Shown: piece by piece, positions 1 to 64,000 of the stretch | How the letters are laid out: the number at the start of each line of letters is the position of its first letter | How positions within the stretch are numbered: the first letter of the stretch is position 1 | Assembly (NCBI GenBank): GCA_014238415.1 | Contig: JABABA010000009.1 | Coordinates: forward strand, 1-64,000 | Direction of reading: 5' to 3' | DNA: 64,000 bases | From: Planctomycetota bacterium | GTDB taxonomy: Bacteria; Planctomycetota; UBA1135; GCA-002686595 | The notes under the pieces: generated by a model | The model's input: only the letters and a program-made list of their open reading frames with translations | Database searches by the model: none | Told to the model about the DNA's origin: nothing | Program-made: the position numbers and the translations under genes

Positions 1-219
1 CGCAAGCTCGAGCAGCGCGGACTTCAACACTTGCTCGATCTCCACGACTCCAACTCGCTCCACTTTCGTCAGCGTCGAACGCAAGTCATGTAGCGTGAAT
101 GCACCCGTCGCCAGGTAGTCTCCTACGATGAATGCAGCACGAGAGAGCACTACCTTACAACTCCTTCGCTCGGCTCCCAGGACGAATAGATCCCCCCTCC
201 GGGAGGTTGGGAGACGCAT
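1..219 (-). CDS. Partial ORF overlapping the RHS 3' end, unknown function
   Basis: On the minus strand an open frame begins with ATG at 219, runs out of the window at position 1 and overlaps the last 65 bases of the RHS gene in the +1 frame. It reads without a stop for 73 codons and includes stretches such as GDLFVLGAERRS and LATGAFTLHDLR, which look like ordinary coding sequence. A second in-frame ATG lies a little upstream, near 252. I do not recognise the product. It may be a separate downstream gene translationally coupled to the RHS gene, or the real C-terminus of the RHS protein displaced by a frameshift. The window edge prevents a decision. Confidence 0.4.
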   Translation of the reverse strand, partial: MRLPTSRRGDLFVLGAERRSCKVVLSRAAFIVGDYLATGAFTLHDLRSTLTKVERVGVVEIEQVLKSALLELA

Positions 220-3200
220 TCTTAGGGTGTGGGTTGCGAGTCCCAAAGGCCGAGTACCCATTCCCCTGGCCATGTCGCCAAAGTCCCGCGGGGTCGGGGC
301 TGAGGTATTCGCCTGATTGTGGATCGTATTGGCGATGGCGGTTGTGGTAGGTGGAGGTTTCATCGTCCCACCAGAGTCCTTGGAAGTGGTAAGGGTTGCC
401 GATGACGGATGAGGTGCGCTCGGTGACGCCATCTGGGGCCAGGATCTGGGCCTCGCCCAGGGCTCCGTAGCGCACGAGTTCCACCACCGACCCTTGTTCA
501 TCGGTCAAGGCTCCAACATGGCCCAGGTCGCTTGCGTGGTACCAATACAGCTTGGGGTCAGGGCCGGGCTGGGTGTGATCGATCAGCACCAGGTGCTCGT
601 CGATGCCACCGGCGCGGACCCATGCGCGGAGAGGAGTGCCGGTGAGGTCAGACTCTTGGGTTACTTCCCAGGTGCCAGAGTAACTGGTGCGGGTGCTCGC
701 CTGGCCCAGGCCAAGATCGATCTTGGCCATGCGCCTTCCTTCCGCATCGAAAAGGTACTGCCAGGCGGCAACTCCCCCAGAGTCGGTGGCCGTGACCAGG
801 CGGCCGCGGGCGTCGAAAGCGAGAGTCTGCCCGTCCCCGCGAGCAGTCAAGGTGCCATCGGGAGCGTAATCGCGCATTTGACCGCCCAAGGAAAGGGTCT
901 GGAGCAGGCCCGTGGGATTGACCAAGGGTGCTAGGTCAATGCCTTCGTCCACGAGACCTATCGTTTTGTCCGCGCCATCGAACTCGAAGCTGGACGCAGG
1001 TATTCCCGTGGGCGCATAGGAGGTCATGCGGCCAAGAGAATCATAGGCCATGGACACGACTCTGTTGCCCAGGTGGGATTCGGTCACGCTGGTGCGCCGA
1101 TGGGTGGGGTCAAAGGATTGGGTCCAGCCAGCAATGGGATTGCTGGTGGACGCATGATCCCAAGTCCAATCCACCGCCCGGCCAAGAGCATCGTAGCCCG
1201 CCCCTGCGCCAGCCAAACTGCCGCTACCTGCGTCATTCGCCATGTCGATCCCGGTCCCGTTTCCATAGTCCGCAGCCAAAAGCCTTGGACCCACATAACC
1301 ATAGCGAGCCAAGGCCAGACCGTCCGAGTCCCGCGTCACGCGAGTGACGCGATCGAGACCGTCAAAGGTCCGGCTGAAACTGGCTCCTGTGGGATGCACG
1401 TCCCGCACCCTACGCCTTGCTCCCGACCAAGTCCAGCGGCTGCTGGACGAAGGGCCATTGCCCACTTGACTGCTCTCCGCAAAACGCCGGTGCAAAGAGT
1501 CGAGCTGAAACGAGACCGTGACCCCTAGGCTGGGGTCCCCGTTATCATCGGTGTGACCCCAGCGGCGGCCAAGGGAGTCCAGCGCATAGGTCCGAGAAGT
1601 GCTGCCCACAATTCCAGGCCCCCTCACAATTGCCTCGGCTTCAAGATGCCCCGATGCATCGCGAGAAAAACTCGTCACGCTGCCATTGGTGGCGCGCCAG
1701 GTGTCCAAGAAACCAGCAGCCGACCAGGACCAACTGGCAAAGCTGTTGTCGGCCCGGGTTTCACGGATGGTGCGCGAAAGTGCATCATGCTGGTAGCTGG
1801 TCTGGTTGCCGTGGTCATCAATCCGTGCGGTAACACGATGTAGATCATCATAGACCGTGCCCAGAGTCACGACTCCGTCCCCTCCGGCTTGGGTCAGGTC
1901 GGCAGTGGATTCATCGGCAGCATAGCCGCTGGCCGAGATCCAGCGGCGCTCGGTGATGATGCGCCCCAAAGAATCGCGCTCCCATTCGGTCAGATTGTCT
2001 TTGGCGTCGCGCACATTGCGCAAGCGCGAGAAGCGGTCCCAAGCGTATTCTTGGCGATTGCCGAGGGCATCGACTTGCGCGATGAGCCGCCCCAAGGTGT
2101 CTCGCTCCAGGACCATATCCCGGGATTCGCTAAAAACACGCTGGGGGTCGGTGGAACGCTCGAGGGACGATTCTCCCATGACCCTGCCGGCCAAATCCCG
2201 TTGAAGGAGTACTTCATTGCCCACAGCATCAATCCTTCGGCGCAATTCATGCACTCCATCGTATTCCCAAACCATCAGATCTGCGTCACTGTCCAGCACC
2301 CCGATCACCCGGCCCAGAGCATCATGGATGGCGATGCTCGACACCCAACCATCGTTGGGCATCAAAGCACCATCGTCCAAAACGGTGGTGGCCGGATCAT
2401 GATCAAACAGGGCTCGATCCGTGCGGTAGGAACGGCCCAGGGCATCATAGTGAAAGCGGCTTTCCGCAAGGGTCTGCACCCCCAAATGGCCGGGAATCGA
2501 GCCACGCACCGTTGTTCCCAATAAATATCCAGCGGCATCATAGGCGTACTCTGTGCGGGCACCGTTGCGAGCATTCACGGCAGAGGGACGGCCATGGCCA
2601 TCCCATTCTGTGCTGCGACTGGCACCGCTCGGATCTATTGTGAGCACGAGTGCTCCGCCGTGATCGATATCAAAACGAGAGACAAATTCCTCGGGCGTAC
2701 CAACTGCACTCACCGACTGGATCGTCAGATTGCGCTCATCCACCTGACGCAAGGAACGCCGGGCGGAGGGCGTTCCTACGGCTTCGCTGCCTCCGATGAG
2801 GTTGCCAACCGAGTCATAGACCAACTGACCCTTGAGGGCCATTCCGGTGGCGTCGGAAACTACTTCCACCAGCCGATCCAAGATGTCATAGCGCAGAGTC
2901 GTGACCTCACCCGCGTCAGCACCATCCGAACCGTCCGGTTGCACACGAACCTCGATGATGCGGTCGTTCATGTCGCGCAACACTATAGTTTCACGCCGCG
3001 CACGGACCAGTCCCAAGGCGCTGCCTGCGCCCTCGATCCTACGTACGATTTGATCCCGTTCGTTGACATGCCAATAGGTCGTGATGCCGCTGGCATCGGT
3101 GATCGCAGTTGGTATTCCACGGGGATGTGCGGGGATAGCGCCGTTGAGTTGCGCCCTGTAGGAGAGGTTGGTGGTGCGTTGCAGAGCCTTGAAGCCGCGG

Positions 3201-5389
3201 CCGCTGTTGCGACTGTTGAGGTCACTCGTATCTTCGATCACCTGACGCAGATACCCGCCGCCCGTACTCGACGCGCCGGGCAAATCCACCACCCCGTCCC
3301 CATCAGGGTCATCGGCGCCAAAGTAGTGGAAGCGCGTCTCGTTCCCTTCCGCATCTCGCCGAGAACTCAACTGCCCGAAATTGTCATAGACATAGGTTTC
3401 TACTGGGGCTTGATTGGGTCCGATCCCCACGAGCTGCGCCTCTGACGGTAGGACTACAGTCGGATACTCCACCCGGATCATTTTCCCGAGGTTCTGTCCC
3501 ACGATGCCGTCCCCATTGATGTCTCCCAGCGAAACGATGCCCAATTGCGTGAAGAGAGTCGCGAGTTCCGAGTGGGTGACCCCCAACCTTTGGGCAACAT
3601 CGCTTGGAAGTGAGGCGAGGTCTTCCATGTAATCCACCTGGATCGAAGTGGTGAAGGCTGCTGGATCTGCACCCGGCTCAAAGCCACGAGGATCGATGAT
3701 TTGAAGCGGCTTGCCGTAAATAGGCTCAAACAGCGTTTCGGTGCGAATCGAGGGCTGCGAGGGGTTGCGCTGGTCTGAGTGTTCGACCCAGGCGATCACA
3801 TCCCCTTGCATCACGCGCGGAACCTGTGCCGCAGGATGGTAGATGATTTCCGTGCGGCCGCCGATCTCATCGATCACCTCAATAGGCATCCCGTCGTTGT
3901 TGTAGCTTGCCGTGCGAGTCCAGCTGGCACGGGGTGCGGTGCCGGGACGTAGCCCTTTTGAAAAGAGAGTCTCGGAAAGAAAAAGTCCGGCGGAGGACAT
4001 CTCGCAGAGGGTTTGGACACCGCGAGGATCAATCACGGTGGTGCGTACCGCCACCAGTCCAGGATCCGGCGTATAACTTTGGGCGACGACCTCGTACTTG
4101 TACCTCCATGTGCCCCCTGCGCCGAGGGGCCAAGCCTCTTTTGGGGCACCGATGGTGTGGCTCTTGACCGTTCCAAAGGTCACGCTCCAAGGATCGTGGT
4201 CCTCATAGGTCCAGCGCAAACGAGGGGGGCCGCCGCTCAAGACTTCGGCAGGAAAAGTGATTTTGGTCAGTGCATGGGTGAGGCGCGGATCGGCGGACCC
4301 GTGGTATCCATAGGTGCGCGACTTGCCCTGGGGAAAATCATTCAAGCCGTCGGTGTTGGTCACGGCAAAGCTCGTCACCCGTACAAGGTTGGCTTGATCG
4401 TCGTAGGTATAGCGCACCTCTCGCCCGGACCAATCGCGCACAACCGTGACCTGCTCGGGCCAGCGAGGATCTGTGTAGTCAAAGTCAATGCGCCTGCCAT
4501 AGGACTCGATGACCGCCTGGATGCGGCCATTGGGCTCGCGCAGAATTTGCAGCATGTTGCCAGCTGGGCTGGTGATGAGCACCAACTGCCCGGTCGTGTG
4601 CTGGACAGGCTGGGTGCTACCCATGGCGAAATGCAGCCGCCCCCCACCACGTCGCTCGACCACGATCATGGGCAGAGGCGAGCCATCGGAACCTGACTGC
4701 CAGTGGGCCGTGTCGAACCTGCCCGCAGTTCCCTCCCAGAGCACGCCTGGCTGAACCGGAACAAAACGATCCTTGTGGCCGTAGGCGTCGAAAACCAATG
4801 CGCCGCCGGGCATCACCTCCACCCTTTGGTCCAAGTTGCACGCCCAGGCGGGGCCAAACATGGAGTTGCTAAACGTGCGCCGGGTGAGATGCCTACGGCT
4901 CAGAGCAAAGTCCGTCACCGCGTCGCGGCCAAAGAGCAACATGTCCACCTCATCGCGCAGCTCTTGGCCGCTGTGCAGCAAAATTTGCTCGGAGCCTAGG
5001 TCCGTGAACGACACCGAGGGATCCGGGCGTGGCGTGGGAACCCCCGTGTCAGCGAAACCCCCATCACCGGCGGGATGGGGCAAGGCGCAAACACCTCCAC
5101 CATTGACTCCCCCGGCGCCCGGCGCCGGATCCCAAGGATGGCCCTTGAGACTCGAACCGGGGGAGGTGGAATAGTCTTCCAGCTTGCAAGCGGCGTTGGT
5201 CAACCCCGTGTCATCGTTAGGGGGACAATCCCCTGACTGGTTGGGGTGGGCGGGCGACGTTATGACGACAGTGTCAATGTGCTTGGGGTTCTGGGCCCGG
5301 GCGGAGGCCGCGATCACCAGGGACCAAAGAAACATGAAGAGCACGGTTTGAGCGACCCTGTGAAAATCTGACTTTTGGAGGTGTTGCAT
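155..5389 (-). CDS. Secreted RHS/YD-repeat protein with DUF6531-like N-terminus
   Basis: The 1744-residue product starts with a signal peptide (hydrophobic VLFMFLWSLVIAASARA, cleavage likely before QNPK). A DUF6531-like segment follows at about 115-200 (FALSRRHLTRRTFSNSMFGPAW), then more than 1000 residues of YD repeats (for example YDNFGQLSSRRDAEGNETRF). The C-terminus has the RHS core hallmark YHNRHRQYDPQSGEYLSPDP. RHS repeats fold into a large beta shell that in known systems encloses a C-terminal toxin. Here only about 43 residues follow the hallmark, so no toxin domain is visible in frame. A dockerin-like DINGDG motif sits near residue 625. The gene stands alone after a long spacer. The role is unknown; a surface or matrix protein is as likely as a toxin carrier. 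Confidence 0.9.
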   Translation of the reverse strand: MQHLQKSDFHRVAQTVLFMFLWSLVIAASARAQNPKHIDTVVITSPAHPNQSGDCPPNDDTGLTNAACKLEDYSTSPGSSLKGHPWDPAPGAGGVNGGGVCALPHPAGDGGFADTGVPTPRPDPSVSFTDLGSEQILLHSGQELRDEVDMLLFGRDAVTDFALSRRHLTRRTFSNSMFGPAWACNLDQRVEVMPGGALVFDAYGHKDRFVPVQPGVLWEGTAGRFDTAHWQSGSDGSPLPMIVVERRGGGRLHFAMGSTQPVQHTTGQLVLITSPAGNMLQILREPNGRIQAVIESYGRRIDFDYTDPRWPEQVTVVRDWSGREVRYTYDDQANLVRVTSFAVTNTDGLNDFPQGKSRTYGYHGSADPRLTHALTKITFPAEVLSGGPPRLRWTYEDHDPWSVTFGTVKSHTIGAPKEAWPLGAGGTWRYKYEVVAQSYTPDPGLVAVRTTVIDPRGVQTLCEMSSAGLFLSETLFSKGLRPGTAPRASWTRTASYNNDGMPIEVIDEIGGRTEIIYHPAAQVPRVMQGDVIAWVEHSDQRNPSQPSIRTETLFEPIYGKPLQIIDPRGFEPGADPAAFTTSIQVDYMEDLASLPSDVAQRLGVTHSELATLFTQLGIVSLGDINGDGIVGQNLGKMIRVEYPTVVLPSEAQLVGIGPNQAPVETYVYDNFGQLSSRRDAEGNETRFHYFGADDPDGDGVVDLPGASSTGGGYLRQVIEDTSDLNSRNSGRGFKALQRTTNLSYRAQLNGAIPAHPRGIPTAITDASGITTYWHVNERDQIVRRIEGAGSALGLVRARRETIVLRDMNDRIIEVRVQPDGSDGADAGEVTTLRYDILDRLVEVVSDATGMALKGQLVYDSVGNLIGGSEAVGTPSARRSLRQVDERNLTIQSVSAVGTPEEFVSRFDIDHGGALVLTIDPSGASRSTEWDGHGRPSAVNARNGARTEYAYDAAGYLLGTTVRGSIPGHLGVQTLAESRFHYDALGRSYRTDRALFDHDPATTVLDDGALMPNDGWVSSIAIHDALGRVIGVLDSDADLMVWEYDGVHELRRRIDAVGNEVLLQRDLAGRVMGESSLERSTDPQRVFSESRDMVLERDTLGRLIAQVDALGNRQEYAWDRFSRLRNVRDAKDNLTEWERDSLGRIITERRWISASGYAADESTADLTQAGGDGVVTLGTVYDDLHRVTARIDDHGNQTSYQHDALSRTIRETRADNSFASWSWSAAGFLDTWRATNGSVTSFSRDASGHLEAEAIVRGPGIVGSTSRTYALDSLGRRWGHTDDNGDPSLGVTVSFQLDSLHRRFAESSQVGNGPSSSSRWTWSGARRRVRDVHPTGASFSRTFDGLDRVTRVTRDSDGLALARYGYVGPRLLAADYGNGTGIDMANDAGSGSLAGAGAGYDALGRAVDWTWDHASTSNPIAGWTQSFDPTHRRTSVTESHLGNRVVSMAYDSLGRMTSYAPTGIPASSFEFDGADKTIGLVDEGIDLAPLVNPTGLLQTLSLGGQMRDYAPDGTLTARGDGQTLAFDARGRLVTATDSGGVAAWQYLFDAEGRRMAKIDLGLGQASTRTSYSGTWEVTQESDLTGTPLRAWVRAGGIDEHLVLIDHTQPGPDPKLYWYHASDLGHVGALTDEQGSVVELVRYGALGEAQILAPDGVTERTSSVIGNPYHFQGLWWDDETSTYHNRHRQYDPQSGEYLSPDPAGLWRHGQGNGYSAFGTRNPHPKNASPNLPEGGSIRPGSRAKEL

Positions 5390-5855
5390 GCGCTCGAACC
5401 TACCCTGCCAAAGGAATCAAATCCCGGAGGTGGCAAGGAGCGCAACGCGGTTTGGCAGCTGAGGGGTATTTTCGATGACTCGTAAAGTCTTACGGAGCAA
5501 GAACTTAGAGCGAGCGCTAGAATCAAGAAGGAACTCCTGTTGGGCTTTTTGACCAACCCCGGGATCGGTCCAAATCCCCGTTTTCGAGGGCTCAAGCCCG
5601 TGAAGAAGCGGACAAGGTTATCCACAAAGTGATCCACATACGCGTTCCAGCCCCCTGGCTGCCAATTGTGGTGCGAATCATGGGGACCGTTTTTGTGGAT
5701 AAGTAGGGAAGGCCCCTCGGGGCTCCCTGGCCGCTCGAGGTCTTGGCCCGAGAGCCAAGCGCCCCTCAGCCCTCAAGAGCAGGCATGGCCCGAGCCAATC
5801 GAGGCGAGTCGATCAGCCTGACACCCAATCAGTCCCCGCCAATCGCCCGCTGCGA
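5390..5855. other. Long intergenic region with DnaA-box-like sites
   Basis: This 466-base spacer separates pilT from the RHS gene, both on the minus strand. Beyond the DnaA-box-like sites at 5618-5702, listed separately, I see no convincing gene. It must hold the RHS promoter and the pilT 3' end, but no clear -35/-10 pair or T-tract terminator stands out. Confidence 0.5.
5618..5702. promoter_or_regulatory. Cluster of DnaA-box-like sequences
   Basis: TTATCCACA, a perfect match to the DnaA-box consensus, lies at 5618-5626. A one-mismatch copy, TGATCCACA, follows at 5630-5638, and a perfect copy in the opposite orientation, TGTGGATAA, lies at 5694-5702. Two exact 9-mers within 85 bases of non-coding DNA is more than expected by chance. 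Whether DnaA binds here is unknown. No dnaA gene or AT-rich unwinding element is adjacent, so a regulatory or titration site is more likely than an origin. Confidence 0.4.
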
Positions 5856-7121
5856 TCAGCGCCCACGCATTTTCTTGAAGCGCTCAAAGGCATCGTCGCT
5901 TTCGGCTGGCTCCGGTTCGAGAGTCGAGGGGAGGGCCCCCTTGGGCTCTTCGAAGGCGCTCTCAACAGAATCTGTCTGGTCCGTGTTTTCAGCTGGCTGG
6001 TCCTGTCCAAACACAAAGCCAGCACCGTCCAGCGCACCCCTCATGCCGCTCTTGTCGACGCACTTGGCCAAGGCCTCATCGGCGCTGATGGTGCCGGCGC
6101 TCACGAGTTCCAGCAGGGAGTCATTCAACAGGCGCATGCCTTGGCTTGCTCCCATCTGCATCATGGAAGGGATTTGGTGGGTCTTTCCCTCCCGAATCTG
6201 ATTGGAAACAGCACTGTTGACCACAAGGACCTCAAGAGCTGCCACTCGACCCCCGCTTGTTTTCTTGCATAGGGTTTGGGCCACAACACCCTTCAAACTG
6301 GACGACAGCATGGTGCGGATCTGGGCCTGGCGGTCCGCTGGAAACTGATCGATGATGCGATCAACCGTTGACGGCGCAGTGGTTGTGTGCAGGGTGCCAA
6401 ACACCAAATGCCCGGTCTCGGCGGTTTCGATCGCGATCTCAATGGTTTCTAGATCACGCATCTCCCCCACTAAGACAATGTCTGGATCCTCGCGCAGGGC
6501 TGCCCGCAGCGCACGCTTGAAGGATTGGGTGTGCCCCCCTACCTCGCGCTGGTTGATCAAGCACTGGTTATCCTGGTGCACAAACTCAATCGGATCCTCG
6601 ATGGTGATGATGTGATCCAGGCGGGTGCGGTTGATGTGATCCACCATGGCTGCGAGGGTGGTGGACTTGCCCGAGCCCGTGGGACCAGTGACCAGCACCA
6701 GTCCCTTGTGCAACTTGCACATTTCCAAGATCGAGGGGGGGAGGCCCAGTTGTTCGGCGGTCAGGATCTCTTCGGGGATCACCCGAAACACCCCGCCGGG
6801 CCCGCGGTTGTCTTCAAACAGATTGGCCCGAAAACGCGCAACCCCCTCCAGGTGATAGGCGAAGTCCGTGTCCTTTTCCTGCTCGAATTGGGAAGCATTG
6901 GTTGCGGGGGTGATCTCCAGCAAGACCTGCCGCATTTGCCGAGGGTCGAGGCAGGGCGCCTCGTCAATGGTGACCATCTCACCCGAGACGCGCAACATGG
7001 GCTTGCGCCCGCTGGTCATGTGAAGGTCGGACGCGCCGACTTCGTGCATGCGTTTGAAGAGTGAATCGATCCAGGCCATGGGTGCCCGCTCAAGGTCGGG
7101 GTCAGACCCTTCCATCGGCAT
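5856..7121 (-). CDS. pilT: Type IV pilus retraction ATPase PilT
   Basis: The 421-residue product is a cytoplasmic hexameric ATPase of the GspE/PilT family that powers pilus retraction. Visible motifs are Walker A GPTGSGKST (about 146-154), the Asp-box ITIEDPIEF, Walker B DIVLVGEMRD (about 214-223) and the His-box region HLVFGTLHTT. The N-terminal SDLHMTSGRKP is typical of PilT. An acidic, proline-containing tail of about 60 residues follows the catalytic core. ATG at 7121 is preceded by GAGGG at a suitable distance; MAWIDSLF at 7079 is an alternative start. No other pilus genes are in the window. A PilU-like paralogue cannot be excluded. Confidence 0.93.
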   Translation of the reverse strand: MPMEGSDPDLERAPMAWIDSLFKRMHEVGASDLHMTSGRKPMLRVSGEMVTIDEAPCLDPRQMRQVLLEITPATNASQFEQEKDTDFAYHLEGVARFRANLFEDNRGPGGVFRVIPEEILTAEQLGLPPSILEMCKLHKGLVLVTGPTGSGKSTTLAAMVDHINRTRLDHIITIEDPIEFVHQDNQCLINQREVGGHTQSFKRALRAALREDPDIVLVGEMRDLETIEIAIETAETGHLVFGTLHTTTAPSTVDRIIDQFPADRQAQIRTMLSSSLKGVVAQTLCKKTSGGRVAALEVLVVNSAVSNQIREGKTHQIPSMMQMGASQGMRLLNDSLLELVSAGTISADEALAKCVDKSGMRGALDGAGFVFGQDQPAENTDQTDSVESAFEEPKGALPSTLEPEPAESDDAFERFKKMRGR

Positions 7122-7156
7122 TTCTGCCCTCGCGACTCAAGCTGGATCCCGCCCGG

Positions 7157-8878
7157 TCAAGAAGAGGGGCCACCTTCGTCGAAGAACGGGCCCCACACCT
7201 CCTGGGGCGGCGCGGCAGTAGCAAGACTGCCGACCACCAGGCCGCCAATCGACATCAGGGCGGCCGGGAAAGTGGGCTCCTGCAGGAAGGGATGGAACGA
7301 GGTCGTGTTCAGTCCCCCATAGGTCCAGAGGATCGTCACGCCCGCTCCGAGAACGATCGAGGCAACTGCGCCGGTCAAGGTTGCGCGCTTCCACAGGAAT
7401 GCAGCAAGCAGCGCAGGTGCGATCGAGGCTCCGTAGATGTTGTACGCGGTGAAGGCCGCATCGAGGACCGTCTCGAACTGGCTGACAAGCAAGAGCGCAA
7501 CTCCGCCCAGTGCGAGCACGAAGATACGACTGGTGACCAGTACGCTGCGGTCGTCGATCTCGGGTCGGATTCGTTGGTAGACATCGCGGGTCAAGTTGGT
7601 CGCCGGGATCAGGAGGAACGAATCCGCAGTCGAGACGATGATCGCCATCATCGTGGCCACCAGCAGCATGCCCAGGAGGAGTGGTAGGCTTAGCGCGATG
7701 GCAGGGATGACGCCCTCGCTGCCACTCTTGCGGGCCTTCTGGATCGCTAGAGCGGCTTCCTGAACTTCCACACCCTCACCAGACGCTGAGAAATCGCTGC
7801 GGTGCGGGCCTTCCAACAGAGCGATGGCTGCAACGATCTGCTCATCGAAGGACGAGTCCAGCACTTCGCCCGCTTCACGGCGGTCATTCCGAAGCTCTTC
7901 CACCTTGCCATCCTCCGCCGCCTGTACGATCGGCGAGATCACTCCCTTCTCAGCCGCCACGCTGCCCGCCAGTCCCAGGAAGCCCACCGCCGACTCGAGA
8001 ACGAGGACGCCGATCACCCAGAAGAAGACCGCCTTGCGCGCCGAACCCCCATCACGCGCGCTGAAGATGCGCTGGTACACGTTGGCGTCACCGAGGAGCA
8101 GTAGCATCGTGGGCACGAAGAAGCTCATCGCAAGCACGGGGCCAGAGATCCCGGACGTGCGCTCCGCCGCCCAGTTACCCCACATGCTCCACTTACCCGC
8201 AGCCTCCGCCGCAAGGTAGACCTCCTCCGCACCCCCGACTGCATTGACGATCCAGAACAGAGCCCCGAGCGTACCGAAGGTCATCAGGACGCCGTTGACG
8301 ACGTCGGTGTAGACAACCGAGAACATGCCCGCCAGGACCGTGTAGGTGATGGCGAAGACGGCCGTTACGATAATCCCCAGCTCTGGTGAAACCGCCCCCT
8401 CAGTGACGATCGAGAGAACCTTGCCGCCGCCCTTGAATTGGTAGGAGACAATCGTCAGGTAGGCGATGACCGTTGTGATGGTTGCCAGAATCGCCGCCGG
8501 GGACCCATAACGCGCCTGGAAAATGTCCGGGATGGTGACCTTGCCGAAGTTGCGAATGCGCTTGGCGATGAAAAACACCAGGACTATGCCCAGCCACGCA
8601 CCGCCACTCGACCAGAGGCCCGCGAGACCGTTGCGGTATCCCAGACCCGCTCCGCTGAACAGGGACCCGCTGCCGATCCAGGTGGCGAGCAACGTGCCGA
8701 CCAGGATGTACCATGGCAAAGTCCGCCCTGCGACCATGAAGTCCTCACTGTCCTTGACCGCCTTGGCCTTGTAGACGCCAACTCCGACGAGGACCAGGAG
8801 ATAGAGCAGGCTGGAGAGCAGGTAGGGATTCTCCCAGAGCACGCTCAGGGTGAAGGAATCGGGAGGAGACTCAGGCAT
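7157..8878 (-). CDS. Sodium:solute symporter family (SSS) transporter
   Basis: The 573-residue integral membrane protein has about thirteen hydrophobic helices. SSS-family signatures include GTLLATWIGSGSLFSGAGLG near the N-terminus and MAIIVSTADSFLLIPATNLTRD in the conserved helix 8-9 region. Members use the sodium gradient to import sugars, amino acids, acetate or vitamins; the substrate cannot be told here. Between helices there is a charged insertion of roughly 85 residues (from about GVISPIVQAAEDG to KSGSEGVIP) that is not part of the usual fold. The gene is divergent from the DUF6919-like gene and lies 35 bases upstream of pilT on the same strand. The family is clear; specificity is not. 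Confidence 0.9.
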   Translation of the reverse strand: MPESPPDSFTLSVLWENPYLLSSLLYLLVLVGVGVYKAKAVKDSEDFMVAGRTLPWYILVGTLLATWIGSGSLFSGAGLGYRNGLAGLWSSGGAWLGIVLVFFIAKRIRNFGKVTIPDIFQARYGSPAAILATITTVIAYLTIVSYQFKGGGKVLSIVTEGAVSPELGIIVTAVFAITYTVLAGMFSVVYTDVVNGVLMTFGTLGALFWIVNAVGGAEEVYLAAEAAGKWSMWGNWAAERTSGISGPVLAMSFFVPTMLLLLGDANVYQRIFSARDGGSARKAVFFWVIGVLVLESAVGFLGLAGSVAAEKGVISPIVQAAEDGKVEELRNDRREAGEVLDSSFDEQIVAAIALLEGPHRSDFSASGEGVEVQEAALAIQKARKSGSEGVIPAIALSLPLLLGMLLVATMMAIIVSTADSFLLIPATNLTRDVYQRIRPEIDDRSVLVTSRIFVLALGGVALLLVSQFETVLDAAFTAYNIYGASIAPALLAAFLWKRATLTGAVASIVLGAGVTILWTYGGLNTTSFHPFLQEPTFPAALMSIGGLVVGSLATAAPPQEVWGPFFDEGGPSS

Positions 8879-8925
8879 GGAGTGAGGGTAGCGACTTGGG
8901 GCCTTCGGGGGCTAGGCTGAAGCGC

Positions 8926-9498
8926 ATGGGATCCACAGGGAACAGCCCGTCAACCTGGCGAGAGGCGCAAACGGCCGAGGATCTGTGTGCCTGCGCGCTA
9001 GAGTTCCTGACAGGTAAACTCCTGAACTTCCCCGGTTGGGGTGCTCCTAATCTGGATGAAGAGAGTGATGCCCTCATCCCAACCCTGAAGCATTGCTGTC
9101 GGGCGGGGTTCTTGACTGTGGCTTCCCAACCCGCTGGCACTGAATTACCTGGAGCGGATGGGCGCATGGAACGCCGACGGGCCTTCGTGACGGGATTTGC
9201 GTCAACTCCTGCTCTTGAGCGCATGGGGCGGGAGTTGCCAGACGGACTTGTACTCTTCGCCCATGAGTCTTCCATGCTCGATCTAGGATGCGGCATGGTG
9301 GTAGGCGAACGAGGAGACGATGCGTTTCTACTGGCAGGCGGAGCGGCTGGGCCGCTGGAACTCGAGTACTTTCGAGAGGAGTCGACCATCCAAGCCACAC
9401 AGGATCTGGCCAGTTGGAGCTTCGTGAGCCTGGTCGATGAGGACTGGAACGAAGACGATAGACTCTGGAGCCACCTGAACCGGGTCCTCGCACCCTGA
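8926..9498 (+). CDS. DUF6919-like protein of unknown function
   Basis: The 190-residue soluble protein begins MGSTGNSPSTWREAQ. The pattern WREA, then LEFLTGKLLNFPGWG, DEESDALIPTLKH, CCRAGFLTVASQPAG and RRAFVTGFA matches my memory of DUF6919, a domain best known from actinomycetes. No function is established. The start at 8926 is chosen because the WREA motif follows shortly; an in-frame start at 8896 would overlap the transporter promoter region more. The gene lies between a divergent transporter and a MauE-like gene with no obvious functional link. Horizontal origin is possible but is an inference from family distribution alone. Confidence 0.65.
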   Translation: MGSTGNSPSTWREAQTAEDLCACALEFLTGKLLNFPGWGAPNLDEESDALIPTLKHCCRAGFLTVASQPAGTELPGADGRMERRRAFVTGFASTPALERMGRELPDGLVLFAHESSMLDLGCGMVVGERGDDAFLLAGGAAGPLELEYFREESTIQATQDLASWSFVSLVDEDWNEDDRLWSHLNRVLAP

Positions 9499-9557
9499 CT
9501 TGCCTTGATTAGGGACTCACTCTGCCACGCCTCTGCCGTAGCATCTGCCAGCGACCC

Positions 9558-10613
9558 ATGAGCGAACCCAACTACGACGACGAGCTTTCCCCCGACCCCG
9601 CCTGGGTTGCAATTCTTCTGGCCTGCCTTTGGATCGCGCTGGGTGCGGCCTTCAAGCTGCATTCGGCCTCTCCCATGGATGTGCCCGAGGTGGTGCGCGA
9701 CCTTGCCAGAAACTGGTTGGGGTTGGATGCGGCGGGGACCTACCGCGCTGCCATTACGATTGAGTTGTGGATCGTGGCCACGGCGATTCTGAGACCTCGG
9801 CTGGGTTGGATTCTGCTGGTCATACAGTACTTGATCTTCCTAGGAATCCTGGTGCAGCTGATGGTTGTGGGTGCGGAGCATTGCGGTTGCTTTGGAGGCA
9901 CCGTGGACGTCAAGCCCTGGCAGATGGCACTGGTAGATGGATCCTTGTTGCTGGGGCTCCTGGCCTCAAAGCCTTGGCTCAGACTGCCAGTGACGCCGGG
10001 GCACCCCATCGCGCTCTTCACCCTGGCGGGTTTCTTCGGACTGGCGGCTTGGGCTCCTTATTACTTCTTCACGACAGCAGACGCGCCCTTGATGCCTGGA
10101 ACGCCAGAGGGCGAGACCACGGCTGTGAGGAACCAGGAAGAAACCTCAACGGATCCTGATGCCCCTACCAACGAACAAGGGAGCGAAGCGAGCACCCCTG
10201 CCAACGAAACCGGTCCCGTCCTGCCTGACTTCGCCGAATTGCATCCTGAATCCTGGGAGGGCAGCGACATTGGTTCTCTGGACCTGGCCCGCTGGCTCAC
10301 CGAAGGGGCTGACATGATGTACATGGTGCCTCCGGGCGCACGGGTGATTCTCTACCGGCGCAGTTGCGATGTGTGCGCGACACACTTGGAAGAGCTCGCT
10401 CTGAACCCCGATCCATCCCTGCCGATTGCCTTGATTCGCATTCCAGATGCTGACGAGTCGGTGACCACGCTGGTCGAGGTCTTGCCCGAGGCGGTTTGGA
10501 GCGGCGAGTTGCATCACCTCAAGAAAGGCTACGCGGTACAAACGCCCCAGTCATTTGAGGTGTCGGATGAGTTGACTGTGCAGAACTTGATTGACCTGAG
10601 CGAGGGACACTAG
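9558..10613 (+). CDS. MauE/DoxX-like membrane protein with C-terminal CxxC domain
   Basis: The 351-residue product has four to five transmembrane helices in residues 15-175, including the MauE-type signature EHCGCFGG after the third helix. In methylamine utilisation and related systems MauE-like proteins are linked to disulfide handling. A low-complexity acidic linker of about 55 residues leads to a soluble domain containing ILYRRSCDVCATHLEELA, which resembles the start of a thioredoxin fold with a CxxC pair. The downstream lipoprotein gene begins three bases after the stop and carries an equivalent CxxC motif, so the two are surely co-transcribed. A role in periplasmic thiol-disulfide exchange is inferred. 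The start ATG at 9558 is the first in frame. Confidence 0.75.
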   Translation: MSEPNYDDELSPDPAWVAILLACLWIALGAAFKLHSASPMDVPEVVRDLARNWLGLDAAGTYRAAITIELWIVATAILRPRLGWILLVIQYLIFLGILVQLMVVGAEHCGCFGGTVDVKPWQMALVDGSLLLGLLASKPWLRLPVTPGHPIALFTLAGFFGLAAWAPYYFFTTADAPLMPGTPEGETTAVRNQEETSTDPDAPTNEQGSEASTPANETGPVLPDFAELHPESWEGSDIGSLDLARWLTEGADMMYMVPPGARVILYRRSCDVCATHLEELALNPDPSLPIALIRIPDADESVTTLVEVLPEAVWSGELHHLKKGYAVQTPQSFEVSDELTVQNLIDLSEGH

Positions 10614-10615
10614 AA

Positions 10616-11062
10616 ATGGTCGCAAGAGTCGCGCTGGCTTTGACCCTGCTGCTGGGAACAACCGCCTGCGACCAGCAACCCGCACCGGACTGGGCCTGGT
10701 TCGAGCCCACAGAATGGGAGGGGCAGCGGCTGGAAGAGACCTCACTGGCCCCCTGGATCGTCGGCGGCATCGATGGTATCCAACTGCCCGCGCGAGTCAT
10801 CCTCTACCGCTCGGGCTGCGAACAATGCGGCCAGCACTTCGATGCATTGGCAAAGAACCATATGCCCGGAGCCCTGACCTTGATCCTGGTACCCGAACCT
10901 GAAGACTCTGGCCCGTCCGTACGCGAGCGCGCTCCGGACCACAACCACCTAGAACTGACTCGTTTGCCCCGGGGCTATGGAGTGCCGACGCCCACGGTGC
11001 TGCTGATCAACAAGGGTCAACGCATCACCCATGTGCGCACCGGGGATACTCGAATCCAGTAA
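10616..11062 (+). CDS. Lipoprotein with thioredoxin-like CxxC motif
   Basis: The 148-residue product has a lipoprotein signal (ALTLLLGTTACDQQ, with Cys near residue 19). The mature part contains VILYRSGCEQCGQHFDALA, almost the same motif as in the C-terminal domain of the preceding gene (VILYRRSCDVCATHLEELA), followed by LTLILVPEPED and LPRGYGVPTPTVLLI, the latter resembling the cis-proline region of thioredoxin folds. This suggests a small membrane-tethered thiol-disulfide protein acting with the upstream MauE-like protein, possibly after a partial duplication. The two genes are three bases apart. No family name can be given with confidence. Confidence 0.7.
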   Translation: MVARVALALTLLLGTTACDQQPAPDWAWFEPTEWEGQRLEETSLAPWIVGGIDGIQLPARVILYRSGCEQCGQHFDALAKNHMPGALTLILVPEPEDSGPSVRERAPDHNHLELTRLPRGYGVPTPTVLLINKGQRITHVRTGDTRIQ

Positions 11063-11086
11063 CACGGTTTCGAGAGCGGTTCCAGG

Positions 11087-12079
11087 TCACTTGAGAGCGA
11101 CCAGGTAGCCAATCCAGGCGATACAGTTCTCGCCCTTTTCGTCGAAGTCAAACTCGCCATTGCCTTCTTCTTCGTCGTCTTCATCAGTGCCCTCAAAATA
11201 GGGGCGCACAGTCTCGAAGCCAGCGTCGTAGAGCACATCCTTCAATTCCGGCAACCCCCACAGGCGCCAGTCGTAGGTGAAGGCATTGGTCATTTCAGAG
11301 CCATCGGAGAAACGGAAGTGGATGGCGCACTTGTATTCACCGGTGCCGGGCCAGTACTCGGCCTGATCCCAGACATAGGTAAAGGCGTCGTCGTCTATCT
11401 CGCGCTCCTCTTCCTGTTCCATCAGGGCATCGGGGCCCCCGTAGATGTCCATCAGGAAGATGCCGTCTGCAGCCAGATCCCGGTGAATGCAGCGGAAATA
11501 GTTGAGCAACTCCTCGCGCTCCTTGAAACAAAAGTATGAGAAGTTCTGGGCCACAGTCATGTCTGGCCTCTTGTCGGCTGGATCGCGCACATCCGCCAGG
11601 TGGAAGGTCATACGGGCATCCCCGTCTGAGACGGAACCAAAGTTGTGCACCTTGCCCCACTCCACCGGAACAGAATCCAGGTCAAAGCCCTCAGCGGTGT
11701 TCAGCGTGTCGCGACTCAAGAACTCCGCGGCCATGGCGGCCGTACCGCAGAAATCCTCGCGAAAGTGACGCAGAGGCCGCTCGCGCAACTCTTGGAAGAC
11801 ACGGGTAGCAAAATCCACATCTGTTTCCGGCGAATTCACCGAGCGTTGGTACAAGTCCAGCCGATCCGCAGTCTTGGCCGTCAGGCGACGCTTCTTGCCA
11901 CCCTTCAGCTTGTTCCTGCGCTTGTTCTTGTTCTTGTTCTTATTCTTGTTCTTGTTTTTCCCCTTGTTCTTGCCCTTTTGTTTGGGCTCGCTACTGGAAT
12001 CCATGCTGCCGGTTCCTGTGGGAATGGTGACGGTCGCCTCATCTGGTGTGAGGGCGGCACCGTTCGATTGCTGTGTCAT
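11087..12079 (-). CDS. Class I SAM-dependent methyltransferase with Lys/Asn-rich N-terminus
   Basis: The 330-residue product has a basic N-terminal region (about 30-60) built from alternating Lys and Asn, then a class I methyltransferase domain. The family signature RHFREDFCGTAAMAAEFL forms the SAM-binding loop, followed by AEGFDLDSVPVEWG (acidic end of strand 2) and MTVAQNFSYFCFKEREELLNYF. The C-terminal part ends GENCIAWIGYLVALK after a very acidic stretch (TDEDDEEEGNGEF). The substrate is unknown. The start MTQQSNGAA at 12079 is preferred over an upstream in-frame start at 12289 that would overlap the peptidase gene. The basic repeat may bind nucleic acid, which would suit an RNA or ribosomal substrate, but that is speculation. 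Confidence 0.82.
   Translation of the reverse strand: MTQQSNGAALTPDEATVTIPTGTGSMDSSSEPKQKGKNKGKNKNKNKNKNKNKRRNKLKGGKKRRLTAKTADRLDLYQRSVNSPETDVDFATRVFQELRERPLRHFREDFCGTAAMAAEFLSRDTLNTAEGFDLDSVPVEWGKVHNFGSVSDGDARMTFHLADVRDPADKRPDMTVAQNFSYFCFKEREELLNYFRCIHRDLAADGIFLMDIYGGPDALMEQEEEREIDDDAFTYVWDQAEYWPGTGEYKCAIHFRFSDGSEMTNAFTYDWRLWGLPELKDVLYDAGFETVRPYFEGTDEDDEEEGNGEFDFDEKGENCIAWIGYLVALK
11920..11975. repeat. Hexanucleotide tandem repeat encoding (Lys-Asn)n
   Basis: About nine imperfect copies of a 6-base unit (ttgttc and variants on the plus strand) lie inside the methyltransferase gene and encode alternating Lys and Asn on the minus strand. Whole-unit changes keep the frame, so copy number could vary between strains without inactivating the gene. 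Confidence 0.8.
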
Positions 12080-12207
12080 GCTCGCTACTTGGGAAGGAAG
12101 GAAAAAACAAAGGCCTGAAGAAGCGCTGGATACTAACGGCGCAGGTCCTTGATGAAAAGCAAAAGAAACTGGGCCCCAGAAAGAGGACCCGTACAACTTC
12201 CTTCCAA

Positions 12208-13668
12208 TCAGCGTCTCAGATTCGGCTCCCCTTCCTCCCATGCGGGAGTCAGCGCCCCATCCACCACCGCCCGCACCGCAGTCAAGCAAGCTTTGCCAGC
12301 CTCCAGCATGTGATCGAAGTCGATGGCATCCACCTCATCGCTCACGCGGTGATAGTCCTTGTGCATGTTGTAGCTCGAAAGTGTCTGCCCAACGATGCCC
12401 GCCTGTACGAAGACGATATTGTCCGAGCGCGTGAAGAAACGCTGGCTCGGACGAGGGTCCGCTACAACCCCCACACCAGCCGCAGCGATCAGAGGCCCCA
12501 GATTCGTACGATCCCAACCGGTGAACCACAGCTTTCCTGAGCCTCCCACCATCTCGTCCGGCCGGCCCAGCATCTCGAAATTGAGATTGCAGACCACCTT
12601 GCTCAGGTCCACAGGGCAGTTGTCAACAAACCAGTGAGTCCCGAGCATGCCCACCTCCTCGGCTGCAGCCAGGAGGATCACCACAGTACGCACAGGGGCT
12701 TCGCCACGAGCAAGTGCCTCGGCCAGTTCGAGCACTGTAGCCACGCCTGAAGCATCATCATCGGCCCCATTCAGAATGCGGTCTTCTGATCCATCTCCCG
12801 CAACCGACTCTGGGCGTACGCCCATGTGGTCAAAGTGCGCTGAAAGCACGATGATTTCGTTGGCAGCTTCAGGATTCGAGGTTGTCCCCCGCCCGGGAAT
12901 GATGCCCACCACATTGCGCTCTGCCACCGCCATGTCTCCCCCATGAGGATCGAAGACCACGCGCTTCCAATCCTTCGCACGTGCCCCAACATCACCCCGT
13001 AGGGTAAGGTCTGGTGCAAGAGTCTCCTCAGCCCCCTTGATCAGGCTCAGACGCCGTCCCCGGGGCAAGCCCAACTCGCGCCCCGGCCTGGAACTCGCCT
13101 CACGCAGGACCAAACCCAGGCCAACACCCGACTCATGCCCCCCTGCTATCAAAATGCGCCTCTGCTCCCCAGCACTTGTGTGAAACAAGAGGCAGGTCTC
13201 AGGGCCCATGTCCTTGGGTAATTCATCCCCCTTCTGCACATGCAAGATATCAAAGGGACCTCTCACCCCCGGTGCGCCGGACATACGCATCAAGAACTCG
13301 ATGCCATACTTGGCTTGTACTTCTCGACCCTCCGAATCTGTAAGGACCAGTTCAGGTGTAGCATCGAATTCCTGCCGTACCAAGGGCACGGGTTGGAACA
13401 TGCCCTCCAATGACTCCAAGGACTGCACGCCAACCTGTTCGAGTGCCGCCCCCAGGTATTCTGATACGCGCACCGACTCCGGGCTGCCTGCCTTTCGCCC
13501 TCGCATCTCATCAGAAGCCAGATAGGACAGGTGATGACGCAGAGCCTGCTTGGTGATTTCCGCGTTCGCTGGCGGAAATTCCAACTCCTGCACGGAATCC
13601 TGTGCGGGCACTCCAGCAGCCGCAGCAAACAGACAAATACACCCTAGGATGAAAGCAGAGATTTTCAT
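12208..13668 (-). CDS. Secreted M28-family zinc aminopeptidase
   Basis: The 486-residue product starts with a signal peptide (MKISAFILGCICLFAAAAG, likely cut after VPAQ). The zinc-binding motifs of M28 peptidases are all present: SAHFDHMG with the first His (about 278), GADDDASGVA with the bridging Asp (about 301-305) and ILLAAAEEVGMLG with the catalytic Glu pair (about 336-337). Later zinc ligands are likely Asp in FTRSDNIVF and His in MHKDYH. Family members are exported aminopeptidases that release N-terminal residues from peptides. An insertion between the N-terminal helix region and the catalytic core fits a protease-associated domain. The start at 13668 is chosen for the signal peptide; a longer in-frame extension to 13725 is unlikely. 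Confidence 0.9.
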   Translation of the reverse strand: MKISAFILGCICLFAAAAGVPAQDSVQELEFPPANAEITKQALRHHLSYLASDEMRGRKAGSPESVRVSEYLGAALEQVGVQSLESLEGMFQPVPLVRQEFDATPELVLTDSEGREVQAKYGIEFLMRMSGAPGVRGPFDILHVQKGDELPKDMGPETCLLFHTSAGEQRRILIAGGHESGVGLGLVLREASSRPGRELGLPRGRRLSLIKGAEETLAPDLTLRGDVGARAKDWKRVVFDPHGGDMAVAERNVVGIIPGRGTTSNPEAANEIIVLSAHFDHMGVRPESVAGDGSEDRILNGADDDASGVATVLELAEALARGEAPVRTVVILLAAAEEVGMLGTHWFVDNCPVDLSKVVCNLNFEMLGRPDEMVGGSGKLWFTGWDRTNLGPLIAAAGVGVVADPRPSQRFFTRSDNIVFVQAGIVGQTLSSYNMHKDYHRVSDEVDAIDFDHMLEAGKACLTAVRAVVDGALTPAWEEGEPNLRR

Positions 13669-13844
13669 GGCGAACAGCCTAACCCCATTCCTGGAGCCTG
13701 CGCCTGCTCGGCAGTGAGGTTTCACCTTCCCCCAACATCACGGCGCATGGCCAGCACCTTCAAGAAACCACAGCGAGGTCCCCAACCCTTGGGAACCCCG
13801 CTGCAATAGTGCTCTTGGACTGAGTCAGCCCCAGTCGACGCTCC

Positions 13845-14126
13845 TCAGTTCAATCCACGCTGGATCTGGGTGACTTCCCGCAGAGTCTGGAACAAGCGCT
13901 CATTATCCCGAGGCTCCCCGACCCGAATGCGCACAGCCCCGTCAACTCCGCGCGGAACCTTCATGGTTCCCGGCTCGATTCGTCGGTTGATCTTACGAGC
14001 CAGATCGGACGGGTTGTCCACTTTGATCAGAATCCAATCCCCCACCGATGGCATGGGATTGATCCCAGGAATGGTGGACAGACGTGAGAATAAACGATCC
14101 TTCTCGGGTGAAGTTTCAAATGACAT
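13845..14126 (-). CDS. Stand-alone aminotransferase small domain (HisC-like C-terminus)
   Basis: The 93-residue product begins MSFETSPEKD at ATG 14126, with a good ribosome site (GAGGAGGG) just upstream. Its body (GDWILIKVDNPSDLARKIN, then RIEPGTMKVPRG, then AVRIRVGEPRDNERLF) matches the C-terminal small domain of fold-type I aminotransferases such as histidinol-phosphate aminotransferase. The large PLP-binding domain with the catalytic lysine is absent, so it cannot be an active aminotransferase by itself. It may be a remnant, a partner subunit, or a domain repurposed for binding. It is divergent from homoserine kinase. The longer frame running upstream to 14588 is antisense to that gene and is not credible. 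Confidence 0.7.
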   Translation of the reverse strand: MSFETSPEKDRLFSRLSTIPGINPMPSVGDWILIKVDNPSDLARKINRRIEPGTMKVPRGVDGAVRIRVGEPRDNERLFQTLREVTQIQRGLN

Positions 14127-14367
14127 CGATCCCTCCTCGATTCGATGAGTCCTCGGACGACTGTGCGGAGTCGGTTCGAAGGTTTTGACAGCGGTCGGGC
14201 GGGAAGAGCTTCTCCCCCTGATCCCATAAGCACACGGCGGTCGTGAGCGTTTGAAACCAAAAACCATCCAGACTGCTTGGCATGAACTGAAGGTAGAAAG
14301 CAAAAGTGCAAAGGACAAGAACAGAATCCATGGACCTTTTGGGTCGCACATGGGAGACTGGGCCGCC

Positions 14368-15330
14368 ATGCAGAACCTGCTCGTCACCGTTCCCGCCTCC
14401 AGTTCGAACCTGGGGCCGGGTTTCGACTGCCTTGGGTTGTGCTTGGACCTGATGCTTGAGGTCACTCTGGTCGGCCCGGCTACGGGTAAATACCACGAGT
14501 TCGTGAGCCTCGAAAAAGAAGCGCATTCCTGGCCAACTGCCCCCAAGACCCCACCCGGTACGATCAAGCAGAGAGATTCGAAAGCCAATTCCTTTCTGAT
14601 CGCCTTTGACCGCGCCCTTCAGCAGTTCGGCGTGCCCCTCGCCCCCTTTTCATTCGCAGTCACCAGCGAAATCCCCCTGGGCCGCGGGCTGGGCTCCAGC
14701 GGAGCGGCGGTGGCGGCGGGCCTGGTACTCGCAGCCGAGGTCGCCGGACGCCCCCAGGGGACAAGCCTGCGCCGGGATCTGGTGAGTCTGGGGGCCGAAA
14801 TCGAAGGCCACCCTGACAACAGCACCGCTTCCCTTTGCGGTGGATGCACCCTGGCCTTGTCGACTGAATCGGGCTGGAATGTACTGCAACCGCCAGTTGC
14901 CGAGTCCATCGGCATCGCCATCGCTTGGGGCTCCACGCCCCTCGCAACCAGTGAGGCACGCCTCGCCTTGCCCGAGATCGTGGACTTCCCCGATGCCGCC
15001 GATCAACCCAGACGACTGGCATTCTTGCTGGAGGGCCTGCGCTCAGGGGATGGGGCCCTGCTGACCCTGGGTGGCGTGGACCACCTGCACGAGGCCTTCC
15101 GGCTGCCCCTGATCCCGGGCGGGGCCGAGGCCCAGGAGGCTGGTCGAAAGGCCGGGGCATGGAGCGTGACCCTTTCCGGCGCGGGTTCAGGCATGCTGGC
15201 CTTGGCCCCTCTGGAAAAGGCCGGAGACGTGGCTCAGGCCATGGGCACGGTGCTCGAAGAGCGAGATGGGCCTGCCCTGCATCGAGTGGCGCGTGTTTGC
15301 CGTGAAGGTGCGGCCCTGAGCCGGCCCTAG
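14368..15330 (+). CDS. thrB: Homoserine kinase
   Basis: The 320-residue GHMP-family kinase phosphorylates homoserine with ATP in threonine biosynthesis. The N-terminus LLVTVPASSSNLGPGFDCLG is the ThrB signature, and the ATP-binding loop IPLGRGLGSSGAAVAAG follows at about 100-116. EGHPDNSTASLCGG and WSVTLSGAGSGMLAL are the second and third GHMP motifs. The start MQNLL at 14368 places the signature at the usual position; MGDWAA at 14350 is an alternative, and the longer start at 14251 would cover the divergent promoter region. No other threonine genes are adjacent. Confidence 0.93.
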   Translation: MQNLLVTVPASSSNLGPGFDCLGLCLDLMLEVTLVGPATGKYHEFVSLEKEAHSWPTAPKTPPGTIKQRDSKANSFLIAFDRALQQFGVPLAPFSFAVTSEIPLGRGLGSSGAAVAAGLVLAAEVAGRPQGTSLRRDLVSLGAEIEGHPDNSTASLCGGCTLALSTESGWNVLQPPVAESIGIAIAWGSTPLATSEARLALPEIVDFPDAADQPRRLAFLLEGLRSGDGALLTLGGVDHLHEAFRLPLIPGGAEAQEAGRKAGAWSVTLSGAGSGMLALAPLEKAGDVAQAMGTVLEERDGPALHRVARVCREGAALSRP

Positions 15331-15530
15331 GCGTTCCAGGGGCCCTGATTGCACCAAACTGAGAGGGGATGACCAGATTGGGTCCAACCTGCACAAGGGA
15401 TGGAAGAGCGAGAGCCCAACTGAGTTTTTGGGTGCATACTGGAACCAGAGAAGCCACCTCCTGCGTCCCAGGGACCACAACCCGGGGCCACGTTCCCGCC
15501 CAGTCCATCAAGCCCATTCTCTCCTGACAC

Positions 15531-16910
15531 ATGCGATCTCTCCTGACCCTTTTCCTGACAGGGCTGTGCACAGCCACCGCGCTTGCCCAGCAGGCCCCGC
15601 CTACCTCCCGGACGAGCAGCTCCCTGACCACCCCGTTCCTGGCCAGTCGAGGCCTGGTGCGCTGTGGAACTCCCGAAATGGTCTCCGGCGGTTGGAACTT
15701 CAACCCGCCCAGCGACTGCAGCTACAACAGCACCAACCCCACCGCGGCCTATGAGCCCGACGAGATCTGGGAGATCACGGTGGTCTTCCACATCCTGCGG
15801 GACAGCAACGGCAGCGGCAACGTGACCGATGCCCGCTGCCACTCGCAGATCGACATCCTGAACGAGGACTTCCAGGCCATGGCTGGCACCCTGGGCGCTC
15901 CCGGCTACGACACCATGGTGCAGTTCAAACTAGCCACGGTGGATCCCTCTGGCAACGCCACCACCGGCATCAACCGCCACCTCAACAGCACCTGGCACAA
16001 CGATGGAGGTGGCTACTACAACTCTCTCGCCTGGGATCCGCACAACTACCTGAACATCTACTGCAACGAAGCCAGTGGAGCCCTGGGCTATGTGCCCTAT
16101 CTGCCCCAAAACGGCTCGCCGGGCTCGAACTCCGACCGGGTCGTGGCCTACTGGGCTGCGGTGGGTCGCAACGCTCCCATCGGCCCGCCCTACAACCAGG
16201 GCCGCACGGTAACCCACGAGGTGGGCCATTATCTCGGCCTGCACCACACCTTCAACGGTGGCTGCGGTGGTGGAAACTGCTACACCTCGGGCGATCGCAT
16301 CTGCGACACGAACCCCGAAGCCAACCCCAACTTCAGTTGCGGCAACTCTTCGAGCTGCGGTAATTCGGATCCGATCTCGAACTACATGGACTACACCGAT
16401 GATGTGTGCATGAATGAGTACACGCTCGAGCAGACCCGGCGTATCCGCTGCACCCTGCAACACTACCGCCCAAATCTGGCCGAGCCCATCGGCGGCGGCG
16501 GTTTGGGCACGAGCTACTGCCAGTCCAACCTGAACAGCCGTGGCCTGAGGGCAACTTTGACCGTGGCCGGAAGCGCCACGGTGTCTGACAATGATCTGAC
16601 CTTCACGGTGGACGATGCAGCCCTGAACCAGTTCGGCTATCTCCTGATGAGCGTCAATCAGGGCAACGTCAACAACTTCGGCGGCAGCATGGGCGTGCTC
16701 TGCCTGGGCAGCCCCATGATTCGATTCTCAAGCAATGTGCTCAACACAGGCAACGCTGGCACCGTGGACTTCTCCCCGAACCTGAACAACCTGCCCCAGG
16801 GCACAGTGTTCTCACCAGGCGACACCTGGAACTTCCAGCTCTGGTATCGAGATGTGGTTCTGAACCCCACCTCCAACACCACGGACGGGATTTCGATCAC
16901 GTTCCAATAA
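15531..16910 (+). CDS. Secreted M43-family (pappalysin-like) metalloprotease
   Basis: The 459-residue product has a signal peptide (MRSLLTLFLTGLCTATALAQ). The metzincin zinc motif HEVGHYLGLHH lies at about 229-239, and the Met-turn is in ISNYMDYTDDVCMNEYT; both fit M43B (cytophagalysin) proteases, which cut extracellular proteins. Several Cys pairs around GGCGGGNCYTSG and ICDTN probably form disulfides. The final 135 residues form a separate beta-rich domain (SDNDLTFTVDD, GVLCLGSP, PGDTWNFQLWYRD) that I have seen as a recurring C-terminal module in planctomycete secreted proteins. The gene is monocistronic and ends at a large inverted repeat shared with the convergent enzyme-I-like gene. Confidence 0.9.
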   Translation: MRSLLTLFLTGLCTATALAQQAPPTSRTSSSLTTPFLASRGLVRCGTPEMVSGGWNFNPPSDCSYNSTNPTAAYEPDEIWEITVVFHILRDSNGSGNVTDARCHSQIDILNEDFQAMAGTLGAPGYDTMVQFKLATVDPSGNATTGINRHLNSTWHNDGGGYYNSLAWDPHNYLNIYCNEASGALGYVPYLPQNGSPGSNSDRVVAYWAAVGRNAPIGPPYNQGRTVTHEVGHYLGLHHTFNGGCGGGNCYTSGDRICDTNPEANPNFSCGNSSSCGNSDPISNYMDYTDDVCMNEYTLEQTRRIRCTLQHYRPNLAEPIGGGGLGTSYCQSNLNSRGLRATLTVAGSATVSDNDLTFTVDDAALNQFGYLLMSVNQGNVNNFGGSMGVLCLGSPMIRFSSNVLNTGNAGTVDFSPNLNNLPQGTVFSPGDTWNFQLWYRDVVLNPTSNTTDGISITFQ

Positions 16911-16923
16911 GAAGCACCACGAA

Positions 16924-16993
16924 CGAACCCTGGCCCATTCCGCATGCCATCGCCGCTCACGCGACGCAGGTGTGAGGAATGGGCCAGGATTCG
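16924..16993. terminator. Inverted repeat between convergent genes, possible bidirectional terminator
   Basis: CCTGGCCCATTCC at 16929-16941 pairs perfectly with GGAATGGGCCAGG at 16976-16988. After one mismatch, CGAA and TTCG extend the stem to 18 positions, around a 34-base loop. The repeat sits between the stops of the M43 protease and the enzyme-I-like gene. No T-tract follows on either strand, so it may act with Rho or protect 3' ends rather than be a classic intrinsic terminator. Confidence 0.55.
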
Positions 16994-17023
16994 TTGATGG
17001 GATGCTGTAGGACTTTCGTTCCC

Positions 17024-18820
17024 CTAGCGCGCATCCGGAGGAGGCGGCGAGTGATTCGGAGATGTGTTCTGGGAGCTTGCTGTTTGCGTGGCGGGGCGCT
17101 GACTCTCCAAGTCGCAGGAGCGTATGATGGCCCCCACCTCGTCCGCATCAGAGGGAGGAATCACAAGACGGGTCAAACCCAGGCCCAGCAGCAGCCCCAG
17201 TGACTCTTCATTGGCCAGGCTGGGGCCCCAGATGGCGAGCGGCGTACCGGCTTCCAGCGCTGCGTCCTGCACATCGGCAAGGGCGCGCAAGAGATACGGG
17301 TGCAAACGCTCAAGGCCGCCGGCCAGGTTGGCGTGATCTCGATCGGTAGCAAGCAAGTACTGCTGCAAGCTGTCCACGGCGATCACGATGGACGAAGCCT
17401 CCTGGGCTAGATCGGCGACCCCGATCACCGCCGCTGGAGTCTCAATGATCACACCCACAGCCAGATCGCTGCAATGTGGAACGCCATTGCGACGCAGCTC
17501 GTAACGTTCCTCCAAGAGCGCTTCCTTGACCGCCCGCAACTCGCCGCAATCCACGATCAGAGGGATCAAGATCTCCACCTGGGCCGGATGTTCGGCCGCT
17601 GCGCAGAGCACGGCAGCCAGCTGCCGGCGCAGGACCGAACCATTTTCGAGCAGGAATCGCACCCCAGCCAGGCCCAGGGCCGGGTTGGCTTCAACAGGGA
17701 AATTCATCCAGGTTGGCGCGAGAGCCGAGGTCACATCCAAGAGGCGCAGGCTGACCGGAATTGAGCCCGCTTCACTCAGAAGGGCGCGATAGTGCTGGGT
17801 CAATGTGTCGAGGCCGGGGAGTGCTTTCTCAAGCAGGAACAAGACCTCGGTACGGAACAATCCCAGCGCGGAAAAACCAAGAGCACGAGCGCGCTCGACC
17901 TCGGGCAGAGATCCTCCGGATGCGGCAAGGTGAATTCGCGTGCCGTCAAGTGTGCGCACGGCACCCATCTCGCAGTAGGACGGTGCTTGGGGCGGGGCAC
18001 CTTCTTCGGCCTCTTGGAACTGTTTGAGGATCTCTGGCTCCGGACGCACATGAACGATGCCCTCACTGGCGTCCAACAGGAGCACATCTCCGTCATCAAC
18101 TGCCTCGAGCAAACCTGACACCCCCACCAAAGTAGGGATGCCAAGGGAACGTGCCAGCAGGGTCGCCCGCTCCGCCACAGACCCTGCACTGGTCACGATT
18201 CCCCTGGGCCGCGCTCCCCCGCTGGCCAGCAAGTCAACAATGGTCAGTTCCGGAGCCACAAGGATGCAGCCCGTCAAATCCAGGGCCTGAACAGGGCTGT
18301 ACTGTCCCTCTTCCCCTTGGGATAGGGCTCGCAGCACCCGCAATCCCACATCCCGCAGATCCACAGCTCGCTCCTGAAGGGCCTCGCTCTGCACGATTCG
18401 AAAGATGCGATCGAAGTCGAGCACAACTTTGGCCACCGCAGACTCCAGAGCAAACTGTTCCCCCAGGATCAAACCCTCCACATCGGACAAGAACACCGAG
18501 TCCGACAGAAGGGCTTTGTGGGTCTCGAGCACAGAGGTACGGCTCGACGCTTGTTCCAGAACACCTCCCTCCAACTGGGCCTCAATCCCGACTCGTGCGC
18601 GATCCAAGGCACCATGAAACCGATTGAGTTCTGCCTCGGCGCCCGTGGAGGGAATGCGCCGCACCGGAACCGCGTCCAGATCCTGCCTTGAACACCGAGC
18701 AGAACCAGTTGCAAAGCCACCAGCCACCGTAGTGCCGCGCAGCACACAATTGCCCAGAGCCTGAACAGGTTGACACAACTCTTCATTGGTCGACTGGGAA
18801 GAATCAGGAAGAGGAGTCAT
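17024..18820 (-). CDS. Enzyme I-like protein (PtsI family) lacking catalytic residues
   Basis: The 598-residue product aligns end to end with PEP-protein phosphotransferase (enzyme I): helical N-domain (ETHKALLSDSVFLSDVEG, ERAVDLRDVGLRVLRAL), phosphohistidine domain (GIVTSAGSVAERATLLARSL) and PEP-binding barrel (LGLFRTEVLF, NPALGLAGVRFLL, LHPYLLRALADV). The residue aligned with the phospho-accepting His (TSH in active enzymes) is Arg218, the catalytic Cys (GMCGE) is Trp531, and GTNDL reads AVDSL (483-484), which removes a Mg2+ ligand. GGDKPLP also loses its Lys. It therefore looks like a pseudoenzyme rather than a working PTS component. It lies 59 bases downstream of moaB on the same strand; no HPr gene is nearby. 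Family assignment is firm; the role is unknown. Confidence 0.88.
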   Translation of the reverse strand: MTPLPDSSQSTNEELCQPVQALGNCVLRGTTVAGGFATGSARCSRQDLDAVPVRRIPSTGAEAELNRFHGALDRARVGIEAQLEGGVLEQASSRTSVLETHKALLSDSVFLSDVEGLILGEQFALESAVAKVVLDFDRIFRIVQSEALQERAVDLRDVGLRVLRALSQGEEGQYSPVQALDLTGCILVAPELTIVDLLASGGARPRGIVTSAGSVAERATLLARSLGIPTLVGVSGLLEAVDDGDVLLLDASEGIVHVRPEPEILKQFQEAEEGAPPQAPSYCEMGAVRTLDGTRIHLAASGGSLPEVERARALGFSALGLFRTEVLFLLEKALPGLDTLTQHYRALLSEAGSIPVSLRLLDVTSALAPTWMNFPVEANPALGLAGVRFLLENGSVLRRQLAAVLCAAAEHPAQVEILIPLIVDCGELRAVKEALLEERYELRRNGVPHCSDLAVGVIIETPAAVIGVADLAQEASSIVIAVDSLQQYLLATDRDHANLAGGLERLHPYLLRALADVQDAALEAGTPLAIWGPSLANEESLGLLLGLGLTRLVIPPSDADEVGAIIRSCDLESQRPATQTASSQNTSPNHSPPPPDAR

Positions 18821-18879
18821 GACAGGAAGGGCCCAATGATAGGGATTGAATCCGGGAATCCGTTAGTACGGAACCTGGT

Positions 18880-19389
18880 TCACCTTCGACTGTCGGCCTG
18901 TTGGCACAAGTGCCCCAGTTCCGGTGCCAACAGTTTCTCCCAGGCCAGCCGAAGGGCCTTGGGGCTGCCGGGGAGAGCAACAATGACGCGGCCCGCCCGG
19001 ACTCCGGCGCAGGCGCGGCTGAGCATGGCGGCTGCGCCAATTTCTTCAAAGGAAAGCAGGCGGAAGATCTCGCCAAAACCTGGGATTGTCACGTCCAGGA
19101 GGGGCTCAATGGCTTCGGGGGTCACATCCCGATGACCAAGCCCCGTCCCGCCCGTGAGCAACACCACATCAACCTGGGCTTCCTCGCAGGCAGACTCTAC
19201 TGCTGCTTGGATGGCGGAGACTTCATCACACACAATGACTCGCTGACACAATTGGTGACCTGCGGCCTCAAGGGATTCAATCAGAAACGAACCTCCTCTG
19301 TCGCTGCTCTCGTCCCGGGTGTCGCTGACGGTAATAACCGTGATATTCAGCAGTTTTCGCGCGTCCTTGCGATGTTGCTCCAACCCCAT
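18880..19389 (-). CDS. Molybdenum cofactor biosynthesis protein MoaB/MogA family
   Basis: The 169-residue product has the MoCF-binding fold: ITVITVSDTRDESSDRGG, then VDVVLLTGGTGLGHRDVTPEAIEPLL with the conserved GGTG and D-V-T-P-E, and PGFGEIFRLLSFEEIG. GRVIVALPGSPKALRLAWE completes the family pattern. These proteins adenylylate molybdopterin or bind it before metal insertion. ATG at 19389 follows the btpA stop by two bases (TGACCATG), which implies translational coupling; a longer start at 19407 would overlap that gene. MoaB and MogA cannot be separated by eye. Confidence 0.9.
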   Translation of the reverse strand: MGLEQHRKDARKLLNITVITVSDTRDESSDRGGSFLIESLEAAGHQLCQRVIVCDEVSAIQAAVESACEEAQVDVVLLTGGTGLGHRDVTPEAIEPLLDVTIPGFGEIFRLLSFEEIGAAAMLSRACAGVRAGRVIVALPGSPKALRLAWEKLLAPELGHLCQQADSRR

Positions 19390-19391
19390 GG

Positions 19392-20195
19392 TCAACACGA
19401 CCCCCAAATACTGACGAGTTCACGCACGCGCTGCACATCCACGGGTTCAGAGACACGCCCATCCCGCTTGAAGGCCGTGCCCACGATGGCTCCATCCACC
19501 AGGCCGCCAAGGGTTGCAGCATTGTTGTGATCCAGACCCGAGCCAATCAAGATCGGTGCCTCGGGCACGGCTTCGCGCACAGCAGAGAGTTCGCCTGTGT
19601 CCACCGCCTGGCCCGTGCCGCTGCCAGAGATCACGAGCGCCGTCGCCTTGCCACGCCAATAAGTATCCCTCGCCGCCGTTTCAATCGACCCGCCACCCAG
19701 GGGCTCGGCGTGCTTCACATGCACATCGCACAGCAGCGGCAACCCAGGACACAGCTGTTCTCGCAAGCGCACTGTGCGCGCCGCATCCCCTTGAATCAGA
19801 CCCTGGTCCGTGACCATGGCCCCCACATGCACATTGATACGCAGGAAGGCAGCACCGGTGGCTGCAGCGATTCCCAATCCTGCGCCAGGATCATTCCTCA
19901 GCACATTGATCCCCAGCGGCAAGTTCCCAAGTTCAGTCTTCAAGCGATCGGTAACTACCGCCATGCTGGCCACGGTTTCCGGTGGAACACTGGTGGAAAA
20001 AAAAGGCGCGTCACCGAAGTTCTCCACGATGATCGCATCCACTCCCCCTTCAGCCAGCGCTGCTCCGTCGAAGAGAGCTGCCTCCAGCACTCCTTCCAAG
20101 CCTTGAGAATCCGGAGCCCCGGGCAGGGGTTTCAAGTGCACCACCCCGATCAGAGGCGCTGCTCCGCGCACAAACAACTCAGAACTAAAATTCAC
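19392..20195 (-). CDS. BtpA/SgcQ family protein
   Basis: The 267-residue product is a TIM-barrel protein of the BtpA family (LIGVVHLKPLPGAP at the N-terminus, GGVDAIIVENFGDAPF, GINVLRNDP, LLCDVHVKHAEPLGG, PILIGSGLDHNNA). BtpA was named for its effect on photosystem I assembly in cyanobacteria, and SgcQ is a relative from a sugar operon; the chemistry is not settled. The start codon is GTG at 20195, overlapping the stop of the upstream gene by four bases. It forms a tight group with the secreted prenyltransferase-repeat gene upstream and moaB downstream. Functional linkage is unclear. Confidence 0.88.
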   Translation of the reverse strand: MNFSSELFVRGAAPLIGVVHLKPLPGAPDSQGLEGVLEAALFDGAALAEGGVDAIIVENFGDAPFFSTSVPPETVASMAVVTDRLKTELGNLPLGINVLRNDPGAGLGIAAATGAAFLRINVHVGAMVTDQGLIQGDAARTVRLREQLCPGLPLLCDVHVKHAEPLGGGSIETAARDTYWRGKATALVISGSGTGQAVDTGELSAVREAVPEAPILIGSGLDHNNAATLGGLVDGAIVGTAFKRDGRVSEPVDVQRVRELVSIWGSC

Positions 20196-21457
20196 AGTCC
20201 TCCTGCCTTCTTCAAACCTTCACCCTCGCTCTTGGGCTTCTTCCAATCGGGAAAGCGCGGGAGATCCGGGGCACGCAAAGCCATCAGGACCATCGCAGTG
20301 CAATAGCCTGAGGTCCGTGGGAAAATGCGATCGTTCCAACTGCCGTCTTCGTCGCGGGTCATCAGCAAGACCTTGCGCAATTGTTTGCGCAATTCAGGCC
20401 GCTGTTTCTCGGGCAGAGCCTCAATCGCATGGGCCACATAACCATGTCCAAAGTAGAAGTAGTAGGGCGCAATCGAATAGGGACCCTCGTGGGTGCCCTG
20501 CTGGCTCTTGCGCTTGAGAAGATGCTCCCAACCATCAAAGAAGCCGTCCACGGCGCGGCGCAGGTCCTTGGATGTAGACTGACCAGCATGATGTAGGGCC
20601 AACTCAGCAATGGCCGCTCGAGCCGACGAAGCGTGCATCTTCTCCCGGTGACTGCTTTGTCCCGGACGTACGCTGTACGACCAGGCACCCGTATCCTTGC
20701 GCCTGCCCCGCTCCAGAGCTTCCAACCCCCGGGGCACAAGGCCACGAGGCACCTCAAACCCGGCCGCCTGAGCACGATAAAGCACCAGCAGGGTCGCGCC
20801 TGTCTGAAAAGGACTCGCATTGGTCTGGCTTGCGTAGTTCCAGCCCCCAGCTTCCACCTCGTTGACCATGAGGCAGTTCAACAAGAATTCCACCGCCTCC
20901 CGAGCCTGGTTCGCACCTTCAGATTCCAGCACCTCGTGCTCCAATGCCTGCAGTAGGAACGAAAGGGCATAGGTATGCCCCCAACCGCGTACGTCATAGC
21001 CACGCTTGGGTCCCGACGCCATGCTGGGGTCCTCGTCCAACATTCGGATGATGAAAGCCGCCGCTGCGCGTACAGCCTTCAGTTGTCCCTCATGCTTGCG
21101 CAAACCCGGATACTCCAACAGTCCCTCGGCCACGATAGCAGTGCCACCCACGCGATAGCCCCCCGGAATTCGCCCGTCGGGACCCACTCGATAGACGCCC
21201 TCATAGGGCCACTCATCTCCGAGTCCCTGCGCATCCTCGTGCAATTCCTCAAGCCGCTCACGCTCCTTGGCCTGCCAGGCGCCCAAGCGCTTTTCGCTCA
21301 TACGCCCTACCTGCCGGTCCGGATGATACCGCTCGGATTTTTTGAGCAACAGTTCCACCGCTCTCTCGGCAAGCTGATCATTGCTGGGGTCCTGGGTTTC
21401 CTGGGCCGAAACCCTGCTAACGGAGGCGAGAACGCAGACGCTGAGTGTCTTCCACAT
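20192..21457 (-). CDS. Secreted prenyltransferase/squalene-oxidase-repeat protein
   Basis: The 421-residue product has a signal peptide (MWKTLSVCVLASVSRVSAQ). The rest is alpha/alpha-barrel repeats of the prenyltransferase/squalene cyclase type: GGTAIVAEGLLEYPGL, GWGHTYALSFLLQALEHE, AGGWNYASQTNASPFQTGATLLVLY, DTGAWSYSVRPGQSS and DEDGSWNDRIFPRTSGYCTAMVLMAL. The DxDD motif of cyclases is not visible, so enzymatic cyclisation is unlikely. Exported proteins with this fold are frequent in planctomycetes and their role is unknown. It heads the leftward group with btpA and moaB, just beyond a tRNA-Thr terminator. Confidence 0.82.
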   Translation of the reverse strand: MWKTLSVCVLASVSRVSAQETQDPSNDQLAERAVELLLKKSERYHPDRQVGRMSEKRLGAWQAKERERLEELHEDAQGLGDEWPYEGVYRVGPDGRIPGGYRVGGTAIVAEGLLEYPGLRKHEGQLKAVRAAAAFIIRMLDEDPSMASGPKRGYDVRGWGHTYALSFLLQALEHEVLESEGANQAREAVEFLLNCLMVNEVEAGGWNYASQTNASPFQTGATLLVLYRAQAAGFEVPRGLVPRGLEALERGRRKDTGAWSYSVRPGQSSHREKMHASSARAAIAELALHHAGQSTSKDLRRAVDGFFDGWEHLLKRKSQQGTHEGPYSIAPYYFYFGHGYVAHAIEALPEKQRPELRKQLRKVLLMTRDEDGSWNDRIFPRTSGYCTAMVLMALRAPDLPRFPDWKKPKSEGEGLKKAGGL

Positions 21458-21479
21458 GCGCCCAGTCTAGCAGCCCCTG

Positions 21480-21518
21480 CAACAAAACAGGCGCGCCCCT
21501 TGAGAGAGGACACGCCTG
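21480..21518 (-). terminator. Rho-independent terminator after tRNA-Thr
   Basis: Read on the minus strand, CAGGCGTG (21518-21511) pairs with CGCGCCTG (21495-21488), eight pairs with one wobble, and is followed at once by TTTTGTT. It lies eight bases downstream of the tRNA-Thr 3' end. Confidence 0.75.
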
Positions 21519-21525
21519 AAATAGT

Positions 21526-21600
21526 TGGAGCCAGAGATCGGACTTGAACCGACGACCGTCGCATTACGAATGCGATGCTCTACCACTGAGCTACTCTGGC
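21526..21600 (-). tRNA. tRNA-Thr (anticodon CGT)
   Basis: The minus strand folds into a complete cloverleaf: acceptor GCCAGAG/CTCTGGC, D-arm GCTC-AGTGGTA-GAGC, anticodon stem TCGCA/TGCGA with loop TTCGTAA (anticodon CGT), T-arm GTCGG-TTCAAGT-CCGAT. The 3' CCA is encoded (TCCA at 21529-21526). A T-tract hairpin follows. Confidence 0.97.
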
Positions 21601-21653
21601 TTAACCGAGCTCATGGGCTTGATCGAGTTCGGTGGAATACTGCTGACCAGCAC

Positions 21654-23714
21654 CTACTGGGAGCCGCTCCCCCGCAGAGCGCCCAGGGCCTGAGTTCGTT
21701 CCGCAGCACCCGTCTGGACCATGCCCAGGGCCTGTGCCGCAGCCATGCGTACTTCCGTGGATTCGTCCCCGTTGGCGGCGATCGCGGCAAGGGGGCCTGC
21801 AACACCTTCTGCAGCACCGGAACGCGCCAGGATCGGCCCCATGGCCATGGCCGCATTGCTGCGCTCGCTGTCGGAACGGTCAGAGTCGCCCAAGACAGAA
21901 AACAGTGCATGGATGTGGTCCCAAGAACCGCACTGGGCCAAGGCCGCCATGGCGGGAGCGGTGACCGCTTCCGAACGGTGGGCAAGAGTCGAAGCCAGAG
22001 CGTCCGCCGTGGCCGAGCAGTCCGTGTGGCCAGCAAGTGCAAGAGCACCCAAAGCCATTGCCGCACGACGGCCAAGATCGTCAGCGCGAGCACGGGCACC
22101 CTCGAAGTCAGCGTTCAAGGTCTCTTCCAGACCGGAAAGGTCAGAAGAGTCGGAGATCACACCAGTCACCCGATCCGAATAGGCATCGGCAAATTCCTCA
22201 TCGCTTGAGAGCAAGAATACCGGCGCATTGGGCAGGTTGTTCGCAATGTCTGCCAGCACCTGGTCGGTGGTCAGGCCGGTCACACGGTCCCCCACCAGAA
22301 TCAGATCAACCACGGGCATGCGGCGCACCAGCACGATGCCTTCGATACCGGAACCACGATGGTCCACAATGACTCCATTTGAAGCGAGACCCGCAAGGGC
22401 CTTGCCCGCGCGCTCGGCGTTGCCATCGATCACTGCGGCAACCCGCAGGACCTCGCGACCAGCCGCATCACCCAGAGCAGCTACGGTTGCTCCACCGGCG
22501 GCGGTACCACTGCGGGTGGCGATGCTGGCCAAAGCCAAAGCGCCTTCACCACGCAGAGTCGGATCGCCCGCAGCCACAGCAGCCATCAAAGCTGAAGTGG
22601 GCGCGCTTGCCATGCTGCCGAGGGTCTGACAAAGCGCGGCACCGGCAGAGGCGTCGTCGCTCTTGACCGCCCAAAGCAGAGCCGTGTCAATCGCACCTAC
22701 GCCGGCAGCCGAAAGGGTCAGCTGGGCGCCAACTCCGGCATCGGCAAGGTCATCGGAACGGCCCGCCTTGGCCACGATGGAACCACATGCCCGAGCGATA
22801 CCCGCTTGAGCGTCGCCATTGGCAGCGTCCAGGTCCAGGGCGCGATAAAAGGCACCCAGAGCCATCTGGTCGTTGAACAAGCTGACCGCAATATCGGAGG
22901 GAGTCAAAGCTCCATCCCAGCTCCAAGTCACGTTCTGATCATCGAAGGGACGAATGTGGCTTGCATTGCGGCCGTAGTAATTGTGGCCATCGGCCAGCAA
23001 CAGGCTGAGGCCGTTACCAGTAGAACCGCATGCGGCGGCGGCACTCTTGGCGGCCTTGACCACTGCACTGTCGCCATCAAGCGCGGCGATCGCTTCAAGA
23101 GCGCCCGCGGCACGCGGATCGCCAATGCGTCCCAGACAAATCGCCACATTGCGGCGCTGATAGGCGTGATCGGAACCCAGGGCTGCGATCAGCGGCCAGA
23201 CCACATCGCCACCAAGCTCGATCAAAGTCGCCATGGCCAGCACACGCCGATCCCCGTCTCCTTCGTCACCGAGGTAAGGCACCAGGGCGGGAGCCGCGTA
23301 GGGCCCATGCTCGCTGGAGAGTTGAGTCACGGTCCTGCGACGGACGAGGGCATCGGCTTCCGCAAGCATCTCGGACACCAGGGCTCGCACGGCGCCAGCG
23401 TCGTTGCGGTGCTCGCTGCGGCCTAGCTTGGCGCGGGCCAAAAGGCGCTCGGCGACCAGCCGATACTCGCCGCCTTCAACAATCATGTCGAGGAAGACTT
23501 GATGGTCTGCTTCCTTCCAAAGCTCGTAGGCAGCCTCATTCGTGGGGTCGGCAGCGAGGATGGCCTGGAACTTGGCCAGGGCCTCGGTCTTGCGACCGCG
23601 GGAGAGGAGGTCCACCCCTTCGGAGTAAAGCCCGCCCAGGTCCTGGGAGAACGAAGGAGAGGCGAGGGCTGCAAGGGCAAGGCAAAGGCCCAAGGTCCGG
23701 CGCGACTTGGTCAT
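21654..23714 (-). CDS. Secreted HEAT-repeat protein
   Basis: The 686-residue product starts MTKSRRTLGLCLALAALASPSFSQD, a clear signal peptide. It then has a TPR-like segment (LLSRGRKTEALAKFQAILAADPTNEAAYELWKEA) and many HEAT-type helical repeats (APALVPYLGDEGDGDRRVLAMATL, VWPLIAALGSDHAYQRRNVAICLG, then several Ala/Gly-rich copies to the C-terminus). Such repeats are protein-protein scaffolds in the periplasm or at the surface. No catalytic motif is visible. Composition is strongly Ala-rich. The in-frame extension upstream to 23810 lacks coding character, so the signal-peptide Met is chosen. It lies upstream of the tRNA-Thr on the same strand. Confidence 0.85.
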   Translation of the reverse strand: MTKSRRTLGLCLALAALASPSFSQDLGGLYSEGVDLLSRGRKTEALAKFQAILAADPTNEAAYELWKEADHQVFLDMIVEGGEYRLVAERLLARAKLGRSEHRNDAGAVRALVSEMLAEADALVRRRTVTQLSSEHGPYAAPALVPYLGDEGDGDRRVLAMATLIELGGDVVWPLIAALGSDHAYQRRNVAICLGRIGDPRAAGALEAIAALDGDSAVVKAAKSAAAACGSTGNGLSLLLADGHNYYGRNASHIRPFDDQNVTWSWDGALTPSDIAVSLFNDQMALGAFYRALDLDAANGDAQAGIARACGSIVAKAGRSDDLADAGVGAQLTLSAAGVGAIDTALLWAVKSDDASAGAALCQTLGSMASAPTSALMAAVAAGDPTLRGEGALALASIATRSGTAAGGATVAALGDAAGREVLRVAAVIDGNAERAGKALAGLASNGVIVDHRGSGIEGIVLVRRMPVVDLILVGDRVTGLTTDQVLADIANNLPNAPVFLLSSDEEFADAYSDRVTGVISDSSDLSGLEETLNADFEGARARADDLGRRAAMALGALALAGHTDCSATADALASTLAHRSEAVTAPAMAALAQCGSWDHIHALFSVLGDSDRSDSERSNAAMAMGPILARSGAAEGVAGPLAAIAANGDESTEVRMAAAQALGMVQTGAAERTQALGALRGSGSQ

Positions 23715-24036
23715 GATGGATCGAGTCCTCTTTTCGAGGCTCAGTAGGGGGGGTGGGAAGCGCTGAGCCAGGAGGCTCTTACACTGGGGAAAAGGTCGGG
23801 GGCCGCCCACTTGAACAAGGGGCTTCCCAATTCCGTGGGATGCGGAATCATAGCGGGAGGGCCCCAGGGGTCAAGTCCGGAGGGACGGGAGGATCCCTGG
23901 AGTCCTATTGCTCACCTACCTCAGCAGGGCAAGGTGGCTACCCGATCCATTGGGTCGAGTCCCTATTCGATGTTGAAATCCAGGTCTGCAGGGTCTGAGA
24001 GCCGAGGAAGGGGGTGATCGGGGAGCCGACCTGGCC
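23715..24036. other. Intergenic region, no feature recognised
   Basis: This 322-base G-rich spacer lies between the anmK stop and the HEAT-repeat gene start, both on the minus strand. It must contain the HEAT-repeat gene promoter, but I see no clear hexamers, repeat or hairpin with a T-tract. Confidence 0.4.
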
Positions 24037-25251
24037 TCAGAGAGGCTCAAGGGGGGCCGCCTGGGATCCAACATCAAGTGATCCAGGACGACCCGGCGCG
24101 GGAGTCCAGCAGCCCAGGACCACCCCCTCCTGAGCCCCAGTCACCTTCAGGCGGGTCACCGCCTCACCCGCCACAAAACGCGCCCCAAGAGTCGCGAAGA
24201 CCAGTGCCTCACGGGCATCCGGAGGCACGCCCAGCACCTCGCTGGTCACCACCTCTGCCCCGGTCTCAGCCCGGAGCGCCTCCATCAAGGGCCCATGATG
24301 AACTCCCCCACCCGCAACGACGAGGCGCGCCACTCCCTGCGGCAGGAACTCCAGTCCCCCTGCCACATGCCGGGCAACCGCCACGGCTGCGCTCGCCAAC
24401 ACGCAATCTGCGTCCGCCCCAGGCGGCAAAGCCTTCAGCAACCCATCCAACCAGCGCGCCCCAAACATGTCCCGCCCGGTGCTGCAGGGAGGCTGCGACC
24501 CAACAAAGGGATGATCGAGAAACAACTCCACCAACGCCCTGTCCGCCGTCCCTCGCCCAGCACACTCGCCGCCCCTGTCCAAAGGCCGATCCAACAACCG
24601 CCGCGCCAACCCATCGAGCAACGCCCCGGCGGGCCCCGTGTCAAAGGCCATGACCTCACCAGCAGCCCCCAGCCAGGTCAGGTTCGCAATGCCCCCGAGA
24701 TTCAGAACACACAGAGGCCTCGCTTCCGCACCAAAAATCAGCTCATCCCCATAGGCGCTCAATGGCGCCCCTTCCCCACCTGCCGCCAGATCCCCCGCAC
24801 GGAAGTCCGCCACCACCGGACAGCTGGTCACAGCGGCGATCCGTGCAGGATCACCCAGTTGCAGGCTGGCAGCACCGGAAGTCTCTTGCCCGTCGTGGTG
24901 CCAAAGTGTCTGGCCATGGCTCGCAATCAGGTCCACAGACAAGTCAGCTTGCTTGCGGACCTCAACCAATGCTGTTCCAAAGGCGAGTCCAAGATCCCGG
25001 TGCAGCAGGGCGGTTTCCCGCAGGCTCCAGTGGTCTCCGGCGAGGGCTGCTGTCAGGCACTGACACAAATCCCCTGCATACCCCAGGGTTTCAAAGGCCA
25101 AGAGCTCTGGCTGCCGCCACTCGCCATTCAGATCACGGAAAAACCGTACCAGCCCAACATCAATCCCGTCTGCGGAGGTACCCGACAGGATCCCTGCGCA
25201 TACCATTCCCTCCTCGGAGTGCAGTTTGCGGTGCAGAGTGGCAAGATCCAT
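24037..25251 (-). CDS. anmK: Anhydro-N-acetylmuramic acid kinase
   Basis: The 404-residue ASKHA-fold kinase phosphorylates and hydrates 1,6-anhydro-MurNAc in peptidoglycan recycling, giving MurNAc-6-phosphate. Family motifs are CAGILSGTSADGIDVGLVRF (ATP-binding), IASHGQTLWHHDG, NLGGIANLTWLG and MAFDTGPAGALLDGL. The last retains the catalytic Asp, although GN of the usual DTGPGN reads AG. VARLVVAGGGVHHGPLMEAL is the C-terminal phosphate loop. Start MDLATLHRK at 25251 fits family length; the longer frame would overlap the divergent regulator. No murQ is adjacent. Confidence 0.92.
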   Translation of the reverse strand: MDLATLHRKLHSEEGMVCAGILSGTSADGIDVGLVRFFRDLNGEWRQPELLAFETLGYAGDLCQCLTAALAGDHWSLRETALLHRDLGLAFGTALVEVRKQADLSVDLIASHGQTLWHHDGQETSGAASLQLGDPARIAAVTSCPVVADFRAGDLAAGGEGAPLSAYGDELIFGAEARPLCVLNLGGIANLTWLGAAGEVMAFDTGPAGALLDGLARRLLDRPLDRGGECAGRGTADRALVELFLDHPFVGSQPPCSTGRDMFGARWLDGLLKALPPGADADCVLASAAVAVARHVAGGLEFLPQGVARLVVAGGGVHHGPLMEALRAETGAEVVTSEVLGVPPDAREALVFATLGARFVAGEAVTRLKVTGAQEGVVLGCWTPAPGRPGSLDVGSQAAPLEPL

Positions 25252-25384
25252 GGGGCAGAGCGCATGAGGGCCTGGGCCCAGCGCGTCAGCCGAGCCTACC
25301 CAACTGGATGCTCGGACCCAACTGGCTGCTAAGCTGAACCACCCCTCTGAGCCTGCCAGGCCCAGAAGCTGCAGGACGATTGAA

Positions 25385-26797
25385 ATGAGTGACCAAAAAT
25401 CAAAGGGCCGCACAGCGATTCTGGTGGCGGACGACGACGCAGATGTGCGTCTGGCCCTTGAGATGTCCCTCTCCTATGAAGGGTTTGAAATCTGGACAGC
25501 CAAGGATGGGGAAGAGGCCTGGAAGCGGCTGCAAAAGGGCATCGCCGAGGACAAGCCCGCTGCGCTTGTGCTCTCGGATCTGAAGATGCCAAAACTCGAT
25601 GGCATGGGACTGCTTGAGAAAATCTCATCCCTCGACAATCCACCGCAGGTGGTTGTGATCAGCGGCCACGGTGATGTGGAAGTAGCCGTTGCCGCCATGC
25701 AACAAGGCGCGGCAAACTTCTTGGAAAAACCCCTGGATGAAAACCGCCTGAGGGCAACAATCCGAGCAACCCTGCGCCAGGGCGAGCTGACCCAGGAGAA
25801 CCGAGAACTACGCAGCAAGCTGGTTCAGAACTGGGAACTGGTGGGCCAGAGCGAGTCAATAGAACGCCTGCGCCGCCAACTCAGGCAAGTGGCCGCCAGC
25901 GAAGCCACGGTCTTGATCACCGGCGAGAACGGAGTCGGCAAGGAAGTGGTGGCGCGCAACCTGCACGCCCAATCCCCCCGCGCCGCAGCCCCGTTCATCG
26001 CGGTCAATTGCGCAGCTATCCCAAGTGACCTGATCGAGTCACAACTTTTTGGACACGAGAAGGGTTCCTTCACCGGAGCCAACGAACGGCACATCGGGCA
26101 CTTCGAAGCCGCAGACGGAGGCACCCTGTTCTTGGACGAGATCGGCGACATGCCTGCGGAAGCACAATCCAAGGTCTTGCGCTCACTTGAATCCCACGAG
26201 GTGGTTCGCGTGGGCACCAGTTCCGGCCGCAAGGTGGACATCCGCGTGATCGCCGCTACCAACGCAGATCTGGCCGCCGCGGTGGAGGAGGGCAGCTTCC
26301 GCATGGACCTCTTCTACCGGCTGAATGTGGTGCCCCTGCGAGTCCCGGCCCTGCGCGAACGCGTTGAGGACATCCCCCTCCTGGCAGCTCACTTCCTCGC
26401 AAAAAGCGCCGAACGCACAGGGCTGCCCTGCCTGACCCTTGCCCCGGAAACCCAGCTGCTCCTCGCTCAGCAGGACTTCCCCGGCAATGTGCGCCAACTA
26501 CGCAACCTGATGGAAGGTGCAGCGATCTTCTCAGACGGAACCTCTATACAACCCGCCGACCTGGAATCCGTCCTCTCCAACGGCCCGGGTCTGGTAACCC
26601 CCCGCCAGCCTTCAGCCAACAAGGGGCACGACCCCTACGACGCCGCCACCTTCGAGGAGTTCAAGATCCAGGCCGAGACACTCTTCATCCGCCTGCGCCT
26701 CGAACGCAACGACGGCAACATCAAGCGCACCGCCGAGGAACTCGGTATGCAGCGCAGTCACCTCTATAAGAAGCTGGATCGGTACGGACTCAGGTAG
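25385..26797 (+). CDS. Sigma-54-dependent response regulator, NtrC family
   Basis: The 470-residue product has three domains. A receiver (1-125) has acidic pocket DDD (16-18) and phosphorylation site Asp65 in LSDLKMPKLDG. An AAA+ domain (150-390) has Walker A GENGVGKE (180-187), the sigma-54 contact loop GSFTGA (227-232, one residue off the usual GAFTGA) and Walker B GGTLFLDEIGD. A Fis-type helix-turn-helix (NIKRTAEELGMQRSHLYKKL) ends the protein. It should activate sigma-54 promoters after phosphorylation. No histidine kinase is nearby, so its signal is unknown. It is divergent from anmK with 133 bases between starts. Start ATG 25385. Confidence 0.94.
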   Translation: MSDQKSKGRTAILVADDDADVRLALEMSLSYEGFEIWTAKDGEEAWKRLQKGIAEDKPAALVLSDLKMPKLDGMGLLEKISSLDNPPQVVVISGHGDVEVAVAAMQQGAANFLEKPLDENRLRATIRATLRQGELTQENRELRSKLVQNWELVGQSESIERLRRQLRQVAASEATVLITGENGVGKEVVARNLHAQSPRAAAPFIAVNCAAIPSDLIESQLFGHEKGSFTGANERHIGHFEAADGGTLFLDEIGDMPAEAQSKVLRSLESHEVVRVGTSSGRKVDIRVIAATNADLAAAVEEGSFRMDLFYRLNVVPLRVPALRERVEDIPLLAAHFLAKSAERTGLPCLTLAPETQLLLAQQDFPGNVRQLRNLMEGAAIFSDGTSIQPADLESVLSNGPGLVTPRQPSANKGHDPYDAATFEEFKIQAETLFIRLRLERNDGNIKRTAEELGMQRSHLYKKLDRYGLR

Positions 26798-26819
26798 AGA
26801 GGACAGCGCTCGAAGAACC

Positions 26820-27449
26820 CTAGGGCAATCGCAATTTCATGCCCACAGTCAGAGCATTCGACTCACCAAGCACATCTTGGTTCGCAGCTTGGATGCGCTT
26901 GTGCCACCAGCCCTTGCCGTAGGACTTATGGGCAATGTCCCATAGATTGTCGCCTTCAACCACCGTATACATCCGCTCGGCAGCAGTGCCGTCATCTTCC
27001 ACGGAAATCCAGATACGAGTACCAGCGACAGGTGCTTCAAGGCCTTCATTTTCGCGGCGTACAACGATTGCGCGAGAAGGCTCGCCATAGTAGCAGGCAG
27101 CAATGGACTCAAAGGTGTCGCCGGGCTGCACGGTGTAGAGCCACAAACCGGGATCCTGCGAGGGTTCCAGCGAGGACCGGGTGATCAGGTCGCCCATTGG
27201 CAGGTCAAGGACCGCAGCCGTTTCGGGCTCGGGGCTGACCTCGGGCACGTTTGCTGGAGCGGAGAATGTTGCGTCCTCCTCGTCCGCGAGAACGGGAACG
27301 CCTGCCACATCGAGTTCCAGGCCATCCGGCGCCGGGTCCACCCCGACAGCCGCCAGCGTGTCGTCAGGTGCCCAGATCTGTGCCGCCCCCAAAATACCCA
27401 CGATGACCAGTAGGACGCTCAAAACGACCAGCTTCTCGATCTTTCCCAT
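26820..27449 (-). CDS. Membrane-anchored protein with two LysM domains
   Basis: The 209-residue product starts MGKIEKLVVLSVLLVIVGILG, a single N-terminal membrane anchor. A low-complexity acidic/proline linker (residues 40-100) leads to two LysM-type modules: YTVQPGDTFESIAACYYGEPSR (about 105-150) and YTVVEGDNLWDIAHKSYGKG (about 161-209). LysM domains bind the glycan of peptidoglycan, so it probably tethers the inner membrane to the wall. The 28-kDa longer frame upstream to 28079 is antisense to the GT39-like gene and was rejected. It converges on the NtrC-type gene. Confidence 0.87.
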   Translation of the reverse strand: MGKIEKLVVLSVLLVIVGILGAAQIWAPDDTLAAVGVDPAPDGLELDVAGVPVLADEEDATFSAPANVPEVSPEPETAAVLDLPMGDLITRSSLEPSQDPGLWLYTVQPGDTFESIAACYYGEPSRAIVVRRENEGLEAPVAGTRIWISVEDDGTAAERMYTVVEGDNLWDIAHKSYGKGWWHKRIQAANQDVLGESNALTVGMKLRLP

Positions 27450-27685
27450 TGCCTGCCCTTGCCCGGTGGTGCCGGGTCCCCCTTTTCTTGATGCGGTGTG
27501 TGAGACCTCAGAGCCGAAGTGGGGAGCGCCATTTGCCTTTGCAGTGCCCCCTGGCCCGAAGTCGAGGTGATGTGTTATGAAGCCGAGGACAGGTGTGCGG
27601 TTGACCTCGACAGGGACGAGATTCGGAAACCCAGGTGACAGAGTCAAAGAAAAAAGAGACGCCGGGGCCGATCGGGTGCGGGTAA

Positions 27686-30175
27686 ATGCCACCCATGGGA
27701 CGCCAGATGCAGGCCTCGGGTTCTCCCGTGCGAGCCAGAAGGCTAGAGTTTGGGCTTCCCATGGTGCCCATTTCCCAGTCTGCTGCCGCCCACCAGGGTG
27801 CAGAGCCCTCTCGCCAGACCCCTCCCCAGGCCTCGGGACTGCGTGGAGCCTGGCTCTGGCTGTTGATCCTGGGCACCCTGAGCCTGCAGGGAATCTCCTG
27901 GCACATTCTGGAAGGCTATCAGACTGCAGACTCCATCGAATATGTGGAGAACGCGCAAGCGTTGGTGCGCGGTCATGATGTGATTGACAGCATTGCCATT
28001 CGCTCGGCATTTTTTCCTCTGCTCCTGACGCCGCCGCTGTGGTTGGCAGATCGCTTCGGAGTGGATGACCAGCGGCCATTGTTCCTGATCCTGCGCCTGC
28101 TTCAAATGGGCATAGGGTTGTGGGTTGTGCTGGCGGCAGCGAGTCTTGGGTCCAGGCTTGGGGGCAAGCGCTCCGGATTACTGGCAGGCTGGATGATGGC
28201 CCTCAATCCTGTTTTCTTGCAGTACACGGTTTCGCCTTTGACGGATCTGGCTGCGGCTCTCTGCATCTCGATGGGGTTGATCCAACTGGCAAGAGCACGG
28301 GACACAAGATCTGGCTGGCACGCAGGGATTTGGATGGGGTTGGGAGTCATTGTTTCCTACAAGGCGATCGCCACGGTGGCTCCCATGTTCCTGGTCTTGG
28401 TTCTGGCAGAGCGCTGGCGAGGACGCGCTCATTGGATCGCGTTCTTGGGTGGAATGGCCTGCTGCTTTGTTTTTCAAGTGCTGCTGGATTGGGCCACCTA
28501 TGGAAGTCCCGGGCACTCCCTGTTCCTTTACATGGGAGCCAACTTTGGCCCCCTGGCTGGCAAGCTGTTCTGGGTGCCGGGGGGCTGGCTGGCGGAGGTG
28601 GTTCCTCCCGTAGGGCGCTTCCTGCAGGAGATCGGAGCGTTCCTCTACTCATTCAGCAGTCAGTTGGGAGAAGACTCTCAAGCAGTCATCGGCGAACAGA
28701 TTCGCGGACGCTATCCCTGGCATTGGTACGCCACGTCGCTACAGGCCTGGTTTGTGGCACCCTTCGCTTTTTGCGCTCTGGCGGGCTCGTGGACCGCTTT
28801 CAGGCACCGCAAGACAATCAGCCTCCTGCCTCTCGCTGCAGCGCTTTTCTACATTGTGCTTATCTCAACCAAGGGCTGGAAGGACCAACGGCTGCTGCTG
28901 GTGGTGCTGCCAGTCCTGGCGGCCTATGGCGGCTGGGGTCTGGATTGGCTGGTTTGCTGGAGATCCAAGGTCACCGGGACTACCAGGCAGAAGGGTCGTC
29001 TGGGCCCGTGGCGATGGTTGCTCATGGTCGTTTGCATCGTCCTGGGTGCAAGCCTGGGCCTGAACCAATTGCTCGCCCGCAATACGCGCAAGTTCTCAGG
29101 CTATTGGGAAGCCATGGCCTGGATTCAACGGGAAGCGGACGCCCGTCAAGCCGACGATCCCCAAGCTCCCGCCCTGCGCGTGGCCAGCGCCTATCACTGG
29201 GCATGTTTCCTGCGCGATGGACCGGGATTGGTGCTCGAAAAACTCCCGCACCAGATTGACGGCTGGAGTCACTTGAGCGATGTGCAACGCCGGAACAACC
29301 TGGGTGCGCTACTGCGCCAGGACTATGTGATCGTGCACATGCCAGTACTCACCAACCCTGGGCACATGGACCTCTTGCACACGGTCAACCGCCAGTTCGC
29401 TGTGCACGCGATGTTCTGGAATCAAACCGACTTCGAAGACATCGGCCCAGTGTTTCTGATGAAGCGCCGCACAGGCGGTAGCGATGAGCGAACGCTGTAT
29501 GCCCGGGAGGAGAACATCGATCCCAGGGCCTATCGCCAGGAACACTTCTTGCCAAGACCGCGGGTTTTTGTGCGGCCTGACCTCAATGAAGAGATCTGGT
29601 TTCTGGGATTCCAGTACGAGGTCCTGCCAGGTGACGATCACGGTTGGATCACTCTGCACCACTGGTGTGCCAGCGACCAGATCCAAGCAGACTATGCCAT
29701 CGTCCAGCGAGTGACGACGGTTGACGAGAGCAATAGCTACCAGGCGAATTTTCAGCCCGCCTGGGGTGCAGCCCCCACCAACAGCTGGACCCGGGGAACA
29801 TTGCTGCGGGAGAGCTACCCCGTGCTGGCTGCCGCCGAACCCTTCGCCTGGCAGGAGCCATACCGGCCGATGGGCGGAGAATACCGGCGCGGAGACCTGA
29901 TGCCCGCCTGGCTCTGGCTGGACTATGTGACCTTTGATGTGAATCCCGACGACGGCTCGGCCTTCATCAACGCGAGACTGGAGCTCGCGAAACCCGGAAC
30001 CCGAGAGCCCCTCAGGGGGCCCGGCGATCAGGATCAGCGCAGCATGCCCGGGGGCTTTGCCTGGAGCCTGGAGGGACATGTGCAGGTCGGGGGTTTCCTA
30101 TTGGCGGTACCCCCGGATGCCCGGGTACCCCTGGATGCGGCTCTGGACAAGGACGAAGGGCAAGACGACCAGTGA
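27686..30175 (+). CDS. GT39-like integral membrane glycosyltransferase
   Basis: The 829-residue protein has about ten transmembrane segments in residues 50-460, then a roughly 370-residue soluble part. The first loop after helix one contains TADSIEYVENAQALVRG, where the acidic residue near the start of the periplasmic loop resembles GT39/ArnT-type lipid-linked sugar transferases. SPLTDLAAALCISMGLIQLAR and the positively charged loops fit the same fold. The C-terminal part (residues 600-829) has no motif I recognise. Start is uncertain: 27686 is the first ATG, but 27761 (MVPISQ) is also plausible. It is divergent from the LysM gene and overlaps the following lipoprotein frame only if that gene starts early. 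Confidence 0.75.
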   Translation: MPPMGRQMQASGSPVRARRLEFGLPMVPISQSAAAHQGAEPSRQTPPQASGLRGAWLWLLILGTLSLQGISWHILEGYQTADSIEYVENAQALVRGHDVIDSIAIRSAFFPLLLTPPLWLADRFGVDDQRPLFLILRLLQMGIGLWVVLAAASLGSRLGGKRSGLLAGWMMALNPVFLQYTVSPLTDLAAALCISMGLIQLARARDTRSGWHAGIWMGLGVIVSYKAIATVAPMFLVLVLAERWRGRAHWIAFLGGMACCFVFQVLLDWATYGSPGHSLFLYMGANFGPLAGKLFWVPGGWLAEVVPPVGRFLQEIGAFLYSFSSQLGEDSQAVIGEQIRGRYPWHWYATSLQAWFVAPFAFCALAGSWTAFRHRKTISLLPLAAALFYIVLISTKGWKDQRLLLVVLPVLAAYGGWGLDWLVCWRSKVTGTTRQKGRLGPWRWLLMVVCIVLGASLGLNQLLARNTRKFSGYWEAMAWIQREADARQADDPQAPALRVASAYHWACFLRDGPGLVLEKLPHQIDGWSHLSDVQRRNNLGALLRQDYVIVHMPVLTNPGHMDLLHTVNRQFAVHAMFWNQTDFEDIGPVFLMKRRTGGSDERTLYAREENIDPRAYRQEHFLPRPRVFVRPDLNEEIWFLGFQYEVLPGDDHGWITLHHWCASDQIQADYAIVQRVTTVDESNSYQANFQPAWGAAPTNSWTRGTLLRESYPVLAAAEPFAWQEPYRPMGGEYRRGDLMPAWLWLDYVTFDVNPDDGSAFINARLELAKPGTREPLRGPGDQDQRSMPGGFAWSLEGHVQVGGFLLAVPPDARVPLDAALDKDEGQDDQ

Positions 30176-30342
30176 GTCAACATGCGGCGGTCAAAGCTGC
30201 ACAGGGCCTTGGGATAGTGGGACGCGGACTTTGCCCTGGAGCCCCCGGCTCCCATCCGATGGTTGAGCAATCCCCCTCGCGCGGATACCCTGATGGGGCC
30301 AGGAACCCCCGGCCCAAACCTCTCCGGGCCCCCGGCACGCCA

Positions 30343-30905
30343 ATGAACTCCCCCATCCGCGCGATTTCCTCTGCCGTTGTGTTCTGCACCCTGGGACTGC
30401 TTTCCCACTCATGTGCTTCGGGACCCAAGACCGACGGCATGCTAGAGCAACCGATTCGACTGATCATGACCGATTTTCGCACCGACACGGAGATGACCCT
30501 GGTCAATGATGCCTGGCTCCAGGTCCAGGGGTTCCCGGGGACCAATGCGAGCACACGAAAGGCGGCCTTCTTCTCGGTGACGCGCGGCAAGAGCAAGACC
30601 ACCACCAAGGTGCTCGACAACCGCCAGGCGGCCCTGCTTGTGAACCACATACGCACAGAGTTTGATTTCAACGAATACGCGGTTGCGGGCCCGACCCCCC
30701 CGGGGGGAGGCTATTTCTCCTCGGCGGTGGAAATCGAAGTGGCCGGCCGATCAAAACACATCGGCTACAAGAGCGGCTTGCCGCGGGAAGCGCTCAAGCA
30801 TCTCAGTGAAACCAAGAAAGTCTTTGTGGCCGTTTACAATCAAGTCTATTCCCTGCAGTCCGTGGAGGACGCAGAGGGCTTCAAGAGGGAGCTAGGAAGG
30901 CGTTG

Positions 30906-30906
<1 letters not shown>
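30343..30906 (+). CDS. Predicted lipoprotein, unknown function
   Basis: The 187-residue product starts MNSPIRAISSAVVFCTLGLLSHSCAS, a lipoprotein signal with Cys at about residue 24. The mature part has alternating beta-like stretches (LIMTDFRTDTEMTLVNDAWL, KAAFFSVTRGKSKTTTKVLD, SAVEIEVAGRSKHIGYKSG) and no known motif. The stop overlaps the kdsB start (TGATGA), which suggests translational coupling and possibly an envelope role. An in-frame start at 30172 would extend it by 57 residues without a signal peptide and is less likely. Confidence 0.7.
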
Positions 30907-33663
<2,757 letters not shown>

Positions 33664-33734
33664 CCCCTGAGGGCCAGGTCCGAACATCGGTGGTGAGTGG
33701 GTCAACCCAACGAATTGATCCGCTCCGTATCTTC

Positions 33735-34904
33735 TCAGCGATATGCGGGAATGCCGGTCAATTCGTGCCCCAAGGCAAGCGTGTGAATGTCGTGGGTGCC
33801 CTCATAGGTGACCACCGACTCCATGTTGAGCATGTGACGGCCTGTGTGGTACTCAAGGCTGATGCCATTGGCTCCCAACATGTCGCGGCAGGTGCGGGAA
33901 GTCTTGAGGGCCATACTCACATTGTTGCGCTTGGCCATGGAGACCTGATGAGGAGTGAACTTGCCCTCGTCCTTGAGCCGCCCCAGCCTCAGGGCCATAA
34001 GTTGCGCCAGGCTGATATCCGTTGCCATGTCCGCCAGCTTCTTCTGGGCCAGCTGGAACCCTGCCAGAGGCTTGTCAAAGACTATGCGCTGCTTTGAGTA
34101 GCGCAGGGCCTCGTCGAAGCAGGCCTCGGCTGCCCCCACAGCGCCCCAGGCAATGCCGTAGCGCGCCTGGGTCAAACAACCCAGAGGCCCCTTGAGGCCC
34201 TTGGCCTCGGGCAACAGGGCACCGTTGGGCACGCGTACATCTTCAAGCACCAGCTCTGAAGTTATTGAGGCCCGCAGGCTCCACTTGTGTTTCTGTTCAG
34301 GCGCGCTGAAACCCTTCAGATCGGTGGGCACGATGAACCCGCGTATTCCATCCTCCGCTCGTGCCCAGACGATGGCTACCTGCGAACAGGTCCCGTTCGT
34401 AATCCACATCTTGCGGCCATTCAGGATCCAGTCGTCACCGTCCTTCCTGGCGGTGGTCAACATTCCACCGGGATTGGAACCAAAGTCCGGCTCGGTCAAA
34501 CCGAAGCAACCAATTGCCTCGCCCGCTGCCAAACGAGGCAACCACTCCTGTTTCTGCTCTTGCGATCCATACGCCAGAATCGGATACATGACCAAGGAGC
34601 CCTGCACTGAGACGAAAGATCGCAGACCTGAGTCCGCCCGCTCAAGCTCCTGACAGATCAAGCCATAGGTCACGCTATTGAGGCCGGCACCCCCGTACTC
34701 CTCGGGAACTGTTGGGCCGAACACACCGAGTTCCGCCAGCTCCCCAACCAACTCCATGGGAAAGGTCCCTGCTTCAAAATGCTCCATGACCAGAGGCATG
34801 AATCGCTCGGAGCACCAGGACCGCACGGCATCGCGGACCATCAGTTCCTCTTCGGAAAACTGATCGTCTAGAGCCAGAAAATCGAGTTGTTGATAGGGAT
34901 CCAT
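33735..34904 (-). CDS. Acyl-CoA dehydrogenase, glutaryl-CoA dehydrogenase type
   Basis: The 389-residue flavoenzyme has the acyl-CoA dehydrogenase signatures IGCFGLTEPDFGSNPGGM (FAD/substrate region), WILNGRKMWITNG and RMWGAN-equivalent CRDMLGANGISLEYHTGRH. VVTYEGTHDIHTLALG carries the catalytic Glu, and the C-terminal LTGIPAYR plus KHKWSLRASITSELVLEDV resemble glutaryl-CoA dehydrogenase. The latter enzyme oxidises and decarboxylates glutaryl-CoA to crotonyl-CoA in lysine/tryptophan breakdown. Start MDPYQQLDF at 34904 fits the family; an extension to 34991 is not supported. No other catabolic gene is next to it, so substrate is inferred. Confidence 0.88.
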   Translation of the reverse strand: MDPYQQLDFLALDDQFSEEELMVRDAVRSWCSERFMPLVMEHFEAGTFPMELVGELAELGVFGPTVPEEYGGAGLNSVTYGLICQELERADSGLRSFVSVQGSLVMYPILAYGSQEQKQEWLPRLAAGEAIGCFGLTEPDFGSNPGGMLTTARKDGDDWILNGRKMWITNGTCSQVAIVWARAEDGIRGFIVPTDLKGFSAPEQKHKWSLRASITSELVLEDVRVPNGALLPEAKGLKGPLGCLTQARYGIAWGAVGAAEACFDEALRYSKQRIVFDKPLAGFQLAQKKLADMATDISLAQLMALRLGRLKDEGKFTPHQVSMAKRNNVSMALKTSRTCRDMLGANGISLEYHTGRHMLNMESVVTYEGTHDIHTLALGHELTGIPAYR

Positions 34905-35153
34905 TGGGTCGCTCTGGGGATTGAGGCGTAGCAGATGGTGCCTTGGCTGGATTGCCCAGGCCCAGCGACAACTCTTCCAGAATACGCGCAAGAAGCCCCA
35001 AGGAGATCCAAAGAAGGTGGACAGGGGGCTCTAGCTCTCCCGCAAAAACAGCCCTCTGCCCACGAGCTCGAAGATCCCATCCCTCCCCCTGCCCCCACTC
35101 CTGGCCCTGCCCCCTTGCCCAGGGGCCTCCCACCTGCAACCCTGCACGAGCCC

Positions 35154-36227
35154 ATGTCCCACACCCCCTGCCCCATCTGCGCCTACCCGAAGGCCCCCGG
35201 CACCTGCCCCCATTGCTCTGACCAATGGAATGGACCCGGCGCCCAGGGCTCTCCCATCCGAGGCATGGCGGGTCTGATTGAAGGCGCCCGCGCCCCCCTG
35301 GTCGGAGCCTCCTTGTTGTTGCGGGGCCCAAAGCTCAAGCGTGTGCTGGTGCCCCCGGTCCTGGCCGTCACCCTTGGAGCAGCCTGGCTGCATGGAGCTT
35401 GGATCAGCCCCTCGATCGAGGCCTTCTTCACTCTCTCCAGTGACCCGGGTCCGGATCCCTCCTGGTGGCAGAGTTCTCTCGCCTGGCTGGCGGATTCCTG
35501 GCTGCTGCAAACACTCAGTGGACTTTCCTCCTTGATCGCCCTTGCCCTGACGATCTGGCTGAGTTTCACGCTCCTGTTCGAAGTCATTGCAGGGCCGTTC
35601 CTGGACGAAGTCCATTCACGCCTGGAGACGCAATGGTTTGGGAGGGACCCTCGCAGCCACAGCGCGCGGCCAGATGTACTGGATTCAGAAGCCGCCACCC
35701 GCCGCTCCCTGCAATGGCTGCTGCCCGGCGGACTGCTGGGAGCAGCCATGGCCTGGTTCTCCCCACTCCTGCCCTGGTTGCTTGCACCCATTGGACTGCT
35801 GATTCCCCTGCTGTGGGTCACTCGCCAGGACCCGACCTACTTGACCTGGCTGCGCTGGGCCGCGGGGCATGAGCTCAGCCTGCTCTTGACCAGCGCCAAG
35901 ATCGCTCTGATCTCGATCCTGATGCTGCTGATCTTCATCTGGCTGCCCTTTGTGCCCCTGGTGGGCACCTACCTGTGGATTTCCCTCTCGGGTTTCGTGC
36001 TGGCCATGGGCCTCTGTGATCTGGCCTTCTCCCGACGAGACTGGCCGGGACGATCGCGCATGGGCTTCATGATGGCCCAAGCGCCCGCATTCGGAGCTTT
36101 CGGGGTGGTGGGAGGTTTTCTGGTGGGCATCCCCATCCTTGGACCGATTCTCGCGGTACCGGCCCTCAGCATCGGAAGCCTGTGGCTGATCTGTCGTCTG
36201 GACACCGGGCAACGGGCTGCTTCCTGA
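35154..36227 (+). CDS. EI24/CysZ-like membrane protein with N-terminal zinc ribbon
   Basis: The 357-residue product begins MSHTPCPICAYPKAPGTCPHC, two CxxC pairs that likely bind zinc, followed by the amphipathic IRGMAGLIEGARAPLVGASLL and five to six membrane helices. LLFEVIAGPFLDEVHSRLE matches the conserved centre of the EI24/CysZ family (VxxxxxxPFxDxV). CysZ is a sulfate permease; other members have unknown function. The start at 35154 is chosen for the zinc motif; the upstream in-frame stretch is proline-rich and lies over the divergent promoter. metG starts 27 bases downstream on the same strand. Confidence 0.75.
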   Translation: MSHTPCPICAYPKAPGTCPHCSDQWNGPGAQGSPIRGMAGLIEGARAPLVGASLLLRGPKLKRVLVPPVLAVTLGAAWLHGAWISPSIEAFFTLSSDPGPDPSWWQSSLAWLADSWLLQTLSGLSSLIALALTIWLSFTLLFEVIAGPFLDEVHSRLETQWFGRDPRSHSARPDVLDSEAATRRSLQWLLPGGLLGAAMAWFSPLLPWLLAPIGLLIPLLWVTRQDPTYLTWLRWAAGHELSLLLTSAKIALISILMLLIFIWLPFVPLVGTYLWISLSGFVLAMGLCDLAFSRRDWPGRSRMGFMMAQAPAFGAFGVVGGFLVGIPILGPILAVPALSIGSLWLICRLDTGQRAAS

Positions 36228-36254
36228 CCCCGCTCTGCGTATCATTCACCCCCC

Positions 36255-37940
36255 ATGACCCGTCATCTCGTCACCAGCGCCCTGCCCTATGCCAACGGCT
36301 CCATTCACCTGGGGCATGTGGCTGGAGCCTACCTGCCCGCTGATCTTTATGTACGCGGCCTGCGCCAGATGGGCGAAGAGGTCCTGTTTGTCTGCGGCGC
36401 AGATGAGCATGGGGTCGCCATCACAATTGGCGCGGAACAAGCGGGGCAAACCTACGACGAGTATGTGGCCCACTGGCGCGAAGGCATCAAACGCACATTC
36501 GACAGCTTGGGCATCGAATTCGACACATGGTCAGGAACCAGCATCTGTCCAGATCACGAAGAGATGACGCAAGAGTTCTTTCGCCAGCTGGATGACCGGG
36601 GCTATTTGATCCGACGTGAGATCGAACAGCTGTACTGCACCAAGGACGAAATGTATCTGGCGGACCGCTATGTGGAGGGCACCTGCTACAGCTGCGGCGC
36701 AGAGAACGCCCGTGGGGATGAGTGTCCCGCCTGTGGAACCTGGATCGAGACTCTGCGGTTGAAGGAACCTCGCTGCAAGCTCTGCGGCGAAGCTCCCCAA
36801 CGACGCAGCACCAGTCACTGGTTCCTGGACCTGCCCTCCCTCAGAGATGCAAAGGTTGCGGATTGGATCAAGGGCCGTGAATGGAAGTCCAATGTCTCGG
36901 CCTTTATCAAGGGCTTGCTGAAGGACACACCCGAACGGGCCATCACCCGGGACATGACCTGGGGTGTACCGGTGCCTGCGGACCGCAGCGCGGGAACCAG
37001 CGGAAAGGTGCTCTATGTTTGGTTTGACGCTCCGATCGGCTACATCAGCTTCACCAAGGAATGGGCTCGCAAGCAGGGGCGCGAAGAGGACTGGAAGCTC
37101 TGGTGGCAGAGCGAGGACACCCAGCTGGTGCACTTCATCGGCAAGGACAACATCCCATTCCACTGCCTGGTCTTTCCCTCCATGTTGTGGGGCACGGGCC
37201 AGGACTACACCCTGCCTCACGCGGTTCCCGCCAACGAGTTCTACCAACTGGCGGGCGGCAAGTTCAGCACCTCAGACGGGCACACCTTTGACCTGGAGGC
37301 GTACCTTGCGGACACGGACGCCGAAGTTGTGCGCTGCTATGTGACCTCAACGCTGCCTGAGACGGCCGATGCGGAGTTCAACGCCAATGACCTGGTGACC
37401 TTCAACAATGCTCAGCTCGCAAGCAACCTGGGCAATCTGGGCTCCCGCGTGCTCAAGTTCATCGCCAAGAACTTCGACGGACGGATTCCTGAATTGGATC
37501 CAGCCCACACAGGGGATCTGGAAAGCCTCCTGTTCGAGTGCTGTGCAGATTGCGAAGACCCGGGCATGGACATCAAGGCCTTCCGCTTCCGCCGCGCCCT
37601 GGAAGATGTGCTGGCCCTGGCCACCGCCGCCAATGTATTCATGCAGCGCTGCGAACCGTGGAAGACCAACAAGACCGACGCGGCTTTGGCCGGCAGCCAA
37701 CTCAACATCCTCTGCGAGTGGCTCTCACTCCTGGCTGCCTGGCTGGCGCCCTTCGCCCCGCACAAAGCCCAGGAGTTGTGGCTGCAACTTGGAGGCGAGG
37801 GTCAGGTCAAGGACGCGGGCTGGCCCAAGGTTCCGGGACCCGACAATCCCGACTGGCGTGCGGGACTCGGCGGCAGGCAACTGGGCGAACTGGGAACCCT
37901 CTTCCCACGCATGGACGCGCTGGTACCAGCGGAGAAGTGA
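36255..37940 (+). CDS. metG: Methionyl-tRNA synthetase
   Basis: The 561-residue class I synthetase has the HIGH-type motif in ALPYANGSIHLGHVAGAYL (about 9-27), the CP insertion with two zinc knuckles (CYSCGAENARGDECPACG and CKLCGEAP) and the KMSKS-type loop as KFSTSDGHTF. The anticodon-binding helix bundle follows (FNNAQLASNLGNLGSRVLKF). It charges tRNA-Met and initiator tRNA. It ends after the bundle, without the C-terminal EMAP/Trbp111-like domain found in many bacteria, which would make it a monomeric form. Start ATG 36255. Confidence 0.96.
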   Translation: MTRHLVTSALPYANGSIHLGHVAGAYLPADLYVRGLRQMGEEVLFVCGADEHGVAITIGAEQAGQTYDEYVAHWREGIKRTFDSLGIEFDTWSGTSICPDHEEMTQEFFRQLDDRGYLIRREIEQLYCTKDEMYLADRYVEGTCYSCGAENARGDECPACGTWIETLRLKEPRCKLCGEAPQRRSTSHWFLDLPSLRDAKVADWIKGREWKSNVSAFIKGLLKDTPERAITRDMTWGVPVPADRSAGTSGKVLYVWFDAPIGYISFTKEWARKQGREEDWKLWWQSEDTQLVHFIGKDNIPFHCLVFPSMLWGTGQDYTLPHAVPANEFYQLAGGKFSTSDGHTFDLEAYLADTDAEVVRCYVTSTLPETADAEFNANDLVTFNNAQLASNLGNLGSRVLKFIAKNFDGRIPELDPAHTGDLESLLFECCADCEDPGMDIKAFRFRRALEDVLALATAANVFMQRCEPWKTNKTDAALAGSQLNILCEWLSLLAAWLAPFAPHKAQELWLQLGGEGQVKDAGWPKVPGPDNPDWRAGLGGRQLGELGTLFPRMDALVPAEK

Positions 37941-37981
37941 TCCCTGCGTACTGCCAGCAAGCGGAGCGAGATCGGCAGTCC

Positions 37982-38025
37982 AAAAAAAGAACCAGGGCCA
38001 ACCCCAGCAGAACTGGCGTTGACCC
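37982..38025 (-). terminator. Terminator for HU gene
   Basis: On the minus strand GGTCAACGCCAG pairs with CTGGGGTTGGCC (one mismatch, one wobble) around a TTCTG loop, and CTGGTTC then seven T residues follow. It lies 22 bases after the HU stop. Confidence 0.6.
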
Positions 38026-38046
38026 CGGTGTGATTAGTGAGGACGT

Positions 38047-38316
38047 TTAGACGGAGGCCTTCAGTGCCTTGCCACCGCGAAACCCAACCTTGCGACCTGC
38101 CGCGATGGGCATGGGATCACCAGTCATGGGGTTGCGGCCAACGCGCGCTGGACGCTCACGGACCTCGAAAGTTCCAAAGCCAGTCAGCGTGACGGTTCCA
38201 TCTTCCCTAAGACCCTCCGTTATGCCTTCGAGGACGGTGTCCACGAGGCGTGACGCCTGCAGCCGAGAAACACAAAGTTCCTTGGAGATGACCTCAACGA
38301 GATTGCCTTTGTTCAC
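38047..38316 (-). CDS. HU/IHF-family DNA-binding protein
   Basis: The 89-residue product has the HU fold: helical N-terminus (NLVEVISKELCVSRLQASRL), then GTVTLTGFGTFEVRERPARVGRNPMTGDPM, which contains the DNA-bending beta arm with the Arg-Asn-Pro tip. HU dimers bend and compact DNA. The start codon is GTG (38316), with AAGGA about nine bases upstream. The gene is 21 bases downstream of the H1-like gene on the same strand, so the two nucleoid proteins probably share a transcript. HU and IHF subunits cannot be told apart here. Confidence 0.93.
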   Translation of the reverse strand: MNKGNLVEVISKELCVSRLQASRLVDTVLEGITEGLREDGTVTLTGFGTFEVRERPARVGRNPMTGDPMPIAAGRKVGFRGGKALKASV

Positions 38317-38337
38317 GGGATGGTCCTTGAACCAGGA

Positions 38338-38535
38338 TTAGCGGCGCTTTCTCTTGGTTGCCTTGCGCTTGGCCTTTTTCTTGGTTGCCTTGCGCTTGGC
38401 CTTCTTCTTGGTTGCCTTGCGTTTAGCTTTCTTCTTGGTTGCACGCTTCTTGCGTGCGGGGGCCTTTCTGGCCTTGCGTTTAGTGGCCTTCTTTCGAGTG
38501 GCCTTTTTCTTGGCAGCTTTTTTCTTTCTAGCCAT
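38338..38535 (-). CDS. Lysine-rich histone H1-like protein
   Basis: The 65-residue product is almost wholly Lys, Arg, Ala and Thr, built from repeats of KKKAKRKAT and related units. It resembles the C-terminal tail of eukaryotic histone H1 and the chlamydial Hc proteins, which condense DNA. There is no globular domain. ATG at 38535 has an excellent ribosome site, AAGGAGAT. The underlying DNA contains tandem repeats of about 27-30 bases. It probably binds DNA non-specifically by charge; partnership with HU downstream is inferred from proximity. Confidence 0.88.
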   Translation of the reverse strand: MARKKKAAKKKATRKKATKRKARKAPARKKRATKKKAKRKATKKKAKRKATKKKAKRKATKRKRR

Positions 38536-38769
38536 GAGAGATCTCCTTGGACGTGTCGTCCGGGGGGTGTTGCCCTAAATGGGCGGAGGCACGAAGCCAC
38601 AACATCAAGGACGAGCATCGTCCCTCGCAGGCACAATCAAGACGACCGAATGGAAAGAAATGTGGGTTTTTCAAATCAAATAGACGCATAAACATGCCCG
38701 GACTAAACCAAAGCAATTCGCCAGGAGACCTCATACAGTCATCATCCTGGACCGAGAATAATGCTTAAC

Positions 38770-38785
38770 CTATTGTCAACAATAG
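38770..38785. promoter_or_regulatory. Palindrome, possible operator
   Basis: CTATTGTCAACAATAG is a perfect inverted repeat of 7-base arms around a 2-base centre, in the AT-rich leader of the H1-like gene. On the minus strand it contains TTGACA, which could be a -35 hexamer, with an AT-rich stretch (GCATTATTCT) just downstream. An operator overlapping a promoter is inferred; the binding protein is unknown. Confidence 0.35.
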
Positions 38786-38917
38786 ACTTAGACACACACA
38801 GCCAGGTACCTCGACGCCACCAGAAGCCATCGGGAGTGCTTCAGCAGGGCTCCTGACCTGGCCGGAAAGTCGAGCGCGATAATTTTGCAGCTTCCCAGCA
38901 GATTCAAACGGCCCAAT

Positions 38918-38945
38918 TGTGGATAAGCCGCTTCCTAGTGGATAA
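38918..38945. promoter_or_regulatory. Pair of DnaA-box-like sequences
   Basis: TGTGGATAA at 38918-38926 is the exact complement of the DnaA-box consensus, and AGTGGATAA at 38937-38945 differs by one base. Both point the same way, 19 bases apart, in the spacer upstream of the H1-like and HU genes. Function is unproven. Confidence 0.35.
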
Positions 38946-39001
38946 CCCGTTTACAAGAACTCCCGCCCTGCGTCACCTTGCGAGCACAGACCTGACAGGG
39001 A

Positions 39002-39505
39002 TCAGAACAGGTCATCGAGGGCCTTGGAAGCCTGCTCGGAGTAGTTTTGGGCCAGATCATCGTCACCAAGGCCTGCTGCCGGACCGGATTGCTCAAGAAC
39101 TCGTTTGAGATTCTCTGCAGTCTCCTTGGCATAGAAACGCACCAGGCCCAAGTTCGTCTTTGAATCCCAGACCACCGCCAGAAGAGTTCGCAAGCCAACC
39201 GCCGACAACTGAATGCCCTGCTCCTGACCCTGGTGGGAAAGAGAATGAAAGCCTTCTTCCCCCAGCAGCTGCGCAACCTGGTGGGTAGCGGCAAAAGAGC
39301 CCGCGACCAAAGCCGCCAAGGACTCAAGGCTCTCACTGGGAACCTCTCCTCGACGAGTGATCATGTGCCCTTCAGTATCAATCAGCAGGGCACTTCGCGC
39401 TCTGGACAGTTCCAAGAAGCCATCGAGTTCCCGATCAAGGCGTTGCACATCGTCTGCGTAGAAGACCATGCGATCTGCGCGCAGGCGTTCGTTGGGTGTC
39501 TGCAT
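39002..39505 (-). CDS. Roadblock/LC7-domain protein
   Basis: The 167-residue product starts MQTPNERLRADRMVFYADD at 39505, with a strong ribosome site (TAAGGAGAT). The roadblock core is visible at about 20-125: LDGFLELSRARSALLIDTEGHMITRRG, LAALVAGSFAATHQVAQLLG and LLAVVWDSKTNLGLVRFYAKET. A charged helical tail follows. MglB, the GTPase-activating protein of MglA, has the same fold. It is the last gene of the five-gene operon, 11 bases after the GTPase stop, so it is a good candidate for the GTPase regulator. Exact role unknown. Confidence 0.82.
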   Translation of the reverse strand: MQTPNERLRADRMVFYADDVQRLDRELDGFLELSRARSALLIDTEGHMITRRGEVPSESLESLAALVAGSFAATHQVAQLLGEEGFHSLSHQGQEQGIQLSAVGLRTLLAVVWDSKTNLGLVRFYAKETAENLKRVLEQSGPAAGLGDDDLAQNYSEQASKALDDLF

Positions 39506-39516
39506 TGTCGATCTCC

Positions 39517-41067
39517 TTACATGGCCTGAAAGAGAAGGCCACCGAGAACCATTCCGGCTCCCAAGGCAGCAGTAATGCAAGCCACTGCGAGCGCGACTGT
39601 CTTCTTGCTGAAACGCTGCACGGGAGTGGCCGCCACCTGAGCGCGGGGCCGAATGCGAGTTGGTGGGTTCATGTTCGCCACACGCCGAGGCGAAGGAGCA
39701 GGAGTAGGCTGATCAGCAGGGACCTGCATCATGGCCGAGCGCTTTGAAACCGGCGCAGACTCCACCGGAGGAACGAGGGGCTCGAACTTAAGGGCTAGAC
39801 TGCTTGTGGACTGCTGCTCCTGGGCCTGAACCGCAGGAACTTCGGGCATGGACTCCGGCTCAATGGATGAGGCCATGCGAAGAGGCGATGCGGGCGGGTC
39901 TGACTGTTCCATCCCTCCCTGATCCACCTGAGCCTGCACAACCGGATCGCTGCTCGCAGGTACAGGAAACTCCGCTGCCATGGGTGCAGTGGCGGGCGCC
40001 ATGCTGGGAGGCGCCATGCTGGGAGGCGCCATGCTGGGAGGCGCCATGCTGGGACCAGAAGCGGGAGTACGGGGGCCAGTGTCCGCAACGCTATCGCGCG
40101 AGTGCTCAGCCGCAATCCGCGGGCCACTGCCCATGGGACTGGGACCATCGGAAACCAGACGCAGCGGGCTCGATGGCGGAGCGTCAGTACTGGATTGGCT
40201 CGACGGGACCGGTTGACTCGCCGGACTGGAGGGAGTCGGCGGGAAGGGTGGGGGGAAACCTGTTGAACCGGAAGTCGGAGGAGCAAGAGTCGGCTCTTTC
40301 GGTACAGCAAACTCATCATCAACAGCCTCATCCACAGGAGACTCAACAGCCTCAGACGGAGCGGGCACACTGGCCTGAGACGGAGCGGGCACACTGGCCT
40401 GAACCGGAGCGGGCACACGGGCCTGAACCGGGCCTGACACAAGGGGTTCGCTCTTGGTTGGCTCTGTACTACTGTTCACACCGCTGGCCTTGTGCACCGT
40501 ATCAAGCACAAGAGCTGCGAGACTCTTGAGGGTCGGGAAGACTCCTTGACCGGAACTCGCAACCCCTTCAATGGTGGGCACTCCTCCCGGATTCAAGGTC
40601 GCATCGAGCTCCTCCACGGTCAACGCATCCGGCAGGTCACGTTTGTTGTACTGAATGACCATGGGCATCTCGGCCAGGTCCTTGCCGTAGTCCGCCAGGT
40701 TCTCAGCCAAATTCCGCATGGACTCCTGGTTCTCCTCCACCATCGAAGCGGAAGAGTCGGCCACAAAAATCACACCGTCGACTCCTTGCAGGACAAGTTT
40801 CCGCGTACTGTTGTAGTAGACCTGACCAGGCACCGTGTAGATCTGGAATTGGGTGCGCATTCCCGCGACCGTGCCCAGGTCCAAGGGCATGAAATCGAAG
40901 AACAGGGTGCGGTCGCCATCGGTGGAGATGCTGGTCAATTCGCCCCGACTCTGATCCGGTGCGCGCTGATGAATGACCTCCAAGTTGGTCGTCTTGCCGG
41001 ACATGCCGGGGCCGTAGTAGACGATCTTGACCGTCACGCTTTTTTGGGCAAAATTGATCTGAACCAT
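39517..41067 (-). CDS. MglA-type small GTPase with proline-rich linker and C-terminal membrane anchor
   Basis: Residues 1-195 form an MglA-family GTPase: P-loop GPGMSGKTT (19-27), the MglA-specific TVPGQ (78-82) in place of DxxG, and NKRD (141-144). Typical MglA proteins end about there. Here some 290 residues of Pro/Ser/Ala-rich sequence follow, including repeats of VPAPSQAS and APPSM, then a basic patch and a final hydrophobic segment (VALAVACITAALGAGMVLGGLLF, about 490-512). The protein is therefore probably tail-anchored, with the GTPase on a long flexible tether in the cytoplasm. ATG at 41067 overlaps the TGA of the upstream roadblock gene (TGATATG), implying coupling. GTPase family is firm; target is unknown. 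Confidence 0.9.
   Translation of the reverse strand: MVQINFAQKSVTVKIVYYGPGMSGKTTNLEVIHQRAPDQSRGELTSISTDGDRTLFFDFMPLDLGTVAGMRTQFQIYTVPGQVYYNSTRKLVLQGVDGVIFVADSSASMVEENQESMRNLAENLADYGKDLAEMPMVIQYNKRDLPDALTVEELDATLNPGGVPTIEGVASSGQGVFPTLKSLAALVLDTVHKASGVNSSTEPTKSEPLVSGPVQARVPAPVQASVPAPSQASVPAPSEAVESPVDEAVDDEFAVPKEPTLAPPTSGSTGFPPPFPPTPSSPASQPVPSSQSSTDAPPSSPLRLVSDGPSPMGSGPRIAAEHSRDSVADTGPRTPASGPSMAPPSMAPPSMAPPSMAPATAPMAAEFPVPASSDPVVQAQVDQGGMEQSDPPASPLRMASSIEPESMPEVPAVQAQEQQSTSSLALKFEPLVPPVESAPVSKRSAMMQVPADQPTPAPSPRRVANMNPPTRIRPRAQVAATPVQRFSKKTVALAVACITAALGAGMVLGGLLFQAM
39991..40050. repeat. 15-base tandem repeat inside the GTPase gene
   Basis: Three perfect copies of gggaggcgccatgct (40006-40050) follow one degenerate copy (39991-40005). 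On the minus strand each encodes SMAPP. The unit is a multiple of three, so copy number can vary without frameshift and changes linker length. Confidence 0.9.
40358..40429. repeat. 24-base tandem repeat inside the GTPase gene
   Basis: Three near-identical 24-base units (ggagcgggcacactggcctg and four more bases) encode eight-residue repeats around QASVPAPS on the minus strand. As with the 15-base repeat, this lengthens the linker between GTPase and membrane anchor. Confidence 0.85.
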
Positions 41068-41068
41068 A

Positions 41069-41605
41069 TCAGCTTTTTTCTTTCTTGTGGTAGGTGCCCG
41101 TAAGACCAGTGATCGGCCGGGCGGAGTTGTGTTCTTGTGAATTCTGTTCTGTGGGTGCTTCGCTGGGGAGCGCGCCGGTGGGTTCAACGCTGGGCTTGGA
41201 AGAGACATCCATCTCGGAGACCAAAGCGAATTGGCCTTGCCCTAAGCCGCGCAAGAGCCGTGCGATGCGACCAAGCGCTGCCTCCATGGGAACCCGCAGG
41301 TCCTCGGGCAAAGCGCCCGGCTCAAGCCAGACTGCCAGGCAGGCCTGTTCCCCAGGGCAGACCACCAATGTGGCCTGACTGCCCCTCACTACAAGTCTTC
41401 GCGGATCGTCCCAGGACAAGCGTCCGAATGAACCTTCAAGATCACGCACCCAGCCCAGCACCAGGGCACAGGTCGCCTCTTGCTGCAGGTCGTCCTGCCT
41501 CGTGGCGCTGCCCACCAAGGAGTGCACCAAGAGACCATCACGCCCAATCACAAAGGCCTGACGCAGCCCCGGGACCTCGGCCAGTGGGTTCAGTACATGC
41601 TTCAT
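41069..41605 (-). CDS. Roadblock/LC7-domain protein with disordered tail
   Basis: The 178-residue product has a roadblock fold in residues 5-120: LAEVPGLRQAFVIGRDGLLVHSLVG, LQQEATCALVLGWVRDLEGSF, RRLVVRGSQATLVVCPGEQACLAVWL and MEAALGRIARLLRGL. A Ser/Glu-rich tail of about 50 residues follows. Roadblock proteins commonly dimerise and bind small GTPases as regulators or adaptors. Its start overlaps the stop of the upstream TPR-roadblock gene (ATGA), and its stop overlaps the GTPase start, so stoichiometric synthesis with the GTPase is likely. Confidence 0.82.
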   Translation of the reverse strand: MKHVLNPLAEVPGLRQAFVIGRDGLLVHSLVGSATRQDDLQQEATCALVLGWVRDLEGSFGRLSWDDPRRLVVRGSQATLVVCPGEQACLAVWLEPGALPEDLRVPMEAALGRIARLLRGLGQGQFALVSEMDVSSKPSVEPTGALPSEAPTEQNSQEHNSARPITGLTGTYHKKEKS

Positions 41606-42687
41606 GACTTGCCTCCCAACTGTTGTCCAAGATGGGTCAACTGGCCCGTCAACTCATCTGTTGGCTCATGCTCACACCAAACTGTTGCCATCCCGAACTT
41701 GCCTGCGCTCGTCAGCAGACTCCCGTGCTCGCCTTCAACACAGAGCAGGTCCAAGCGACCTAACCCCACGCGAGCAGCAAGCTCTCGGGTCTTGTGAGCA
41801 CTCTCTCGAAATGCCCGCGCCGTGCGATCTGCCGCGGCTCCAGTAAGGCCCTGGACCAACGCGGTACTTCCCTGGTGATAGGTTGCGCAATGAACGCCTT
41901 CTTGACGCGCAATGTTCTTCAGCAATCCGCGCACACTGCCTTTCCGTGCCGGCTGTGAATTTTCGGCAGCGTGATCTTCGACAGGATCTACATCCAGGAC
42001 TCCTCTGCGAGTGCACTCCAGCAAGGCTTGAGCAAACTCGAGCGCATTGTCGCTCTGCTGGGTGGACTCTCGGAAAGCCGCTTCCGCCTCAGGCTCGCCT
42101 GGGCGCAGTTCGAGCAACCTTGCCAAGAGAGTGCGACGCTCTCCATGAGCACCGACCCGACCGCTCAAGGCAATCAAGGTTTCGAGTGGCCGTGGATCAC
42201 GGGGCATGGCCTCGGCCGCACGCTGACCCAGTTCCCAGGCCAGCTGACCGTCCTCACGTACGCCGCCGCCAAAGAACGCGCCCATTGACGCGCAAGATTC
42301 AAGATGTAGTGCCTCTCCGGAGCCCCCAGCCTGACGCCAACGCCGGGCCGCGGCCTGTGCGCGTGCAAAGCGCCCAGACTCCATATGCACCTCGATCAAC
42401 TCGCTCCAAAGAGCCGGCCGAGGCGCCAGCAGCAGGTCCGCTTCGAGTTCACGCACTCGGGCGTCCAAGCGCAACCTTGCCGCCCGACGAGCCATTTGAA
42501 TCAGCTCTGAACTCTCTGGATGAAGGTCGAGGGCCTCGTGACAGATCGCCTCAACCCGACTGGATTCACCACTGACCACCGACTCGTGAGCCAGAGCGAG
42601 GTAATTCTGCACGGAAGGATCAAGAGCTACCCGACGCGCAGCGCTTCGCTGCCTCCTCCGATGAAAGACACGCCCAAGGAGATTCAT
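41602..42687 (-). CDS. TPR protein with roadblock-like C-terminus
   Basis: The 361-residue product has helical TPR-type repeats over residues 20-235 (VQNYLALAHESVVSGESSRVEAICHEALDLHPE; ALWSELIEVHMESGRFARAQAAARRW). The C-terminal 100 residues (VRGLLKNIARQEGVHCATYHQGSTALVQG, RLDLLCVEGEHGSLLTSAGKFGMATVW, TGQLTHLGQQLGG) match the layout of a roadblock domain. No membrane segment is seen. It may be an adaptor that brings partners to the GTPase. The start MNLLGRVFH at 42687 overlaps the upstream stop (ATGA). The roadblock assignment is by pattern and is less sure than for the two smaller proteins. Confidence 0.7.
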   Translation of the reverse strand: MNLLGRVFHRRRQRSAARRVALDPSVQNYLALAHESVVSGESSRVEAICHEALDLHPESSELIQMARRAARLRLDARVRELEADLLLAPRPALWSELIEVHMESGRFARAQAAARRWRQAGGSGEALHLESCASMGAFFGGGVREDGQLAWELGQRAAEAMPRDPRPLETLIALSGRVGAHGERRTLLARLLELRPGEPEAEAAFRESTQQSDNALEFAQALLECTRRGVLDVDPVEDHAAENSQPARKGSVRGLLKNIARQEGVHCATYHQGSTALVQGLTGAAADRTARAFRESAHKTRELAARVGLGRLDLLCVEGEHGSLLTSAGKFGMATVWCEHEPTDELTGQLTHLGQQLGGKS

Positions 42688-43913
42688 AGCCCTGCCTCCT
42701 GCTCCTGGGCCAAGTGCTGGGAGAGGGCCTCGTGATCCACACGTATCTGTGGCAGGTGCTCCCAACCCTCAGGCGCCTTGTCAAGGGCCTCCCCAAAAGC
42801 GGCCAGGGCCGCCTTGAAGTCTCCGCGCTCTGCGTGGGTCAGACCTCGCACACGAGCAGCTTCGGCCTGGGCCAACTGCAGTTGCTCCGCCAACTCTGCT
42901 GCAATTTGTTCTTCACGCTCCAGACGCTGGACCTCACGCATTTGCCAATGAATACGATCCTGCTCCTCACGCACCTTGAGCGAACCAGTCCAAACAGGCC
43001 GCGTCGCACTCAGATCTTGAAGCGCCTCGAGCCGCGCCGCCATCATCTGAAGATTGGAACCCGAAACTGAGGGCAGGTTCGCGTAGCGACGGGCTGCCTC
43101 CCTGTTCCAGGCCACGCCCATTGTAACCAGGAAACACAGACCTGAAAGCCCAAGCACAAGCCGCACTCCACGTCGCTTGCGACGCTCGCGCTCCACCTCC
43201 CCATAGCGCAGATCACGAATCATGCGCGCCACATCCCGGCGGGTGCGATCCAAGAGCAGGACCTCCTGCAACCAAGGGATCGCCTCACTCACACGACCTC
43301 CATTTACTGCATCGTCTGCCCGAGCCAGGTAGCGTTCTACCAATTCCGCGGTGTTGCCATTGCGCCGCATGAGGCCCGCAAGTTCCTGATCCACGGTACG
43401 GTCAAGGGGCATGTGTCCGGCCAAGAACTCCAAGAGCGCCTGGGCTCGTTCCACATCGCCGGAACGCTCAAGCAACACAGCGAGCCGTCGACCCTCCACC
43501 GCCAGGGAGATGCGCGCTTCACTCAGCACGTCAGGGTGTGCCAGGCCAAGGATCACCAACGCCTCCAGGAGGCGCATGTTGGCTGGATCCTCGCTCAAAT
43601 GATCGAGCAGAGCCTGGCCAAAGGCGCGAGCTGTGCGGCGGTTAAAATCCGAAGCCGCAGACTCCATCATGGAACGCAAGCCATCTGCGTCCAGTTCGTG
43701 GTCCGGCCCGCCGGTAATCGCCTGCACGGCATCATCAACGTAGGTCTTGCCGCCTTGCAGCGGGTCGTTTTTGGATTCTTGAGGCAATGGACTTTTGGCG
43801 CTGGAGCGGGGGGTAAAAAGAGCTCCCCCATGTCTCCATCCTTCGGGTCTCCTGACGCCTGACCTGAAATCGAAACCGGGCGGGTCTCTCAGAAGCGAAT
43901 CCAGAGAGCCCAT
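42684..43913 (-). CDS. TPR membrane protein, first gene of the GTPase operon
   Basis: The 409-residue product is helical, with TPR-like repeats before (ARAFGQALLDHLSEDPANMRLLEALV; VERAQALLEFLAGHMPLD; RVSEAIPWLQEVLLLDRT) and after (ARVRGLTHAERGDFKAALAAFGEALDKAP) a single transmembrane segment (VRLVLGLSGLCFLVTMGVAW, about 255-275) and a coiled coil (EEQIAAELAEQLQLAQAEAARV). The N-terminal part is cytoplasmic if the basic KRRG patch before the segment obeys the positive-inside rule. ATG at 43913 lies 38 bases beyond the terminator of the upstream gene, so the operon promoter should lie in that short gap or the upstream transcript must read through. Confidence 0.75.
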   Translation of the reverse strand: MGSLDSLLRDPPGFDFRSGVRRPEGWRHGGALFTPRSSAKSPLPQESKNDPLQGGKTYVDDAVQAITGGPDHELDADGLRSMMESAASDFNRRTARAFGQALLDHLSEDPANMRLLEALVILGLAHPDVLSEARISLAVEGRRLAVLLERSGDVERAQALLEFLAGHMPLDRTVDQELAGLMRRNGNTAELVERYLARADDAVNGGRVSEAIPWLQEVLLLDRTRRDVARMIRDLRYGEVERERRKRRGVRLVLGLSGLCFLVTMGVAWNREAARRYANLPSVSGSNLQMMAARLEALQDLSATRPVWTGSLKVREEQDRIHWQMREVQRLEREEQIAAELAEQLQLAQAEAARVRGLTHAERGDFKAALAAFGEALDKAPEGWEHLPQIRVDHEALSQHLAQEQEAGL

Positions 43914-43950
43914 GACCCCTCCAGATGGCCTCCAGCGGCCGCTACTGCCC

Positions 43951-44002
43951 AAAAAAGGTACCTGCGGGGCCCGACTCACCGCGCGTAAGTCAAGCCCCGC
44001 AG
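43951..44002 (-). terminator. Terminator after the secreted propeller-like gene
   Basis: On the minus strand CCTGCGGGGC pairs with GCCCCGCAGG around a 23-base loop, followed by TACC and six T residues. It separates the gene at 44030 from the GTPase operon. Confidence 0.7.
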
Positions 44003-44029
44003 GCGGGGGATCCTTGGATCTGTCTTGCT

Positions 44030-45607
44030 CTAGAAAATCAGCGGGTCCATGACATACTCACCCAGCAAGGTGCCACCCCCATGGCGGAAGGCCGCCTGCA
44101 CCGCGAGAGCAGTTCCAACCAGGGCCGGGTCCGAAGGAATGGCGAACTGATGGTCGGCAATGCCATCGATATCCGTTGCTGAGGGCAAAATCGAAAGAGT
44201 GGAGCGGTCAAGGTGCAGGAGTCCAACCACCCCGGGTACAGCCGATGCATCAGCACGCTGTCCCACGAGCAGTAGGGAGATCAAAGCTCCCTCCTTCTTG
44301 GTGGAGAACGAAGCCACGCCGCCAATGGTCATGGGGTTGTTTTGACGTAGATCATTCTCGCCCGTATCGAAGAGCCGGATGCCCCCCGTTGTGCCGAAAG
44401 TGCTGGCGTGTACATCCTTGTGAGCCACCACAATGCTGGTTCCCGTCTCATCCAGGTCCAACCCCGTGACGCTGCCCGGTACATCGATTTCCCATACGGG
44501 CTGAGTTGCCCCCGCCTCCAGCAAGATCACCTCGGGTGAGAAGCCATCGCCCCAGGAACCAAATGCTGCCCGGGATCCATCAGGAGTCACCCGAGCCACG
44601 CGTGGAAGATTCTGACGGGCGCCAAGGCCACCTGATTGTTCATGCTGTGCCACCAGCATGGCATTGCTACGCAGTTCATAGCGTGCCCAAGTACCGGTTG
44701 TGTGACGCCACCAGGCAACGGCCATGATCTCTCCGTCTGCAGAGAGATCCAAGGCGGTGACCACATCGGTCTGAGAGCGGGTCAATGTAATTACCAGGCC
44801 CCAACCACTGGATCCCTGCTGCAGGACAACCAACTGACCTACGGAACCCACCGCGACCCTGTTGCCATCACCGGCCACGGCGATTGCGCTGGGCGCGGCG
44901 TTGAGAGCCTGCTGGTGCAGAATCTGACCATTCCCATTAAGGATGTAGAGATCCAACCCAGCCGCCAGGACGATGATGGAACCGTCAGAACTCACCTTGA
45001 GGCTGGACAGTGCCAAACCAGGCAGATCTTGGCCGCTCAGGAGCGCTCCATTGCTGCCATCAAGCAACTCCAAGCGAACGGAACTCGATGCGCTCTCAAA
45101 AGCCGCGACAACCACCAGGCTGCCCGTCTCATCAGTCGCAATCTGCGCCGCAGAGTTGACCAGAGGTGCAATGGTGTGATTCCAATCAATCGAGAAGGTG
45201 CCCGTGCGCGCTGCGTTCACGGGGGTGTGACGGGTGATGTGAGTGGCCCTCTGATAGATGTTCGGGGCAGCCTCCTGCACAAGACCAAAGACCACATCGC
45301 TCTTGGGAGGCGCAACCGTACGGCTGAAGAGAGCATTGGCGGGCGAGGTCGTGTCCAGGAATCGGGCAGGCCCGGCCTGATCGCGGGGTACATCGAGCAC
45401 CATCCACTGGGGGTTCTGCCCCTCAGCCCCGGCCCAGACCAGATTGTTTTCGGCACAAAAGTGCACATCCCGAGGGATCCAGGCCTCGTTGCTTGCGGGA
45501 ACGTGTCCCCAACGCAGGCTGTGTTCAAACGAATTGTTGACCTGGGCGCTGGCCCCAGCGGTCAAACAGAGAAAGAGAGTGAAAATGAGTTTCTGCGCGG
45601 TGTTCAT
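44030..45607 (-). CDS. Secreted beta-propeller-like (WD40/YVTN-type) protein
   Basis: The 525-residue product starts MNTAQKLIFTLFLCLTAGASAQ, a signal peptide. The remainder shows periodic blade-like repeats: SLKVSSDGSIIVLAAGLDLYILNGNGQ, AIAVAGDGNRVAVGSVGQLVVL, TALDLSADGEIMAVAWW, RVTPDGSRAAFGSW and GLDLDETGTSIVVAHKDV, each with the D-G-x-x-hydrophobic pattern of WD40/YVTN propellers. There is no catalytic motif, so an extracellular or periplasmic binding role is likely. It ends with a T-tract terminator and is divergent from the glycine riboswitch and gcvT. The in-frame extension to 45847 runs over the riboswitch region and is not used. Confidence 0.82.
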   Translation of the reverse strand: MNTAQKLIFTLFLCLTAGASAQVNNSFEHSLRWGHVPASNEAWIPRDVHFCAENNLVWAGAEGQNPQWMVLDVPRDQAGPARFLDTTSPANALFSRTVAPPKSDVVFGLVQEAAPNIYQRATHITRHTPVNAARTGTFSIDWNHTIAPLVNSAAQIATDETGSLVVVAAFESASSSVRLELLDGSNGALLSGQDLPGLALSSLKVSSDGSIIVLAAGLDLYILNGNGQILHQQALNAAPSAIAVAGDGNRVAVGSVGQLVVLQQGSSGWGLVITLTRSQTDVVTALDLSADGEIMAVAWWRHTTGTWARYELRSNAMLVAQHEQSGGLGARQNLPRVARVTPDGSRAAFGSWGDGFSPEVILLEAGATQPVWEIDVPGSVTGLDLDETGTSIVVAHKDVHASTFGTTGGIRLFDTGENDLRQNNPMTIGGVASFSTKKEGALISLLLVGQRADASAVPGVVGLLHLDRSTLSILPSATDIDGIADHQFAIPSDPALVGTALAVQAAFRHGGGTLLGEYVMDPLIF

Positions 45608-45783
45608 GGCTTGTGCGGCCCTCCAAACCAACGCTACCCCCCCCTGGGCACAGGGGCGGCTGGCGGGGCAAAAGGGCCGCCCCTGTCCCAGGACGAGGCA
45701 CAAGAATCGTCCTCGGCGAACCCCGTGTCCCATACCTGGACGAAATGAGCATTCAGACGAACCACCCCAACGGGCCCAGAGGC

Positions 45784-45789
45784 TAGAAT
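45784..45789 (+). promoter_or_regulatory. Likely -10 element of the gcvT operon
   Basis: TAGAAT lies about ten bases before the start of the conserved riboswitch fold, where a -10 box would be expected. No good -35 hexamer is visible at the usual spacing, so the call rests on position. Confidence 0.4.
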
Positions 45790-45799
45790 CCGGCCCCCG

Positions 45800-45892
45800 C
45801 TGATCTGGGGAGAGCCCAACCCAACAAGGTTGGCGCCGAAGGGGCAAGCCGCAGCCAAGCGGTGAAACTCTCAGGCACCCAGGACCCGGATC
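45800..45892 (+). ncRNA. Glycine riboswitch, single aptamer
   Basis: The leader of gcvT carries the conserved glycine aptamer core in order: GGGGAGAGCCC, GCCGAAGGGGCAAGCCGC, then GCGGTGAAACTCTCAGGCAC and AGGACCCGGAT. GAGAG, CCGAAGGGGCAA, AAACTCTCAGGCA and GGAC are hallmark stretches. Only one aptamer is seen; the next 100 bases lack a second GAGAG/CTCTC pair. It should turn on expression of the glycine cleavage genes when glycine is high. The mechanism (terminator or translation) is not evident; no T-tract hairpin is seen before the gcvT start. Confidence 0.93.
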
Positions 45893-45986
45893 TCAACGGC
45901 TCACTGGACGCATGTGCGAACAGGTGCGCGGATATCAATCCACCCGCCCGGCCTTCCCTATCCACGGGATGCCAGACTCCTGATCC

Positions 45987-47081
45987 ATGCAGCAGACACC
46001 CCTTCATTCGGTCCATGAACGCCTTGGTGCGCGCATGGTTGAATTCGGTGGCTGGCACATGCCCGTGCAATACGGCCCAATCCTGGACGAGGTGCGCTGC
46101 GTTCGCGAGAAGGTCGGCCTGTTTGATCTCTCCCACATGGGACGATTTCGTCTGACAGGTGCAGATCGAATAAGTGCCCTCGACAAGATCGTGACCACCT
46201 TTGTGGGCCGTATTCCCGTGGACTCAATTCGCTATGGACTGATCTGCCAGGAAGACGGTGGTGCTCTCGACGACATTCTGGTCTACCGCGGCGAAGAGGA
46301 TGTGTTCCTGGTGGTCAACGCCTCGAACACTGAACGCGATATGGCCTGGCTGAATGAACACCTGGCCGGGGCCAACGTAAGTCTTGAAGACCAAACCGAC
46401 GAACTGGCTATGCTGGCCCTGCAAGGACAGGATTCGGTAGCAACCCTGCAAACGGTTGTGGAAGACCTCGACCTCTTGACCATCGGTTACTACAAGTCTG
46501 GCTTCGGGACACTATGCGGCCTGCCCAACGTACGCGTAAGCCGCACGGGCTACACCGGCGAAGATGGGTTTGAAATCTACTTCGACAGCGGGGAGTCCGA
46601 ACGCGTCTGGAATGCGCTGATGGAAGCCGGCGCGCAGTACGGCCTCAAGCCCATCGGCTTGGGAGCCCGGGACACCTTGCGCCTGGAAGCGGGAATGTCC
46701 CTCTATGGGCATGAGATCAACGAGACCCGCAACCCTATCGAGGCGGGTCTCTCCTTTGGGGTCTCCTTTCACGAGGACAAGGGCGATTGGATCGGCCGTG
46801 ATGCCCTGGCCCGAATCAAAGCCAACCCCACCAATAAACTGGTAGGCGTATCAACGGACGGCAAACGCGCTCCCCGTGAGGGCTACCCGGTGATGAGCGG
46901 GGATGAGCAGATTGGCGTGATTTGTTCCGGCGCCATCTCCCCCACACTTTCCAAGAACATCGGCACGGCCTATGTTCCCCTAGCCTTCAGCGAAGCGGGA
47001 ACCAGAGTCCAAATGGATCTGCGCGGCAAACGCCAGGACCTGACCGTGACCGACCTTCCTTTCTACTCCCGAAAACGTTAG
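45987..47081 (+). CDS. gcvT: Glycine cleavage system T protein (aminomethyltransferase)
   Basis: The 364-residue enzyme moves the aminomethyl group from lipoylated H protein to tetrahydrofolate, releasing ammonia. Family motifs include MVEFGGWHMPVQYG, VGLFDLSHMGRFRLTG, YGLICQEDGGALDDILVYR, GYTGEDGFEIYF and LGARDTLRLEAGMSLYGHE, the last with the folate-site residues. It heads an operon with gcvH 18 bases downstream and a lipoate ligase after that, all under the glycine riboswitch. No gcvP is in the window. Start ATG 45987. Confidence 0.96.
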   Translation: MQQTPLHSVHERLGARMVEFGGWHMPVQYGPILDEVRCVREKVGLFDLSHMGRFRLTGADRISALDKIVTTFVGRIPVDSIRYGLICQEDGGALDDILVYRGEEDVFLVVNASNTERDMAWLNEHLAGANVSLEDQTDELAMLALQGQDSVATLQTVVEDLDLLTIGYYKSGFGTLCGLPNVRVSRTGYTGEDGFEIYFDSGESERVWNALMEAGAQYGLKPIGLGARDTLRLEAGMSLYGHEINETRNPIEAGLSFGVSFHEDKGDWIGRDALARIKANPTNKLVGVSTDGKRAPREGYPVMSGDEQIGVICSGAISPTLSKNIGTAYVPLAFSEAGTRVQMDLRGKRQDLTVTDLPFYSRKR

Positions 47082-47099
47082 TTCCAAGAAAACAACACC

Positions 47100-47495
47100 A
47101 TGCGCCCCGACGACCGACGCTACGCAACTACTCATGAATGGGCCAAGATTGACGGAGACTCCGTCATAATTGGCATCACCGACTTCGCCATCGATGAACT
47201 CTGCAACGGCAACGAGGGAGACCTCGTGTATTGTGACCTGCCCGAAGTGGGTCGCATGGTCGAGTTGGGGGAGACTTTCGGCGAAATCGAATCCGTCAAG
47301 GCAGTGTCCGACCTGCAGGCTCCGATAACCGGCGAAATTATCGAGGTCAACCCGGTCATCGAGGACCATCTGCAGGTACTGGCGGAAGACACGTGGGGCA
47401 AGGGCTGGATGGTGCGCATCAGGTCAAAGGCCCCTAACCTGGACCACATGTTGGACGCAGAGGCTTACGAAGAGCACGTCGCTGCAGCCCACTAG
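47100..47495 (+). CDS. gcvH: Glycine cleavage system H protein
   Basis: The 131-residue lipoyl carrier has YATTHEWAKIDGDSVIIGITDFA at the N-terminus and the lipoylated Lys67 in FGEIESVKAVSDLQAPITG. GWMVRIRSK near the C-terminus completes the pattern. It shuttles the aminomethyl intermediate between the P, T and L proteins. It lies between gcvT and a ligase that can attach the lipoyl group. Length is normal. Confidence 0.97.
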   Translation: MRPDDRRYATTHEWAKIDGDSVIIGITDFAIDELCNGNEGDLVYCDLPEVGRMVELGETFGEIESVKAVSDLQAPITGEIIEVNPVIEDHLQVLAEDTWGKGWMVRIRSKAPNLDHMLDAEAYEEHVAAAH

Positions 47496-47538
47496 AGTTG
47501 CCAGGCCAGGGCATGCGATTGCCCCTCAGACTACGGCC

Positions 47539-48267
47539 ATGCAAGACATCTGGCGCTTGATCACCACCTGGGGCACCAGCCCCGAATTCAACATGGGTCT
47601 GGATGAAGCCCTCCTCCTGGAGGGAGATCAACCGACCTTGCGACTCTACACCTGGTCCCCCGATGCATTGAGCTTGGGTTGGTTCCAAAAAGCAAACCAG
47701 GTCAGCGAAATTGGATCCGCCAGCGCCACTGTGCGCCGCTTGACCGGTGGCGGAGCGATCCACCATGAGAACGAGTTGACTTTTTCGATCAGCTGCCCGC
47801 AAGCACACCCCCTTTACCAAGGTCCCGTGGGACCAAGCTACGCTCGCATCCATGGAGCGATTATTCTCGCCCTGCGCGAGATCGGCCTGCCCGCACGTTT
47901 GCGAGGAGAGAAACCCCTGACCTCTGACAACCCCGCAAGCGCCATGTGCTTCCACCACTCCACGCCTCTCGATGTGACCTGGGACGGACGCAAGGGGGTG
48001 GGCTCTGCCCAACGGCGCAAGGGCGGCCGGGTACTGCACCACGGTTCGATCAAGGTCGATAGCACGCCCCTTGAGGGCTCCATTGCGACTTTCGAGAATG
48101 CCAACGAAGCACACACCGCCCAGTCGTTCGTACCCCTGCTGCTGGAGCACATGCGCCAACATCTGGGCCTACAACTCATCCCAAGCGTTCCCAGCCGCGA
48201 GGAGCGGGAACTTGCCGAGGATCTCGGCGCACGCTACACCACAGACGAATGGATCCGTCAACGGTGA
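47539..48267 (+). CDS. Lipoate-protein ligase A family protein
   Basis: The 242-residue product has the LplA/biotin-ligase fold: RLYTWSPDALSLGWFQKANQV, then the conserved TVRRLTGGGAIHHENELTFSI (lipoate loop with R-R-x-[GT]GG-A) and GVGSAQRRKGGRVLHHGSI, where Lys after RR is in the catalytic position. It most likely transfers lipoate or octanoate to the H protein made by the gene before it, which starts 43 bases upstream of it on the same transcript. An octanoyltransferase of the LipM type is an alternative; LplA and LipM are hard to separate by eye. Confidence 0.88.
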   Translation: MQDIWRLITTWGTSPEFNMGLDEALLLEGDQPTLRLYTWSPDALSLGWFQKANQVSEIGSASATVRRLTGGGAIHHENELTFSISCPQAHPLYQGPVGPSYARIHGAIILALREIGLPARLRGEKPLTSDNPASAMCFHHSTPLDVTWDGRKGVGSAQRRKGGRVLHHGSIKVDSTPLEGSIATFENANEAHTAQSFVPLLLEHMRQHLGLQLIPSVPSREERELAEDLGARYTTDEWIRQR

Positions 48268-49001
48268 TCCGCCAGGCCTAGCACTGCGCCCCAACCAGGG
48301 CGACCCTGCCAACTGGCGCAAAACCCAAGGCAGGTATTGCTCTTGACCGTTCTCAAAGGACGCCATGCCACCGAGTTGGGCCTCTCGGAGCGCAGACCAT
48401 GCTTCAAGGCCTGGCTTGAGATTGCCTCGGCCATCTGGGTCCCATGAACCGGGCCCTCCAGCACGGCCAAGAAGTCGACCCGCTCTATGCCACGCTTGAC
48501 CGGCAAGCGAAAAGCACAGGAAAGTTGAATGTCAAAGGACTCCCTTTCTTCTCGCTCCGCCACCACCTCAAAGTATGCCGGGGCACTGGAGAGACTCGCC
48601 AATGATGCGGCTAGCCCATTGGGCACCAACACTTCCACGCGCAGGGCATCCACGATTATGAAAGTACTTGTGTGGGACTTGCCCGAATATCCGGACTGGA
48701 GCACATCGAAGCCCGCTTTGCTCAAGCGTGCCGCAACCAGCCCAGCCACATCCTGGCCGCTCGTGTTGGGAGCGAGGAACAACTCAAGATCAACATTACG
48801 GGCCTCTCCGCGCACCATGGCCTTCACCTTGACCACCAACATTCCCGGCAAGCCAAGCTGAGTCTCAGACACCACTCCCTCTGGGCCCCGCACGAGCCCT
48901 GCAAAGCGCAGTTGGGCAAGTTCCTGTGCCCTCACGGTGGAAGAAAAAAGAACGAGCGCCAGAACGCTCAAGACAGGGCGGAAGTAGCGGGTGATGTTCA
49001 T
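48258..49001 (-). CDS. Secreted protein of unknown function
   Basis: The 247-residue product starts MNITRYFRPVLSVLALVLFSSTVRAQ, a signal peptide. The mature part is beta-rich (LPGMLVVKVKAMVRGEARNVDLELFL, SHTSTFIIVDALRVEVLVPNG, SFDIQLSCAFRLP) with one Cys pair possible. No family is recognised. It converges with the lipoate ligase, its stop overlapping that gene's last bases by ten. The in-frame Met at 49022 would precede the signal by seven residues and is less likely. Confidence 0.65.
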   Translation of the reverse strand: MNITRYFRPVLSVLALVLFSSTVRAQELAQLRFAGLVRGPEGVVSETQLGLPGMLVVKVKAMVRGEARNVDLELFLAPNTSGQDVAGLVAARLSKAGFDVLQSGYSGKSHTSTFIIVDALRVEVLVPNGLAASLASLSSAPAYFEVVAEREERESFDIQLSCAFRLPVKRGIERVDFLAVLEGPVHGTQMAEAISSQALKHGLRSERPNSVAWRPLRTVKSNTCLGFCASWQGRPGWGAVLGLADHR

Positions 49002-49272
49002 AACTGCAAAGGGTGAAGCCACAGAATGCGGTTTGCCAGCCCCCTTGACGACCGACAGGGCTCAGGACTTCCCGCCGAATCCCACAGGACGCTCTGGGGC
49101 GGGGCCTTCCCACCCCAACAAGTCTCTCAAATACACCTCACCCTGAGCACATGCCATGGGCCGGGCCAAGGTGTGAAGCGAAATTGCTCGACCCCGGGCC
49201 AGGTGCCTGAATACGAACCGCGCCTTGACTCTTTGAAGACTTGCCCATCACCGGCACCGGGCAAGGGAGGGC

Positions 49273-49316
49273 AAAAAAAGGCCCTCCGCTTCAGAAGAGA
49301 TCCTGAGGGGAGGGCC
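49273..49316 (-). terminator. Rho-independent terminator after tRNA-Gln
   Basis: On the minus strand GGCCCTCC (49316-49309) pairs perfectly with GGAGGGCC (49287-49280), followed by seven T residues. It starts eight bases after the tRNA 3' end. Confidence 0.92.
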
Positions 49317-49324
49317 GCTGACTG

Positions 49325-49399
49325 TGGTTACCCCGCCAGGACTTGAACCTGAAACGTCTGGACCAAAACCAGATGTGTTGCCAATTACACCACGGGGTA
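49325..49399 (-). tRNA. tRNA-Gln (anticodon TTG)
   Basis: The minus strand folds into a cloverleaf: acceptor TACCCCG/CGGGGTA, D-arm GTGT...ACAC, anticodon stem TCTGG/CCAGA with loop TTTTGGT (anticodon TTG), T-arm TCAGG-TTCAAGT-CCTGG. The CCA end is encoded (ACCA at 49328-49325). Confidence 0.97.
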
Positions 49400-49482
49400 A
49401 TTCGAGGAAGAGAATAGCGATCCAAGCGACCCTGCGCGAGACCCCAAAGAAAATTCCTGACCGGATCCGAAGCTGAGACCAC

Positions 49483-50757
49483 TCAAGAACTCTGATCAAA
49501 ATCCAGCCGACCCTCCAGGGCCCGAATCCCGCGCACGAGGGCGTGGCTGGTGGCCCAGACCCGAATCTGCTCACGCCCAGCCAACGGTGCCCAGTTGCGC
49601 TTTCCAGTCCAGACCCGACCCCTGTAGCAGACCCCAAAGGTCACGAGTCCCACGGGTCTTTCTGGGGTCCCGCCCTCGGGCCCAGCGATCCCGCTGATGG
49701 ATAGAGCCAGATGTGCCCCGGTCCTTTCTGCAGCACCCAGGGCCATGGCCCCCGCCACCTGTTCGCTCACCGCACCCTGATCCCGCAAGAGTTGCTCCGG
49801 CACCCCGAGCACGTCCTGCTTGGCCTTTGCGGAGTAGACAGTGTGAGCAACGGAGAATACTGCGCTGGCACCGGGAACTGCAGTCAGGGCCGCGGACAGA
49901 AGCCCTCCGGTGCAGGACTCAGCGCAGGAGATCGTCTCCCCACGCTGCTCCAGAAGCCGCACAAGAACTTCAGCTGGATCAGAAGTGTCCTGACTGAAAA
50001 TCCACTGATCAAATCGATCGCGCAGTTGATCTGCACGCCCGTCGAGCAGCGCTTGCACTTGATTCTCGTTCTGGCCCCGCGCAACGCAACGCACAGTGAG
50101 CACTCCCTTGGCTACAGTGACCCCGAGCAAAGGATTTTCATCCCGCCCCAACCAGTCTCCGCACTGATCCGCAAAAACACTCTCGGACAACCCCTGCAGA
50201 TGAAAGCTCCGCGCCAGCCGCATGCACTCCACCGGCATGCTGGCAATCAGCAGTGGTTCAACCACTTCGCGCCACATGGCGCGCAACTCAGCCGGTGGAC
50301 CAGGCAAGACCAGCACCCGCGAGCTTTCGCAGGCAACCTCGAATCCCGGTGCGGTGCCGGTGGGGTTGAAGAGCACCTTCGCCCCCTTGGGCACCAATGC
50401 CTGGCGCAAGTTGGAACCCGGCATCTCGCGCTGACTGCGTGCATACCATGCCTCGATCTGCGCCAGGGCCTCGGGAGAGGTAACCAACTCGCTCCCCACC
50501 GCTTGTGCCACTCCATGACGGGTCACATCATCAAGGGTCGGCCCCAGGCCCCCCGTCACAAATACCAGCTGTGCAGAACGAGCAAGACGCTTGACGCTCT
50601 CAGCAATCAGGGCCTCATCATCCCCGACCACGGTGACCTGCCCCACCTCATGGCCCATTTCCAACAGCGCCCGCGAGAGGAAGGGCGAATTGAGATCAGG
50701 GTGCGCCCCCGCCAGCAGTTCGTCCCCCACCGCACAGATGGCGATGGACTTGGCCAT
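49483..50757 (-). CDS. cinA: CinA-like nicotinamide-nucleotide amidase/pyrophosphatase
   Basis: The 424-residue product joins an N-terminal molybdopterin-binding-like domain (IAICAVGDELLAGAHPDLNS, VFVTGGLGPTLDDVTRHGVAQA) with a C-terminal amidase domain (TISCAESCTGGLLSAALTAVPG, LALSISGIAGPEGGTPERPVGL). In studied cases these recycle pyridine nucleotides by deamidating NMN and cleaving ADP-ribose. The C-domain motif C-A-E-S-C-T-G-G carries the nucleophilic region. Start is taken as MAKSIAIC (50757); an ATG at 50769 overlaps the tatC stop (TGATG) and is also possible. Co-transcription with tatC is likely. Confidence 0.9.
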   Translation of the reverse strand: MAKSIAICAVGDELLAGAHPDLNSPFLSRALLEMGHEVGQVTVVGDDEALIAESVKRLARSAQLVFVTGGLGPTLDDVTRHGVAQAVGSELVTSPEALAQIEAWYARSQREMPGSNLRQALVPKGAKVLFNPTGTAPGFEVACESSRVLVLPGPPAELRAMWREVVEPLLIASMPVECMRLARSFHLQGLSESVFADQCGDWLGRDENPLLGVTVAKGVLTVRCVARGQNENQVQALLDGRADQLRDRFDQWIFSQDTSDPAEVLVRLLEQRGETISCAESCTGGLLSAALTAVPGASAVFSVAHTVYSAKAKQDVLGVPEQLLRDQGAVSEQVAGAMALGAAERTGAHLALSISGIAGPEGGTPERPVGLVTFGVCYRGRVWTGKRNWAPLAGREQIRVWATSHALVRGIRALEGRLDFDQSS

Positions 50758-50768
50758 GCCAGTACCCA

Positions 50769-51689
50769 TCAACTCAGCGCCTGCTCAGATGCTTCCTTGC
50801 GCGCGGCCATACGGGTCAAGAACACGCCCACCTCGTAGAGAATCACAATCGGCCCGGCCATCAACATTTGAGTGATAGGGTCCGGAGGAGTCAGAATCGC
50901 GGCGATCACCAAAGCGCCCACAACCATGTGCCGCCGGTACTGGGACCAGACACTTGCTTCCACTAGACCAAGCTTGGAAAGGGCCAGCATGATGACCGGC
51001 AACTGAAACACAGCTCCCATGGCCAGGGCCAACCCCTTCATGAACTCCAGGTAGCTGCTCGCGATCTGGCCACTCACCTCAAGAGTCTCCAAGTTGAGAT
51101 CGTCCAGCCCCAGAAAATAGAGGGCGTAAGGCACCATCACGAAGTACCCAAACAACACCCCCCCCAGAAACAGTCCCAAGGACGTGGGCAGATAGCGGTG
51201 GACCACCGACTTCTCACTGCGGTAAAGACCCGCCGCAATAAAACCCCACATCTGCAGGAGCAGATAGGGCCCCGCCAAAAAAATGGAAATCCAAAAACAG
51301 ACCCTGAGGCGCAACAAGAATCCCTGGTCTGCGGAAAAGTGCTTCAGCCGAGCTTCGTTGCGAAAGTCTGAGGTCAAGACCTTGGCCCCGGGGTAGCCCT
51401 CTTCAAACCAGATCGAGGGATCCACCTCTTGCCCCGCCGCCTGTCGCTCTTGAATCAACTCGTGAAAGTGCTCAGCACGAGCTTCGTTGAGCATCACCAT
51501 GGCCTTCTGATGGGGCCCCTGAATGATGCTGAACACATCGAATCGCCAGGCGTAGACCACCGAGAACACCAGCACAAGAACCACCACGCTCTTGAACAGT
51601 CGACTGCGCAGTTCTTCGAGGTGCTCCCCCAGCGTCATGCGCGAGGCCTCGATCTCTTGCTCGTCGTCGGGATTGGGTAGGGTCGCCAT
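50769..51689 (-). CDS. tatC: Sec-independent translocase subunit TatC
   Basis: The 306-residue inner membrane protein has six helices and the family signature MTLGEHLEELRSRLFKSVVVL at the N-terminus. The first periplasmic loop is about 60 residues longer than in E. coli (AEHFHELIQERQAAGQEVDPS to FRNEARLKHFSADQG). Later helices carry PYLLLQMWGFIAAGLYRSEK and VFQLPVIMLALSKLGLV. TatC binds twin-arginine signal peptides and exports folded proteins. No tatA/B is in the window. It is followed by cinA with overlapping ends. Confidence 0.94.
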   Translation of the reverse strand: MATLPNPDDEQEIEASRMTLGEHLEELRSRLFKSVVVLVLVFSVVYAWRFDVFSIIQGPHQKAMVMLNEARAEHFHELIQERQAAGQEVDPSIWFEEGYPGAKVLTSDFRNEARLKHFSADQGFLLRLRVCFWISIFLAGPYLLLQMWGFIAAGLYRSEKSVVHRYLPTSLGLFLGGVLFGYFVMVPYALYFLGLDDLNLETLEVSGQIASSYLEFMKGLALAMGAVFQLPVIMLALSKLGLVEASVWSQYRRHMVVGALVIAAILTPPDPITQMLMAGPIVILYEVGVFLTRMAARKEASEQALS

Positions 51690-51705
51690 GTCAGTTCCAA
51701 TGCTC

Positions 51706-51739
51706 GCGGCCGGACCCCTCTGGTGAGAGGCCCGGCCGC
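51706..51739 (-). terminator. Strong hairpin between the coiled-coil gene and tatC
   Basis: GCGGCCGG and CCGGCCGC pair perfectly, and the inner CCTCT/AGAGG segments extend the stem around a GGTG loop. There is no T-tract. It lies about 55 bases after the stop of the coiled-coil gene, so it may end that transcript or be an mRNA 3' structure. Confidence 0.5.
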
Positions 51740-51794
51740 TGCAAGGATCCGAATTGTGGGGGTCCTCCGCAAGGGACGACCCACCGATTGGGGG

Positions 51795-53060
51795 TCACTT
51801 GACGAAGAACCGGCGAATGTCCTCGATGGACACGATGGTCAGGCCAGCAGCCTCGGCGTCCTTGTAGACAGCCAGTTCGGAGATCGCCATGGGCTCCTCA
51901 AGAGGTTCGCCGGTCTCGGGATCGTTATAAAGCGGATCTCCCACGATCAGGAAGGCCGTGGACTTGTCCATCTTGCTCTGCACGTTGATGCCGATCTCGC
52001 CCATCAGGGTGCGAAGCTCAGCCTCGTTCCAGCTGCCTGAGAAGCGGCCAGCCATCACAGAGTTGCGTTCGCCACCGGGGACGAAGAGCGGGTTGGAAGC
52101 CAGATCGCGCTCGACGATCGGGTCATACTGGTCCATCAGGGAGATGATCTTGCAGACAGCGCGGTCGGACTCCACATCGATCACTTCCACAGTGCCCTTG
52201 TGTGTGCTTGACCCGGCCTTACCGCTGGTAATGTCGAATCGCATGCCCCGACTGACGCGATCAGAGGCGCCCAGGTTCAGGTAGGCAATATTGAGGCTTG
52301 CGGAAGTGGCAAGAATCTCACCGTCGTGGCCATGCTTTTCCTTGGTCAGACCAGCTTGCTCGGAAAGCGCACGGGTCAAGGCACCGTGACGCGTACGCGC
52401 CGCCTGGCCGTCCATCTCTCGGGCACGCTTCTCGTCAGCCAGTTCTGCCTGAGAAGCCTTCCAACTGGCATCGGCGGAGGAAAACTGATTGCGGGCAGCG
52501 GATAGCTGGCGCTCCAGGTCATTACGCTCGTCCTGGGCGTTGGACTGAGCATCAGCCAGCTGCTGCTCCAAGCCCCGGATCGCAGTGTTCTTGGCATCGG
52601 TTACTGAAGCGGTAGCCGAGTTCGCAGCGCTGACTTGGTTGCGCAGGTCGGTCACCTGACCTTCCAGGGTGCGAATTGTGTTGAGCGTCTGCTGGTAGGC
52701 GCTAGCTGCCTGTGGCCAGGAGTCTTCCCAGGTTTTCTCCGCATCGGTCATGCCACCGAAAGCGTTCTTGAACTCGCTCAGACCAGAGGTTGCAAGAACC
52801 ACATCTGAACGGGAATTCGCGTTCTCACGGTCATACCAGCCGAGGACCTCGGAGATGCGCCGACTTGAGTCGAGTGCATCCGCACGGTCCTGCACAGCAA
52901 CGGCAGTCGCATCTTCCGCAGCCTCCATGGCTTCAATGGCCTTGGTCCGGGCACCGCTGGTGGAATAGGCCATCATGGTGGCTCCAAGGAAGAGGACAAA
53001 CACAAGGATCATCCAAATGGCGCTTACGCGGGCCGTGCCGCTGTTGGATCGCTGCATCAT
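51795..53060 (-). CDS. Membrane-anchored coiled-coil protein with BRCT-like C-terminus
   Basis: The 421-residue product has one N-terminal membrane segment (VSAIWMILVFVLFLGATMMAY), a long coiled coil (residues about 45-215; LEGQVTDLRNQVSAAN, LEQQLADAQSNAQDERNDLERQL), a small beta domain (RFDITSGKAGSSTHKGTVEVIDVE) and a final 85 residues patterned like a BRCT domain: AGRFSGSWNEAELRTLMGEIG, KSTAFLIVGDPL, ELAVYKDAEAAGLTIVSIED. BRCT domains are usually in DNA-repair proteins and ligases, so its place here is unusual. ATG at 53060 has GGGAGG about ten bases upstream. Function unknown. Confidence 0.78.
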   Translation of the reverse strand: MMQRSNSGTARVSAIWMILVFVLFLGATMMAYSTSGARTKAIEAMEAAEDATAVAVQDRADALDSSRRISEVLGWYDRENANSRSDVVLATSGLSEFKNAFGGMTDAEKTWEDSWPQAASAYQQTLNTIRTLEGQVTDLRNQVSAANSATASVTDAKNTAIRGLEQQLADAQSNAQDERNDLERQLSAARNQFSSADASWKASQAELADEKRAREMDGQAARTRHGALTRALSEQAGLTKEKHGHDGEILATSASLNIAYLNLGASDRVSRGMRFDITSGKAGSSTHKGTVEVIDVESDRAVCKIISLMDQYDPIVERDLASNPLFVPGGERNSVMAGRFSGSWNEAELRTLMGEIGINVQSKMDKSTAFLIVGDPLYNDPETGEPLEEPMAISELAVYKDAEAAGLTIVSIEDIRRFFVK

Positions 53061-53327
53061 GCATCGGGCCTCCCGATCGTGAACGACCATCAGGGAGGCG
53101 GGGCTAGGGGGTTCTGGGGGGGAGGACGGGACCAGCCGCTGGGCAGGACCCGTATGAGGGGGGCACTAGATAACCGATAAGGGGGTCTGGAGGCAAGGTT
53201 GGAAGCCGCAGGTTGGCGAAGGGCCGGTCCCTTTCTACCCTGATGCGGTGGCCTTCCAGCCCCCGAAGAGGCTCAGAGAGCTCCTCCGTCCACTCCTAAC
53301 CCCATCAGCACCCCTGGTTTCCGAGTC

Positions 53328-53972
53328 TTGCAAGGCACTCCCCAAACATCCGTGGTCTTTGGCCTCCTGGGCGGCGTAGCTGCGGGAAAAAGTACTGTGG
53401 CAGACCTCCTGGCAGGTCCCTCGGGAAAAGTCATTTCCGCCGACCACCTGGCCCACGAGGTCCTTACAGAGCCCGCGATAATCGCCCGCATCGCCGAGGC
53501 CTTCGGCACTGATGTGCTCGATTCCAACGGTCAGGTCAACCGCTCAGCCCTGGGAAAGGTGGTTTTTGAGAATCAGGAGGCACGCAAGCAACTTGAAGGC
53601 TGGACCCACCCGGCCATTCGTGCCAGAATATCCAGCGACCTCAAGCGGGCCAGGGCCTGCGGAGTCCCGCACATTGTGCTCGATGTTCCTCTCCTCTTGG
53701 AGAATGATGCCGAGCACGGGCTGGCGGCGGCCTGCGATCACCTGATTTTCATCGAGGTCCCTGACGAGGAACGAGACCGGCGTGCACAGCACGACCGTGG
53801 CTGGGCCCCGGGCGAAGTTGCTCGGCGCGAAGCCACTCAACTCCCCTTGAGCGCGAAGCAGGCGGCCGCCAACTGGACCCTGCGCGCCGACGGCACCCTA
53901 TCCGAACTGAACGAAAACGTGCAAACACTGCTTACCACCATCGCACGCCTGTCCTCTCCCAAAGCTCCATGA
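53328..53972 (+). CDS. coaE: Dephospho-CoA kinase
   Basis: The product phosphorylates dephospho-CoA, the last step of coenzyme A synthesis. The P-loop is FGLLGGVAAGKSTVADLL, followed by ISADHLAHEVL and VLDVPLLLENDAEHGL, which fit CoaE; RRAQHDRGWAPGEVARRE is the lid region. No ATG precedes the P-loop in frame. TTG at 53328 gives 214 residues, while GTG at 53352 gives 206 and starts at the customary distance from the P-loop; either may be right. The stop overlaps the rho start (ATGA). Confidence 0.9.
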   Translation: MQGTPQTSVVFGLLGGVAAGKSTVADLLAGPSGKVISADHLAHEVLTEPAIIARIAEAFGTDVLDSNGQVNRSALGKVVFENQEARKQLEGWTHPAIRARISSDLKRARACGVPHIVLDVPLLLENDAEHGLAAACDHLIFIEVPDEERDRRAQHDRGWAPGEVARREATQLPLSAKQAAANWTLRADGTLSELNENVQTLLTTIARLSSPKAP

Positions 53973-55456
53973 CCGCCACAAGAAAGAAGCGCAGCCACGG
54001 CCCCAACAAGGGCAAGTTCAAGAACAAGCAAGGCTACCGACGCAAGAAAGGTAAAGGCTTCCAAGGCGCGAAGGGTCCCCTCAAGGACGTCAGCCTGCGA
54101 ATTGACTACGAGGCCTTGCCCAAAGACCTCAGCGCCGACGAAAAAGCAGAATTGCTTGAAACCCTGCCCGAAGTCAAGAAAGGCGCGGCCCCGGATCCTG
54201 TGGAGCACGACGCGCTCCTGGCCATGCACCTCAATGAAATGCACGAGTTGGCAGAGGACTTGAAGATCGATGACTTCCAGGGCCGCAATAGACGCGAAGC
54301 AATCTGGGAGATCACGCGCCACCGTCTGCAGAACCACGTGCCGATCCTAGTCCAAGGTGTTGTGGATGTCTGGGACAGCAAGCATGTCTTCCTACGCACA
54401 CAGCACACGGACTACATGCCCTCTGAAGAGGATGTCTTTGTGCCGCACTCCGTTGCCGAGGCTTGCAGTCTGGCAAAAGGCATGACTCTGAGAGGCACCC
54501 TGCGCCCACTTGGGGAAGGGGAAAAGTACTTTTGCCTCGATCAGGTCAATTCGATCGACGGGGACGAACCAGAGGAGTCCATGGGCCGCGCAGGCTTCAA
54601 GGAACTCATCCCCCTCTATCCGGAGCAGCGCTTCACTCTGGAGGGGACCCAAGAAAACCCCCTCGAGATGCGCATCATCGACTTGGTAGCTCCCGTGGGC
54701 CGCGGTCAGCGCGGCTTGATCGTCGCGCCCCCGCGCACGGGCAAGACAGTCCTGCTCCAAATGCTGGCCAAGTCAGTCGTGGCCAACGCCACCGACTGCC
54801 ACCTGATAATTCTGCTGGTGGACGAGAGACCCGAAGAGGTCACCGACTTTGAGCGCAGCGTGATCGGCGACAAGGTAGAGGTGGTCTCTTCCACCTTTGA
54901 CGAACCCGCCAGCCGTCACATACAAGTGGCTGAAATGGTGATCGAGAAGGCCAAGTGCATGGTCGAGGCAGGTGAAGATGTAGTCATCCTGTTGGACTCG
55001 ATCACCCGCCTCGCTCGTGCATGTAACACCGAAGCTCCGAGCAACGGCAAACTGCTCTCAGGTGGTCTTGAGGCAACGGCGCTTCAGTTTCCCAAGCGCT
55101 TCTTCGGCGCAGCGCGCAACATCGAAAACGGAGGATCCTTGACAATCCTTGGCACAGCCCTGATCGAAACCGGTTCCAAAATGGACGAAGTCATCTTTGA
55201 GGAGTTCAAGGGCACAGGAAACTCGGAAATCGTCCTCGACCGACGCCTCTCCGATCGGCGGATTTTCCCTGCAATCGACATCAACCGCTCCGGCACCCGC
55301 AAGGAAGAATTACTCTTCACAGATGAGGAAATCGAGCGTGTCTGGATGTTGCGCAAGGTCCTCAATGAACTCGACCCGGTGGAAGCCATGGAAATGCTGA
55401 TCGCCAAGATGCGCAAAACCACGGTCAACGCCGAGTTCCTGATGACAATCGGCTGA
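53969..55456 (+). CDS. rho: Transcription termination factor Rho
   Basis: The 495-residue hexameric helicase ends transcription at C-rich sites. The first 37 residues are unusually basic and repetitive ([16 protein letters not shown]). The RNA-binding domain follows ([21 protein letters not shown], about 130-150), then the P-loop APPRTGKT (253-260), [15 protein letters not shown] and the R-loop region [42 protein letters not shown] is also diagnostic. It overlaps coaE upstream and a glycosyltransferase gene downstream (TGATG at 55454-55458), so all three are likely one operon. Confidence 0.96.
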
Positions 55457-56658
55457 TGCGCATTGCCCTGGCGGTTGGGCGCTGGGAGCCCATCGGTGGC
55501 AGCGAACGCTATGCCTTGGATCTGGCTGAACAACTGGCCGCAAACGGGGACGAGTTGGTGATTCTCAGCGCGGGGGGCGACGCACCCCTGCCGCCAGGGG
55601 CCGAGGCCCTTACCTACTCACCTCTGGGGAATTTCTTCGCGGCCCAGGGAGATCACCCTGATGCTGAAAACGTGTTGGCGGCCCTGCGCGCAGATCTGAT
55701 TCTCCTGGTCTCAGGGGTCGCGCCCTGGGTCGCGGTACAACTGGCTCTGGTCGCGCCCCTGGTGCGTTTCGTTCAAGATCACACCTTTTTTTGTCCCGGC
55801 CTGAACAAGCGTCGAACCAACGGGACCATCTGCGAATCCCCTGCCCCCTTGGCTTGCCTGCCTCGGATCTTGGACGGAGGTTGCATGGACCTTCCCCGGG
55901 GCTGGCAAGGAGTTCGTCGGGTCCTGGGCCGGGTGCGCGAGATCCGTCGCATGGGCGCTGCGCAACATTTGATTGTGGCGTCGGAGTACATGGCCAAGGA
56001 ACTCGAAGCCGCCGGAGCGCAAAGCGACAAGATCACAGTCTGTCCCTACTTCACTCTCGAAGCACCCGACCCCGATGCTTCCCTGCCCGAGAACCTCACC
56101 AATTTCTTTGAAGCCCAAGCTCAGCGCCCCGTATTCCTCTGCGCCGCTCGTCTGGTGCCGGAGAAGGGGCTTGAGTTCCTGCTTGAATCCATCGCGAGGG
56201 TCCCAGGCTGCAGCCTGATCATCGCCGGCGACGGCCCCCTGCTCGAACCTCTCAAGGCCAGCGCCGAAGGCCACGGAATCTCCGAACGCGTACTGTTCAC
56301 CGGCTGGGTCTCAGCTTCCTCCATGCGGGCAATCCTGACCCACGTGCGCGCATCGCTGATGCCCAGCCTGTGGGCCGAACCCTTCGGCATAGTTGGAATC
56401 GAAGCCATGGCCCACGCCCGTGCCATGATCGCCTGCGATGTGGGCGGCGTACGCCAATGGCTCGAACCGGAGGTCACCGGCTTGCTCGTTCCGCCAGGCG
56501 ACATTCAAGCCTTGGTCCAAGCCATCGGCCGCCTGACCGCAGACCCCGCCCTCGCCGCCCAGCTCGGCCAGGCCGGCCAGGCCAAAGTCGAAGGGGAATT
56601 CCGGGCGAAGCACCATGTCCAGATCCTGGGCGAGATCCTTGACCGCGTGTGCGGTTGA
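55456..56658 (+). CDS. Glycosyltransferase family 4
   Basis: The 400-residue GT-B enzyme begins [27 protein letters not shown], with the Gly-rich donor/acceptor loop. The C-terminal nucleotide-sugar domain has [38 protein letters not shown] and the EX7E-like stretch [18 protein letters not shown]. Such enzymes build lipopolysaccharide or exopolysaccharide; acceptor and sugar are unknown. Its ATG overlaps the rho stop, an odd genomic pairing. The convergent genes that follow are also glycosyltransferases, marking a small surface-glycan cluster. Confidence 0.88.
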
Positions 56659-56675
56659 ACTCTGTGCTGCCGGTT

Positions 56676-57623
56676 TCAGGCCCGACTCGGATCTGCGGCC
56701 ACGAGAGCTGCATCCAGAGTTCGTTGCATGGAGCCCAATCCGGTGCGCGAGGCGGTGGCAGCTTCCAGGTCCTCCAATGCCAGGGCCATCCAGATCAACT
56801 CTTCCCGACGATCGCCGATGCCCGCGTCCAAGGCGTCGCGATAGAGAGCGAGGTAATGCTCGTGGGCAGCTGTCTTTGAATCCAAGTGCTTCCAATGAAC
56901 TAACAAGCGATTGCGTTCAATGGCGGCTCGCACGATTTTCTCTGGAACCACGCGACCTATGGTTCCCCGGTGATGATGCTCCACCACACTGCTGGGAATT
57001 TCCAGCACCTTGCGGCCCCGACGCCACGCGGTCAGGCCCAGATCTGTATCTTCGAAGTAGAAGGGCGCGAGGAGAGGATCGAAACCGCCCTCTGCCAAGA
57101 ACTCTTCACGACGAACCATCATTGCGCCGCCCAGAGGGAAAGGAATCGGCAGTGGTTCGCTTGAATCGTGATCGGGAACCAGAGGCTGGCTGACGAGGCG
57201 ACCTCCGTCCACCAACATCCGCTGGTGGGTTTCTGCTTGGTGGGCATCGCCATTGAGCAGCACACGGGGGGAAACCGAGTGAACCTCAGGATCGACCATG
57301 GCTTCCACCAAAGGATCCAAGAAGCCGGGGCGCACCCGTACATCGGGGTTCAAGCACAAGAGCAGTTCCGCCGTACCCAGGCGAGCACCCGTCACGAGAG
57401 CCTTGGCAAAACCCCCGCAGCTCTCACGCACGATCACACGCACACGACCAGGAAATCGTTCCGCGATCCAAGCGGCCAAGAGATCCTGACCCGTATCATC
57501 CACCACTGTCAGCTCGTCGTCGCAACCACGGGCCTCCAACTCGTCGAGCAGCAAGGGTAGGCTCTGAGTCAACAGGTCCCGATCGTCCAGGGCGGGAATG
57601 ACCACAGCAACTCGTTGACTCAT
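56676..57623 (-). CDS. Glycosyltransferase family 2
   Basis: The 315-residue GT-A enzyme begins VAVVIPALDDRDLLTQSLPLLLDEL; DDELTVVDDTGQD and LLCLNPDVRVRPGFLDPLV carry the metal-binding Asp motif, and APFYFEDTDLGLTAWRRGRKV the catalytic ED. The pattern is closest to rhamnosyltransferase-like GT2 proteins. The ATG at 57623 overlaps the stop of the upstream GT4/coiled-coil gene (ATGA), so both are made together. Substrate not predictable. Confidence 0.88.
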   Translation of the reverse strand: MSQRVAVVIPALDDRDLLTQSLPLLLDELEARGCDDELTVVDDTGQDLLAAWIAERFPGRVRVIVRESCGGFAKALVTGARLGTAELLLCLNPDVRVRPGFLDPLVEAMVDPEVHSVSPRVLLNGDAHQAETHQRMLVDGGRLVSQPLVPDHDSSEPLPIPFPLGGAMMVRREEFLAEGGFDPLLAPFYFEDTDLGLTAWRRGRKVLEIPSSVVEHHHRGTIGRVVPEKIVRAAIERNRLLVHWKHLDSKTAAHEHYLALYRDALDAGIGDRREELIWMALALEDLEAATASRTGLGSMQRTLDAALVAADPSRA

Positions 57624-60352
57624 GACTCTTCCTCATCATCAGAAGGAATTCCGTCCGGAGCAGACCAGTGCAGGCCATCGGACTCGTCCTCTTCGGGATT
57701 CGCGATTTCTGGATCAATAACAGGCGGCACCGGGGCTGAAGGACCAGGGGTCAACTCCCATGAACGAATGCGGTCCGCCAGTTCCGGCGCAGCGAGACGC
57801 GCGAGCAAACGATCAGACCCCTCCCGGGCAGCAAGCATCTCCTTCCGCCGCCAGACAAGCTCGCCCATGGAGCGAGCAGCGGCGGCACGCATACTGGCCA
57901 GAGCTCGGGGCAACTCATCAGCTACCAACGCTTCGCTCCCTGGACCTTGACTCTCAAGAATGCTCGCGATTGTGGCAAGTTCGGTGTACAGCCATTTCTC
58001 GTGGGAGTGCATTGCCACGAGTTCGCGCTCCAATGCCTCATGAGCCGCAAAAATCGCCGCATGGTCCTTAGAGGGGTCTTCTCCCTCCGGCACCGAATCG
58101 CCGGTCAGCCGCTCGCGAATCCAACGCAACTCCTGCTGGCGGGATTCCAGGACCCCACGCATCCAATCCCGCTCCTGCGCCAGGGCTGCCAAAGCTCGAG
58201 TGGCTTCCGTAGCGGAGGCCTGCGCGGCAGTTATTGCAGCTTCTCCATCGTCAGCCTTCTCCTGCAGCCAGCGATTCTCCCGGCGCAACTCTTCAGCAGT
58301 CTCCTTGAGCCACTCGTTCTCCGCCGCAGTCTGCTCTCGTGACTCGGCCGTCCAGTCCTGGACCTTTTGAGCATCCTCGGCGGCTTCTGCGCCTGCAGCA
58401 TTGGCCTTTTCCGTTTCCGCGGCCGCATCCCTCATAGCCTGTTCGGCTTTCTCGGTTTCCTCCACAGACTTTTGGATTGAGTCCTCGGCCCACTCACGCA
58501 TTTTCTGGGCCTCTTGCTCAGCTTGATCGAGGGACTCGCGCAACCAGACATTCGTCTTCTCAGTCTCCGCATGCTGCCGGCGCAACCAGTCGCGCTCCTG
58601 TTCCAGGTCCTGCTTGGACTCCTTCAACCAATCGCGCTCCACCCCAGTTGTGCTCTCCCCGTGATCCACTTGTTGACTGAGCCACTGTGCGCGCTTCTCT
58701 GCGCTGGCGAGTTGTTCCTGGAACCAGGTCGCGCGCTTTTCCATCTCCTCCCGGGCATGTTCCACATCCGCCAGACTCTTGCGCAACCATTCAAGTGCCC
58801 GATCATGATCAAGCAAGAGATCCCTGGTCGGCGACCCCGAAGACACCGCCTGGGTCAAAAGGGCCGCCGGTGCCTGCGCCACCCCCATGCAAGTCCCGAG
58901 TTTTTCCAGCCCGCTCTGCACCTTCTCGAACAGATCCCGGGTGGGCAGGACCTCAAGGGCTGCATAGCGCTCCGCAAAAGGCTCAACGCTGGCGGGCAAC
59001 ACTGGCACCGGTTTCTCAACCTCCGCCTCGCGCAAAAGATCCCCATAGGTCTGCCCATAGGCCCGAGCCTCTGCATCGATTGAAAGGGGCGCATTGATGC
59101 CCGCGACCAAATGCCCAAAGAGCCCATCCTCATCGACTAGACGCCTCAGTGCCGCGCTCAAGGCGGCCGCATCCCCCTGAGCAAACAAGAGGCCGTCTTC
59201 GCCGTCCCTCACGCTTTCGCGCAGGGCTTCAGTATCCGAAACCAGTACGGGCCGACGGGCTGCAAAGGCCTCGCGTATTACATAGGGCGCATTCTCAATC
59301 CAAAGCGAAGGCACAACCAGTAGATCGAGGCTCGCCAAAATCTCAGGCAATTCCCCGCGGCTGTATTCCCCGTGCATGACCGCCCCCACTTCAGCGGCAC
59401 GCTCGCGCAGCAGTCGTATATAGACTCTGTCATGAGAAGCCCCATGAACGTGCAGCTCCGCCGGCCGGTCGAGCTGAGCAAAGGCCTCAAGAAGAACATG
59501 CACACCTTTGTGCTTGAGCAGCCCCCCTATAAAGCCAATGCGTAGTGGTCCCCCATGGGAACAGGCTGGCGGCAGAGCGGAAAGGTGATCACTTCGAATG
59601 CCACTGGGGCGCATTTCCACCGCACGACCCAGCGCACTGCCCAAGCAACGAGCAAGCGTCCCTGAGGTAGCGAAATGCCTGCCGACCTTGGCAAAGGTCT
59701 CACGCATGACCTGGGCCCGCAAGCGGACCTCGTTTCGCGCCTCTTCAAGGCCTCCATCGCGCTGGCCATCAAGGATCGCACGCAGGGTCACAGCCGAAGC
59801 CTCCCCCAGCTGATTTGCAAGCCCGGGTTGATCCAACAAGACGGTGCCGTGATGATCTCCAAGGCCGCTCAACTTGTCGAGAAACCCTCGGGCCTGATTT
59901 ACCCGCGCCTGCATCTCCAGATCGCCGCAGTCAAAGGGCGTCAGGTCCGGCCGGATCAGATTCAAGGTTTCGTGGGCGGGATAGAAATCATGGGCCGTGT
60001 AGACCATGGGAATCTTGCGTTGCTCCACTTCTTCGATCGCTGCCCCACTCAGGTGGATCATGTGCTGAAGGTGCACGACATCCGGTCGCTCACGATCCAA
60101 GAAAGCCCCCACTGCTCGCGCCATGTGGCGCGGATCTGCGGGGCCTTCAACCTGTACCCAGGTAACCCCATAACCCGAGCCATGCAGTTCTCGTCGCTGG
60201 GAATACAGCGCCCGCCCGGGCAAGCAGCAGGGCGCGAGGACCTCCACGGAATACCCCGCCCGCACCAAAGCCTCCGCAAAGGCCTGGGTGTGCGATTCAA
60301 CCCCGTGGGTCGACCGGGGCGGAAGCCCATGAACAAATATCCCGATGCGCAT
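57620..60352 (-). CDS. Glycosyltransferase family 4 fused to long coiled coil
   Basis: The 910-residue product has an N-terminal GT4 module (1-430): MRIGIFVHGLPPRSTHGVESHTQAF, VVHLQHMIHLSG, LRIGFIGGLLKHKGVHVLLEAF and VPSLWIENAPYVIREAFAARRPVLVSD. A linker leads to about 300 residues of charged coiled coil (520-830) in which Trp recurs at 14- or 18-residue spacing (DWLKES, DWLRRQ, VWLRES, EWLKET, RWLQEK). The C-terminal 80 residues are helical then proline/acid-rich. The coil may set chain length or oligomerise the enzyme, as in some polysaccharide length-control systems; this is inference. It is co-translated with the GT2 gene. Confidence 0.87.
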   Translation of the reverse strand: MRIGIFVHGLPPRSTHGVESHTQAFAEALVRAGYSVEVLAPCCLPGRALYSQRRELHGSGYGVTWVQVEGPADPRHMARAVGAFLDRERPDVVHLQHMIHLSGAAIEEVEQRKIPMVYTAHDFYPAHETLNLIRPDLTPFDCGDLEMQARVNQARGFLDKLSGLGDHHGTVLLDQPGLANQLGEASAVTLRAILDGQRDGGLEEARNEVRLRAQVMRETFAKVGRHFATSGTLARCLGSALGRAVEMRPSGIRSDHLSALPPACSHGGPLRIGFIGGLLKHKGVHVLLEAFAQLDRPAELHVHGASHDRVYIRLLRERAAEVGAVMHGEYSRGELPEILASLDLLVVPSLWIENAPYVIREAFAARRPVLVSDTEALRESVRDGEDGLLFAQGDAAALSAALRRLVDEDGLFGHLVAGINAPLSIDAEARAYGQTYGDLLREAEVEKPVPVLPASVEPFAERYAALEVLPTRDLFEKVQSGLEKLGTCMGVAQAPAALLTQAVSSGSPTRDLLLDHDRALEWLRKSLADVEHAREEMEKRATWFQEQLASAEKRAQWLSQQVDHGESTTGVERDWLKESKQDLEQERDWLRRQHAETEKTNVWLRESLDQAEQEAQKMREWAEDSIQKSVEETEKAEQAMRDAAAETEKANAAGAEAAEDAQKVQDWTAESREQTAAENEWLKETAEELRRENRWLQEKADDGEAAITAAQASATEATRALAALAQERDWMRGVLESRQQELRWIRERLTGDSVPEGEDPSKDHAAIFAAHEALERELVAMHSHEKWLYTELATIASILESQGPGSEALVADELPRALASMRAAAARSMGELVWRRKEMLAAREGSDRLLARLAAPELADRIRSWELTPGPSAPVPPVIDPEIANPEEDESDGLHWSAPDGIPSDDEEES

Positions 60353-60458
60353 CTGACCCTAGGATAGAGAAGTAAGGGCTCTGGCTTCCAGACGGAAGCC
60401 TTGGGCCCCATCCTAGGACATGCTCGCTGCTTTTTCGCGCAATCTTGGGGACCAGGGC

Positions 60459-61283
60459 CTAACTCGGCCTGCGAAGCACAACATCCGCCACCACGGGGGC
60501 GATGATCACCGAATTGGAGTCCTGAGTGCGTTTGCTCCACTCATGACAGAAGGCCTCGTGGTCAGCCTGGCCAAAAGCGCCCTGACGCACGAGTCGCCCG
60601 AGATAGCTCTGCAAGAATTCCCCCAGCCAATTCCAAACTGGAGTACCGGGCTGACCAGAGCGGGCGTTGACGCCGAAAGACTCCACCTTGAGGCCCACCG
60701 CGCAAGCCAATGCTGGAACCTCCTCTGCGATGTTGATCTTGCCGACGCCGCGGGTCCAGCTCTGCATGCAGGCCTGAATGGCAGTCTCGAAGACCTGACT
60801 GTGGGGCAGCAGTTTCATTGCCTGCCATTCGAGGTACTCCTGCATGATGTACGCGCCACCGGGCCTGAGGGCGCTGGCGACTTGCTGGAAGACTGCAGGC
60901 ACATCGGCCACCCAGGAGAGGATCCAACGGCCATAGGCGGCGTCCAGGCTTTCTGGTTCCAGGGCGAGTTTCTCCACCGACCGGATGCTGGCTTCAATAT
61001 TGTCGAGGCTCAAGCGCTGGGCCTCAGCAGAGAGTGTATGGATACAGGCGCGGCTCTCGTCAACTGCAAGAACCCTGCCTCCTGATCCAACACAGCGCGC
61101 CAACTCAAGAGAAGTGGTTCCAGGGCCGCACCCCAAGTCCAAGACCACGTGCCCGGAGGCCAGGCCGGCCCGACTCAGCAATGCCCGCATCTCTTTCTCC
61201 CAGACTTGATGCTGGGACCAAAGTCGCTCCAACTCGTTGGAATCGACACCCAGGATGTACTCGGCTTGGGGCTCGTGATGCAA
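60459..61283 (-). CDS. Class I SAM-dependent methyltransferase
   Basis: The 274-residue product has the SAM-binding motif VVLDLGCGPGTTSLELAR (about 48-65), the acidic loop VLAVDESRACI and motif IV-like LDAAYGRWILSWVADVPAVFQQ, followed by ALRPGGAYIMQEYLEW. The fold resembles UbiE-type small-molecule methyltransferases. The substrate is unknown; next to glycosyltransferases a glycan or lipid is possible. The start is TTG at 61283, about 40 bases after trxB; no ATG is available upstream before a stop in frame. Confidence 0.82.
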   Translation of the reverse strand: MHHEPQAEYILGVDSNELERLWSQHQVWEKEMRALLSRAGLASGHVVLDLGCGPGTTSLELARCVGSGGRVLAVDESRACIHTLSAEAQRLSLDNIEASIRSVEKLALEPESLDAAYGRWILSWVADVPAVFQQVASALRPGGAYIMQEYLEWQAMKLLPHSQVFETAIQACMQSWTRGVGKINIAEEVPALACAVGLKVESFGVNARSGQPGTPVWNWLGEFLQSYLGRLVRQGAFGQADHEAFCHEWSKRTQDSNSVIIAPVVADVVLRRPS

Positions 61284-61322
61284 GAGAAGTTGCGGTGACC
61301 CGCGCGCAGCAGCCAGACGGCT

Positions 61323-62258
61323 TTAGTGATCTTGTTCTTCCAGCCAGCGCTCGGAGTCAATGGCAGCCATACACCCGGTGCCCGCGGCGGTGACCGCCTG
61401 ACGGTAGGTCGCATCCATCACATCGCCACAGGCAAAGACGCCCTCTACCGAGGTCTGAGTGCCTCCAGGAGTGACGACCACATAGCCCTTGCCATCAAGT
61501 TCGACCTTGTCTTCGAAAATCTTGGTGTTGGGAGAGTGCCCGATGGCAACAAAAAGGCCCTCGCACTCAAACATCTGAGTCGAGTCATCCGTGGTGCTCT
61601 TCAAAGTGACCGAATTGACCTTGCCGTCTTCCCCAGCGTGAATATCCTCGACCACATTGTTCAAAGCCCATTCGATTTTCGGGTTGGCTTTCGCTCGGTC
61701 TATCATGATCTTGGAGGCCCGAAAGCCCTCGCGCCGGTGGACAACGGTGACCTTGGAGGCAAAACGCGTCAGGTAATTGGCCTCTTCCATGGCGGAATCA
61801 CCACCCCCAACCACCACGACTTCCTTGTCCGGAAAGAACGCAGCATCACATGTTGCACAGGCGCTGACCCCGTGCCCCATCAAGCGGGTCTCTGATTCGA
61901 GGCCAATCAACTTGGCTGTGGCTCCGGTGGAGATGATCACCGCCTGGGCCTGGACCTCGCCAAACTGGGACTTGATAGTGAAGGGACGCTTGGAAAAATC
62001 CACCTCCACGACCTCGTCAAAACGGATGTCCGTACCGAAACGCTCGGCCTGCTTGCGCAGGTCCTCCATCATCTCCGGGCCCAGGATTCCGTCGGGATAG
62101 CCAGGAAAGTTCTCCACATCGGTGGTGATAGTCAGCTGACCACCGGGCTGCATCCCTTGAAACAGGACCGGCTTGAGATTGGCGCGGGCGCTGTATATCG
62201 CGGCGGTGTAGCCGGCAGGACCGGAGCCAATGATGACAACATCGTGGAGTTCTGACAT
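61323..62258 (-). CDS. trxB: Thioredoxin reductase
   Basis: The 311-residue flavoenzyme reduces thioredoxin with NADPH. It has the FAD motif [21 protein letters not shown] at the N-terminus, the redox-active CATC (134-137) and the NADP motif [17 protein letters not shown], and ends with [24 protein letters not shown], which closes the FAD site. Start MSELHDVV at 62258 is the family-typical one; the longer in-frame frame to 62450 is not credible. Reduced thioredoxin could also serve other redox proteins in this window, but no thioredoxin gene is present. Confidence 0.95.
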
Positions 62259-62477
62259 GGGGACACTTTTTGGAGTGCGGAGAAGAAGAGGTCGCTCAGA
62301 TTCGGACGCAGAGTGTAGTCCCCCGTCGAGGAAGCTCAAGGGATTGGGCCAGGCTCTTCGAGACCGGGAGAATTTTCTGGGCCTGCAGAGTAGATGACAG
62401 CAGTCGATCTCGAGGCCCTCAATACCATGAGGAACCTGCAAGCAGCCCAAAGGGGCGAAAATCTACCCCGAAATCGA

Positions 62478-64000
62478 ATGCATGTGGATAGGTTGGATGT
62501 CTTGGCACTCTCCTCTCAATACCTCTCACGGCCAAAGGTCCTGCTCTGCGCAGGAATTGTGCTCTTTCTCCTGGGTTGCAGCGAAGGCTCGGAAGGCTCA
62601 GGGGGAACAGACCCGGGGACTGGTGGCCCGGGTGGTGGCGGTACGGGGGGCGGCGGCGTCGTGGCATCGGGTCGATTCGAGACAGAAGATCCCCTTGATC
62701 TGGACGCTGGCGGCGGCGGTGGCGGTGGCGGCGGCGGCGGCGATCCGGACTATGGAATCGGTCAGGCGGGCGAATTAGGGGAAGCAGAAATCCTCGCGTG
62801 GCAGGTGGAGCAGCCGGGCCCACGCTCCTTGACAGTCAACTGGACCACCAACTTCCCAACCCTCTGTGAACTCGACTGGGGCACCAGTGAAGAGCTGGGA
62901 GCAGTCCAATCCAGCGGCAATGACCCCGCCTTGGAGCACACGGTGACTCTGGAGAACCTGGGCGAAGGTGTGACCTACTGGCTGCGCATCACGGCCGCAG
63001 CCCTTGCAGGATCTGTTGACACAGAGGGACCTTTCTCAGCGCTGGTGGACTCTGCGGACGGGCGCACAGTGAGCGGCACCCTGATCAAGTGGCACCCCGT
63101 GACCTTGACTTTTGAGGGGCCAGCCTTCAGCGAGGCGGATGAATCCCCGAACCCCTTCCTCGACCGGCGCCTGTGGATTGACTTCAGCGCACCATCGGGA
63201 GCCACCATGCGTGTGGAGGGGTTCTTCGCCGGAGATGGCGCCGGAGGCAGCCTGGGCACAGCCTGGCAGGTGCGCGCGGCGTTCTTTGAAGAAGGCACCT
63301 GGGAGTACACCGTGCACTTCCGCGAAGGCGCCGGAGTTGCCACCAACCTGAATCCAGCGGCCGGCCAGGCGGGAATGCTCGCCGGACTGGAAGGCCTCCT
63401 GCCCATCGGCCCCAGAGACACTCAGGCCCCCGGATTCCTGAGCTTCGGCGCGCTGGAGTATGTGGGTGCACACTACCTCAAGTTCCGGGACGGACCGTAC
63501 TTCCTCAAGGGCGGCACGGACAGCCCTGAGAACCTCTTTGGATTCGAGGGATTTGACGACACCTGGGACGAGCCCGGGGGCGCAAGCACCAGCGGCCTGC
63601 CTTCGGGCTTGCACCGTTTTACGCCCCATGTAAAGGACTTTGGCAAGAAGGGGCTCGGTGATGACACAAGTCCCCTCTTCACCTCCAGCACCACCGGCGT
63701 TGACTCCCGTGGGCTGGTCGGAGCCCTGGATTACCTTGCCAGTCGTGGAGTCAACTCGGCCTATTTCCTGCCCATGAACCTGGGAGGCGATGGACGCGAC
63801 ACCTGGCCGTTCCTCGGGCCCCTGGATTCTTCTTCGGACAAACTGCACTACGACCTCTCCAAGCTGCACCAGTGGGGCCTCGTGTTCGCCCATGCCATGC
63901 GCCGGGGCATCGCCCTGCACCTGGTGCTCGGGGAAACCGAATGGGGCAATGAGCATTGGCTCGACAATGGACAGCTGGGACCCGAACGCAAGATCTTCTA
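62478..64000 (+). CDS. DUF5060-type lipoprotein, partial at window end
   Basis: The frame opens at ATG 62478 and stays open for at least 507 codons to the window end. The N-terminus is a lipoprotein signal (VLLCAGIVLFLLGCSEGS). A Gly-rich linker (residues about 55-95) precedes a fibronectin-like beta domain (PRSLTVNWTTNFPTLCELDWG), then a DUF5060 domain (HPVTLTFEGPAFSEAD, then FLDRRLWIDFS and VRAAFFEEGTWEYTVHF), and the start of a glycoside-hydrolase-like barrel (HYLKFRDGPYFLKGGTDSPEN). DUF5060 precedes putative glycosidases, so a surface-anchored sugar hydrolase is likely. The catalytic part lies beyond the window. Confidence 0.85.
   Translation, partial: MHVDRLDVLALSSQYLSRPKVLLCAGIVLFLLGCSEGSEGSGGTDPGTGGPGGGGTGGGGVVASGRFETEDPLDLDAGGGGGGGGGGGDPDYGIGQAGELGEAEILAWQVEQPGPRSLTVNWTTNFPTLCELDWGTSEELGAVQSSGNDPALEHTVTLENLGEGVTYWLRITAAALAGSVDTEGPFSALVDSADGRTVSGTLIKWHPVTLTFEGPAFSEADESPNPFLDRRLWIDFSAPSGATMRVEGFFAGDGAGGSLGTAWQVRAAFFEEGTWEYTVHFREGAGVATNLNPAAGQAGMLAGLEGLLPIGPRDTQAPGFLSFGALEYVGAHYLKFRDGPYFLKGGTDSPENLFGFEGFDDTWDEPGGASTSGLPSGLHRFTPHVKDFGKKGLGDDTSPLFTSSTTGVDSRGLVGALDYLASRGVNSAYFLPMNLGGDGRDTWPFLGPLDSSSDKLHYDLSKLHQWGLVFAHAMRRGIALHLVLGETEWGNEHWLDNGQLGPERKIF
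62640..62740. repeat. Poly-glycine (GGC/GGT) tract in the lipoprotein gene
   Basis: Two runs of GGC, GGT and GGG codons encode glycine linkers downstream of the lipid anchor. The runs are in frame in steps of three, so length variation would change the spacer between membrane and enzyme domain. Confidence 0.75.

Follow-up and report, generated by a model that had tools for sequence, protein, structure and literature searches.

Characterised bacterial MglA proteins are small GTPases without a membrane anchor, and their cycling between the cell poles sets polarity. How would a bacterium use an MglA that carries a membrane helix of its own and is encoded together with roadblock and TPR proteins? 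This question is raised by an operon in a 64,000-nucleotide stretch of planctomycete DNA, called the window below. A preliminary description, made from the DNA letters alone, had taken the operon for a membrane-tethered GTPase switch with dedicated regulators and TPR adaptors. The conserved gene order, the roadblock matches and the tether described in the following support this reading.

A five-gene operon around a putative tail-anchored MglA

Five open reading frames on the minus strand occupy positions 39002-43913 of the window, and their order, strand and tight packing proved to be real. Their predicted products are a TPR protein that has a single membrane segment (G1, 409 aa, 42684-43913), a TPR protein with a C-terminal roadblock-fold domain (G2, 361 aa, 41602-42687), a Roadblock/LC7 protein with a C-terminal extension (G3, 178 aa, 41069-41605), an MglA GTPase that carries a linker and, at its C-terminus, a membrane anchor (G4, 516 aa, 39517-41067), and MglB (G5, 167 aa, 39002-39505). 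Two overlaps of the form ATGA (42684-42687 and 41602-41605) and the 11-base gap at 39506-39516 were found as first described, and a TGATATG motif is present as well, at 41065-41071, two bases off the position originally given for it (41067-41073). Profile searches bore out the TPR, roadblock and MglA assignments, and both a second MglA and a further Robl_LC7 protein were sought and not found beyond the operon in the source genome, which is 89% complete.

Residues 1-196 of G4 (40480-41067) form a Group 1 MglA domain with the motifs GPGMSGKT, DGDRT with the intrinsic Arg53, TVPGQ and NKRD, and residues 2-191 matched T. thermophilus MglA (3t12) with an E value of 6.5e-70 in a profile search. The Group 1 motifs (P-loop GxxxxGKT, intrinsic arginine before the G2-motif threonine, TVPGQ, and NKxD) are intact in 101 of 101 aligned MglA sequences, all of which keep Gly21, Lys25, Arg53, Thr54, TVPGQ, and NKRD, the residues that mark Group 1 MglA (PMC4316618). 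The census by Wuichet and Sogaard-Andersen (2014) built its groups from proteins no longer than 240 aa and does not list Planctomycetes for Group 1 (PMC4316618); this length limit may be why membrane-anchored MglA was missed. With 516 aa, a linker and a helix, G4 fails the single-domain small-GTPase criterion of that census, and we regard it as a long variant of Group 1 MglA because the GTPase domain itself is canonical. A further criterion, the presence of MglB within four genes of MglA, is fulfilled, as the two genes are direct neighbours both in the window and in its relatives.

After the GTPase domain come a linker rich in Pro, Ser and Ala and containing SMAPP repeats in tandem (39598-40479), delimited from the sequence and its homologs, and a 23-residue hydrophobic helix (39529-39597) with only 3 residues after it, as in a tail anchor. 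Many contigs break within or just past the linker. Of the MglA sequences, 84 are not truncated by a contig end; 79 of these have a membrane helix at the C-terminus, and the linker of the untruncated homologs that end in the helix varies from 76 to 339 residues (median, 186). The tether first noticed in the window is thus conserved well beyond it. The hydrophobic stretch could still be a chance or assembly feature and G4 effectively soluble, as the tails of two homologs (L083 and L102) look frame-shifted and three more lack the helix; two of these three (L166 and L169) have a basic, possibly amphipathic C-terminal stretch instead, and L161 has neither. Against this stands the C-terminal position of the helix in so many homologs although the linker changes fast, and we consider a soluble G4 extremely improbable. 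That G4 joins a Group 1 MglA GTPase domain, through a long and flexible linker, to a membrane helix at its end has strong support from the sequence.

The roadblock matches of the preliminary description also held. G5 scored 43 bits against Robl_LC7 (cut-off, 23) and matched solved MglB structures with E values of 1e-18 to 1e-19 in a profile search; its score against the NCBIfam MglB equivalog NF052242 (97.5 bits, E 8e-28) is below the 200-bit cut-off of the model. These matches strongly support the assignment of G5 as MglB, and its GAP activity on G4 is inferred. G3 exceeds the Pfam cut-off for Robl_LC7 (26.5 vs 23 bits), a family matched by 34 of 39 G3 homologs, and matched a PDB roadblock profile with an E value of 8.6e-13. 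G2 has an N-terminal TPR superhelix with TPR profile matches and a putative roadblock-fold domain at residues 252-356 (41620-41934). Robl_LC7 was matched by 10 of 49 G2 homologs, and the window G2 alone did not reach the Pfam cut-off; Foldseek gave TPR proteins only among the matches listed. Alignment of the G2 C-terminus with G3 and with MglB by hhalign was weak, so the fold was settled by AF2, which models this region in the order a-bb-a-bbb-a, the roadblock topology (mean pLDDT 90.3). There is strong support from the sequences for the view that G2 and G3 are further roadblock-fold proteins beside MglB. A G2 homolog in L166 (5966-7552) has an FHA domain (E 1e-14) between its TPR and roadblock parts (Robl_LC7, 27 bits), which suggests a phospho-threonine input.

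Conservation of the operon and of its extracytoplasmic side

A survey of 61 relatives found MglA in 50. The 80 best loci, taken from the best-matching genomes of the collection, yielded G1 in 76, G2 in 77, G3 in 75, G4 in 80, and G5 in 66. The gene order is kept in 79 of them, the exception being a spurious G5 cross-match at a contig end, and missing genes are at contig ends except in L136, L140, and three loci with G3 undetected. L136 and L140, which keep G1, MglA, and MglB and lack G2 and G3, provide a natural test of whether the latter two are dispensable together. Elsewhere in the phylum, most of 20 loci in other families have the operon too; a long form of G1 comes after G5 in L161, L172, and L173, and G2 and G3 were not found in L173. 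Iterated G2 and G3 profiles of this survey drifted onto overlapping frames and onto each other, and the counts given for the 80 loci are from rebuilt profiles. The five-gene order thus recurs across planctomycete genomes, and its presence together with the anchor in dozens of genomes rules out an artefact of a single assembly.

Synteny extends to an HU-like gene (38047-38316) next to the operon in 33 loci and to metG (36255-37940) in 46; on the other side of the operon, gcvT (45987-47081) is found in 24 loci. The window also encodes a 1744-aa protein (155-5389) that looks RHS/YD-repeat-like, a judgement made from its sequence only. Second MglA paralogs of genomes G141 and G146 (L181 and L182) are fused to protein-kinase domains in open frames of 830-1326 aa (Pkinase E 2e-12 in L181 and 4e-50 in L182). 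In G106, a genome of 9.5 Mb on a single contig that gave 11 MglA matches, one MglA (L183:1246-4095) is fused with pentapeptide repeats and with a channel domain, Ion_trans_2.

G1 gave TPR profile matches and has a single membrane helix (43107-43160) after KRR-type basic residues, seen in the sequence and the alignment; by the positive-inside rule its N-terminus is predicted to be cytoplasmic. The start assigned to G1, at 43913, is uncertain, as homologs are conserved only from about residue 57 on. G1 proteins of other families have 1050-1300 aa and contain DUF4388 (PATAN), TPRs, a membrane helix, PEGA where detected, and a PQQ/BamB-type propeller. The window G1 matches only the middle of the long-G1 profile (positions 330-639, E 3.6e-33), and we amend the preliminary description accordingly: this protein is a shortened form of a receptor-like scaffold. 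The same genome encodes, at an unlinked locus (G000:C11:5570-8683, L185), a 1038-aa DUF4388-TPR-membrane-propeller protein that matches the long-G1 profile with an E value of 2.6e-30. Orthologs of it are present in 19 of 19 sampled genomes of the window's family, and none were found elsewhere in the order, bar one weak partial match. Loss of the PATAN receptor in the window's lineage is ruled out by this full-architecture protein.

A minus-strand gene that ends 116 bases before G1 (44030-45607) encodes a 525-aa protein with a signal-peptide-like N-terminus, predicted to be a secreted beta-propeller. Its AF2 model is all-beta (pLDDT 88.6, pTM 0.88) and matched WD40/YVTN propellers in Foldseek (E 1e-13). 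Such a gene was detected upstream of the short G1 in 37 loci and of the long G1 in 0 of 21, and it is probably the first gene of the unit. In several relatives a ~1200-aa lipoprotein with Big_5 Ig-like domains, absent from the window, is encoded between the secreted propeller and G1; L151:633-4139 and L140:2419-6084 are such large lipoprotein-like proteins. Because of the short G1, the unlinked full-length protein, and the secreted propeller upstream, it seems that in the window's family the extracytoplasmic parts of the system have been rearranged, with the order of events unresolved.

Probable association with type IV pili and possible alternative outputs

A link to motility or polarity had initially been considered on account of a pilT gene in the window. 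We dropped pilT as evidence: PilT-family matches are present in 61 of 61 relatives and are uninformative because they also occur in relatives without MglA. Support for the link itself came at the genome scale, from the strong co-occurrence of MglA with canonical PilM. Within 292 genomes of the phylum, both are present in 109, MglA only in 16, PilM only in 12, and neither in 155; by family (77 families), the corresponding numbers are 40, 2, 6, and 29. Family f5 lacks both in 7 of 7 genomes of a first sample and 12 of 12 of a second. In family f37 both are present in G166 and neither in the others, and in family f14 both are present in G140 and G193, while G066, G112, and G154 are without canonical PilM and have only weak or paralogous MglA matches. 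The threshold for canonical PilM (E <= 1e-46) was set after inspection of the data, the tables were transcribed by hand, and phylogeny was left uncorrected. Given the post-hoc cut, the hand lists, and p-values inflated by ancestry, the association is a lead with a few independent contrasts and not proof. No pilus gene was seen adjoining the operon. A flagellar role was ruled out, as MglA is present in genomes of families f1-f4 with FliM absent or weak and no co-occurrence pattern emerged.

In M. xanthus, MglA-GTP stimulates pili with the TPR protein SgmX (PMC7519303), and PATAN domains have been tied to the pilus machinery of cyanobacteria (PMC7690835). We think that the locus probably encodes an MglA/MglB switch that is tethered to the membrane and coupled to a scaffold spanning it, with type IVa pili as the most likely target of its control. 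No experiment or complex prediction stands behind this reading, and the interactions, complex formation, localisation, and pilus output of the operon are inferred only. MglA-GTP would be held at the membrane and not in a cytosolic pool, and would thereby license pilus machines locally, with G5 as the GAP of G4. By analogy with MglC, RomX/RomY, and the roadblock dimers of Ragulator, G3 and the C-terminal domain of G2 might regulate or dock MglA or act in exchange. The TPRs of G1 and G2 could carry effector contacts, as those of SgmX would suggest, and G1 may pass an envelope signal across the membrane by way of the beta-propeller. A more specific proposal, which we offer only tentatively and hold to be rather unlikely, is a receptor-coupled GTPase complex with a Ragulator-like layout, in which roadblock adaptors keep the tail-anchored Ras-like GTPase near a transmembrane PATAN-TPR-propeller receptor and envelope or surface signals lead to local pilus activity or to shape change in shapeshifting planctomycetes.

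Alternatively, the same tethered switch could act on cell shape, envelope organisation, or amoeba-like movement, and the PilM link would reflect shared lifestyle or ancestry. The locus is carried by strains Poly30 and Pla86 (L082 and L151), which we take to be members of the Saltatorellus clade, and the complete Pla86 genome is in the window's family. This clade is shapeshifting (PMC11481906). The extracytoplasmic propellers and large Ig-like lipoproteins that flank the operon in relatives would suit such an output, as would the six families with PilM and without MglA. However, MglA tracks canonical PilM across the 77 families and within mixed families, and the operon is also present in many families not known to shapeshift. 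An output of this kind remains possible, if somewhat unlikely.

Comparison with known systems and implications

The domains and catalysis of MglA and MglB are known; the tether and the operon are new. In common with the Group 1 MglA/MglB systems of M. xanthus and Thermus (PMC4316618), the operon has the GTPase motifs, including the intrinsic Arg finger beside Thr, TVPGQ, and NKxD, and encodes MglB adjacent to MglA. A second MglB occurs in a few Group 1 systems (PMC4316618). Known Group 1 MglA proteins are single-domain, whereas the planctomycete proteins have a linker of ~76-339 aa and a membrane anchor, and the operon adds two further proteins of roadblock fold and a TPR scaffold that crosses the membrane. 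SgmX of M. xanthus and Bd2492 of Bdellovibrio likewise are TPR proteins that work with MglA and are linked to type IV pili, but no membrane segment or roadblock domain has been reported for them, whereas G1 is predicted to be transmembrane and G2 to have a domain of roadblock fold, and the genes of both share an operon with that of MglA. The canonical GTPase domain, the MglB, and the TPR nature of these known effectors (PMC7519303, PMC3983030) would all be compatible with an MglA polarity oscillator of the conventional kind, in which the tail of MglA does no more than slow diffusion and G1 and G2 are ordinary TPR effectors. Yet known MglA-family proteins have ~176-239 aa (PMC4316618) and SgmX is predicted to be cytoplasmic (PMC7519303), while here an anchor and a transmembrane scaffold are conserved across families; we judge the oscillator improbable.

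The actinobacterial conservons (CvnA-D) resemble the planctomycete operon in an MglA-type GTPase and a roadblock protein encoded in one operon and in a membrane-associated complex, the latter being inferred here. They differ in that the planctomycete operon is without a histidine kinase, its GTPase has Group 1 and not Group 2 motifs, and its putative receptor is of the PATAN/TPR/propeller type. No CvnA histidine kinase was found among the operon products, and membership in the conservons was ruled out for lack of a kinase in the operon. The eukaryotic Ragulator-Rag system also provides a small GTPase with several roadblock proteins and a scaffold anchored in the membrane, but the GTPase family and the anchoring differ and the likeness is an analogy only. 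No report of the operon or of a membrane-anchored MglA was found in the open-licence papers searched, in line with the preliminary description, which knew of no such described system.

If the preferred reading of a tethered switch is true, a conserved, membrane-built MglA with a transmembrane partner would represent a second means by which bacteria position a Ras-like switch, one comparable to the lipid-anchored small GTPases of eukaryotes. In a phylum with unusual cell biology, including one shapeshifting clade, the operon would then be a concrete handle on surface movement.
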